Assembly: GCA_016124895.1 (NCBI GenBank)
Contig: WGMU01000172.1
Location: 1 to 38,912, forward strand
Direction of reading: 5' to 3'
Origin: a bacterium
GTDB lineage: Bacteria > Planctomycetota > Planctomycetia > Planctomycetales > Planctomycetaceae
Length of the DNA: 38,912 nt
Part shown: positions 1-38,912 of the stretch, piece by piece
Layout of the letters: each line of letters opens with the position of its first letter
Numbering within the stretch: the first letter of the stretch is position 1
Position numbers and translations under genes: made by a program
The notes under the pieces: model-generated
The model's database searches: none
Told to the model about the DNA's origin: nothing
Seen by the model: only the letters and a program-made list of their open reading frames with translations

Positions 1-136
1 CTGATCCGGAGCCCACTTGCGAAACGTCTTACCCATCCCTGATCACCTGCCTGAGAGAAAGCGAATCCCGACAGACCCCTTCATCGCAGATATCGACCAC
101 GATTTCCAGGTCAGCTTGGGATTCTCGGACAGACTC

Positions 137-1447
137 CTAGATGGAATCACGCTTCTGAGAGTTACATCCACGACAGAGCAACTGCAGATTGTCGACCGAC
201 GTCGCGCCGCCCTTTGAATGCGGGATTATGTGGTCGAATTCGAGATACTCCGTTGCCCCACAGATCACGCACTGACCGTTGTCCCGATACCAGACTTCAC
301 TTCTGACCTCCGTGGGGATGTACCGAGAGTCACGCTGACGGTTTCCTTCAAGCCCTTTTGCCTTGCGGACAAGGAAGCGAATCGCTTCCTGTAATTCGAT
401 CAGCAAGCCGGGGTCATTGTTTTTGGGGCGATAGACTCCGCCGCCTGATCCACGAGCAACCTTGACTGTCAGTTTCGAGTGTTTCTGAATCTGAAAGTTC
501 ACTTCGAGCAGATTGCGATAGCGAATCTCGTGTGACCGCCGAAGTCCAACAAACCGCATCCGCATGCTTCCAATGTAGAGCGTCCCGGTCTGCCGGTTCA
601 CTTTCCCGCCCGCCTGAGTCTCCAGAGTGATCGGAACGGCGTAGTGCAGCGTTTCACCTGGTTCGAGGATCAACTGATCAGATTTCAAAACAGGCAGGTC
701 ACCCGATCTGATGGCGAAAATTCGCTCGTACAGATCGAGGTCCATGAGACACGGTTTCAGCAGATCACCGGCATTGATGTATTCTGCAACTGCACAGATA
801 TGGTCGCGGTCCTCTGGTCGGATTTCTCCGCGCGCCTTTATGGATGCGAGAGCAGTGGCGAGGATCTCGCGTTTGTTCGGAACTGAGATCGAGTTTAGTT
901 GCCTTGATGTCAGACCAAACCGACGAGCGGTCGAGGCGAGGGTGCTCATCTCGTCGTCACTAAGCACGCCGTCTCGCAGGGCATCGGATAACTGAAACGA
1001 GTAGAATGCGAGCGCCTGATCAGCGATTGCCTTTCTGATGTCTCGCTTCTTCAGCCGAAATAAACGCTGCAGCTCGTCAAGGCCCGATAGTTCGTCGGTC
1101 GTGAGTTCGCCGTCCGCAACAGCATCTCGAAACTGACGCTTGTAGATCGTCAAGCCGACTCGATAAGCCAACCGAATGACGACTTCATCGCTGAGTTCAA
1201 GGACTCGCTGAAGCCCATCGAGGTATCGCTGCTCAGCCGCGCTGACGTGGGAGTCTTTGGCGAATCTATAGTAGACCTCGGCATAAATTGACGACGTTGC
1301 CGCAGCAAGTTCCTGTCCTGTAAATGAAGCATCGTGCAGCACAGTGGTCAGAAAGCCCTCTGGAACCTTCTCCAAGTCCGAATATTCGCGCAGAGACAGC
1401 CAAAGCCTCTGTTGCAAATCTGATCCTCTGGAAACCACATCAGACAT
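137..1447 (-). CDS. TerB-like helical protein with C-terminal HNH nuclease domain
   Basis: 436 residues. The N-terminal half is helical and acidic, with repeated segments of the type DGELTTDELSGL and DGVLSDDEMSTL (about residues 110-180) that resemble TerB/tellurite-resistance-like domains. A middle segment (about 255-370) is beta-rich. The C-terminus is a clear HNH module: Cys393 and Cys396, the FDHIIPHSKGG motif with His406 and His410, Asn420, then Cys425 and Cys428, i.e. two zinc-binding Cys pairs framing a beta-beta-alpha metal nuclease core. HNH domains of this kind cut DNA. The TerB-like part suggests a stress or phage-defence context, but that is inference. The gene stands alone, with no methylase or helicase beside it. 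The upstream Shine-Dalgarno sequence is weak, so the start is less certain than the frame. Confidence 0.82.
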   Translation of the reverse strand: MSDVVSRGSDLQQRLWLSLREYSDLEKVPEGFLTTVLHDASFTGQELAAATSSIYAEVYYRFAKDSHVSAAEQRYLDGLQRVLELSDEVVIRLAYRVGLTIYKRQFRDAVADGELTTDELSGLDELQRLFRLKKRDIRKAIADQALAFYSFQLSDALRDGVLSDDEMSTLASTARRFGLTSRQLNSISVPNKREILATALASIKARGEIRPEDRDHICAVAEYINAGDLLKPCLMDLDLYERIFAIRSGDLPVLKSDQLILEPGETLHYAVPITLETQAGGKVNRQTGTLYIGSMRMRFVGLRRSHEIRYRNLLEVNFQIQKHSKLTVKVARGSGGGVYRPKNNDPGLLIELQEAIRFLVRKAKGLEGNRQRDSRYIPTEVRSEVWYRDNGQCVICGATEYLEFDHIIPHSKGGATSVDNLQLLCRGCNSQKRDSI

Positions 1448-1623
1448 TGACGACGTCCGCCCCTAAATCTTTTGGTGCCAATCCCGAGCAGACTGTACAG
1501 CCGCTTGCAGGCCACCGAAACCAAACGCAGGGCGACAAGACGCTCCACCATGTGCCCTGATGGCAGAGGCGACGTGACAGGCAGCAAGGGCGTCGATGGT
1601 GTCGCTTCCTGTGCCGGCGGCAC

Positions 1624-1641
1624 CCGACCGCAAGCGGTCGG
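1624..1641. repeat. Short perfect hairpin (REP-like)
   Basis: Perfect 8-base arms, CCGACCGC at 1624-1631 and GCGGTCGG at 1634-1641, separated by AA. It lies in the gene-free interval downstream of the SEC-C gene. Confidence 0.6.
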
Positions 1642-1769
1642 CCCACCCTGTGGAGTGACAGGATGCCGCGACTTACGATGGCGCCGGATGCGCTGGAAGT
1701 CACCTGTGCCACTCGGGCGGTTGAAGGCAACTCCCAACGAGGCTGACGGCCATGTGTTGGCAGCCAGGT

Positions 1770-1838
1770 TGTAGAACGGAATTCATTCCGTTCCGTGTGA
1801 AGGCGACGGCGGACAAACGGAATGAATTCCGTTCTACA
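1770..1838. repeat. 23-bp perfect inverted repeat (MITE/REP-like)
   Basis: The left arm 1770-1792 begins TGTAGAACGGAATTC and the right arm 1816-1838 ends GAATTCCGTTCTACA. The arms are perfect reverse complements around a 23-base spacer. Each arm contains the nearly self-palindromic core GGAATTCATTCC or its complement. No ORF of note lies inside. Confidence 0.85.
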
Positions 1839-1839
1839 G

Positions 1840-1966
1840 CGTAGGGTGCGTGGAGCGATCAGAACCAAGCGGTGCGTTACGCGAGCAGGCGTTTGCCATC
1901 GCAGCCCGCGGGGTTCGTCAGCGCAACGCACCAAACCCAAGCCGAGCCCGCTCCACGCACCCTACG
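1840..1966. repeat. 18-bp inverted repeat with nested inner inverted repeat
   Basis: The outer arms at 1840-1857 (CGTAGGGTGCGTGGAGCG) and 1949-1966 are perfect complements. Inside them GGTGCGTT (1871-1878) pairs with AACGCACC (1925-1932). The GTAGGGTGCGT...ACGCACCCTAC pattern resembles a repeat type common in bacterial intergenic regions (recalled, not searched). It starts two bases after the preceding inverted repeat ends, so the two elements are in tandem. Confidence 0.8.
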
Positions 1967-2023
1967 ACGACTGGCTGGAAGCGGATTGCTGTTGCCGCGG
2001 TAAAACGGACCTGCAGCGTCAGT

Positions 2024-3349
2024 CTATCGGGCGCAGCACTTCTTGAACTTCCGACCGCTGCCGCAGGGGCACGGATCATTGCGGCCCACCTTGCGATCTG
2101 AATTCCGGATCGGCTGCGTTATGGTGGCCACTTCCGTCCGCGATCGCTGCTCTTCGTCGGCGCCAGAAGGAACCAGTTCGAAGGCGGGCTCGCGGTCTTC
2201 AACGGTGCGCGCGCGCCTCGCCCCAGGCAGCCCCAGTAGCGGCCCCCACAGGCGATCGAGCGCCGCAGAGCGTTCCTGTCGTTCCTGCGCAAGGTCACGA
2301 CTCCAGTCGTCAGCTTCCGGTACCTCGATGTCGAGAATTCGGCCCACGAGAAGTACATCATCGCGCAGGTCGGCGCAGAAGCGATCCGTTTTCGCGTCGC
2401 GAATCAACTCCCGAACGATGGGCAGCCCGCGTGCGGAAAACAGCTCGCACAGCCCCAGACCAAGCCACGCCAGGATCGCAGAATCCTCTTCGTCGGAAAT
2501 CAATTCGAGCAGCGCGTCTTCAGACTGCTGACAGGGGATCCGGGAAAACACATTGCTGGCGTAGTTGCGGAAGTCCCACGTCGATCCGGACCACTGCTCA
2601 CAGATCAGCTTCACAGCCGACGGATCAGCAATCTGTGCCAGCGAATCGGCAGCCCGCTCCAGCACGTAATCTCCGTCGAGGTGAAGAATCCTCACGAGTT
2701 CCGGAACAGCCTCCTTCATCCGCCGGCGCCCGGCCAGTTTGACGGCGGCAATCGCTTCCCATGTCTCGACACATTCCGGGTCGTCCTGCAGGCTGCTCAA
2801 CAGTTCCAGCAGCGTTTCTGACGAAGGAAACTGATGCTCGGCCAGACAGTCGAGCAGATCCGTCAGCAGTGGATGATCCATGTCATTCGCGTAGCGGCCG
2901 GTTTCATCGGTCTCTCGACAGAGGCACTCCAGTTCGTCCCACAGGTCTTCTGCCGAACGACGAGCATACTCGACGCGACGTTCAACCCGCTGCACGACCT
3001 CGTCGGTCGCCAGGGACTCCGGAAGCGACCGGAAATCAATCGTCGCCTGCACATCCGGCGAAGCATTGATCAGCGCCCGCTGGAGATGAAACACTTCGTT
3101 GGAGTCACACGTCGCATCTCCTGCCGCGAAGAGAGCCCGCAGTCCGGCCGCGTCGATCTTCAACGACGTCAGCCGAAACAGGCCATCATCGACACACGGC
3201 TCTCCACCGCGATTCTCCCAGGCTCTCAGGATCAGTGGAACGAGTTCCGGACCCTGACTGAAGGATTTCTCAAAATACCGAATCGCTGTACCTCGTATGG
3301 CCAGATCAGGCGAAACCAGTAGCTCCTTGACTTCGTTCGGGAACAGCAT
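2024..3349 (-). CDS. HEAT-like protein with C-terminal SEC-C zinc motif
   Basis: 441 residues from the chosen start. The ATG at 3347-3349 is preceded by AGGAGG at a good distance, whereas the longer reading from 3394 is not. The body is alpha-helical and acidic with HEAT/PBS-like stretches (for example the segment around RILHLDGDYVLERAADSLAQIADPS split over about residues 220-250). The last 19 residues are a canonical SEC-C motif, RNDPCPCGSGRKFKKCC, which binds zinc in SecA and in many unrelated bacterial proteins, where it mediates protein or ribosome contacts. No enzyme domain is visible. Function is unknown; an adaptor or scaffold role is an inference from the repeats. Confidence 0.85.
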   Translation of the reverse strand: MLFPNEVKELLVSPDLAIRGTAIRYFEKSFSQGPELVPLILRAWENRGGEPCVDDGLFRLTSLKIDAAGLRALFAAGDATCDSNEVFHLQRALINASPDVQATIDFRSLPESLATDEVVQRVERRVEYARRSAEDLWDELECLCRETDETGRYANDMDHPLLTDLLDCLAEHQFPSSETLLELLSSLQDDPECVETWEAIAAVKLAGRRRMKEAVPELVRILHLDGDYVLERAADSLAQIADPSAVKLICEQWSGSTWDFRNYASNVFSRIPCQQSEDALLELISDEEDSAILAWLGLGLCELFSARGLPIVRELIRDAKTDRFCADLRDDVLLVGRILDIEVPEADDWSRDLAQERQERSAALDRLWGPLLGLPGARRARTVEDREPAFELVPSGADEEQRSRTEVATITQPIRNSDRKVGRNDPCPCGSGRKFKKCCAR

Positions 3350-3491
3350 TCCACAGTCCTCCTGACTCTGAGACGGGGAGCGACAGCCGGACATCCGGCT
3401 GACTTCGTGCCGACAGGCTCCGCAATGTGACGCACCAATCGCAATCCCTCAAGCGCTTCGGGAGTTCGGCGGTAATTTCAACGGTATCCTC

Positions 3492-3562
3492 AGGGCCGGT
3501 TCGCCCCGGCCGCCTGAAATCGTGACGCGTCCCGCGTATACCGGCCGGTGGGAACCGGCCCT
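3492..3562. repeat. Imperfect inverted repeat overlapping the bshB1 stop
   Basis: AGGGCCGGTTC at 3492-3502 pairs perfectly with GAACCGGCCCT at 3552-3562. Pairing continues inwards with two mismatches over 19 positions. The right arm covers the bshB1 stop codon (3561-3563), so a bshB1 transcript would end in a strong hairpin. It could serve as a terminator or RNA 3'-end stabiliser, but no U-tract is visible. Confidence 0.75.
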
Positions 3563-4286
3563 ACAGAAATTGTGGCAGCGTCGCCAGGCCGATTTCCTCG
3601 TGGCTGGCGAACGGTTCTCCGTACGGTCGTCCGATGGTCCAGCCCCAGTAGCGGGCGCGGTCGCGGATGTCGTCCAGCAGCGTCGGGTACTCGGTCGAGC
3701 GGCCTTCGGTCACCTGACTCTCAAAGCACTTCACTGCTTCCAGCTTGCGGTCAATTGCGTGGCTGATGTCGAGCACGAAGGCCGGCTTCGGGTGAATCCG
3801 CAGGTGAATGCTCCAGAAGTAGTAAATTTGCGGCGGCCAGAACGCTTCGCCCTCCAGCGGCCACTGCCCGGGCTCGTCCGTCCGCGACAGCTTTGACCAG
3901 AAGCGGGCCGCGTCGACGAGATCGCTCGCGACAACGTGGTCCGGATGAGCGTCTTCCCAGTACGGAGCGAGAATCACTCGCGGTCGCGTCCGGCGAAAGA
4001 CATTCGCCAGAGCCTGCCGGGCTTCCAGCGTGTGCTGCAATTGCCGGTTGGGCAGCCCGAGATTCTCCCGCCAGCTCAGCTCAAGCACTTCCGTAGCCCG
4101 CGCCGTCTCCGCCGCCCGCCGCTCGATGGTGCCGCGCGGAGTCGGCTCGCCGTCAGTCAGTTCGACAACGCCAACCCGCAGCCCCTGCTGTCGGCACGTG
4201 ACGATCGTCCCGCCGACGCTGATCTCCGCGTCGTCCGGGTGCGGAGCAACGACCAGAACATCGAGAGGCAGATTGTCATCGGTCAT
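3561..4286 (-). CDS. bshB1: PIG-L family N-deacetylase, BshB1-type
   Basis: 241 residues, full length for the family. The zinc site is visible as PHPDDAE (His16, Asp18, Asp19) near the N-terminus and HPDH (His114 to His117). The stretches TDGEPTPRGT and RENLGLPNR match the BshB1 subgroup, which deacetylates GlcNAc-malate in bacillithiol synthesis. Other PIG-L enzymes act on mycothiol precursors or small glycoconjugates, so the exact substrate is inferred. AAGGA lies about ten bases before the ATG. Divergent from the esterase gene at 4503. No bshA or bshC lies in the window. The start lies in a short run of GGTCA(T) near-repeats. Confidence 0.8.
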   Translation of the reverse strand: MTDDNLPLDVLVVAPHPDDAEISVGGTIVTCRQQGLRVGVVELTDGEPTPRGTIERRAAETARATEVLELSWRENLGLPNRQLQHTLEARQALANVFRRTRPRVILAPYWEDAHPDHVVASDLVDAARFWSKLSRTDEPGQWPLEGEAFWPPQIYYFWSIHLRIHPKPAFVLDISHAIDRKLEAVKCFESQVTEGRSTEYPTLLDDIRDRARYWGWTIGRPYGEPFASHEEIGLATLPQFL

Positions 4287-4337
4287 TGGTCACTGGTCCT
4301 TGGGATTCAGGCAGATACCTCACATCGTTTAACGCCC

Positions 4338-4369
4338 AGGCGGGCGATCGTCTATCCTTCCGCCCGCCT
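4338..4369. repeat. 9-bp inverted repeat in divergent promoter region
   Basis: AGGCGGGCG at 4338-4346 pairs with CGCCCGCCT at 4361-4369. It lies between divergent bshB1 and the esterase gene, so it may be a regulatory site or another REP-like hairpin. Confidence 0.45.
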
Positions 4370-4502
4370 CGTCCGACGGCGATGCCCCGGAACATTTCAC
4401 CTCTGCCGCGTGCGGGAGCGGGTCGCGGTCTCAGCCGCGGGAGAGGGCAGCCCGAAGCCGGCTCGTCAACCCGGCCAGTCTCCACAGCAAAGGTCACTCA
4501 CC

Positions 4503-5621
4503 ATGACTCGACTTCTGTCGCTCACAACTCTCGCTCTACTCACACTCACGGTCTCAACTTCTAAACGGAGCATCGCCGCCGAGCCACTCAAGCCAACCCG
4601 CTCAGCCGACGGGATCGACTGGTTCGACATTCGAGGGCTCGGCGTCGAAGGTCAGGGCTGGTCGGACGTCAAAGCACCGTTCGATCGCCTGCCGACGCGA
4701 GCGGAAAAATCGGTCCGCGGCGCCGTCTGGAGCCTCAGCCGCCATTCGGCCGGCATGGCGGTCCGCTTTGTGACCGACGCGACGAACATCCATGCTCACT
4801 GGAAACTGACGTCCGCATCGCTAGCGATGCCGCACATGCCGGCGACGGGCGTCAGCGGGCTCGACCTGTACGTCAAGAATGAAGGCCGCTGGCGCTGGAT
4901 CGCGAACGGTCGGCCGACGCAGCAGGAAAACAACATCCGTATTCTCACCGGCATCCCCGAGGGCACTCGCGAGTACCTGCTCTACCTTCCCTTATATAAT
5001 GGGGTCGAACTCGTCGAAGTCGGCGTGCCGGAGGGCAACAGTGTATCGGTCGCTCCGCCGCGAGCGTCCGGCCGCAAGCCGATCGTCTTCTACGGAACGT
5101 CGATCACGCACGGAGCCTGCGCGTCGCGACCGGGCATGGTTCACACCGCGATCCTCGGCCGCTGGCTCGACGCCCCGGTCATCAACCTCGGCTTCTCCGG
5201 CAACGGGCGGATGGAAGCTGAAGTCGCCGAGCTGATGGCGGAACTCGACGTCTCGATGTTTGTGATCGACTGCCTGCCGAACATCGGCGCCGCCGAAGTC
5301 ACGGAGCGCACCGAACCGCTGGTCACGATCCTCCGCGAGAAACACCCGGCAACGCCGATCGTGCTCGTCGAGGACCGCAGCTACGGCGATTCGTTTCTCG
5401 TCACGTCAAAACGAGAACGCAACGTGACCAGCCGAATCGCACTCAAAGAAGCCTACGACCGACTGATCGCTGGCGGTGACAAAAACCTCTACTACATCGA
5501 AGGCGAACACCTGCTCGGCGACGACGACGAGGGTACCGTCGACACCAGCCACCCGAACGACCTGGGTTTCATGCGTCAGGCTGAAGCGTTCCGCCAAGTG
5601 ATTGAGCCGCTGCTGAAGTAG
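4503..5621 (+). CDS. Secreted SGNH/GDSL esterase with GxDLY N-terminal domain
   Basis: 372 residues from the ATG at 4503, chosen because it opens a signal peptide (MTRLLSLTTLALLTLTVSTS, cleavage likely near AAEP). The reading frame extends much further upstream, but that part overlaps bshB1 and has no domain. The N-terminal beta-sandwich carries GLDLY, the signature of the GxDLY domain found fused to SGNH hydrolases. The catalytic domain has block I YGTSITHG with nucleophile Ser200, block II NLGFSGNG, and block V DTSHP with Asp347 and His350. The family removes acyl groups from carbohydrates or other small esters; the substrate here is unknown. A degenerate copy of the 3' end of this gene lies at 5857-5892. 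Confidence 0.85.
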   Translation: MTRLLSLTTLALLTLTVSTSKRSIAAEPLKPTRSADGIDWFDIRGLGVEGQGWSDVKAPFDRLPTRAEKSVRGAVWSLSRHSAGMAVRFVTDATNIHAHWKLTSASLAMPHMPATGVSGLDLYVKNEGRWRWIANGRPTQQENNIRILTGIPEGTREYLLYLPLYNGVELVEVGVPEGNSVSVAPPRASGRKPIVFYGTSITHGACASRPGMVHTAILGRWLDAPVINLGFSGNGRMEAEVAELMAELDVSMFVIDCLPNIGAAEVTERTEPLVTILREKHPATPIVLVEDRSYGDSFLVTSKRERNVTSRIALKEAYDRLIAGGDKNLYYIEGEHLLGDDDEGTVDTSHPNDLGFMRQAEAFRQVIEPLLK

Positions 5622-5775
5622 GTTGTTGGACAGTCAGCAGCGCAAAGACGCCGAGACGCGAAGAATCACAGCGCGGCGGAGCCGCAATTCAGGAATTTGA
5701 GCCACAGATCACCACGGATTCACACAGATGGTTTAAGCAAACGGTGTCGGCCACGAATTTCCCGATTGGTCAGTT

Positions 5776-5854
5776 GGGTGCCACTGCTGGCTTGCCCAGC
5801 AGTGCTCTGAATGCACTCGAATCTACACTGCTGGGCAAGCCAGCAGTGGCACCC
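5776..5854. repeat. 29-bp perfect inverted repeat (MITE/REP-like)
   Basis: The left arm 5776-5804 begins GGGTGCCACTGCTGGC and the right arm 5826-5854 ends CAGCAGTGGCACCC. The arms are perfectly complementary over 29 bases with a 21-base spacer. This is the longest perfect palindrome seen in the window. Confidence 0.88.
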
Positions 5855-5856
5855 CA

Positions 5857-5892
5857 GCGTTCCGCAAGGTGATGGAACCGGTGCTGAAGTAA
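5857..5892 (+). pseudogene. Decayed copy of the 3' end of the upstream esterase gene
   Basis: These 36 bases match 5586-5621, the last 12 codons of the esterase including stop, at about 30 of 36 positions. The gene's end reads AFRQVIEPLLK-stop; this copy reads AFRKVMEPVLK-stop, so most differences are conservative. It immediately follows the 29-bp inverted repeat. It is best explained as the surviving tail of a duplicated paralogous gene whose body was deleted. Confidence 0.7.
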
Positions 5893-5907
5893 TCAGTTCG
5901 CCACTCG

Positions 5908-5975
5908 TTCCCACGCTTCGCGTGGGAATGGAGCCCCGGACGCACCGCGTCCCGGCAATCGACGCGGAGCGTCGA
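5908..5975. repeat. Pair of REP-like hairpins
   Basis: TTCCCACGC (5908-5916) pairs with GCGTGGGAA (5920-5928) across a 3-base loop. TCGACGC (5959-5965) pairs with GCGTCGA (5969-5975) across GGA. Two hairpins about 30 bases apart are typical of bipartite REP units. Confidence 0.7.
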
Positions 5976-6013
5976 CAAACCCGTTCCAACGCAGAGCATC
6001 TGCGACCTCTGCC

Positions 6014-6097
6014 GCCGCTTCGCGGCTCAACACGACGTTACTGACCGTCAACCTCGGGCTCACGCCCGAGGCTACAGCCTGTCGCCGCTTCGCGGCT
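6014..6097. repeat. Hairpin cluster with a duplicated 14-bp palindrome
   Basis: GCCGCTTCGCGGCT occurs at 6014-6027 and again at 6084-6097. Between them CCTCGGGC (6052-6059) pairs with GCCCGAGG (6064-6071) across TCAC. The cluster ends 23 bases before the FAD gene start and so lies in its 5' leader. Confidence 0.65.
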
Positions 6098-6120
6098 AAT
6101 TCTCAAAACCACGCCACCCA

Positions 6121-7722
6121 ATGACCATCCGCGTTTCCAACCTGAAACTCCCCGTCGAGCTGCCCGAGGCGGAACTCGGCGAGCGGCTCGTCGCTGCGCT
6201 GGAACTGAGGGACTCTGACATCTCGAGCTGGCGAATCCTGCGGAAGAGTCTCGACGCCCGTTCGCGTTTCGATCTGCACTTCGTCTACTCGATTGCTGTC
6301 GAAACTCCGCCGGAAGTCGAAGCCTCGCTGCTGAGTCGCAATCTGCCCGGAGTAGAAGTCTGGCAGCCTCCGGTCTTTGATGATCCGCAGCCGGGCAGCA
6401 CGCCACTCAATGACCGGCCTGTCATCGTCGGTTCGGGACCGGCAGGGATCCTCGCGGGGTACTACCTCGCGTTGAAGGGTTTCCGGCCGCTGATCATCGA
6501 ACGCGGCTTCCCGGTCAAAGAGCGAGTTCCCGCGATCCGCCGCTTCGACTCCGGCGGGCCCTTCGAGCCACAGAACAATTACCTGTTCGGCGAAGGTGGA
6601 GCTGGCACGTTCAGCGACGGCAAGCTGACCTGCCGCCTGACTGGCCCGGACGTCGACTGGGTCTTCCAGCAGTTCGCCGAATTCAGCGGCAAGCCACACG
6701 TCGTCTACGAAAACCGTCCGCACCTGGGCAGCAACCGCCTGCCAATGGTCGTCCGCAATTTCCGCCGGCGGATCGAAGCACTCGGCGGCGAGTACCGGTT
6801 CGAGTGCCAGCTCGAAGATCTGGACATCGGCGATGGCCAGGTTCGGGCAGCACTCACGTCGAGCGGTCGGATCGAAACGAGCACCGTGATCCTCGGCATC
6901 GGGCACAGCGCCCGCGACACGTACCAGATGCTGTACGACCTCGGCGTCCCGATGGAACGCAAGGCGTTTCAGCTCGGCCTGCGGATCGAACAGCCGCAGG
7001 ACCAGGTCAACCGCCACAAGTACGGCAAGCCTGAGTACGAACAGATCCTCGGCGCCGCCGACTACACACTGAATGCAAAAGGCTCACGCGACCTCTACAC
7101 GTTCTGCATGTGCGCCGGCGGGCTCGTCATTCCCAGCATCTCCGAGCCCGGCATGTTCTGCACGAACGGCATGAGCAACTCGCGGCACGACACGCCGTTC
7201 GCCAACAGCGGCCTGATGGTGACGATCAACCCCGACGAATTCGGCAGCGAGCACCCGCTGGCTGGTGTCGAACTGCAGCGCCGCTTCGAAGCCGTCGCTT
7301 ATGAACTCGGTCGCGGCGAGTATCTCTGTCCGATCCAGCGCGCGACCGACTTCATCGCGAAGCGCGGCCCGAATCCGGTCGAGCGTCTACCGTCGTCGTA
7401 CCCGCGCGGCACCGTGCCGGGTGACCTGGCGAGCGTCCTGCCGCCGGTCGTCGTCGACGCAATCCGCCGCGGCCTGCCGATCATGGACCAGAAGTGGCGC
7501 GGCGATTTCCTGAAACACGCGACGCTGGTCGGCCCGGAAATGCGAGGCAGCTCGCCCGTCCGCATCGAACGCGACCGCCAGACATTTCAGACACCAGGTT
7601 TCGCCGGCCTGTACCCGGTTGGCGAAGGCGCCGGCTACGCCGGAGGCATCATCACCGCCGCCGTCGACGGCCTGCGAGCCGCCAGAGAACTCGTGAGAAC
7701 GTTCCAGCCAGCAGGTCTCTGA
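6121..7722 (+). CDS. FAD-dependent dehydrogenase of the COG2509 type
   Basis: 533 residues, full length for this group. An N-terminal region of about 95 residues precedes the Rossmann nucleotide-binding motif VGSGPAGILAGYY (Gly104-Gly109), followed by the acidic end of beta-2 at IIERG. Further FAD-contact motifs are NNYLFGEGGAGTFSDGKL (about residues 155-172) and the C-terminal GLYPVGEGAGYAGGI segment, which closes the flavin site. The family is a widely conserved but poorly characterised cytoplasmic flavoprotein; the reaction is not known. No clear Shine-Dalgarno sequence precedes the ATG. The TGA stop lies inside the left arm of the 7719-7886 inverted repeat. Confidence 0.88.
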   Translation: MTIRVSNLKLPVELPEAELGERLVAALELRDSDISSWRILRKSLDARSRFDLHFVYSIAVETPPEVEASLLSRNLPGVEVWQPPVFDDPQPGSTPLNDRPVIVGSGPAGILAGYYLALKGFRPLIIERGFPVKERVPAIRRFDSGGPFEPQNNYLFGEGGAGTFSDGKLTCRLTGPDVDWVFQQFAEFSGKPHVVYENRPHLGSNRLPMVVRNFRRRIEALGGEYRFECQLEDLDIGDGQVRAALTSSGRIETSTVILGIGHSARDTYQMLYDLGVPMERKAFQLGLRIEQPQDQVNRHKYGKPEYEQILGAADYTLNAKGSRDLYTFCMCAGGLVIPSISEPGMFCTNGMSNSRHDTPFANSGLMVTINPDEFGSEHPLAGVELQRRFEAVAYELGRGEYLCPIQRATDFIAKRGPNPVERLPSSYPRGTVPGDLASVLPPVVVDAIRRGLPIMDQKWRGDFLKHATLVGPEMRGSSPVRIERDRQTFQTPGFAGLYPVGEGAGYAGGIITAAVDGLRAARELVRTFQPAGL

Positions 7723-7886
7723 CGCAAAGTCGCAGAGATGCTAAGAATTGCAAAGAAGCTGCTGCAGGAAGTCAGTTTGTATTGAGTGCGTCAAGACAGC
7801 CAGACAGACCACCTCTGCCATCACTTTGTTTCAGAAGTTCCAATCCGTCCTTTGCGAAGCTTTGCGTCTTCGCGCCTTTGCGTCAG
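7719..7886. repeat. CAAAG-type inverted repeat, long arms, overlapping a stop codon
   Basis: CTGACGCAAAG (7719-7729) pairs perfectly with CTTTGCGTCAG (7876-7886). The arms extend imperfectly over about 37 bases (7719-7755 and 7850-7886). Each arm is built from loosely phased 8-9 base units of the type GCAAAGAC/GCGAAG. The same family occurs as a single arm near 5638-5662 and as a pair at 11892-11969. The left arm contains the TGA stop (7720-7722) of the FAD gene. Confidence 0.7.
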
Positions 7887-7927
7887 ATGCTTTGCCCCTA
7901 TCACTTCCTGAACGACCGACGTGCCCT

Positions 7928-8884
7928 ATGAGAGCCGCCCATCTCGACGGATCAACCGTCAGTCTGCTGACCGACTATCCGACACCGCAACCGCCCGACG
8001 ACGAAGTTCTCGTCCGTGTTCTGCGGGCCGGAATCTGCGAGACCGACCTGCAGCTTATGCAGGGCTATATGGGCTTTGGCGGGGTGCTCGGGCACGAGTT
8101 CGTTGGCATTGCCGAGTCAGGCCCGCTTGCCGGACAGCGGGTCGTCGGCGAGATCAACTGCAGTTGCTGGGACTGCGAGACCTGCCGACGCGGCCTGCCG
8201 ACTCATTGCCCTCACCGCACCGTGATCGGCATTCTCGGTCGCGATGGAGCGTTTGCCGACTACATCTCGGTGCCGCAGAAGAACCTGCATCCGGTCCCGG
8301 ACTCGCTGTCGATCGATGAGGCTGTCTTTGTCGAACCGGTCGCCGCCGCGTTTCAGATTCTGCGGCAGCAGCTTGTGCAGAAAGGTGACCGCGTTGTCGT
8401 GCTCGGCGATGGTCGGCTCGGCAATCTGTGTGCTCAGGTGCTGGTCTGGTCCGACTGCGAAGTCCTCGTTGTCGGAAAACACCAATCGAAGCTGCGCGTA
8501 CTGAGCGACCTCGGCATCCAGACCACGCTGCTCGGCGACATCACTCCGCAGCGGGAGGCCGACATCGTCGTCGACTGCACTGGATCGGCGACCGGCCTGC
8601 CGACGGCACTGCAGTTCGTGCGTCCGTGGGGTACGGTCATTCTCAAAACAACCGTCGCCGGTGAGCAGACACTCGCACTGGCACCGATTGTGATTGACGA
8701 AGTCCGCGTTGTTGGCTCCCGCTGCGGCCCGTTTCCTGACGCGATTGCCGCACTGGATGCCGGACACATCAGCGTGAAGCCACTCATCTCCGACCGCTTC
8801 CAGCTCGATGACGCCGTCACCGCGCTGCAGCACACGGCGTCGCAGCCGGTCCTCAAAGTGCTGCTCGACGTGGCGGACGAGTGA
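7928..8884 (+). CDS. Zinc-dependent alcohol dehydrogenase-like protein (MDR family)
   Basis: 318 residues from the ATG at 7928; the frame is open further upstream but only through repeat DNA. The catalytic zinc ligands are recognisable: Cys37 in GICETD and His56-Glu57 in GHE. The structural zinc loop has the standard Cys80-x2-Cys83-x2-Cys86-x7-Cys94 spacing. The coenzyme domain has GDGRLG (160-165) as its GxGxxG motif, so NAD(P) is the likely cofactor. The protein is somewhat shorter than the usual 340-350 residues. The family oxidises alcohols, polyols or sugar derivatives; the substrate cannot be told from sequence. No Shine-Dalgarno sequence is obvious. Confidence 0.85.
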   Translation: MRAAHLDGSTVSLLTDYPTPQPPDDEVLVRVLRAGICETDLQLMQGYMGFGGVLGHEFVGIAESGPLAGQRVVGEINCSCWDCETCRRGLPTHCPHRTVIGILGRDGAFADYISVPQKNLHPVPDSLSIDEAVFVEPVAAAFQILRQQLVQKGDRVVVLGDGRLGNLCAQVLVWSDCEVLVVGKHQSKLRVLSDLGIQTTLLGDITPQREADIVVDCTGSATGLPTALQFVRPWGTVILKTTVAGEQTLALAPIVIDEVRVVGSRCGPFPDAIAALDAGHISVKPLISDRFQLDDAVTALQHTASQPVLKVLLDVADE

Positions 8885-8905
8885 CGGTCAATGCCAGAGC
8901 CCCTC

Positions 8906-8985
8906 GTTTGACCCGAAGCCGCAGGCGACGGCGCATGCCGAAACCAGCCAGCACAGACGCCATCGCCTGCGGCTTCGGGTCAAAC
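8906..8985. repeat. 23-bp perfect inverted repeat (REP/MITE-like)
   Basis: The left arm 8906-8928 starts GTTTGACCCGAAGCC and the right arm 8963-8985 ends GGCTTCGGGTCAAAC. The arms are perfect complements with a 34-base spacer. It lies 21 bases after the dehydrogenase stop and 99 bases before comM, so it could end the dehydrogenase transcript. Confidence 0.85.
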
Positions 8986-9084
8986 ACGTTGCGCGACGGA
9001 CCCACTGCTTGACAAACCGCTCCTGAACACGGTGAACTGCGGCCTGCGAACAAATGACGAGTCACCTTCGGAGGATCGCGGGCC

Positions 9085-10620
9085 ATGCTGGCAGCGTTGT
9101 CGACGTTTTCCCTGCTGGGGATCGAAGCGAAGCCCGTCGACGTGGAAGTCGACATCTCGCCCGCCGCAATCCCGAAAACAACGCTGGTCGGACTCGCCGA
9201 GGCCGCGGTCAAGGAGAGCATCCATCGCATCGAGCGGGCACTGGTCAACAGCGGCTACACGCGGCCGTATGACAAGATCGTCATCAATCTCTCGCCCGCC
9301 GATCTGCCAAAAGACGCCGCGTCGTTCGACCTGCCGATCGCCCTGGGGATTCTCTCGGCCAGCGGCCAGTTCGATTCGGACCTGTTCCCGCGCTATTCGA
9401 TGATCGGCGAACTGGCCCTCGACGGGACGCTGCGGCCGGTCAAGGGAGCCCTCTCGATGGCGATTGGCGCGCGAGCCATCAGCCGGCAGGGAATCATCGT
9501 TCCGGTCGAGAACGGCCAGGAAGCCGCGGTCGTCGACGGCATCGATGTCATCCCGGTCGGCAGTCTCACGGAAGCGGTTGGCTTTCTGACCGAGCAGGTG
9601 CCGATCGCACCGCTGGACTTCAGTTGGGAACAGGCCGTCGAGACGCACGGGCAGTACGACATCGACTACTCAGACGTCAAAGGCCAGGAGAACGCCAAAC
9701 GTGCGGTCACCGTCGCCGCCGCCGGACGCCACCATCTGCTGATGCTTGGCTCGCCAGGCACAGGCAAGACGCTGCTGGCCCGGCGTCTGGCGACAATCCT
9801 GCCGCGGCTGCATCCGGAGGAGAGCCTCGAAACCACGCGCATCTGGAGCGCTGTCGGCCGGCTCGAACGCGGCGTCCCGCTGATGATTCAGCGGCCGTTT
9901 CGCTCGCCGCATCACACGATCAGCGAAGCCGGACTCGTTGGTGGCGGCAGCAACCCGGCTCCAGGTGAACTGAGCCTCGCGCACAACGGCATTCTCTTTC
10001 TGGACGAACTGCCCGAGTTCAATCGCCGCACGCTGGAGGTCATGCGTCAGCCGCTGGAAGAAAACTGCGTCACGATCTCCCGTGCGATGGGCAGCGTCAC
10101 GTTCCCCGCCAATGTGATGCTCGTTTCCGCAATGAACCCGTGCCCGTGCGGATATCGAGGCGACCCGAAGCGGCAGTGCAACTGCAGTCCGATGCAGATT
10201 GAACGGTACATCGGCCGGATCAGTGGCCCGATGCTCGACCGCATCGACATTCACGTGGAAGTGCCGGCCGTCCCGTTTCGTGAACTGAAGGACTCTACCG
10301 AGGGAACCAACAGCGATCAGATGCGGGAACGTGTCGAGGTTGCCCGCGAGGTCCAGCAGCGGCGGTTCGCCGACCAGCCCGCAATGGTCAACGGCAAGAT
10401 GTCACCGCGCCAGATTCGCAGGTACTGTCGACTGGAGACGGATGCTGAGAACCTGCTTAAAACCGCGATGGAGGAAATGGGGCTCTCCGCGCGGGCGCAC
10501 GATCGTATTCTGCGCGTCGCGCGCACGATCGCGGACCTCGACGCCGCCGATACAATTCGCAGCGAGCATCTCAGCGAAGCTATCAATTACCGCACTCTGG
10601 ACCGGAACTTCTGGCAGTGA
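9085..10620 (+). CDS. comM: YifB/ComM family AAA+ ATPase (Mg-chelatase-like)
   Basis: 511 residues, the normal full length. The N-terminal ChlI-type domain begins STFSLLGIEAKPVDVEVDIS. The AAA+ core has Walker A GSPGTGKT (about 222-229) and Walker B ILFLDELPEF (about 302-311). A cysteine-rich insert NPCPCGYRGDPKRQCNC follows, then the C-terminal helical Mg-chelatase domain. ComM-type hexameric helicases promote branch migration in natural transformation and homologous recombination; the role in planctomycetes is inferred. GGAGG lies about ten bases before the ATG. The stop overlaps the start of the next gene by four bases, indicating translational coupling. Confidence 0.93.
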   Translation: MLAALSTFSLLGIEAKPVDVEVDISPAAIPKTTLVGLAEAAVKESIHRIERALVNSGYTRPYDKIVINLSPADLPKDAASFDLPIALGILSASGQFDSDLFPRYSMIGELALDGTLRPVKGALSMAIGARAISRQGIIVPVENGQEAAVVDGIDVIPVGSLTEAVGFLTEQVPIAPLDFSWEQAVETHGQYDIDYSDVKGQENAKRAVTVAAAGRHHLLMLGSPGTGKTLLARRLATILPRLHPEESLETTRIWSAVGRLERGVPLMIQRPFRSPHHTISEAGLVGGGSNPAPGELSLAHNGILFLDELPEFNRRTLEVMRQPLEENCVTISRAMGSVTFPANVMLVSAMNPCPCGYRGDPKRQCNCSPMQIERYIGRISGPMLDRIDIHVEVPAVPFRELKDSTEGTNSDQMRERVEVAREVQQRRFADQPAMVNGKMSPRQIRRYCRLETDAENLLKTAMEEMGLSARAHDRILRVARTIADLDAADTIRSEHLSEAINYRTLDRNFWQ

Positions 10621-11879
10621 CTGATCGAAACGCATGTTCGACCTGGCGGGACTACTGGACGCTGCCGGACGACGTGACGTATCTCAATCACGGTTCCTTC
10701 GGCCCGTCGCCCACTCCGGTTCGCGACACCTTTCACCGTTGGACCGAGCAGCTCGAACGGCAGCCGATGGAGTTCTTTCTCGACGAGATGGAACCGGCAC
10801 TCGACGATGCGACAGCCACGCTCGCAGACTTCGTCGGGACCAGTCGCAATAACCTGGTCTTCGTCGAGAACTCGACCTTCGCAATGAACATCGTCGTCGC
10901 CTCGACGCAGCTTTCGCCGGGCGATGAGGTCCTTGTCACCGATCACGAATACGGCGCCGTCACACGACTGTGGAAGCGAGCCTGCCAGGCGGCGAGCGCG
11001 CGCGTCGTCACCGTCGCCCTGCCCGTTACCATCGCCGACTTTCCAGATGGCAGCAGCGGGGACGACGTTGCCTCACTGATCACCAACGCGGTTCTCGCTG
11101 CCACGACTGACCGCACAAAGCTGCTCGTCGTCAGCCACGTCACTTCGCCAACAGCATTGAAGCTCCCGGTCGAAGCGATCTGCGGAGCCGCTCGCGAACG
11201 CGGCATCGCCACCTGCGTCGACGGACCACACGCGATCGCTATGCTGCCGGTCGATCTGCGCCGGATCGACTGCGACTTCTACACCGCAAGCTGCCACAAA
11301 TGGCTGAGCGCCCCGTTCGGCAGCGGCTTTCTGTACGTCAGCCCGCGCCAGCAGAAACGAGTGAAGCCGGCCATCGTGAGCTGGGGCGGCAGCGTCGGCG
11401 GACGCCAGCCGAGCTGGAAGGACGAATTCGTCTGGCTGGGCACCCGCAACCCCGCCGCGTTTCTGTCCGTCGCTGACGCCATCAGATTCTTCGACGCGCC
11501 GGCATCCGGCTTTGTCGCCAGCGAACCGGCCGAGCAATCAACGCTCGACGCCTACCGCGCGCATGCGGCCTCGCTGGTTGACCTGGCGCGGCAACGCGTT
11601 CTCGAACTGACACAGCTTGAGCCGCCGTTTCACTCTTCGCTGACCGCTGGTGTCACGATGACCGCCCTGCCGATGCCACCTTCCGACGTCGAGGTTACTC
11701 ACGGCAAACGCGACCCGCTGCAGGACGCGCTCCGCGATGGTTTCCAGATCGAAACCCCCATCGTCCGCTGGCGCGACCACCGCTTCATCCGCGTCTCAGC
11801 ACACCTTTACAACTCGACGGACGATGTGACGCGACTCGCAGACACGCTGAGGAAATTCCAGCGCGACGACTCTCTCTGA
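10617..11879 (+). CDS. Class-V aminotransferase-fold PLP enzyme (isopenicillin N epimerase-like)
   Basis: 420 residues starting at GTG in a GTGA overlap with the comM stop. LNHGSFG near the N-terminus, CVDGPHA with the cofactor Asp, and SCHKWLSAPFGSGFL with the Schiff-base Lys228 place it in the class-V fold-type-I group, close to proteins annotated as isopenicillin N epimerase-like or cysteine desulfurase-like. These proteins carry out racemisation, lyase or desulfurase chemistry on amino acids. No antibiotic genes lie nearby, so true epimerase activity is unlikely. Coupling to comM implies co-expression, but no functional link is evident from known families. Confidence 0.88.
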   Translation: MTDRNACSTWRDYWTLPDDVTYLNHGSFGPSPTPVRDTFHRWTEQLERQPMEFFLDEMEPALDDATATLADFVGTSRNNLVFVENSTFAMNIVVASTQLSPGDEVLVTDHEYGAVTRLWKRACQAASARVVTVALPVTIADFPDGSSGDDVASLITNAVLAATTDRTKLLVVSHVTSPTALKLPVEAICGAARERGIATCVDGPHAIAMLPVDLRRIDCDFYTASCHKWLSAPFGSGFLYVSPRQQKRVKPAIVSWGGSVGGRQPSWKDEFVWLGTRNPAAFLSVADAIRFFDAPASGFVASEPAEQSTLDAYRAHAASLVDLARQRVLELTQLEPPFHSSLTAGVTMTALPMPPSDVEVTHGKRDPLQDALRDGFQIETPIVRWRDHRFIRVSAHLYNSTDDVTRLADTLRKFQRDDSL

Positions 11880-11891
11880 GTACGGAAAAAC

Positions 11892-11969
11892 CTCACACAA
11901 AGGCACGAAGGCACAAAGATTGAGGGGCCGACGATCTCAGACCTTTGTGTCTTCGTGCCTTCGTGTGAG
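11892..11969. repeat. CAAAG-type 27-bp inverted repeat running into a coding sequence
   Basis: Arms 11892-11918 and 11943-11969 match at 25 of 27 paired positions across a 24-base spacer. Each arm is a loose tandem of ACAAAGGC/ACGAAGGC units. The spacer holds the stop codon of the minus-strand phosphodiesterase, and the right arm encodes nearly all of its last ten codons. The repeat lies between convergent genes, so its hairpin could end transcription from both sides. Confidence 0.8.
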
Positions 11970-12476
11970 ACATTCATCCCCAGTCTCAACGCTCAGCGGG
12001 ACGATTGTCGCGTCCATCGTCGCGGTGTCCAGCAGCGCAACAGTCGGATTGCCGTAGGTCCAGCCGCTGGTTTCTCCGGGGTTGATGCTGAGTCGGCCCT
12101 GCTCGTCGCGCGAGACCTTCGGTTTGTGGGTGTGCGAGTAGACGAGGACGTCGAAGTCGCCCTCGCAGCCTTTCGTCCAGGCCAGAGCGTGCGTCAGCAG
12201 GAAACGCGTCCCGTCAGCCGCCCGGTAGCAGAACGGTGGCTCGCCCAGCGTACCGACGATCTTGATGCCGCCCAGCAGGCCGATCTTGTTGCCCTCGTTG
12301 TCACCAAAGCAGCCAACGAACGGGCAATTCAGCTTCCGCAACGGCGGGACAGCGAACGTCGAGACGAGATCGCCAGCAAACAGCACCAGCTCGACCTGCT
12401 CGTCATTGAAGAGGTCAACGGCCCGACGCAGGTTGTCGAGGTGATCGTGAACGTCGGCGAAGATTCCGATGCGCAT
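11937..12476 (-). CDS. YfcE-type metallophosphoesterase
   Basis: 179 residues with the complete calcineurin-like metal-binding set: Asp8 and His10 (FADVHDH), Asp36 (AGDL), Asn60 (GDNE), His96 (LLTHA), and His115/His117 (YSHTHKP). Small stand-alone proteins of this type are manganese-dependent phosphodiesterases of the YfcE/MJ0936 group. The C-terminal tail LTRRHEDTKV, after the fold ends, is encoded by a palindromic repeat and is probably not part of the ancestral protein. The gene starts seven bases after the DUF1549 gene ends, on the same strand, so the two are likely co-transcribed. The ribosome binding site is weak. Confidence 0.88.
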   Translation of the reverse strand: MRIGIFADVHDHLDNLRRAVDLFNDEQVELVLFAGDLVSTFAVPPLRKLNCPFVGCFGDNEGNKIGLLGGIKIVGTLGEPPFCYRAADGTRFLLTHALAWTKGCEGDFDVLVYSHTHKPKVSRDEQGRLSINPGETSGWTYGNPTVALLDTATMDATIVPLSVETGDECLTRRHEDTKV

Positions 12477-12483
12477 GGAAGGC

Positions 12484-14970
12484 TCAGTGATTGAACAGAA
12501 ACTCGCGGCTGTTGAGGAGTGCCCAGAGGACGTCTTCCAGACCCTGTTGCGGCGACTCGGCGGACTCGATCAGGCCGACGGCGGCGGCGGTTTCGGATTC
12601 GCTCGGTGGGTGGCAGAACGTGGCGAGATAGAGTTCCCGGACGGCGTCAGCGGAAGCTTTCTTTTCGGCAATGAGTTTCGCGAGTCGGCCGCCCTTGTCT
12701 GACAGCTTTTTCTGAATCGTGTCGCCGTTCACCAGGTGCAGCACCGCGGCAAGGTTTGGCGTGCTCGTCCGTTCGCATTCGCAGGTGACGACTCGCTGCG
12801 GGCGACCCGTCGTGTCGAGGAAGTAGGACGAGTAATTCGAGTCCGGCAGTTCGATCGCTCGCGTGCCGAGCGGGACGCCGGCGAAGCGTTCCTGAGTTCC
12901 GCAGGCGTCGTCAATCGCATCGAGCAGCACCTCGGCGGGCAGCCGCTTCACGTTGTAGTGCAGGCACGACCGCGTATCGGCGACGTTCTCCGGCCACGGC
13001 GTTGAGCTGAGCTGGTAAACGCGGCTGGTCATGATCTGCCGCTGCAGATGCCGCAGGTCGAATCCGCTGGCGACAAAGTCGGCGGCCAGTGCGTCGAGCA
13101 GACTCGGAATCGAGGCCGGGTTCGTCGCCCGCATGTCGTCGATTGGTTCGACGAGTCCTGCTCCCATGAAGTAGCCCCAGAAGCGGTTGACAATGTTCCG
13201 TGAGAACAGTTGGTTGTCCGGCGAGGTAATCCAGTCCGCGAGTGGCCGGCGCAGGTCGCGCACGCCATCGAGACTGACCGGATCAGCCAGCAACGGCGTC
13301 GGCTCCATCGTCTGGCCTGTCCGCGGATGTCGGATGGACCCGGAGTTCTTCAGCATGACGACGGTGTCTCGGCCGAGGGCTCCGAAGTCGCTGCTGCCCT
13401 TCGTGCCGACGCGCGTGAAGAACGCCGCCAGTCCGTAATAGTCCGCCTGGCTGTAAACCTCGAATGGATGATGATGGCACTTCGCGCAGGCCATGCGAAC
13501 GCCGAGAAAGACCTGAGCCGTCGTCTCGGCAAGGTCGTCCGGCGACGTCGCGACTTTGTAGTAGTTCGCCGGACCGTTCGCGTAGATCGAGCCCTGTGCC
13601 GTGATAATCTCACGGACGAATCTGTCGACCGGCCTGTTCTCGCGCAGCGACGCCCGCATCCAGTTGTAGAGCGCCCACATGCCGCCGTCCCCGAGCGTGT
13701 TGCGATTATTCCGCAGCAGATCGCCCCACTTGAGTGCCCAGTACGCTGACCATTCATTGACGTAGATGTCGCGACTCGAATCGCCCGTCAGGCCGAGCAG
13801 CTCGTCGACCAGTTGCTCGCGTTTGTTCTGCGCGTCTGACGCCAGAAACGCTTCAACCTTCTCTGCCGATGGCAGCGTACCGATTGCATCGAGAAACGCG
13901 CGACGGACGAAGACCTGATCCGAGCACAATTCTGACGGCACCAAACCGAGCCGCAGCCAGTGCTCTTTGACTTTCTCGTCGATGAAGTTCTGAGTGACGA
14001 AGCTCGACAGATCGTCGGATGACTCACGTGGCAGCAGCACCATCGAGATCTTCGCCTGCCCCTGATACCGCACCATGATCGCGGCCTGCCCCGGATCGTG
14101 AGCCGTGATCAGCCCCGCCTCGTCAACCGTCGCGACGCCGTCGCCCATGCTGTCGTACAGAGCGCGATGCGTAACATCGCGCGCCGACCCGTCTGAGTAC
14201 TCAGCCACGACGCGGAGCTGCTGTGTCTGGCCACTCGAATAAACCCGCTCGGCCGGAGTCACCGTCATGCCGACGACGTGCGGTTGGTCTTTGACCGGCC
14301 CCGGCGCGCCGGCCTGCAGCCAGCCGAGCAGCAATGCGTACTCGTACGAGTCCTTCGCAAACCGCTTGCCGCCGCTGTGAGCGACCTCCATCGTCGCTTT
14401 CTTCAGAATGAGGCTGTCCGGCGGCGCGACAAACGAAACACGCCGCTGCTGCCAGTCGCGGACAAACTGCGGATGATCCTGCTCGGGGGCGAACCCGAAC
14501 AGCGACAGCTTGAACTCGCCCTTTCCGTACTGTGACGCGTGACAGGCTCCCTGATTGCAGCCGGCCTTGCTGAGCACCGGGATAACGTCTTCGCTGAAAC
14601 TGACCGTCGCCGCTTCCGTTCCGGACACCTCGACCGGGCGAGTCACCGTCGCCTCGCCAAGTTTGAGTGTCAGCGTCGCAGAACCGTCACGCAACGGCGT
14701 CACACGACCGCGAGCGTCGATCTCGGCAAATCCTGCCGGTTCAAAACTGATCTCAACTTCGCGCGTCACATCCCGCCCGTCCGTTCCCAACGCGAGCAAC
14801 TGAACGCGATCCAGCCGACTGTGCAGCTCGATCTGCTGAGGCTCGACGATCAGTTCCGCTGGCTCGTCCGCAGACCATGCGGCGTTCGCTGTGGCGAAAC
14901 AGCAGATCACAAATGCGGTGGCACAACGTGTCGACCGCAGGGGTAAAATGGATCGCAGGCAGGCAGGCAT
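12484..14970 (-). CDS. Exported DUF1549/DUF1553 protein with Ig-like domains
   Basis: 828 residues from the ATG at 14968-14970, preferred over one 12 codons upstream because GAGAGGA precedes it. A signal peptide (ending near ANAAWSA) is followed by an Ig-like group-2 domain (about 37-118) and a cysteine motif GCNQGACH (Cys138, Cys143, His144). A second Ig-like domain follows (about 235-315), then DUF1549 containing MACAKCHHHPFEVY near residue 490, then DUF1553 to the end. CxxCH is the heme c attachment signature, so heme binding is possible but unproven. This architecture is a planctomycete speciality, usually encoded near DUF1501 proteins. Here it has a phosphodiesterase downstream instead. 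Its function is not established. Confidence 0.9.
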   Translation of the reverse strand: MPACLRSILPLRSTRCATAFVICCFATANAAWSADEPAELIVEPQQIELHSRLDRVQLLALGTDGRDVTREVEISFEPAGFAEIDARGRVTPLRDGSATLTLKLGEATVTRPVEVSGTEAATVSFSEDVIPVLSKAGCNQGACHASQYGKGEFKLSLFGFAPEQDHPQFVRDWQQRRVSFVAPPDSLILKKATMEVAHSGGKRFAKDSYEYALLLGWLQAGAPGPVKDQPHVVGMTVTPAERVYSSGQTQQLRVVAEYSDGSARDVTHRALYDSMGDGVATVDEAGLITAHDPGQAAIMVRYQGQAKISMVLLPRESSDDLSSFVTQNFIDEKVKEHWLRLGLVPSELCSDQVFVRRAFLDAIGTLPSAEKVEAFLASDAQNKREQLVDELLGLTGDSSRDIYVNEWSAYWALKWGDLLRNNRNTLGDGGMWALYNWMRASLRENRPVDRFVREIITAQGSIYANGPANYYKVATSPDDLAETTAQVFLGVRMACAKCHHHPFEVYSQADYYGLAAFFTRVGTKGSSDFGALGRDTVVMLKNSGSIRHPRTGQTMEPTPLLADPVSLDGVRDLRRPLADWITSPDNQLFSRNIVNRFWGYFMGAGLVEPIDDMRATNPASIPSLLDALAADFVASGFDLRHLQRQIMTSRVYQLSSTPWPENVADTRSCLHYNVKRLPAEVLLDAIDDACGTQERFAGVPLGTRAIELPDSNYSSYFLDTTGRPQRVVTCECERTSTPNLAAVLHLVNGDTIQKKLSDKGGRLAKLIAEKKASADAVRELYLATFCHPPSESETAAAVGLIESAESPQQGLEDVLWALLNSREFLFNH

Positions 14971-15178
14971 GGCAGTCCTCTCGGCTGCTGGGAAATGGCG
15001 GGTCACTCAGCTTACTTCGCCATTCTGAGAAGATGAACCCCGCCGCAGATAGCCGAGCCACGACTCGCTGACCGCTGTGTTCTGTGCCCGGCATCCTTGC
15101 GGCGGGTAGGTATCATCTGGCACATTGCTTGCAATCATCAGTGCCGAATGACTTTTCCTCATATCAGGAGCCGGTGCC

Positions 15179-15760
15179 ATGACAACCAGTCTTTCTGACC
15201 GAGGTGCGTTTTCCAATCGTGAGCGAGCCCTTGAGGACGCCTTTTTCCACAAAGTGGATGCCGAATTGCTGGCGCAGATCCGCGCAGAGCTTCACGGCGA
15301 CGACGATCTCGAAAAGCTCGCGGAAAAGACAGGAATTCGAGACCAGAAGTTGCTGCAGGAACTGCTTGAGATGGGCCTCACTGCAGAGAATCTGCTGGTC
15401 CTGTGGCTGATCCCGCTGACGCAGGTCGCGTGGGCCGACGGTGAGATTGACGGCAACGAACGTAGAGCCATCGAAGCGGCACTCTGTGAGCAGGGCTTTG
15501 CGGCAGAGAGTGCAGCGGCGCGGCTGATGAGTTCGTGGCTGGATCATCGTCCCTCAGAGGCGGCCCTCGAAGCGTGGCGTGAATACGCCGTCACCGTGCT
15601 GCGAAATGCCGACGAGCAGCGACGCGTGCAACTCAAGCACGAACTGCTGGCGCGGGCGCGCGATGTCGCACGAGCGGCGGGAGGATTCATGAATCTGGGC
15701 GACGTCTCTCGTGCAGAAGAGGCCGTATTGCGTGAAATTGAGACGGCACTGACGCAGTAG
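15179..15760 (+). CDS. TerB-like helical protein
   Basis: 193 residues, soluble and mainly helical. The central segment VAWADGEIDGNERRAIEAAL (about 83-102), with clustered acidic residues (Asp87, Asp91, Glu94), is the hallmark of TerB-like domains, which are thought to bind metal and act in stress responses. AGGAG stands before the ATG. It is divergent from the DUF1549 gene and first of three small plus-strand genes. It shares the TerB-like theme with the first gene of the window but has no nuclease domain. The specific function is unknown. Confidence 0.8.
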   Translation: MTTSLSDRGAFSNRERALEDAFFHKVDAELLAQIRAELHGDDDLEKLAEKTGIRDQKLLQELLEMGLTAENLLVLWLIPLTQVAWADGEIDGNERRAIEAALCEQGFAAESAAARLMSSWLDHRPSEAALEAWREYAVTVLRNADEQRRVQLKHELLARARDVARAAGGFMNLGDVSRAEEAVLREIETALTQ

Positions 15761-15926
15761 TCGCCAGTCGACCCGTTACTCCACTCCGCTGAATGTTGCC
15801 CCTGAAACAGCATGGTCAGTCGGCACAGGGGTTGCTTCTGCGGGGGTTGTGGGCATAGGCAGCAGGAACGCTCGACTGCTGCAGAGGGATGACTGGACGT
15901 GTGAAAAAAGAAGAAAGGAGCAAGCC

Positions 15927-16316
15927 ATGACAACGCTCGAACAAACCTGCCGTGAACTGCACCAGCGGTACGAACACATTGGCAACGAGCTGACTCAACT
16001 GGAGCTGAAGCTGGTGGCTCCAGGCTTCCAGACAAAGGAAGCCGCGTCGGGGAAAGCTCGCGAGCTGCATGAGGAGGTCAAAGTGCTGCGGCTGCGGCAC
16101 GACGAGGGCCTGCGACGCGTCAACGAGATGCACGCAGCAACAGGAGCCGACTTCGACAGGTTCGTTACGGAAGTCAGCGGAATGGCGGATGATCTGGAAG
16201 TTCGGGTCCAACACTTGACCGCGGCATGGACGGAAGCCTTCGGAGACGAAAGCCCGGACCAGGCAGCGGCGCTGCGCGAATCGGCCGCAAAGCTTTCTGC
16301 GGCGACAACAGACTGA
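15927..16316 (+). CDS. Small coiled-coil protein of unknown function
   Basis: 129 residues from the ATG at 15927, chosen because AAAGGAG lies just upstream and the protein then begins with a coiled-coil helix; the frame itself opens 26 codons earlier. The composition is rich in Glu, Leu, Arg and Ala with heptad-like spacing (LEQTCRELHQRYEHIGNEL; later KARELHEEVKVLRLRHDEGL). It has no signal peptide, membrane helix or catalytic motif. It sits between a TerB-like gene and a two-helix membrane protein gene, and may be a structural or adaptor protein. I do not recognise a family. Confidence 0.7.
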   Translation: MTTLEQTCRELHQRYEHIGNELTQLELKLVAPGFQTKEAASGKARELHEEVKVLRLRHDEGLRRVNEMHAATGADFDRFVTEVSGMADDLEVRVQHLTAAWTEAFGDESPDQAAALRESAAKLSAATTD

Positions 16317-16551
16317 TAATGCTCAAGCCTGCCCATCCGGCACGGCGGACGGTGCGCGAGACGTTTCAGGGAACTGACTCTGCACACGGCTGGTATTGAC
16401 GTTCTGTCAGACAGTAAAAAGCAGAGCAGTTCTCTGCTGTCTGTGGAGACAGACACAGCGATCGGAGAGCATCGAGGCATCAGCAGTTGTGTCGCGGGCG
16501 ATGTCACCTCGACAGGCGCAAACAAGAGAGATTCTTTTCGGGAACCATCGG

Positions 16552-16881
16552 ATGACTGACTATGACCCGACATACGACATTCAGAATCCGACGCGACGCA
16601 ATCCGCTGCTCGCTCTCATTGTCGGGGCTGTCTTCCTGGCGGTAAATCATCAGTTCATCGAACAGTTCCCCGGTGTCCTGAAACTCCTGACCGCCATCGG
16701 GACTCTGTTCGTCACGCTGGGCATCGCCGGCCTGGTTGATCCGAGGCTGTTTTATGGGGTCATGGACCAGGCCAGGGATGTCTACCCGGCATGGGTTCGC
16801 CCGACGAGTCTTGCGCTGGTGGCCGCTGGTTTTCTGATCGGACTCGCGTTGCTGGTATTCGTCTACAAGGCGTTTCCGTAA
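16552..16881 (+). CDS. Small two-helix membrane protein
   Basis: 109 residues from the ATG at 16552; an upstream in-frame start adds no recognisable sequence. Hydrophobic segments are visible at about residues 19-60 (NPLLALIVGAVFLAV, then LLTAIGTLFVTLGIAGLV) and 85-106 (LALVAAGFLIGLALLVFVY), so there are two or three membrane passes with a short polar N-terminus. No family is recognised. A 235-base gap separates it from the coiled-coil gene, so co-transcription is possible but not shown. It converges with the SDR gene, whose end lies 60 bases on. Confidence 0.65.
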   Translation: MTDYDPTYDIQNPTRRNPLLALIVGAVFLAVNHQFIEQFPGVLKLLTAIGTLFVTLGIAGLVDPRLFYGVMDQARDVYPAWVRPTSLALVAAGFLIGLALLVFVYKAFP

Positions 16882-16941
16882 CAGCGTTGAAAAACGCTCG
16901 ACGTCATGGCGAACACGACTGCCACAGCGACGCGGAAAACA

Positions 16942-17724
16942 TCAGATCGCTGTATATCCGCCGTCGATGACGATCGCTGCTCCGGTCACATAGCGGGCCG
17001 CATCGCTCGCCAGATAGACGGCCAGCGGGCCGAGGTCTTCCGGCTGACCGAAGTCACCCATCGGAATCTTTGACTTGAACGACTCAATCAAGCCTGGATT
17101 CTCGCGCGACCAGCGTTTGTTCGGGTCGGTCATAAAGCCGCCGGGGCAGATTGCGTTGACCGTGATTCCGCGGGGCGCCCAGTCGACAGCGGCCGTTTTT
17201 GTGAACTGCAGCACGGCGGCTTTCGAAGTTTCGTAACTGCGGCCTCCGATTCCAGGCGTCACGACGAGCCCGTTAATCGACGAGATATTGATGATCCGCC
17301 CGCCCTGGCCGCGCTCAACCATCGCTCCGCCAATCAGTTTCGTGCAGAGAAACACGCTGGTCAGGTTGAGGTCGATCAGTTCCTGCCAGGTTTCCAGCGG
17401 CATCTCAGTCGTCGGCGTCGGCACACGGCGACCTCCGACATTGTTGATCAGAATGTCAATTGGTCCCGCCGTTTCCAGAGCCTCACGACACGCGCGTTCA
17501 CAGTCGGCGGGAATTCCAATGTCCGCAACGATCGGCGTCGCCACTCGCCCAAGTTCGCGGATCTCGTCTGCCGTCCGGTTCAAACTCTCCACGTCGCGTC
17601 CAGTGAGAGCAACGTCCGCTCCAGCGCTCGCAATCGCCAGAGCCATCTCGCGTCCGAGCCCGCGACTGCCGCCCGTGATGAACAGGGTCCTGCCATCAAG
17701 ACGAAAGCGATCCAGAACGTTCAT
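16942..17724 (-). CDS. Short-chain dehydrogenase/reductase
   Basis: 260 residues, classical SDR length. The cofactor motif is TGGSRGLG (17-24), followed by NNVGG (94-98). The catalytic residues are Asn120, Ser148/Ser149 in NISS, Tyr164 and Lys168 in SYETSK. Arg43 after beta-2 (TGRD) is compatible with NADP(H). Sequence flavour is that of gluconate 5-dehydrogenase-like or 3-oxoacyl reductase-like enzymes, but the substrate cannot be assigned. GAGGAG lies just before the ATG. The SET-domain gene lies 53 bases upstream on the same strand, so the two may be co-transcribed. Confidence 0.9.
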   Translation of the reverse strand: MNVLDRFRLDGRTLFITGGSRGLGREMALAIASAGADVALTGRDVESLNRTADEIRELGRVATPIVADIGIPADCERACREALETAGPIDILINNVGGRRVPTPTTEMPLETWQELIDLNLTSVFLCTKLIGGAMVERGQGGRIINISSINGLVVTPGIGGRSYETSKAAVLQFTKTAAVDWAPRGITVNAICPGGFMTDPNKRWSRENPGLIESFKSKIPMGDFGQPEDLGPLAVYLASDAARYVTGAAIVIDGGYTAI

Positions 17725-17777
17725 GGCGGGGCTCCTCAGATTGGATGGAGACGGGTGTCCGGAACTGCTACCCGCGG

Positions 17778-18155
17778 TTACTCGACGACGTCAAACCAGA
17801 CGGGCGACTGGTCGGTCGGTTCCGAGTTGTAGTTGATCGTGATCTCCTCACCGGCCGCGATGTCACGGATGGCGTAAAAGACTTTGACCTGAGGGCCGCC
17901 GTAAAAGTATTGAGCGTTGGGCTGGTACGAATGGTTGTAGAGCGACCCGTATCCCAGCGCCAAAGCGACTTTCCCCTTCGACCACTCGAAGGCGTAGTCC
18001 GCCAGCGGCGTCCCGTACAGGCAGTCGTCCGCCACCAGCAGCACCGGCGCCCGCTCGATCTCGTCACCCTCTGCGATCGGACGTCGAGCGAACACACCGC
18101 GTCCCTTCCCTCGAACACGTCGCACTTCAATCACGTTACTCGGAATCAGTGGCAT
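17778..18155 (-). CDS. SET domain-containing protein
   Basis: 125 residues from the ATG at 18155; a start at 18200 would add 15 residues without homology. The whole protein is a minimal SET domain. The N-terminal RRVRGKGRGVFARRPI matches the GxGxxA(R) entry motif, GYGSLYNHSYQPNA the NHxxxPN cofactor pseudoknot, and DIAAGEEITINY the GEELxxxY motif. SET proteins are S-adenosylmethionine-dependent lysine methyltransferases. There is no typical post-SET cysteine cluster. The target in a bacterium is unknown. It is divergent from the EutB-EutC fusion gene. Confidence 0.88.
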   Translation of the reverse strand: MPLIPSNVIEVRRVRGKGRGVFARRPIAEGDEIERAPVLLVADDCLYGTPLADYAFEWSKGKVALALGYGSLYNHSYQPNAQYFYGGPQVKVFYAIRDIAAGEEITINYNSEPTDQSPVWFDVVE

Positions 18156-18465
18156 GACGATCGCCAGTCTCTGCAGCAGGCTGATCCGGACAGCATCCAT
18201 TGCCGCGGCCGATCAGCCCAGCCAGGCCGCGGGCGGATTCTTAAGCGAGCAACCTCACTCGGCAAGCACACCCGGAACGGCAGCAGCGATACCGGTCACC
18301 CGGCCGCCGCCGTGCGTCTCACGAATAGTCTGCCGCCCAGACCGGCAGCCCCGCGCATCGCCCGGCATTTCCAGTCGGGCCGAGTCTCGTCATCATCTGT
18401 CGCTTGCAGATCTCTGCCTCAGAACCGGATCACGCGCCACTTCGCAGACTGCACGGAGCCACGGC
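18156..18465. other. Divergent intergenic region upstream of the EutB-EutC gene
   Basis: 310 bases between the SET gene and the lyase gene, presumably carrying both promoters. No convincing sigma-70 boxes were seen. A cobalamin riboswitch was looked for because the lyase family needs adenosylcobalamin; only a weak fragment (AGTCTG...CAGACCGGC, around 18330) recalls the B12 box, with a disrupting insertion and no other conserved element. Confidence 0.4.
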
Positions 18466-20763
18466 ATGATCACTCGCCGCAGTTTCCTCAGATCAACGGC
18501 TGTCGGTGCCTCGTCACTCAGCTTCGGCCGCCTGGTTCGCTCAGAGTCGCAAACCGCTGCGACTCCTGGTGTCACGCTGTCCCAGCCTGCCCCGGATGAC
18601 GACATTTTCCGCTTCATCCGTCGCACGAAAGGACGCGACGATCAGCGGCTGTATCAGCAGATTCTCGGTGCCGCGAATCCGTTCAAAGAAGGCGATCGAA
18701 CGATCGGCGTTGCCGCTGCAGACGACACCACTCGTCAGCGGGCCAGAACTCTGCTGAGCCGGACGCGTATCGCAGACATCTCCGCGACACCGCCGTTTCA
18801 CGACAAGCTGTACGAACTCCTGCAACGCAGTTTTGATCGCAGCGCCGCCACGGAGACATCGCGACTGACGCTCGGTGAACTCAAGCAGTTCCTGCTGACA
18901 TCGAGTGAAGCGTCGCTCAAAGCTGTCATGAGCGGCCTGCCGAGTGACGTCATCGGCTGTGTCGTCAAGCTGCTGAGCAACGACGAACTGATCGCCGTCG
19001 GCGCGAACGTCTTCAATCCACTGCCGGGCAGCAGAATCGGGGCACGCGGCTACCTGGGAGCCCGCATTCAGCCGAACTCGCCGACGGACAACACGCAGGA
19101 CATCTTCTGGCAGGTTCTCGACGGCTGGTCGTACGCGGTGGGCGACGTCGTGCTGGGAAACAATCCGGTGTCGAGCGATCCGCGATCGGTTCGGGCCATT
19201 GAGGAAACGCTCCGCGACCTGCTCGTCACGTTCGGCATTGACGACCTGCTGCCGCACTGCGTACTCGCTCACATCGACGTGCAGTCAGATGTCGAACGCA
19301 CCTGGCCGGCCAGCACAGCGCTCTGGTTTCAGAGCATCGCCGGCTGCGACTCGGCCAACGCCACGTTCGACATCAGCGTCGACAAAATGCTGCGTTACGC
19401 AGACCAGCGAACCGGCCCGTACGGACTGTACTTTGAGACCGGACAGGGAGCCGACTTTACGAACGGACACAGTCACGGCGTCGATATGGTGCTGCACGAG
19501 TCGCGAAAGTACGGCTTCGCTCGCGCTCTGACGCAGCGAGTTGCGGCGGCACAGCAGCGGATCGGTTCAGATCGGCGGCCGTGGGTGCATCTCAACGACG
19601 TCGCGGGCTTCATCGGTCCGGAGGTCTTTCGCTCGCGTGAGCAACTCGTGCGCTGCTGCCTCGAAGATATCGTCATGGGAAAACTGCACGGACTGACGAT
19701 CGGCCTCGATGTCTGCTCGACGCTGCACATGGACGTCTCACTCGACGACCTCGACTGGTGCCTCGATCAGATCATGCCCGCGAACCCTGCGTACCTGATG
19801 GCCCTGCCGACGAAAATCGACCCTATGCTCGGCTACCTGACAACCGGCTTTCAGGATCACGTGCGGTTGCGTGAGAAATTCGGTTACCGCGTCAACGACG
19901 CGATGTGGCAGTTCTTTCAGCGGCTGGAAGTGATCGACGAAGCTGGAATGCCGACCGCGCATTTCGGAGATCCGCTGTGGATTTATCTGCAGTATCGACG
20001 CCGCCGCAACGACTCGCGCAGCGACGAGGCAATTCTCGACGAAGGGCGATCTCAGATTGCCACCGTGCGAAGCCGTGGTGTGTTTCTGGTCGAAGGTCAT
20101 GGCGGTCGCGTCTGGGATCTGCCGCCGCAGACTCAGGCGGACATCTCGCGGATTTATGTCGATGCGAAGAAATCGATCTGGGCAGAACTCGACGCTGACT
20201 TCGTCGACTCCATCCCCGGTGTCAAGAAGCTGCACACGCAGTCAAACGACCGGACGGACTACATTCTGCATCCGGAAACTGGTGAGCGTCTGGCCGGGAT
20301 TTCACTGCAGTCGCTGCGGAGCCTGAAACAGCAGCACGCTGGACAGTACGACGTTCAGATCGTTGTCTCCGATGGTCTGAATGCTCTGGCAACCGGCAAT
20401 CCCGGGCAGTTGCTTCCATTCCTGCAGCGTCTGCGTGATCACCTGCAACTGGCGGGACGCAGCACGGCGCCGGAACATCTTGTCGTCACATCCGGCCGCG
20501 TGAGAGCCGGCTATCGGATCGGCGAGACGCTGTTCTCCGGACTGCCCGGTCGACGCAGCATCCTGCACGTCATCGGCGAACGCCCCGGCACCGGCCATCA
20601 CACGTTCTCGGTCTACATCACAACCGCCGACGGCACGGTCTGGAGTCAGACCGGAACGGTCGACCACAACATCACGAAAGTCGTCTCCGGCATTGCCACG
20701 ACCGCGTTCACACCAGCACCCGCGGCCGAGGAGACAGCTCGAGTGCTGAAGACGCTCGGCTGA
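18466..20763 (+). CDS. eutBC: Fused ethanolamine ammonia-lyase (EutB-EutC) with Tat signal
   Basis: 765 residues from the ATG at 18466, which has GGAG upstream. It opens with a twin-arginine signal, TRRSFLRS, then a short hydrophobic stretch. Residues about 45-490 are an EutB large subunit (TIM barrel). Residues expected at the active site are kept by comparison with remembered E. coli EutB: Arg200 and Gln202 (ARIQPN), Asn233 (GNNP), Glu324 in YFETGQG, Asp415 in GLDVC. After a linker, about 545-765 is an EutC small subunit with VVSDGL (Asp636), GRVRAGYRIGE and GERPG (705-708), which contact the cobalamin tail in the family. The enzyme converts ethanolamine to acetaldehyde and ammonia using adenosylcobalamin and is normally two separate cytoplasmic proteins. 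Both the fusion and the export signal are unusual. No other eut or microcompartment gene is nearby. It converges with glpK. Confidence 0.9.
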   Translation: MITRRSFLRSTAVGASSLSFGRLVRSESQTAATPGVTLSQPAPDDDIFRFIRRTKGRDDQRLYQQILGAANPFKEGDRTIGVAAADDTTRQRARTLLSRTRIADISATPPFHDKLYELLQRSFDRSAATETSRLTLGELKQFLLTSSEASLKAVMSGLPSDVIGCVVKLLSNDELIAVGANVFNPLPGSRIGARGYLGARIQPNSPTDNTQDIFWQVLDGWSYAVGDVVLGNNPVSSDPRSVRAIEETLRDLLVTFGIDDLLPHCVLAHIDVQSDVERTWPASTALWFQSIAGCDSANATFDISVDKMLRYADQRTGPYGLYFETGQGADFTNGHSHGVDMVLHESRKYGFARALTQRVAAAQQRIGSDRRPWVHLNDVAGFIGPEVFRSREQLVRCCLEDIVMGKLHGLTIGLDVCSTLHMDVSLDDLDWCLDQIMPANPAYLMALPTKIDPMLGYLTTGFQDHVRLREKFGYRVNDAMWQFFQRLEVIDEAGMPTAHFGDPLWIYLQYRRRRNDSRSDEAILDEGRSQIATVRSRGVFLVEGHGGRVWDLPPQTQADISRIYVDAKKSIWAELDADFVDSIPGVKKLHTQSNDRTDYILHPETGERLAGISLQSLRSLKQQHAGQYDVQIVVSDGLNALATGNPGQLLPFLQRLRDHLQLAGRSTAPEHLVVTSGRVRAGYRIGETLFSGLPGRRSILHVIGERPGTGHHTFSVYITTADGTVWSQTGTVDHNITKVVSGIATTAFTPAPAAEETARVLKTLG

Positions 20764-20822
20764 GGCTGCCACTCAGAATGCCCGCCTGGAATCCCTGCCT
20801 GGACGGGGTCGTTCACCGCGGC

Positions 20823-22304
20823 TTACGCCATGCACTGCCGAACGGCGTGCTTCCATTCCTCGTAACGGACAGCCGACGCTGACTGATCGGGTGACGGCAC
20901 AAATTCCTCATCGAGCTGCCAGTTGGCCGTCACGTCCGATGGATCATTCCAGACACCCGTCGCCAGTCCCGCAAGGTAAGCCGCTCCAAGAGCCGTCGTT
21001 TCCTGGACAACCGGCCGCTGAACCGGGACGCCGAGCACGTCCGCCTGAAACTGCATCAGCAGCGAATTCACCGTCGCTCCACCGTCGACGCGCAGCACAT
21101 CGAGCGGCTGACCGCTGTCCTGCTGCATGGCTTCCAGCACGTCGCGCGTCTGCCAGGCGATCGATTCGAGCGCTGCTCGCGCGAGATGAGCCCGCGTCGT
21201 GCCTCGCGTCAAACCGACAATCGCGCCGCGCGCGTCGGAGTTCCAGTACGGCGCGCCGAGTCCCGTAAATGCCGGCACGAAATAGACGCCGTCCGTCGAC
21301 TCAACCTGCCGGGCAAGACCTTCAACGTCCGCAGAGTTCTCGATCAGCCCCAGCCCGTCCCGCAGCCATTGCACGACGGCCCCCGCCACAAAGACCGAAC
21401 CTTCGAGACAATAAGTCACCTTGTCGCCGAGCTGCCAGCCGATCGTCGTCAGCAGTCCGTTCTGAGAAGCGACCGGCTCGCTGCCCGTATTCAGCAGCAG
21501 GAAGCAACCGGTCCCGTAAGTATTCTTCGCCTGCCCGGCAGCAAAGCAGCCTTGCCCGAACGTCGCCGCCTGCTGGTCGCCCGCGATCCCGGCAATCGGA
21601 ATTGCCGCCCCGAACAGTGACGCGTCCGTCACTCCGTAAACCTCACTCGACGACCGCACCTCAGGAAGCATCGCGCGCGGGACGTCCAGCATCTGCAGCA
21701 GATCGTCATCCCACTGACGCGAGTGGATATTGAACAGCAATGTCCGGCTGGCGTTGCTGACATCAGTCACGTGAACGCGTCCGCCGGACAGTCGCCAGGC
21801 GAGAAACGAGTCAACCGTCCCGAAAAGAATCCCACCGCGTTCGGCGCGAGCCCGCAGCCCGTCGATTGAATCCAGCAGGTGCCTGATCTTCGTTCCGGAG
21901 AAGTACGCATCGACAACCAGCCCAGTCCGTTTGCGAAACTCGTCTTCCAGTCCATTCGCCTTGAGCTGCTCGCAGATTGGAGCCGACACGCGGCTCTGCC
22001 ACACAATGGCGTTGGCCACCGGCTTTCCGGTGTCGCGTTCCCAGAGAATCGTCGTCTCGCGCTGATTCGTGATCCCCAGTCCGGCCATCTGAGACACGTC
22101 GAGGCCCGACCGTTCGATCGCCTGCTTCGCCGTCGCGAGCTGCGAAGTCCAGATGGCCTCGGGATCATGCTCGACGTGCCCTGGCTGCGGAAAGATCTGC
22201 GGGAACTCCTGCTGCGCCTGCGCTACCACGCGGCCATCCTGTGAGAACACGATCGACCGACTCGAAGTCGTCCCCTGATCGAGTGCCAGAACGTGATCCG
22301 CCAT
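20823..22304 (-). CDS. glpK: Glycerol kinase
   Basis: 493 residues from the ATG at 22304, preceded by AGGAG; an upstream in-frame start would add non-homologous sequence. FGGY-family landmarks are present in order: [13 protein letters not shown] (Asp9-Gly11 phosphate loop), GITNQRETT (80-85, glycerol binding), [13 protein letters not shown] with the catalytic Asp, [14 protein letters not shown], and the C-terminal VDGGAT ATP loop. The enzyme phosphorylates glycerol to sn-glycerol 3-phosphate in the cytoplasm. No glycerol transporter or glycerol-3-phosphate dehydrogenase gene lies in the window. It converges with the ethanolamine lyase gene, 59 bases apart, and is divergent from nadC. Confidence 0.95.
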
Positions 22305-22447
22305 GCGAAAGCTCCTGTCTCCGGCGTCCTGCTTCATCGGCGCGTTTGAGAAGCACCAACCATCGCGATTCTGGCGCACGTTCGAGAGATCCGCCATCCC
22401 GCCCAGGTAGCGGAACGGCGCGACCGAGAACATCCTCGTTGTTGTTC

Positions 22448-23437
22448 ATGGCGACGTGTCTCGAAATACTTCCGGGACCCGAGCACTTTGACTTTCCCCA
22501 CTCCGAAAGACTGACCGTGACCGTCCCCTCCTCCGTCTTCAGTAAACGCGAACTGGCCGCCGCATTGCCACTCGTCGAAGCGGCTCTCGACGAAGACCTC
22601 GCCGACGGCACGGACCTCACCTGCGCGGCAATGGTCAGCGACGATGACTTTGCCGAAATCCACGTGCGGACGCGCGAGCCCGGCATCGTCGCCGGCCTGC
22701 CCATTGGCGAGCTGGTCTTTCAACAACTGGCCGAACGGATGGGGCCGACGCGCGCCGCCGTCTGGACAACCGAAGTCGCCGACGGTTCGGCGATCGAACC
22801 CGACCAGATCGTCGCGCGAGCGATCGGTCCGCTCGATGCCCTGCTGATCGGCGAACGGACGGTGCTCAACTTTCTGGGCTATCTGAGCGGTATCGCCACG
22901 CAGACGGGTCGCTTTGCCGCTGAAGTCACTGGGACGAACGCAACAATCCTCGATACCCGCAAAACGCTGCCCGGCTGGCGGATTCTCGCGAAGTACGCGG
23001 TGCGCTGCGGCGGTGGCACGAATCACCGGATGGGCCTCTACGATGGCGTGCTCATTAAGGACAACCACCTGGCCGCCTGGTCGCAGCAGATCGGCAACTC
23101 GTCGCTGGCCGAAGCGATTCGACAGGCACGTTCCCGCTCACCGGAAGGCATCTCGATCGAAGTCGAAGTCGACACGCTCGCGCAGCTCCGCGACGTTATT
23201 GAAGGCCGGCCTGACATCGTTCTGCTCGACAATATGCCGCCGGACCAGCTACGCGAGGCCGTCGCCCTCCGCAACGAACGAGCCCCGCAGATCCAGCTCG
23301 AAGCCAGTGGCGGCGTCACTCTGGAAACCGTGCGAACGATTGCCGAAACCGGCGTCGACCGCATCAGCATCGGAGCCCTGACCCACTCGGTCACCAACCT
23401 CGACCTCGGCTTCGACTTTCATCGTCGGCATCGCTGA
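22448..23437 (+). CDS. nadC: Nicotinate-nucleotide pyrophosphorylase (carboxylating)
   Basis: 329 residues from the ATG at 22448. Typical NadC proteins are about 290 residues, so a GTG near 22516 is an alternative start. The family signature is complete: LNFLGYLSGIAT, the substrate-binding TRKTLPGWR, RCGGGTNHRMGLYDGVLIKDNH, EVEVD, LLDNM, and the phosphate-binding EASGGV...ISIGALTHS near the C-terminus. The enzyme makes nicotinate mononucleotide from quinolinate and PRPP in de novo NAD synthesis. No nadA or nadB gene is nearby. It is divergent from glpK across about 140 bases. Confidence 0.94.
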   Translation: MATCLEILPGPEHFDFPHSERLTVTVPSSVFSKRELAAALPLVEAALDEDLADGTDLTCAAMVSDDDFAEIHVRTREPGIVAGLPIGELVFQQLAERMGPTRAAVWTTEVADGSAIEPDQIVARAIGPLDALLIGERTVLNFLGYLSGIATQTGRFAAEVTGTNATILDTRKTLPGWRILAKYAVRCGGGTNHRMGLYDGVLIKDNHLAAWSQQIGNSSLAEAIRQARSRSPEGISIEVEVDTLAQLRDVIEGRPDIVLLDNMPPDQLREAVALRNERAPQIQLEASGGVTLETVRTIAETGVDRISIGALTHSVTNLDLGFDFHRRHR

Positions 23438-23560
23438 CCTGATGGGCCGACTGGGAAGCCGTGACTGGCTTTCGAGCAATCACCCCAGAGGATCACTGGC
23501 GGAATTGCACTCGATTCGCCAGAAACCGACGCAGTCATTCCCGCGAAAGGAGTTCGCCTG

Positions 23561-24256
23561 ATGAAACGTGTTGCCCTGCTGCTGGCCCTCGCCGGCTTGA
23601 TCGTCTTTGGTCCTGCGCTTGCGTTCGCTCAGGATCAGACACCTACCGACGGGGATCGCCTGCCGAAAGTCGTCCTCGTTGGCGACTCGATTCGTTTGAG
23701 TTACGCGGAAGCTGTCGGCAAACATCTCGCAGGCAAGGCCGTCATCGTCAGCCCAAAGGCCAACGGCGGCGACAGCAGCAACGTGCTCACGCACCTGGAC
23801 GGGTGGGTCATTCGCGAGCAGCCGGACATCGTCCACTTCAACTGTGGCATCCACGACACGAAGAAGTTCACGGAAACCGGCAGGTTCCAGGTGTCGCCGC
23901 AGCAGTACGAGACCAACCTGCGGGCGATCGTCACACGCATCCGCGACGAAACCGGCGCTCTCGTTGTGTTCGCAACAACAACGCCGATCCTGAACGACCG
24001 CGCGGGCAACGCACGAAAAGGCCGCGACTATGTCCTGCTGGGCGAAAGCGTCGCTCAGTACAACACCATCGCGACACGCGTGATGAGCGACCTGAAAGTT
24101 CCCATCAACGACCTGCACGCAACACTGGCGAAACCGGAGTCGCCACTGACGACGGAATCACTGATTGGCGACGATGGCGTCCACCTGGCGCCGAAAGGCC
24201 GCGAACTGCTCGGAACGCAGGTCGCGGCCTTCATTTCCCGGCATCTGTCGCAGTAA
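23561..24256 (+). CDS. Secreted SGNH/GDSL hydrolase
   Basis: 231 residues with a clear signal peptide (MKRVALLLALAGLIVFGPALAFA, cleaved before QDQ). The catalytic domain starts VVLVGDSIRLSY (GDS block I, nucleophile Ser), followed by NGGDSSN and FNCGIHD (block III, Gly and Asn-like positions), and ends with DDGVHLAPKG carrying the Asp and His of block V. This is a complete SGNH hydrolase of unknown ester substrate, probably periplasmic. AAAGGAG precedes the ATG. It is unlike the GxDLY esterase of the left part. It converges with the lipoprotein gene only 14 bases downstream. Confidence 0.88.
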   Translation: MKRVALLLALAGLIVFGPALAFAQDQTPTDGDRLPKVVLVGDSIRLSYAEAVGKHLAGKAVIVSPKANGGDSSNVLTHLDGWVIREQPDIVHFNCGIHDTKKFTETGRFQVSPQQYETNLRAIVTRIRDETGALVVFATTTPILNDRAGNARKGRDYVLLGESVAQYNTIATRVMSDLKVPINDLHATLAKPESPLTTESLIGDDGVHLAPKGRELLGTQVAAFISRHLSQ

Positions 24257-24270
24257 ACAGACTGCAGAAT

Positions 24271-24759
24271 TCAGAGAGCTGGATCAGCACTGGCTGGAGC
24301 CATACCTGCATCAGCTCCTGCTGCGGCATTTGGATCCGGACCCGCAGAAGTTTTACCGGATCCGTCGGACAACATCGTCAAATCAAGCTTCAATGGGCTA
24401 CCACCGCTTGACGCGATGTCGACTTCAAACGACTTGAGTTTTGGAACTTCGAGCAGATCCATATTGGCCGGATCGCTAGTCACAGCCACCTGGTAAAGTC
24501 CCTCTGGTGCCTCGCCTGCTGCACTGAAAAAGAGAGCATTGAATTTCCCCTGAGCGTCAGCTTCGGCCTCCAGACCAACAGCCTTCTCGTCGCTGATTTT
24601 CTTGAACGTGATCGCGGCTGGTCCAAACGGCTTTCCGTCAATTGTCAGCGTCCCATCGACAGAAATCGACTTTGCAGATGGCCGACCTCCTCCACAACCT
24701 GCCACATTGATCACCAGACACACAGCTAACGCCAGCCGCAACAGGCATTGTCGATTCAT
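24271..24759 (-). CDS. Small lipoprotein with carboxypeptidase-regulatory-like fold
   Basis: 162 residues from the ATG at 24759, which opens a lipoprotein signal ending in the lipobox VAGC; the longer frame from 24990 runs into a repeat and adds no signal. A Gly-rich tether is followed by one beta-sandwich domain (VDGTLTIDGKPFGPAAITF ... GLYQVAVTSDP), the pattern of planctomycete carboxypeptidase-regulatory/transthyretin-like proteins, and then an Ala/Gly/Pro-rich disordered tail of about 30 residues. Such lipoproteins commonly sit just downstream of DUF1559 genes, as here. The role at the cell surface is unknown. Confidence 0.82.
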   Translation of the reverse strand: MNRQCLLRLALAVCLVINVAGCGGGRPSAKSISVDGTLTIDGKPFGPAAITFKKISDEKAVGLEAEADAQGKFNALFFSAAGEAPEGLYQVAVTSDPANMDLLEVPKLKSFEVDIASSGGSPLKLDLTMLSDGSGKTSAGPDPNAAAGADAGMAPASADPAL

Positions 24760-24890
24760 CGTTTCGGCACCTATTTTCAATTTCAATGACCACACACAGG
24801 AATCGATCAAACACAGAATCCAAGGAGAGGGGTGCCGCATACCAGCCGAACAGCCCCTGCCATCAACGGCCTGTGGCTCGACGGAAATCG

Positions 24891-24928
24891 GTTTCAACCA
24901 GCCTCGTCCGCGCGAGGCTGGTTGAAAC
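24891..24928. repeat. 16-bp perfect stem-loop between the DUF1559 and lipoprotein genes
   Basis: GTTTCAACCAGCCTCG (24891-24906) pairs perfectly with the segment 24913-24928 across a 6-base loop (TCCGCG). It lies 100 bases after the DUF1559 stop and 132 before the lipoprotein start. There is no U-tract, so it may be an RNA-stability or partial-termination element, or another REP. Confidence 0.75.
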
Positions 24929-25027
24929 TGGAGGGCTTGCGAAAGGCACGTCGTCCAGCGATTCCTGCGACACACCTGAGTAAATCTCATCCGTCAGGAA
25001 GCGGCCTGGCACATAGCGCAGTTCTGA

Positions 25028-26047
25028 CTAGAAGTCAGTGACGCCAAGGTTCTCATACGGCCCTGCCGCCTTGGAATTCAATGACACCCACACACTGAGC
25101 CTGCCATCGGACGAACTCACATGGTGCAGAATGCCTTCGGAAATGAAACGCACGGCACCATCGGCCAGCAGAAAGTGTGCTCCTCCTGGATGCTGGCTGG
25201 CAGCTCCTGGCCACTCCGCATTCATTGCATAGTGATCCACATACGTGGGCGACTTCACATAGGGGGCCTGAAAGTTACCGCCGGCGTTGTTGAGCCAGAT
25301 GTTGTTCGCAGGATTCGCAGCATCCCAGCTTTTTTTACCGCGATCACCCCACGTTGCAGGCGCCACGAGAACGGCGCGATTGACTCCTTCATTCCCGATA
25401 CGCAGCCGTTTGTTAGGCTGATCACCAAGTCGCCCACCAGCAGTATATCCGTGAGAGTCAACTTCTCCGACCATGATGGTATTCGACACTCCGTCAGTAA
25501 TGTCTTTCATTCTGGTCATGATATTCGTCGCAAAAATGCCCGCGTGCTGGTCGAATCGGAGATGGTATTCGTCCCAGCCAGAAGCGCCCGCGTAACATGT
25601 CCAGCCACACCCGTGATTCCTGGCAGGCGAGCCATAGCCCGGTGACGTCGGGCAAGTCAGCACAGGAAACATGTACTCCTGAAGCGGCTTACCTTCAACG
25701 ACCTGATTGTATCCCTGCACATTGAAATTGATCTGGGCGTAAAGTGCCGCCTGATCCAGTTCCGGCAGGATCATGGCAATCCACGTGTAGTTGAGCGGTG
25801 CTTTATTCGCCTCGGTGGTTCTGTCGATCCAGATCACATCCTGAGGAAAGGCGCCTGCCCGTTCGTGGTAGGTATGCAGCGCAATACCGATCTGCTTCAG
25901 GTTGTTCCGGCACTGGGAACGACGAGCAGCCTCGCGGGCACTCTGGACAGCAGGCAGCAGCAAGGCCACCAGGATTGCGATGATCGCAATCACGACGAGC
26001 AGCTCAATCAGCGTGAAGGCTCGCCTCGAAGGTTTCTGTGTGCGCAT
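25028..26047 (-). CDS. DUF1559 prepilin-like protein (type II secretion G-like)
   Basis: 339 residues from the ATG at 26047, preceded by GGGAGAA; the frame extends upstream but only this start gives the class III prepilin leader. [19 protein letters not shown] is the cleavage and N-methylation motif with the hydrophobic helix, followed by [29 protein letters not shown], and [16 protein letters not shown] near the C-terminus. All three are diagnostic of DUF1559, a family vastly expanded in planctomycetes. It is probably processed by a prepilin peptidase and placed in the envelope, but the function is unknown. Confidence 0.93.
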
Positions 26048-26375
26048 AGGACGTTCTCCCGAATACTGAGAAGTGAGAAAAGAGAATCGAATTGCGATAG
26101 CCAGAATGGCATGAGCATGAGTTGATGCGATGCAGTATCTGCAGGGATTCCGGTTTGTCAAGAATGAGAACCATCGACTCCCGCGAATTGAAACCAGATT
26201 ACATAGATGAAACATACGAACTCTGTGTCCATAAATACATACCCAATACAAGCAACTGTCTACGCCGATCTGTTCTCCCAGCGCCTGCCTGCTGATATCA
26301 GCTTCCGCCGAACTGGAACCATCAGAACAATTGAAGCAGAAGCATCAATGTTCATTGCACTGACATTGGCACTAG
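26048..26375. other. AT-richer gap upstream of the DUF1559 gene
   Basis: 328 bases between two minus-strand genes. Base composition is visibly more AT-rich than in neighbouring genes, especially 26160-26375. It presumably holds the DUF1559 promoter. No gene, hairpin or clear promoter boxes were identified. Confidence 0.45.
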
Positions 26376-27263
26376 TCATTGCTGATCAGATTTCGCTCCA
26401 GCCCACGGGTAGGGTGATACGGTTTCCCAGGCGATCTTCTGCAGGATCGTCTGCTGCTCGTCCGTGACGCCGTTGAACTCGACCTTCAGCCCTTGGGGGT
26501 TCATTCGGTAGATCGCCACGAAGTTGCAGTACGCGGCCAGGGCCTGGGCGATCGGGCCAACGTGGCCAATCGGATCCCGGAACAGCTCCGACTGCGACGT
26601 CACACCGGGAAACTGGCCGGCGACCACCATCGACCGCAGCCTGATGACGGCGTCGCCGACCGGAACGACGAAGACGGCCTTGTGGCCATGCTGCTGATTC
26701 AGATCGTCGGCCTGGGCTTCCAGCTTCTTCCGCCATTCGTCCACGGCCGCCTGCAGGTCTTCGATCTTCATGCTGTCGCGCTGAGCGTTGTTGCGAATCC
26801 GATGTTCCGGCGACGGCACGTCAAACGGGTACCAGGATGCCTGCACCAGCAGCCGCAGCTTCGGATTGTGTTCCAGGCCCAGTTCGGTGAAATTCGTGAT
26901 GCCTCGGTCAGGGATGTCGACATGAGCGGCCATCGTGAAGACGTCGACCTCGCCGGTTTTCAGCGCCGCTTTGGCTTTGTTCTTCGCGTCTTCCAGATCC
27001 CAGTGCTGGTGAACCCGGGAACCGCCGATGCCCTGAGTCCCAACGAGCTTATGACCCTGGATGCCTGCCGCCGCGACGATCTTCTCGACATGCGCCGGCA
27101 CAAACATGTGGAAACTGTGCCCCGTGTAAAACACACGCTGCCCCGCGGGCAGAGCGACAGGCTCGTCCGCGCAGACCAGCTTCCCGGCAAATGAGGCCGC
27201 CAGCAGCCAACTCAGCACGGCCACAACCATCGAAGCCCGGCCAGATCGAAAACACTCACGCAT
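26376..27263 (-). CDS. Exported SGNH/GDSL hydrolase-like protein
   Basis: 295 residues from the second ATG (27263), because GAGGAG is too close to the first (27269) and well placed for the second. The signal peptide runs through ASMVVAVLSWLLAASFAGKLVCA. The mature part begins with VFYTGHSFHMFVPAHV, resembling block I of SGNH hydrolases (GHS in place of GDS or GNS), and later has FRDPIGHVGP, where the His may complete the site. It is likely related to the DUF4886-type SGNH group. The gene starts 11 bases after the sulfatase stop and is probably co-transcribed, so it may act on sulfated or acylated sugars. Confidence 0.75.
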   Translation of the reverse strand: MRECFRSGRASMVVAVLSWLLAASFAGKLVCADEPVALPAGQRVFYTGHSFHMFVPAHVEKIVAAAGIQGHKLVGTQGIGGSRVHQHWDLEDAKNKAKAALKTGEVDVFTMAAHVDIPDRGITNFTELGLEHNPKLRLLVQASWYPFDVPSPEHRIRNNAQRDSMKIEDLQAAVDEWRKKLEAQADDLNQQHGHKAVFVVPVGDAVIRLRSMVVAGQFPGVTSQSELFRDPIGHVGPIAQALAAYCNFVAIYRMNPQGLKVEFNGVTDEQQTILQKIAWETVSPYPWAGAKSDQQ

Positions 27264-27274
27264 CGTCATTCTCC

Positions 27275-28825
27275 TCAGGGCAGTTGCGGTTTCAGCGGGG
27301 TCTTACCGTCAGCCTTGTCGACGGGCGTCTGCGCGTGATGACGATCCATCTCCGCGATCAGACCTTTCATCATCGACTTCAGCCGAGCCGGCTCAGTCTC
27401 TGCCAGGTTCTTCTGCTCAAACGGATCATCCGCCAGGTTGAAAAGCTGATAGTGCGAACCCTCTGACTGCGGCGACGGATAGAAGTGATAAATGACCTTC
27501 CAGTCACCGTTGCGATAGACCGTGAAATAGTCGCTGCGGTGCGGAGCGTGCGGGTAGTTCATCAGAAATGTTTCATCACGCGATGAATCAGCCTTTGCAG
27601 TCAACAGCGAATCGAGCGGTCGGCCATCAACCACGTGGTCACTCGGAGCCTCCACACCGGTCAGCCCGAGAATCGTCGGGAACAGGTCATAAACGGCGCC
27701 CAGTTGCGGCTGGACAGTGCCCGCGGCGATCGGCAGACGCTGCTGATGCGGGTTATTCCCGTCCGCCTTCGCCCAGGCTGCAATGAACGGAACACGCATC
27801 CCGCCTTCGTAATGAGCGCCCTTCTTCCCTCGCAGCGGCGCCGCACACGCGACTTCGTGCTGATGGCCGAGCGGTGCGTCCGAGCCATTATCGCCGAGGA
27901 AGAACACCAGCGTGTTATCTGCGACGCCCAGCTTGTCGAGGTGGTCGAGCATGTCGCCCAGCGACTTGTCCATGCCCTCGATCAGCGTCGCGAACGCCTG
28001 AGCCGGTGCAGGCTTACCCGAGTCCTTGTAGTGATCCGCGAACCGCGGATCCGAATCGAACGGCGCATGAACGGCGTAATGCGCGAAGTAGAGGTAAAAC
28101 GGCTTGCCCGCCTCGACGGCGTCATCCACGCGTGACTTCGCTTCGATCGTCAGCGCTTCGGTCAGGAAGGTGTCCGTGTCGTAGTACTTCTCCAGATGCG
28201 GCACCGCGTGGTGTGCCCGCTTCGTACCGCGACCGAACTTCTGCGACGCGTAGTAACTGCCCGGCGCGCCGAACGAGGCTCCGGCGACGTTGACGTCGAA
28301 GCCCAGATTCAGCGGCTCGGCACCCTCGAAGCCGTCCGCACCAAAGTGGCCCTTGCCCACGTGAATCGTCCGGTAGCCTGCGCCTTCGAGTAACCGTGGC
28401 AGCGTGACATCGGCCTTCGTCAGACCTTCCCAGTTCCAGTCCAGTGGTCCGAGCGGTCCTCGATTATTCGACCGCGGATTGATCCAGTTTGTCGTGTGGT
28501 GCCGCGCCGCGTTCTGCCCGGTCATGATCGACACGCGCGTCGGCGAGCAGACACTCATCGCGTAAAAGTTGTTAAACCGAACGCCGCGAGCCGCCAGCCG
28601 CTCCATGCCCGGCGTCCGGTAGTAATCGTTGAGCGGATACCGCTTCGGCTTCCCGGCCTCGTCCGTCAGAAACGGCACCGAGGTATCCATGACGCCCATA
28701 TCGTCGACGAGAAAGACGACGATGTTGGGCGGTTTCGCTTCGTTCTTTGCCGCCGTCGAAGTCGACGCGGCACAGCAGGCAGATACGAGAAGCAGCAGAG
28801 CGGTCAGTCGGAGTTTCGCAGGCAT
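27275..28825 (-). CDS. Secreted arylsulfatase-type sulfatase
   Basis: 516 residues. A hydrophobic signal peptide ends near STAAKN; a lipoprotein-like Cys pair at 17-18 lacks a proper lipobox. The core starts PNIVVFLVDDMG with metal-binding Asp41/Asp42. The sulfatase signature CSPTR has Cys93, the residue oxidised to formylglycine; VGKGHFG and FFLGDNGSD provide further metal and substrate ligands. The C-terminal subdomain follows (KVIYHFYPSPQSEGSHYQLFNLADDP). These enzymes remove sulfate from algal or animal polysaccharides or aryl esters. No anaerobic or FGE-type maturase gene lies in the window. The SGNH-like gene follows 11 bases downstream. Confidence 0.93.
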   Translation of the reverse strand: MPAKLRLTALLLLVSACCAASTSTAAKNEAKPPNIVVFLVDDMGVMDTSVPFLTDEAGKPKRYPLNDYYRTPGMERLAARGVRFNNFYAMSVCSPTRVSIMTGQNAARHHTTNWINPRSNNRGPLGPLDWNWEGLTKADVTLPRLLEGAGYRTIHVGKGHFGADGFEGAEPLNLGFDVNVAGASFGAPGSYYASQKFGRGTKRAHHAVPHLEKYYDTDTFLTEALTIEAKSRVDDAVEAGKPFYLYFAHYAVHAPFDSDPRFADHYKDSGKPAPAQAFATLIEGMDKSLGDMLDHLDKLGVADNTLVFFLGDNGSDAPLGHQHEVACAAPLRGKKGAHYEGGMRVPFIAAWAKADGNNPHQQRLPIAAGTVQPQLGAVYDLFPTILGLTGVEAPSDHVVDGRPLDSLLTAKADSSRDETFLMNYPHAPHRSDYFTVYRNGDWKVIYHFYPSPQSEGSHYQLFNLADDPFEQKNLAETEPARLKSMMKGLIAEMDRHHAQTPVDKADGKTPLKPQLP

Positions 28826-28984
28826 GGCAGGTCGCTGATTCGAGAGATACGGAACAAACTTGCCGAAGCCCGCGCAGGATGGCAGGCCGTTCCGACGTCA
28901 GCAACCAAGCGATCGTGCAGAACCGCGAAGCGGTACAAAGCGGCTGAGAAAACGCGGCACGACCCGAGACCGTTCAGGACGAAC

Positions 28985-30475
28985 CTACGCCAGCATCTCG
29001 CGGACAACGCTCGCCGAGTCCGGAACCAGCGTGATGGCGCGGCCGGTGCGATCGGGAATCGTCGAGTGCGGATCGATCCCCAGCAGGTGGTACATCGTCG
29101 CCAGGGCGTCCTTCGGCGAGACCGGTCGCGAAACAACTTCGCCGGCCTGCGCATCGGTCGAACCGACCACGTTGCCGCGAGCCACACCGCCACCGGCGAA
29201 GATCGCCGAATACGCCTTCGACCAGTGATCGCGACCACCGTTGGCCGCTTTGTTGATCTTCGGCGTACGACCGTGTTCGCTCAGACAGACCACCAGCGTG
29301 TCATCAAGCATCCCGCGCTGTTCGAGATCGAGGATCAGCCCGGAGAAAGCACGGTCGAACGGCGGCAGCAACTGATCCTTCATTCGCGGGAAATGGTCCA
29401 CGTGCGTGTCCCAGGCGTCGCCCGCGAGTCCGTACTCGTCCCAGAAGACGGACGCCAGCCGCGTCCCCGCTTCAATCATCCGCCGTGCTGCCAGGCACCC
29501 CTGACCGAACAGCGTGTGACCGTACAGCTCGCGGATCGATTCCGGCTCGTTACGCACATCGAGCGCTTGAGCGACTTCCGGCGAGCCGACCAGAGAAAAC
29601 GCCATGTCCTGAAACTTGCCCAGCGAACTGCCCGCCGACGTTTGATCGAGATCGCGCCGTGCGGAATCAAACTGCGAGAGCAGCGACCGCCGCCGGTCCA
29701 GTCGGTCGGTCGTCACGTTCGGCAGCGGAGCCGTCGACGCGATACGGAAGTGGCTGTCCTTCGTCGTGCCGAGATATGGTTCCGGGCCGTCAAACGAAAA
29801 CTGACCGCCGGCTCGTTCCTTGTGAATGTGGATCGTGCCGTCGCCGACGAATTCGGTCCAGGTCGGGTTGAAACCAGCTCCCAGAAATGCCCCGTACGGA
29901 CCGGCGCGAAACGGCTGATCACTGCGTTTGCTGCTGAAGTGAAACGGCAAAGCGACGTTCTGCACGAAGTCCGACCGGCTGGTGCCCTGCTGCCGGTCGA
30001 GGTATTCGACGACTGAGCCGAACCAGGGATGATGCCGCGGGTCGCGCGGATTCAGCTCCATCGCGACATCAATGATCGGAATCCCGGTCATCGCATACGC
30101 GACGCCATGAATGGGGTAGTCGTGCGTCATCGACCGAACCACCGTCGTCCGGTCCATGATCTGCGACGTGTGAGGAAGCAGCTCGCAGACCGGCAAACCG
30201 GGAATCGTCGACGGGATCGGCTCCATCGTCCCGCGAATCTCGACGGGAGCCTGAGGCTTCATATCGAACGTCTCAAGCTGACTCGGCGATCCGTACAGAA
30301 AGAGCACGATACAGTTCTTCGCCCGGCCAAAGCCGTCGCCCGCGGCCTGAGCAGACTCAGTGGCCAGCAGGGTCGACAGACTCAGCCCGCCCATTCCCAG
30401 ACTGCCCGCGTGCAGAAACTCGCGCCGCGAAACGCCGTGACACAGCTTTCTGGGTGATCCAAGTACGCGAAGCAT
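28985..30475 (-). CDS. DUF1501 Tat-exported protein
   Basis: 496 residues. The N-terminus has a twin-arginine signal (SRREFLHAGSLGMGGLSLSTLL, residues about 17-38) ending near SAQAAG. The body matches DUF1501, an alkaline-phosphatase-superfamily-like fold: VLFLYGSPSQLETFDMKPQAP, VVRSMTHD, DHFPRMKDQLLPPFDRAFSGLI, and VVCLSEHGRTPKINKAANGGRDHWSKAYSAIFAGGG. GAGGAAC lies just before the ATG. DUF1501 genes normally accompany DUF1549/DUF1553 genes; in this window the only such partner is about 14 kb away. The biochemical function is not established. Confidence 0.92.
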   Translation of the reverse strand: MLRVLGSPRKLCHGVSRREFLHAGSLGMGGLSLSTLLATESAQAAGDGFGRAKNCIVLFLYGSPSQLETFDMKPQAPVEIRGTMEPIPSTIPGLPVCELLPHTSQIMDRTTVVRSMTHDYPIHGVAYAMTGIPIIDVAMELNPRDPRHHPWFGSVVEYLDRQQGTSRSDFVQNVALPFHFSSKRSDQPFRAGPYGAFLGAGFNPTWTEFVGDGTIHIHKERAGGQFSFDGPEPYLGTTKDSHFRIASTAPLPNVTTDRLDRRRSLLSQFDSARRDLDQTSAGSSLGKFQDMAFSLVGSPEVAQALDVRNEPESIRELYGHTLFGQGCLAARRMIEAGTRLASVFWDEYGLAGDAWDTHVDHFPRMKDQLLPPFDRAFSGLILDLEQRGMLDDTLVVCLSEHGRTPKINKAANGGRDHWSKAYSAIFAGGGVARGNVVGSTDAQAGEVVSRPVSPKDALATMYHLLGIDPHSTIPDRTGRAITLVPDSASVVREMLA

Positions 30476-30531
30476 GAAGGTTCCTCAAATCTGACCCGCT
30501 CAATCCGTCACGTCCTGAGTCGAACGTACGC

Positions 30532-32013
30532 TCACGGCAACTCCACTGGAAATACAGGCCGCGTTCGTCGCGAATACTTCAGTCGCGAAAAATCGTGCGT
30601 GTGAATCGCCGCCGCGTCAACGTTGAAGATCGATCCGGCAATGGGCTCAAAGGCCGCCCGGAAGTGCGCCGCCGATTTCACGCAGATGTATCTCATGGCC
30701 GAACAGTCGATGCCAAGTGTCCGCGCAAACGCCGGGCAGACAGGCTGTTCGCGAGCCGTCACGACAACGACGTTGACACCGCCGATCCGCAGCCAGGCCG
30801 ACGTGCCCATGTTTCCGGTCAGCCCGCCCCACATCGGACCGTCGTATTTGAACGCTCCGTCCGAGAGCGCGACGACTTCCGCCACACAGTCGACCGGTTC
30901 ACCCTGCGCGGGATCCGAATGCCCGCCGAGCGAAACCTCGATCGAGTTGCCGACGCCGGCCTGATGTGCCTGCTGAGCCGCCGCCGGATCGACCAGATAC
31001 AGCAGCAGCGCGTCCTGCAGGTCGAGTTCCAGAAACGTCCGCAGCACTTCAGTCGAATCTCCCGGCGAACCGCCGCCCGTATTGTCCGCGTGGTCTGCGA
31101 GCATGATCGGGTAGCGCCCGGCTGCCTCGCCAGCCGCCAGCGCGTCCCGCACGCTCATCGGCGGCGAGTACCACTGCCTGCGGTTTTCCCCCAGCCAGGC
31201 GGCGAATTCATCGGCCGTTGCCTGAGCCAGTTCGCAGTCGCCGTCAGCAATCACAGTCACCGACGTTCCCACATCCGGCACATCCGACCACGGAAAGCCC
31301 GTCGCCAGAGTCACCGACAGAATTCCCGGCCGCGTTTCGAGCGCGTGGACGCGGCGCATTACGTCGTCCATTGGCGGATGAGCCGTCACCTGAGTGCGCG
31401 TGCCCCAGAACAGCGGCAACTGATGGATCGCGCCCACCGGACGGATTTCGCCGCGCAGCGTCCGCACAATCAGCGCTGCTGCTTCGCGCCCGCGCTCGGC
31501 CATATCGATATGCGGAAACGTGTCGAAGCCGATGATCGCGTCAGCCGCGTTGACTCGCGCCAGTGTGTGATTGCCGTGCAGGTCGTAAGTCGTGATCAGC
31601 GGCCGGTCCGGTCCAATCGCCTCGCGGACCGCCATGACAAGATCACCGTCGCCGTCGTCAATCCCGTCGATGACCATCGCGCCGTGCAGATCAAGCAGCA
31701 CTCCATCGACCGGACCTCCGACCTCCTCAGCCTGAGCCAGACGGTGCAGCAGTTCGCCTTTGAGAGCTTCGTAATCCGCCCGCTCAATCAGGCCGCTCGG
31801 ATACGCAAACGCCCACAGCAGCGGGACGGGCTCATAACCATGCTCGTTCGCACCGTCGAGAAAGCCGCCGGTGCAGGTGTTGGATCCGCGAAAGCGATCA
31901 ATAACTTCCTGCCCGCGAAACAACCCGAAGCCGGACACGAAGTCCGCAATCGTCGTCCGCCCCGGAGCAAAGCTGCTCGTTTCGTGCGAGATACCACCAA
32001 TCGCGATTCGCAT
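30532..32013 (-). CDS. M81 family (MlrC-like) metallopeptidase
   Basis: 493 residues, full length for the family. It begins MRIAIGGISHETSSFAPG, the family N-terminal metal-binding motif, followed by DGVLLDLHGAMV and TTYDLHGNHT with the Asp/His pairs expected to bind zinc. The C-terminal MlrC domain starts near PIMLADHADNTGGGSPGD. The family is named after microcystinase C, which hydrolyses linearised microcystin peptides; in most bacteria the substrate is unknown. No signal peptide is visible, so it is probably cytoplasmic. GAGGA stands upstream of the ATG. A hairpin lies beyond its 5' side at 32121-32165. Confidence 0.92.
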   Translation of the reverse strand: MRIAIGGISHETSSFAPGRTTIADFVSGFGLFRGQEVIDRFRGSNTCTGGFLDGANEHGYEPVPLLWAFAYPSGLIERADYEALKGELLHRLAQAEEVGGPVDGVLLDLHGAMVIDGIDDGDGDLVMAVREAIGPDRPLITTYDLHGNHTLARVNAADAIIGFDTFPHIDMAERGREAAALIVRTLRGEIRPVGAIHQLPLFWGTRTQVTAHPPMDDVMRRVHALETRPGILSVTLATGFPWSDVPDVGTSVTVIADGDCELAQATADEFAAWLGENRRQWYSPPMSVRDALAAGEAAGRYPIMLADHADNTGGGSPGDSTEVLRTFLELDLQDALLLYLVDPAAAQQAHQAGVGNSIEVSLGGHSDPAQGEPVDCVAEVVALSDGAFKYDGPMWGGLTGNMGTSAWLRIGGVNVVVVTAREQPVCPAFARTLGIDCSAMRYICVKSAAHFRAAFEPIAGSIFNVDAAAIHTHDFSRLKYSRRTRPVFPVELP

Positions 32014-32120
32014 TCTGGTTCCTCAGTCTGCCGACCTGCCCGTTGCCACAACGTGGGACAGGCATCCTGCCTTGCATTCGCTTCCGGGCTCCACCGCCCG
32101 ACGATCGATTTCAAACAGCA

Positions 32121-32165
32121 GGGAACGAAGTTAACGCAGTACCTCGATCAAATCGTTTCGTTCCC
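32121..32165. terminator. Possible terminator hairpin downstream of the M14 gene
   Basis: GGGAACGAA (32121-32129) pairs with TTCGTTCCC (32157-32165) across a 27-base loop. It lies about 94 bases past the M14 stop on the minus strand. Closer to the stop, ATTCAGG (32194-32200) pairs with CCTGAAT (32211-32217). Neither has a clear U-tract, so a terminator role is only inferred from position. Confidence 0.35.
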
Positions 32166-32258
32166 TTCTGTTCAAGACTGAGCCCCATGCCGCATTCAGG
32201 TAATTGACAGCCTGAATACCTGCGCCACGTGACCAGCGTTTCGGCGACTCCGCGACCG

Positions 32259-33431
32259 TCACGCGGCCCGAAAACGTTCCTCGAAGAGCTGCACCGCTGT
32301 CTGCACCACCGTCCTGTGCATTGTCAGCCGTTTTGCGAAGTCCTGCCGCATTCCGGTTTCGATGGTGAAGCCTGGGCCGTAATGCCGCGCGGCGAAATCA
32401 ACGAGATTCAATCCCTCACCACGCTGTGAGGGATCAAGCCAGTAAGCTCCCGGCTCCAGCTCCTTGAAGAACGAACCAGGACTGTAACCGGCATCTGGAA
32501 ACGTGGCTCCGATTCCTTTGACGGCTTCGACCGCCTCGCGAGCCATCCGCAGTTCCCAGAGTTCGTCGTCGTCCGTCTGCTGCCGCCGAGCGGACATCCA
32601 GAAATCGTCGCCACCGTACTCGTGCAGATCGAACACCAGCCGCGGCTTGACCTCAGCCATCAGCTTGAGGATGCAACGCACTTCGACCGGAGCCCACGGC
32701 GTATCATGAAACCGGTTCAGGTGCAGCACTTCGCCCTTTGGCGTCACGATCTGCGTGTAAGCTCGCTGCAGCGGTGCTGCTCCCGGCTGATCCGTGCGGC
32801 TCGACGGAAACCACATCCGACGTCCCTTCAACGGTTCCAGGAACGCCGCTCCGTCGTACTCGCGCCGATTGAAACTGGTATTCGCGTAACCGTAATCGCC
32901 GATCAGGACCAGCAGGCGGCCATCCGCGTCATACAGGACTTCGCCCTTGCTGCGCAGCAGCGGCTCGACTTCGTCGATGCCCGCAATCGCCAGTTCCTCC
33001 CCCAGCCCGAAACTGAGCACATGCCGAAAGCCCTGCAGTCCCATCGGATCGCGGCACGGGATCACATAAACCGCGTGGTCTGTCCGCAGCTCGTCAATCA
33101 GTTCGACGGCGGCGACGACACCGGCATGTTCCGTCGAGTGCGCACCCGCACTGATCAGGATCGCCGGGAGCTTCTCCCCGCCGGCTTTGACGGCGACAAC
33201 CGGTGAGCCATCCGGGCAATGCCCCAGCGTTCGCCACTCGTGACCGCGTTTGCGAATCGCGTCGAGTAGGTCCGAGTAACGGTTGAATCCGAACGAGTTG
33301 TCGGTCAGTGGAGCCTCCGCGTTCGACGGCTTCGGCGTGAGGAACGCAGCGCCAGCCGCGAGACCACAGGTCGCCAGAAACCGCCGACGCGACGATCCGT
33401 TGTCCATCCACACCTGCTGACCGTCGCTCAT
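32259..33431 (-). CDS. Tat-exported M14-type zinc carboxypeptidase-like protein
   Basis: 390 residues. A twin-arginine signal SRRRFLATC lies at about residues 14-22, ending near NAEA. The peptidase domain has SAGAHSTEHAG, with His98 and Glu101 as the HxxE zinc ligands, and DLHEYGGDDF with the third His. TIETG near the C-terminus carries the candidate general base Glu. This pattern fits the M14 carboxypeptidase/succinylglutamate-desuccinylase-like group, acting on peptides or acylated amino acids. The ATG overlaps the stop of the upstream hydrolase (ATGA, 33428-33431), indicating translational coupling and a shared pathway. Confidence 0.87.
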   Translation of the reverse strand: MSDGQQVWMDNGSSRRRFLATCGLAAGAAFLTPKPSNAEAPLTDNSFGFNRYSDLLDAIRKRGHEWRTLGHCPDGSPVVAVKAGGEKLPAILISAGAHSTEHAGVVAAVELIDELRTDHAVYVIPCRDPMGLQGFRHVLSFGLGEELAIAGIDEVEPLLRSKGEVLYDADGRLLVLIGDYGYANTSFNRREYDGAAFLEPLKGRRMWFPSSRTDQPGAAPLQRAYTQIVTPKGEVLHLNRFHDTPWAPVEVRCILKLMAEVKPRLVFDLHEYGGDDFWMSARRQQTDDDELWELRMAREAVEAVKGIGATFPDAGYSPGSFFKELEPGAYWLDPSQRGEGLNLVDFAARHYGPGFTIETGMRQDFAKRLTMHRTVVQTAVQLFEERFRAA

Positions 33432-35614
33432 GGCTGCTTCTTTACTGAGTTGGGATCACCTGCAAGCAGATTGCCGAGCGGATCAACCGGTTCCTCGATC
33501 ACGACCCGCTCGCGACCGACCATGTCGATCAGATCCGGCAGGTCGTAATGACGCAGTGCTCCGTGGACGGCATTAACGAGCTGGTTTGTGTGCTCGGGAG
33601 CCGCCACGACGTGCTCCCAGGACGGCACCATCCCGCGCAGCGTGACTGTCGAAAACTGCGGCGCGTCACCTGACTGAAGCGCAAGCGCGTGCAGCGCCGG
33701 GATCGCCGCTTCGCCGGTCGCTACGAGATACAGACGCTGCGGCTTCGCGTCCCTGACTGGTGCGTAATCGGCAAGTGCCCGTGACCAGAGCGAAACGTCC
33801 TCAGCACGCATCCCCACGTAGGACCGGCCCAGCAGGTACGCCATCAGCGTCTCCTGCAGGTCGGGGCCGAACTTCCCGCGAGCCCAGTCCTTTCCGTCCC
33901 GTCCCGTTTCCGTGAACCCGATTCCGGTCAGTTCGGCCGAGATCACAATCTGCCCTGCGTTGACGCGACTTGCGATCGGTTCCCCCGCCCCCGTGTCCTC
34001 GTTCAGGCCGACACCATGCAGATAGAGACACACGTCGCCATTGGCGTTGTCTGGAACAAGGACCGACGCTGCCATCGGGACCAGCGATCCCTGCTGAAGA
34101 ATCAACTGGTAAATCGTCAGCCCTTCTCGACGGATTGTGTCGACCTGTTTCACGACCGGCTTCGGCAACTCCGAATCCGGTCTCGCCCCGATGGATGATC
34201 GAATCACGTTGCGACGTTCGGATTCACTCATCGCCTTCCAGCGTGGCGTCCGCTCGGCCTTCAGCCTCTGAGCTAGTTCCCCATTGAGCTGAAACACCGA
34301 CTTCTCACCGTCCATCAGCAGCGTCTGGCCGTCCGGCGTACAGTACAGCTCTTCCTGAGTCCAGTCGCCTTTCCCCAGTTCGCGCAACTGCTGATCGGTA
34401 ATCGGGTCAGGCAGCGTCGCGGGATCGACTTCCTGAATGACCTTGTCCGATCCCACCAGCCAGCGATGCAGGAAGCGCGCTGCCGCTTCCCGTTGCTGCA
34501 GATAGAAGCCGTGCGGCACGTCGGCGTCGTTGATGTCGACGCGTTCGGGAAACCTCAGCCGCGAGTAGAACATCTTCGCCTGCCGAAACAGATCCCAGGT
34601 TCCGTCGATATCAAACGTCGCGTCGCGACGCCCGGCACAGATCAGCGTCGGCTTCGGCGCCCGCATCATCACGTAATCCGGCTCGTCCATGCCGAACGCG
34701 ATCTGGCCGAAGATATTCTGTTCGGCGTCCTGCGGCCCCTTCGTGTCGATTAACTTCTGAAACGTCGTGAGGTAGCAGACGGGAGCCGCCGCGAGGATGC
34801 GGTCGTCGAGTGCCATCAGGTAGGCCGTCAGTGTGCCGCCGCCCGAGTTGCCCGTGCAGCCGATCCGGTCGGCGATGATGTCATCGCGGCTTTGCAGGTA
34901 ATCGATCGCCCGCATCCCGTCCCAGATGCGGTACTGAGCGACGTTCGTTCCCAGCAGAATGCAACCGATGCCCATCGTCGTGTGCTCGGTCGTGCAGAGA
35001 AACTGCACACGCGGATGCGGCACGGGCAGCGGATACGACACCTGCTCGAAGTGCTCGTGATCACGCTCGAAGTCGAGCATCTGATACCGCTCACCTTGCC
35101 CGATCGGATCGTAACACAACGCTGCCATGCCGTGCTTCGCGAGCAGAATCGACACTCGCTGATAGCCGTCGGCCGCCTTGCCGTTGTGACTGTGCCCGCA
35201 GGGGACGATGACACCGGGAAACGGGCCATCGCCTTCGGGCAGATACAGATTCGCCGTGACATGATGCTGAGGTCGGCTTTCGAAGATCACATTCTCGACG
35301 CGGTACCCGTCGCCCTGCAGCCGCTTCACGACCCGAGCATTCAGCGGCGTCCGCTCGGGGAAGCCACCGATCTGCCGGACAAAGAATTCGCGCCGCTCGC
35401 GAGCCCACTCCTCGCATTCGGCGCGGCTCTTGAGTGCCAGGAACTTCCGCCATCGGGCGATGAGGCCCTCACCGATCTCGTGCCGCAGTTCGAGTTCCAG
35501 CAGGGGCCGCGAACCGGTTTCCGCGTCTTTGTCCCCGGAGTTCTGAGGAGCGTCTGCGGATCTGCCCGATTGAACGACGACAAGCAAACACACAACAGTG
35601 ACCAGCGTCCGCAT
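33428..35614 (-). CDS. Exported tandem alpha/beta hydrolase (acetyl xylan esterase-like)
   Basis: 728 residues with a signal peptide (MRTLVTVVCLLVVVQSGRSA). Domain one (about 90-390) is a complete alpha/beta hydrolase: oxyanion loop VPCGHSHNG, nucleophile elbow GCTGNSGGG (Ser near 257), acid Asp in GRRDATFD, and His in DVPHGFY. It resembles acetyl xylan esterase or dienelactone hydrolase-like exported esterases. The second half (about 480-720) again looks like a hydrolase fold (VCLYLHGVGLNEDTG, IVISAELTGIG), but where a nucleophile elbow is expected it reads VATGEAAIP, without a GxSxG. GAGAGG precedes the ATG. It overlaps the M14 gene by four bases. The substrate is unknown. Confidence 0.87.
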   Translation of the reverse strand: MRTLVTVVCLLVVVQSGRSADAPQNSGDKDAETGSRPLLELELRHEIGEGLIARWRKFLALKSRAECEEWARERREFFVRQIGGFPERTPLNARVVKRLQGDGYRVENVIFESRPQHHVTANLYLPEGDGPFPGVIVPCGHSHNGKAADGYQRVSILLAKHGMAALCYDPIGQGERYQMLDFERDHEHFEQVSYPLPVPHPRVQFLCTTEHTTMGIGCILLGTNVAQYRIWDGMRAIDYLQSRDDIIADRIGCTGNSGGGTLTAYLMALDDRILAAAPVCYLTTFQKLIDTKGPQDAEQNIFGQIAFGMDEPDYVMMRAPKPTLICAGRRDATFDIDGTWDLFRQAKMFYSRLRFPERVDINDADVPHGFYLQQREAAARFLHRWLVGSDKVIQEVDPATLPDPITDQQLRELGKGDWTQEELYCTPDGQTLLMDGEKSVFQLNGELAQRLKAERTPRWKAMSESERRNVIRSSIGARPDSELPKPVVKQVDTIRREGLTIYQLILQQGSLVPMAASVLVPDNANGDVCLYLHGVGLNEDTGAGEPIASRVNAGQIVISAELTGIGFTETGRDGKDWARGKFGPDLQETLMAYLLGRSYVGMRAEDVSLWSRALADYAPVRDAKPQRLYLVATGEAAIPALHALALQSGDAPQFSTVTLRGMVPSWEHVVAAPEHTNQLVNAVHGALRHYDLPDLIDMVGRERVVIEEPVDPLGNLLAGDPNSVKKQP

Positions 35615-35676
35615 TACGATGCCTCTCCAGTTGTCAGTCTCAGAGTTGTGTTCCGTCAGTAGCGTCCAGCCGTAGT

Positions 35677-35695
35677 CCAGTTTCTCCGAAACTGG
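35677..35695. repeat. REP-like hairpin upstream of the hydrolase gene
   Basis: CCAGTTTC (35677-35684) pairs with GAAACTGG (35688-35695) across TCC. It lies 63 bases upstream of the hydrolase start in the 253-base gap 35615-35867. Confidence 0.6.
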
Positions 35696-35828
35696 AATGA
35701 ATGCAGAGACTGCCCGCGAGACCAGTCGCTGCTATCGAAGCGAGAAATCCTGATTCATACGGAGTCCGTGCCGGTCTGTTTTCCGTGGAAACTGCTTTTG
35801 CCCACTTGTCGGTAAAGACTTCGCATCT

Positions 35829-35849
35829 GCAGGTTTTGGAAAAACCTGC
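35829..35849. terminator. Hairpin just downstream of the DUF1501 gene
   Basis: GCAGGTTTT (35829-35837) pairs with AAAACCTGC (35841-35849) across GGA, 19 bases past the DUF1501 stop on the minus strand. Its placement suits a transcription terminator or RNA 3'-end stabiliser, but no U-tract follows. It may equally be one more REP-type repeat. Confidence 0.45.
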
Positions 35850-35867
35850 CTACAGTTGGTTGACTCT

Positions 35868-37298
35868 TCACAGCAGCTCGACAATTGGCCTGCCGCCGTC
35901 GGAGAAGTCGATCGGGCGACCATCGGCCTTCTTCAGCCGTGCCGCCGTATCGATACCGAGCTTGTGATAGATCGTCTCGGCATAATCGGCCGGGGTGTAG
36001 CGGCGATCGATGACTTCTCCGCCTTCGAGGTCCGTCGCACCGATGACCGACCCGCCGGGCACGCCGGCTCCGGCAAACGCGATCGACATCGCGCGACCCC
36101 AGTGGTCGCGGCCGGCCCACTGATTCATCCGCGGCGTGCGTCCCATTTCAGTGACGAAGCAGACCAGCGTTTCTTCCAGCAGCCCGCGTTGATCGAGGTC
36201 TTCCAGCAACGCGCTGAATGAGCGGTCGAGACTCGGCATCATCACCGGATGCGGCAGCCCATAGCGTTCCTGATTCCGCATTCCCTGAGGACCTCCGCAC
36301 GGACCGTTGTTATAGATGCCTTCGTGATGGTCCCAGTTGAGAAACACTCCGTTCGGCTGGCCGTAGTTCGGGCGCCCGACGAGATCCGGTGGCTGCACGA
36401 TCGTGACACTCACAAAGCGGACGCCAGCTTCGATCAGCTTCCGCCCCAGCAGATAACAGCAGCCGCGATGATCGCGTCCGTAGCGATCACGCATTTGCTC
36501 GGACTCGGACGCCAAATCAAATGCGTTCTGCACACGCGGACTCGTCAGCAGCTCGAACGCGTTGGAGTAGTACTGCTGCAGCGGCTTCGCGTTCTCGATC
36601 GCCAGAGCGTTCTTCCTGTCCAGATCGTCAAGCAGTCGCTGCCGATTCCCCATCCGCGAATGATTCAGCCCCGACTGCGGCGTCAGTGCGGCGACCTTCC
36701 ACTCGGGATCGGCCACGTTCTCTCCGAGCCCCTTTGTCCCGAGCTTCCACGGAGCCCGTGCGGCCGGCAGGAATCCCGGACTGGTCACCGCGTTCGGCAT
36801 GTTGACGCCGGGACAGAAGACGTAACCCGGCAGTTGCGGGCAGTCGCTGCCCAGCAAATGCGTCACCACCGACCCGATATCCGGAAAGTCGAACGGCGCA
36901 TTGAACCGGTAGCCCTTGAAGAACTCCTTACAGCCGTTCGGGTGGCTCGCCGCTTCGGCCGATGTCATCGAGCGAACCACCGCCAGCCGGTGCGCCTGCT
37001 GAGCGATCAGCGGCATCAGTGACGAGAATTGCACACCAGGCACGCTGGTCGAGATCGGGGCAAACGGGCTGCGGTGATCCACCGGCGCCGCTGACTTTGG
37101 ATCCCACGAGTCCATCTGGCTGATTCCGCCTTCTTCATAGACGACCAGCACCTGCTTTGCCTTCGCGACGATCGACGACTCACTCGCCGCTGCGTCGAGC
37201 GCCAGCATTTCCGGCAGCCCGAACCCCAGCACACTCGCCGAGACCGCCTGCCCAAACCGCCGCCGAGTCCATTTCTTCTCGAAAAAACCACTGCTCAT
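35868..37298 (-). CDS. DUF1501 protein with Tat-like signal
   Basis: 476 residues from the ATG at 37298; the frame is open much further upstream but that part has no domain. The N-terminus KKWTRRRFGQAVSASVLGFGLP is a twin-arginine-like signal. Body motifs are VLVVYEEGGISQMDSWDPKSAAP, VVRSMTSAEAASHPNG, LPHPVMMPSLDRSFSALLEDL, and VCFVTEMGRTPRMNQWAGRDHWGRAMSIAFAGAGV, all diagnostic of DUF1501. It differs clearly from the DUF1501 protein at 28985, so the two are not recent duplicates. The Shine-Dalgarno sequence is poor. No DUF1549 partner is adjacent. Function is unknown. Confidence 0.9.
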   Translation of the reverse strand: MSSGFFEKKWTRRRFGQAVSASVLGFGLPEMLALDAAASESSIVAKAKQVLVVYEEGGISQMDSWDPKSAAPVDHRSPFAPISTSVPGVQFSSLMPLIAQQAHRLAVVRSMTSAEAASHPNGCKEFFKGYRFNAPFDFPDIGSVVTHLLGSDCPQLPGYVFCPGVNMPNAVTSPGFLPAARAPWKLGTKGLGENVADPEWKVAALTPQSGLNHSRMGNRQRLLDDLDRKNALAIENAKPLQQYYSNAFELLTSPRVQNAFDLASESEQMRDRYGRDHRGCCYLLGRKLIEAGVRFVSVTIVQPPDLVGRPNYGQPNGVFLNWDHHEGIYNNGPCGGPQGMRNQERYGLPHPVMMPSLDRSFSALLEDLDQRGLLEETLVCFVTEMGRTPRMNQWAGRDHWGRAMSIAFAGAGVPGGSVIGATDLEGGEVIDRRYTPADYAETIYHKLGIDTAARLKKADGRPIDFSDGGRPIVELL

Positions 37299-37767
37299 CG
37301 TGAGCCCCCACGTCGAGACCGGGCCGAACACTTCTCCGCGGGCGTCGTCCCCGCAGTTTTGTGGCGGCAGCATACCCCGCCAGGAACTCATTCCGTCAGA
37401 CCAGTCCCTTGATTTAGCTGACGGTGCGTTCGATGACCCGGCGGATTCTGCCGGGATGGCTCCCATGAGGGCTGTTCCGTTTACGAATGTTGGGTTCGAT
37501 TCCCGGGAATCGCAGGCTGCAGCGTGTCGGCTCGCTGTCCTCGCCGGCGTCCGCAGACAGCTTGTCGGGATGTCCTTTCGGTCATCCCGGTTTGCCACCT
37601 GCATGGGGAAACGCAGCGACCGGCGCATGGATTGTCAGCTCGCAGAATCGCAGGTGTAGCTTCACGGAAACCAATCTGCGTTTCTGGTCAAGTACCTGGA
37701 TTTCGTGTGAACCGCGAATCGGCTCGCGCTGCATTCTTCTGGAGATCGTCGTCTGCCCGGTCCCAGC
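37299..37767. other. Gene-free interval before the IS debris
   Basis: 469 bases with no recognisable gene. ORFs here have no domain. The 5' part presumably holds the DUF1501 promoter. The right part borders IS fragments and may itself be old mobile-element DNA. Confidence 0.45.
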
Positions 37768-37912
37768 AATCCTGACGCAGTCGACGACTCAGCTGGCTGA
37801 TTCCGCACGATGCGTCCACATCGGAGACCGGGAGAGCGACATCTACGAGCTGTTCTGTACTGCACAGCGGCAGAACACCCACTTCCTTGTGCGGACCTGC
37901 GTTGATCGGCTT
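37768..37912 (+). pseudogene. Fragment of an IS4-type DDE transposase
   Basis: The plus-strand translation reads TQSTTQLADSARCVHIGDRESDIYELF, then THFLVRTCVDRL, matching the conserved region around the second catalytic Asp of IS4/Tn5-type transposases. Nothing before or after continues the protein: the left side loses similarity and the right side ends abruptly at the join with an opposing ISKra4-type fragment. There is no start, no complete DDE triad and no terminal inverted repeats. Confidence 0.7.
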
Positions 37913-38260
37913 CCGCAGGACTTCATCCAGCATCTGGTCGACCGTCCGCTGAAACCGGTCGACCGTGTATGACGCTCCGAGATGCGCCATCTGCATGGCC
38001 CCCGCCGCGATGCTGCAGCGGCACGCCGGTCGCATCGGAGAGCACCACCAGCAGTTCCCCTTCCTCGTTATCATCGGGAGCCGCCTGCTGTTCGCGGAAG
38101 GCCTCGACGTCCGCGGCGACGCGGCGGTTCATGCCTTCGAGACTGCGGACCGACACCTTCAGACCCAGCAGTTCGTCCAGGCTGTCGGCCGCTTCGGCGA
38201 ACGCATCCTTAACGACCATCCGCTGCATAACCGAGGGTTCAAGTAAGCCGCTGTCGCGGC
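37913..38260 (-). pseudogene. Truncated, frameshifted ISKra4-type transposase fragment
   Basis: The minus-strand translation SGLLEPSVMQRMVVKDAFAE is followed by ADSLDELLGLKVSVRSLEGMNRR and LLVVLSDATGVPLQ, as in ISKra4-family transposases. It then shifts frame near 38010-38030 and continues AHLGASYTVDRFQRTVDQML to DEVLRK. The 3' part, with the rest of the catalytic domain, is missing and is replaced by the opposing IS4-type fragment at 37910-37913. Confidence 0.7.
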
Positions 38261-38405
38261 GTGTTGTTGGTTGCGGATTTGGTGTGCGTGCGTGGAGTTT
38301 ATCCGGCTGAGTTGTTGGGGGCCAGTTGCTGAGGGTGTGCCAGGTTTTTCTGTCAGGGCGTCAGGGGACGCTCGCCATCTCTTTCTCTGACAGGAGAACC
38401 ACACC

Positions 38406-38912
38406 ATGTCCGGAAGAAACCGTCAGCCCTCACCCGACCGTCAGCCCTCACCCGACCGTCGGCCGCCCTCGGAACGTCAGGCGTCAGCATCGCGGTCGAA
38501 GTACTTCCAGGGACCGCTGTTCCAGCGGATGAGCGATGATCTGCATCTGGCGGGGATGTCGAAACGCACGCATGACGGGTATCTGCGGGCCGTGCGGCAA
38601 CCGGCCGATTACACGCGGCGGTCTCCCGATCAGATCAGCGAGGATCAGCTCCGCCGCTTCTTTCTGCATCTGCGGAACGAGAAACAGTTCGCCGCCGGGT
38701 CGCTGCGGGTGGCGTTCAGCGGGATCAAGTTCTTCTACACGCGGACGTGTCGGCGCGAGTGGCAGACGCTCGCGCACATGAAGGTGCCCAACGTCAAATC
38801 GCTGCCGGAAGTCATCACCATCGAGCAGGTGCAACAGATCATTGACCACTGCACCACGCGGCGGATGGCCGTCTACTTCTGGACGGTGTACTCGCTGGGG
38901 CTGCGCATGGAC
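38406..38912 (+). CDS. Tyrosine recombinase/integrase, N-terminal part (cut by window end)
   Basis: 169 codons, open to the window end, with AGGAGA ten bases before the ATG at 38406. After a Pro/Arg-rich leader containing a duplicated RQPSPD unit, residues about 36-125 are a phage-integrase SAM-like core-binding domain (FQRMSDDLHLAGMSKRTHDGY ... FFYTRTCRREW). VITIEQVQQIIDHC then opens the catalytic domain, and SLGLRMD at the edge should include the first catalytic Arg. The C-terminal Arg-Tyr part is outside the window. Similar proteins accompany IS91-like or integron-like elements in planctomycetes (recalled). It is oriented away from the IS debris. Confidence 0.85.
   Translation, partial: MSGRNRQPSPDRQPSPDRRPPSERQASASRSKYFQGPLFQRMSDDLHLAGMSKRTHDGYLRAVRQPADYTRRSPDQISEDQLRRFFLHLRNEKQFAAGSLRVAFSGIKFFYTRTCRREWQTLAHMKVPNVKSLPEVITIEQVQQIIDHCTTRRMAVYFWTVYSLGLRMD

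Follow-up and report, generated by a model that had tools for sequence, protein, structure and literature searches.

A single-chain ethanolamine ammonia-lyase with a predicted twin-arginine signal in planctomycetes and myxobacteria

Here, we report that the window (the whole stretch of 38,912 nucleotides of planctomycete DNA that was analysed) encodes a EutB-EutC fusion protein, which is probably an exported, catalytically intact single-chain ethanolamine ammonia-lyase that is loaded with a cobamide before export. Export, cofactor, substrate, products and activity of this enzyme are inferred from sequences and a structural model. What alignments and the predicted structure do establish is the presence of both lyase domains, invariant substrate-site residues, a conserved predicted N-terminal signal, versions of this signal with a lipobox, and copies that lack it.

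The gene forms one open frame from an ATG at 18466 to a stop codon that ends at 20763, and its product, which begins with MITRRSFLRS, contains all five of the motifs ARIQPN, YFETGQG, GLDVC, VVSDGL and GERPG. The first-pass annotation had read the locus as a single 765-residue ORF that joins EutB to EutC and carries these motifs, and ORF, motifs and Pfam domains confirm this. The features are, in coordinates of the window:

18466..20763, + strand: whole gene of the EutB-EutC fusion with predicted Tat signal, 765 aa (ORF, Pfam, full-length orthologues)
18455..18458, + strand: GGAG, a possible ribosome-binding site 7 nt 5' of the ATG (sequence reading)
18466..18561, + strand: predicted twin-arginine signal region, residues 1-32, MITRRSFLRS..., no cleavage site assigned (RR plus hydrophobic stretch in 78/78 rows; pLDDT <50)
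18655..19956, + strand: EutB domain, residues 64-497 (PF06751, E 8e-133; model versus 3abo_A)
19957..20130, + strand: segment joining EutB and EutC, residues 498-555, ordered in the model (Pfam domain limits; pLDDT by block)
20131..20754, + strand: EutC domain, residues 556-763 (PF05985, E 2e-29; model versus 7xrm_B)
19063..19071, + strand: R200 and Q202, equivalent to E. coli EutB R160 and Q162 (alignment; invariant in 78 rows)
19162..19164, + strand: N233, equivalent to E. coli EutB N193 (alignment; invariant in 78 rows)
19435..19437, + strand: E324, equivalent to E. coli EutB E287 (alignment; invariant in 78 rows)
19708..19710, + strand: D415, equivalent to E. coli EutB D362 (alignment; invariant in 78 rows)

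Both Pfam models match far above their gathering scores, EutB with 443.8 bits (gathering 25) and EutC with 103.1 bits (gathering 25.8). The EutC match covers residues 556-763 and so falls inside the region 545-765 for which the first-pass annotation had predicted it. The window protein also passes the NCBIfam EutB model (590.8 vs. a cut-off of 554). It remains below the cut-off of the NCBIfam EutC equivalog PRK05465 (81 vs. 230 bits) and is therefore not filed as that equivalog. Fusion or signal could in principle have been produced by assembly or by a wrong choice of start codon, as the frame stays open 5' of the ATG as far as 18154 (869 aa if extended). The orthologues, however, come from many independent records, are full-length, 59-69% identical to the window protein and free of internal stops, which argues against two genes joined by a frameshift or in assembly, and their start codon lies just 5' of the RR segment. 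On the evidence of these orthologous sequences an artefact is already refuted, and we give it practically no credence.

Five residues of E. coli EutB, R160, Q162, N193, E287 and D362, which we take to form the substrate site, are all identical in the window protein. Their counterparts R200, Q202, N233, E324 and D415 are invariant in the 78 rows of a wide alignment, which consists of the window protein and 77 of 80 named loci. A separate residue count returned gaps at all five positions for one row, which was taken as an effect of cutting or aligning, given that every row of the wide alignment has the residues at these positions. Invariant EutC columns were listed for 19 rows. The AlphaFold model of the window protein has a mean pLDDT of 89 and a pTM of 0.87, with values below 50 for residues 1-32. 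It superimposes on E. coli EutB (3abo_A) with a Z-score of 45.3 (441 aligned residues, rmsd 2.9) and on E. coli EutC (7xrm_B) with a Z-score of 24.0 (229 aligned residues, rmsd 3.6); in the model, both domains thus share the folds of E. coli EutB and EutC. The best reading of conserved residues and predicted structure together is a catalytically intact lyase, for which activity and cofactor are inferred.

The case for a twin-arginine signal was built on relatives of the window protein. An RR segment directly preceded by a start codon is present in 15/15 relatives read, counting the split gene of one genome (G001), and the RR segment is likewise present in 77/77 aligned loci; orthologues that begin downstream of this segment, a possibility the first-pass annotation had left open, were thus not encountered among them. 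In an alignment of 15 rows (14 relatives plus the window protein), R4, R5 and F7 are invariant (RRxF), while no column between residue 9 and about residue 44 reaches 70% identity. An invariant RRxF that is followed by variable residues is the pattern of a signal peptide. R4 is invariant in the 78-row alignment as well. R5 is only nearly so, yet every row has an RR pair, and we therefore consider this an alignment effect. Not included in this alignment are L077 and L083, in which the N-terminus is unreadable as the contig ends, and L027, for which the N-terminus was read but the gene is cut. RR followed by a hydrophobic 13-residue stretch was found in 78/78 rows, including the window protein, compared to a mean of 10% for shuffled N-termini and to 0/20 EutBs outside the clade, including the one of E. 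coli. This test is biased towards a signal, as starts were placed at the codon immediately before RR, and its hydrophobicity threshold of 0.95 was fixed after the values had been seen (lowest 0.98). A less biased sample is provided by the orthologues from a phylum-wide set of genomes (see below) beyond the first set, 24 of 25 of which have RR and a hydrophobic stretch. Eight of the 25 were apparently already part of the first set; without them, 16/17 are signalled. Library models for Tat signals score the window protein below their cut-offs (Pfam TAT 14.4 vs. 22.7; TIGR01409 11.9 vs. 16.7), so the case for a signal rests on conservation. The own genome, i.e., the genome from which the window derives, encodes TatC. 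Tat signals are found on many enzymes in planctomycetes. Three more ORFs of the window (28985-30475, 32259-33431, 35868-37628) have a twin-arginine segment near their likely start; by eye, two of them are DUF1501-like and one is peptidase-like.

In 11/78 rows, the hydrophobic stretch ends in a cysteine in lipobox context (L039, L040, L048, L052, L058, L059, L065, L069, L072, L081, L100), and in nine of these 11 a proline-rich tether follows the cysteine. Except for L100, all lipobox rows derive from myxobacterial records; no lipobox cysteine was found in L086 and L094, both labelled Myxococcota. Three of 14 matches to the lipobox pattern (L029, L030, L097) were excluded, as it is not clear that their cysteine terminates the hydrophobic stretch. 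The lipobox rows are scattered over a 37-row tree, on which the label needs three changes. As a lipobox serves a purpose only on the outer side of the inner membrane, these predicted lipoprotein forms are the best evidence for export that the sequences offer.

Signal-less relatives are also part of this family. For 11 of the 80 named loci, the source genome was searched for EutB; seven of these genomes are myxobacterial. A second full EutB match is present in four of the seven myxobacterial genomes (G422, G423, G427, G428), and G428 has a third one over 35 positions that is below the cut-off. In Myxococcus xanthus AM003, the species of L058, the lipoprotein form is the sole EutB match. The four second copies (L151-L154) are full fusions without signal, reside in the same genomes as the lipoprotein form and constitute one clade within the signalled family. 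Three of the four have an RR pair ahead of the likely start that is not followed by a hydrophobic stretch (h <0); these were counted as signal-less, whereas a tally of any RR pair would give 28/30. One more signal-less member, L149, is the sole exception among the 25 phylum-sample orthologues. These five fall in two separate spots inside the signalled rows. Such a placement, which for L149 is next to signalled rows, suggests loss of the signal, with the reservation that the root of the tree rests on a very distant outgroup. The idea that a Tat signal is a strict property of the clade was dropped because of these five members, and their existence implies that the enzyme is kept also without export. 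The suggestion of the first-pass annotation that the lyase may run outside the cytoplasm gains support from the 11 lipobox members and from the signal-less second copies in four genomes, and does not extend to the five members that have no signal.

The same signal-less members, together with the low scores of the library TAT models, are compatible with an ordinary lyase in the cytoplasm or on the inner leaflet, in which the twin-arginine stretch only tethers the protein or escapes recognition by Tat. A two-chain ethanolamine ammonia-lyase was seen at the cell membrane of Acinetobacter baumannii without a predicted N-terminal signal on EutC, according to the available part of that study (PMC9426561). 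However, neither tethering nor unrecognized arginines sit well with an RR that never varies in front of a hypervariable hydrophobic stretch, and the signal has turned into that of a lipoprotein repeatedly, which is sensible only if the N-terminus crosses the membrane. We therefore regard a lyase that stays inside as unlikely, albeit not to be dismissed, and continue to favour export.

The fusion is neither ubiquitous in planctomycetes nor limited to them. In the own genome (8.13 Mb, 99.78% complete), the window protein matches only its own gene (E 0.001). Among 59 genomes, i.e., the own genome and 58 relatives, 31 match the window protein and 16 (own included) have the fusion at 59% identity or more, with the G001 gene split across two contigs. 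The best matches in the remaining 15 matching genomes are only 33-37% identical. The phylum sample gave a similar division: 57/393 genomes match, 31 of them with the fusion (at least 58% identity) and 26 with best matches of only 31-38%. A scan of one genome per species of bacteria and archaea matched at least 591 stretches, at least 452 of which encode some relative. The 80 named loci are the best 80 of these at least 452 relatives and hence a biased choice. The records behind these best 80 loci belong to six phyla, namely Planctomycetota, Myxococcota, Bacteroidota, Pseudomonadota, Thermodesulfobacteriota and Acidobacteriota, and the myxobacterial members among them include M. xanthus AM003, Pyxidicoccus fallax and Archangium. 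Many of the 80 loci are metagenome bins, and taxon labels may be wrong. The enzyme is thus not specific to planctomycetes, and the scope given in the first-pass annotation, which had spoken of "this lineage", was too narrow.

The surroundings of the gene were searched for functional partners. When nine E. coli eut products, among them EutB and EutC, and a partial Eat permease were used as tblastn queries (E 1e-6), only EutB and EutC matched in the window, in agreement with the earlier statement that no eut or microcompartment gene is nearby. E. coli eutA, H, G, J, E, L and K, and likewise the Eat permease, had no match in either the window or the 80 loci, which total 1.285 Mb; eutN and others were not among the queries, and EutH was searched only near the genes, not genome-wide. 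Eat-type permeases adjoin separate eutBC genes in L017, L102 and L103. EutA had no match in the own genome and was above the cut-off in only two of the 59 genomes, G009 and G024, the latter a fusion genome. Absence of EutA was dropped as a special mark of the fusion, as ordinary EutB genomes mostly lack EutA too. The best Eat-type permease match in the own genome has 63 bits (cut-off 381.75), and none in the 16 fusion genomes exceeds 136 bits, compared to more than 300 bits in 5/15 genomes whose EutBs are all of other types. Scores above 300 bits for Eat also occur in three genomes that have no EutB match at all, and the permease contrast between fusion genomes and genomes with other EutBs is modest. 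A PduO-type adenosyltransferase is encoded in the own genome. Two microcompartment shell genes are located at 30295-30919 of contig C135 of the own genome (G000), a different contig from that of the lyase, and are perhaps of the planctomycete sugar-degrading type.

There was also no sign of a conserved operon. Clustering of 983 ORFs of the 80 loci, a number that includes the lyase genes and comes from flanks of varying length, yielded no non-lyase family with members in over 11 loci. No gene recurred among those 20 of 148 adjacent ORFs that were scanned with Pfam. The glycerol kinase, NadC, SET protein and SGNH-like protein of the window had no match in 95 related loci; its SDR had weak matches in five of the 95, and two other window proteins match eight and 14 loci, the positions of which were not compared. 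The glycerol kinase (named by eye; 20823-22433) faces the lyase gene. It was considered as a marker of phospholipid use and dropped, given its lack of matches in the 95 related loci. No Rfam family scored above its gathering score at 15000-23000, a tRNA search found none, and no neighbour gene indicates the fate of acetaldehyde.

In a larger tree of 40 of the 78 signalled rows and 20 other EutBs, the signalled fusions form one clade with a support of 100/100. The branch to this clade is very long (3.57 changes per column, counted from the midpoint root), and the tree carries the program's long-branch warning. EutB-EutC fusions without Tat signal exist in a lineage that we call type B (G024, G385, G117, G243, G066) and in G330; the label "fused without Tat" needs three changes on the tree, two of which are forced by well-supported branches. 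Given these cases, fusion alone is not unusual. The combination of fusion and predicted signal is confined to the signalled clade among the proteins examined. G385 has an RR near its start that is not followed by a hydrophobic stretch, and G024 has both a Tat fusion and a type-B fusion. Best matches of the other planctomycete EutB types are 31-38% identical to the window protein. The type-B fusions (L101 in G024, L115 in G385, L116 in G117, L117 in G243, L120 in G066) and L105 of G009 represent a second planctomycete EutB lineage, of which five of six members are fused to EutC and have no signal. In all six, Ala takes the place of E. coli D362, and this second lineage may, judged by that residue, act on another substrate.

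The length of the branch that separates the signalled clade from other EutBs also leaves room for an exported or membrane-held protein with another job, i.e., one that deaminates a different amino alcohol or captures cobamides outside the cytoplasm. An EutC domain well below the NCBIfam equivalog cut-off and the absence, in 80 loci and the window, of any tried eut gene beyond eutB and eutC point in the same direction. Yet a mere binding protein would not need the five substrate-site residues that are invariant here, and the D362 position is one that can change, as is evident from the Ala in 6/6 members of the separate planctomycete lineage. A different job is, in our opinion, improbable without being excluded, and deamination of ethanolamine remains the preferred assignment.

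In the model that we propose, the chain most likely takes up an adenosylated cobamide as it folds in the cytoplasm and would then be exported in folded form by the Tat machinery. In E. coli EutBC, the cobamide sits at the interface of large and small subunit, and a single chain would guarantee 1:1 assembly of EutB and EutC ahead of export. In planctomycetes, the signal would probably be cleaved to leave a periplasmic enzyme, and most myxobacterial members would be retained on a membrane through a lipid-anchored cysteine. Outside the inner membrane, ethanolamine, e.g., from phospholipid breakdown, would be converted to acetaldehyde and ammonia, with acetaldehyde first made outside the cytoplasm and not inside a microcompartment shell. 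If so, an ethanolamine permease would not be needed. Cytoplasmic folding, Tat export and deamination outside could account jointly for fusion and signal, for the lipobox and for the absent permease. Export by Tat, the loading with cofactor that precedes it, the substrate and products and the physiological reason are all inferences.

It is tempting to generalize this model to a widespread group of adenosylcobalamin radical enzymes that are loaded with cobamide, exported by Tat, lipid-anchored in myxobacteria and active outside the cytoplasm, with relocation as their solution to the acetaldehyde problem and with some myxobacteria maintaining an exported and an internal form. We offer this only tentatively, as we judge its chances to be a little short of even. 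To our knowledge, adenosylcobalamin radical enzymes have been studied as cytoplasmic or microcompartment proteins, often in conjunction with an ATP-driven reactivase. If the lyase is exported, it would operate without ATP at hand, in a place where radical B12 enzymes are not expected to function, and would show how radical B12 chemistry is sustained outside the cell interior. It would also add a second answer to why bacteria enclose aldehyde-forming enzymes in shells. In planctomycetes and predatory myxobacteria, ethanolamine, which is released from membranes and supplies nitrogen and carbon, would then be used at the cell envelope. The signalled and unsignalled pair within single myxobacterial genomes makes the effect of location testable in culturable bacteria.

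The closest known system is EutBC of E. coli and Salmonella (PDB 3abo, 5ysr, 7xrm), which we take to be the ethanolamine ammonia-lyase EC 4.3.1.7. The window protein has domains, fold and substrate-site residues in common with E. coli EutBC, at an identity of about 31% to EutB and 23% to EutC over the aligned parts. In E. coli K-12, however, EutB and EutC are separate polypeptides encoded side by side in an operon that also contains shell genes, eutA, eutH, eutE and eutG, whereas the window protein is one chain, has a predicted Tat signal and has none of the tried operon genes nearby. Other planctomycete EutB types have the same kinds of domains and fusions occur there too, but RR plus hydrophobic stretch was found in 0/20 examined. 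A search of open-licence papers revealed none that combines ethanolamine ammonia-lyase with twin-arginine, although a subscription paper could exist, and for adenosylcobalamin-dependent enzymes and twin-arginine only work on reductive dehalogenases and chloromethane use came up, as far as the available parts of these sources go. The enzyme family is thus known, and its single-chain form with inferred export is apparently undescribed in the open-licence literature.

Precedents nevertheless exist for individual elements of the proposed model. PceA, a corrinoid respiratory reductive dehalogenase, is carried across the membrane by Tat, and its chaperone PceT binds the PceA signal and takes part in folding prior to export, according to the accessible part of the source (PMC10624902). 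By analogy, and within the limits of that partial source, reductive dehalogenases are a precedent for Tat export of a corrinoid enzyme (PMC10624902). They differ from the lyase in that PceA has iron-sulphur clusters, uses cobalt for redox reactions and does not perform adenosylcobalamin radical chemistry. The ethanolamine ammonia-lyase of A. baumannii has no shell, needs no EutA and was seen at the cell membrane, as stated in the part of PMC9426561 that was at hand. The same part of that paper reports no export of this enzyme, and describes, unlike the single chain of the window, separate eutBC genes, a cotranscribed aldehyde dehydrogenase and an EutC for which a signal is not predicted (PMC9426561). 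A. baumannii is, again by analogy and from an incompletely available source, a precedent for a lyase that manages without shell or reactivase (PMC9426561).
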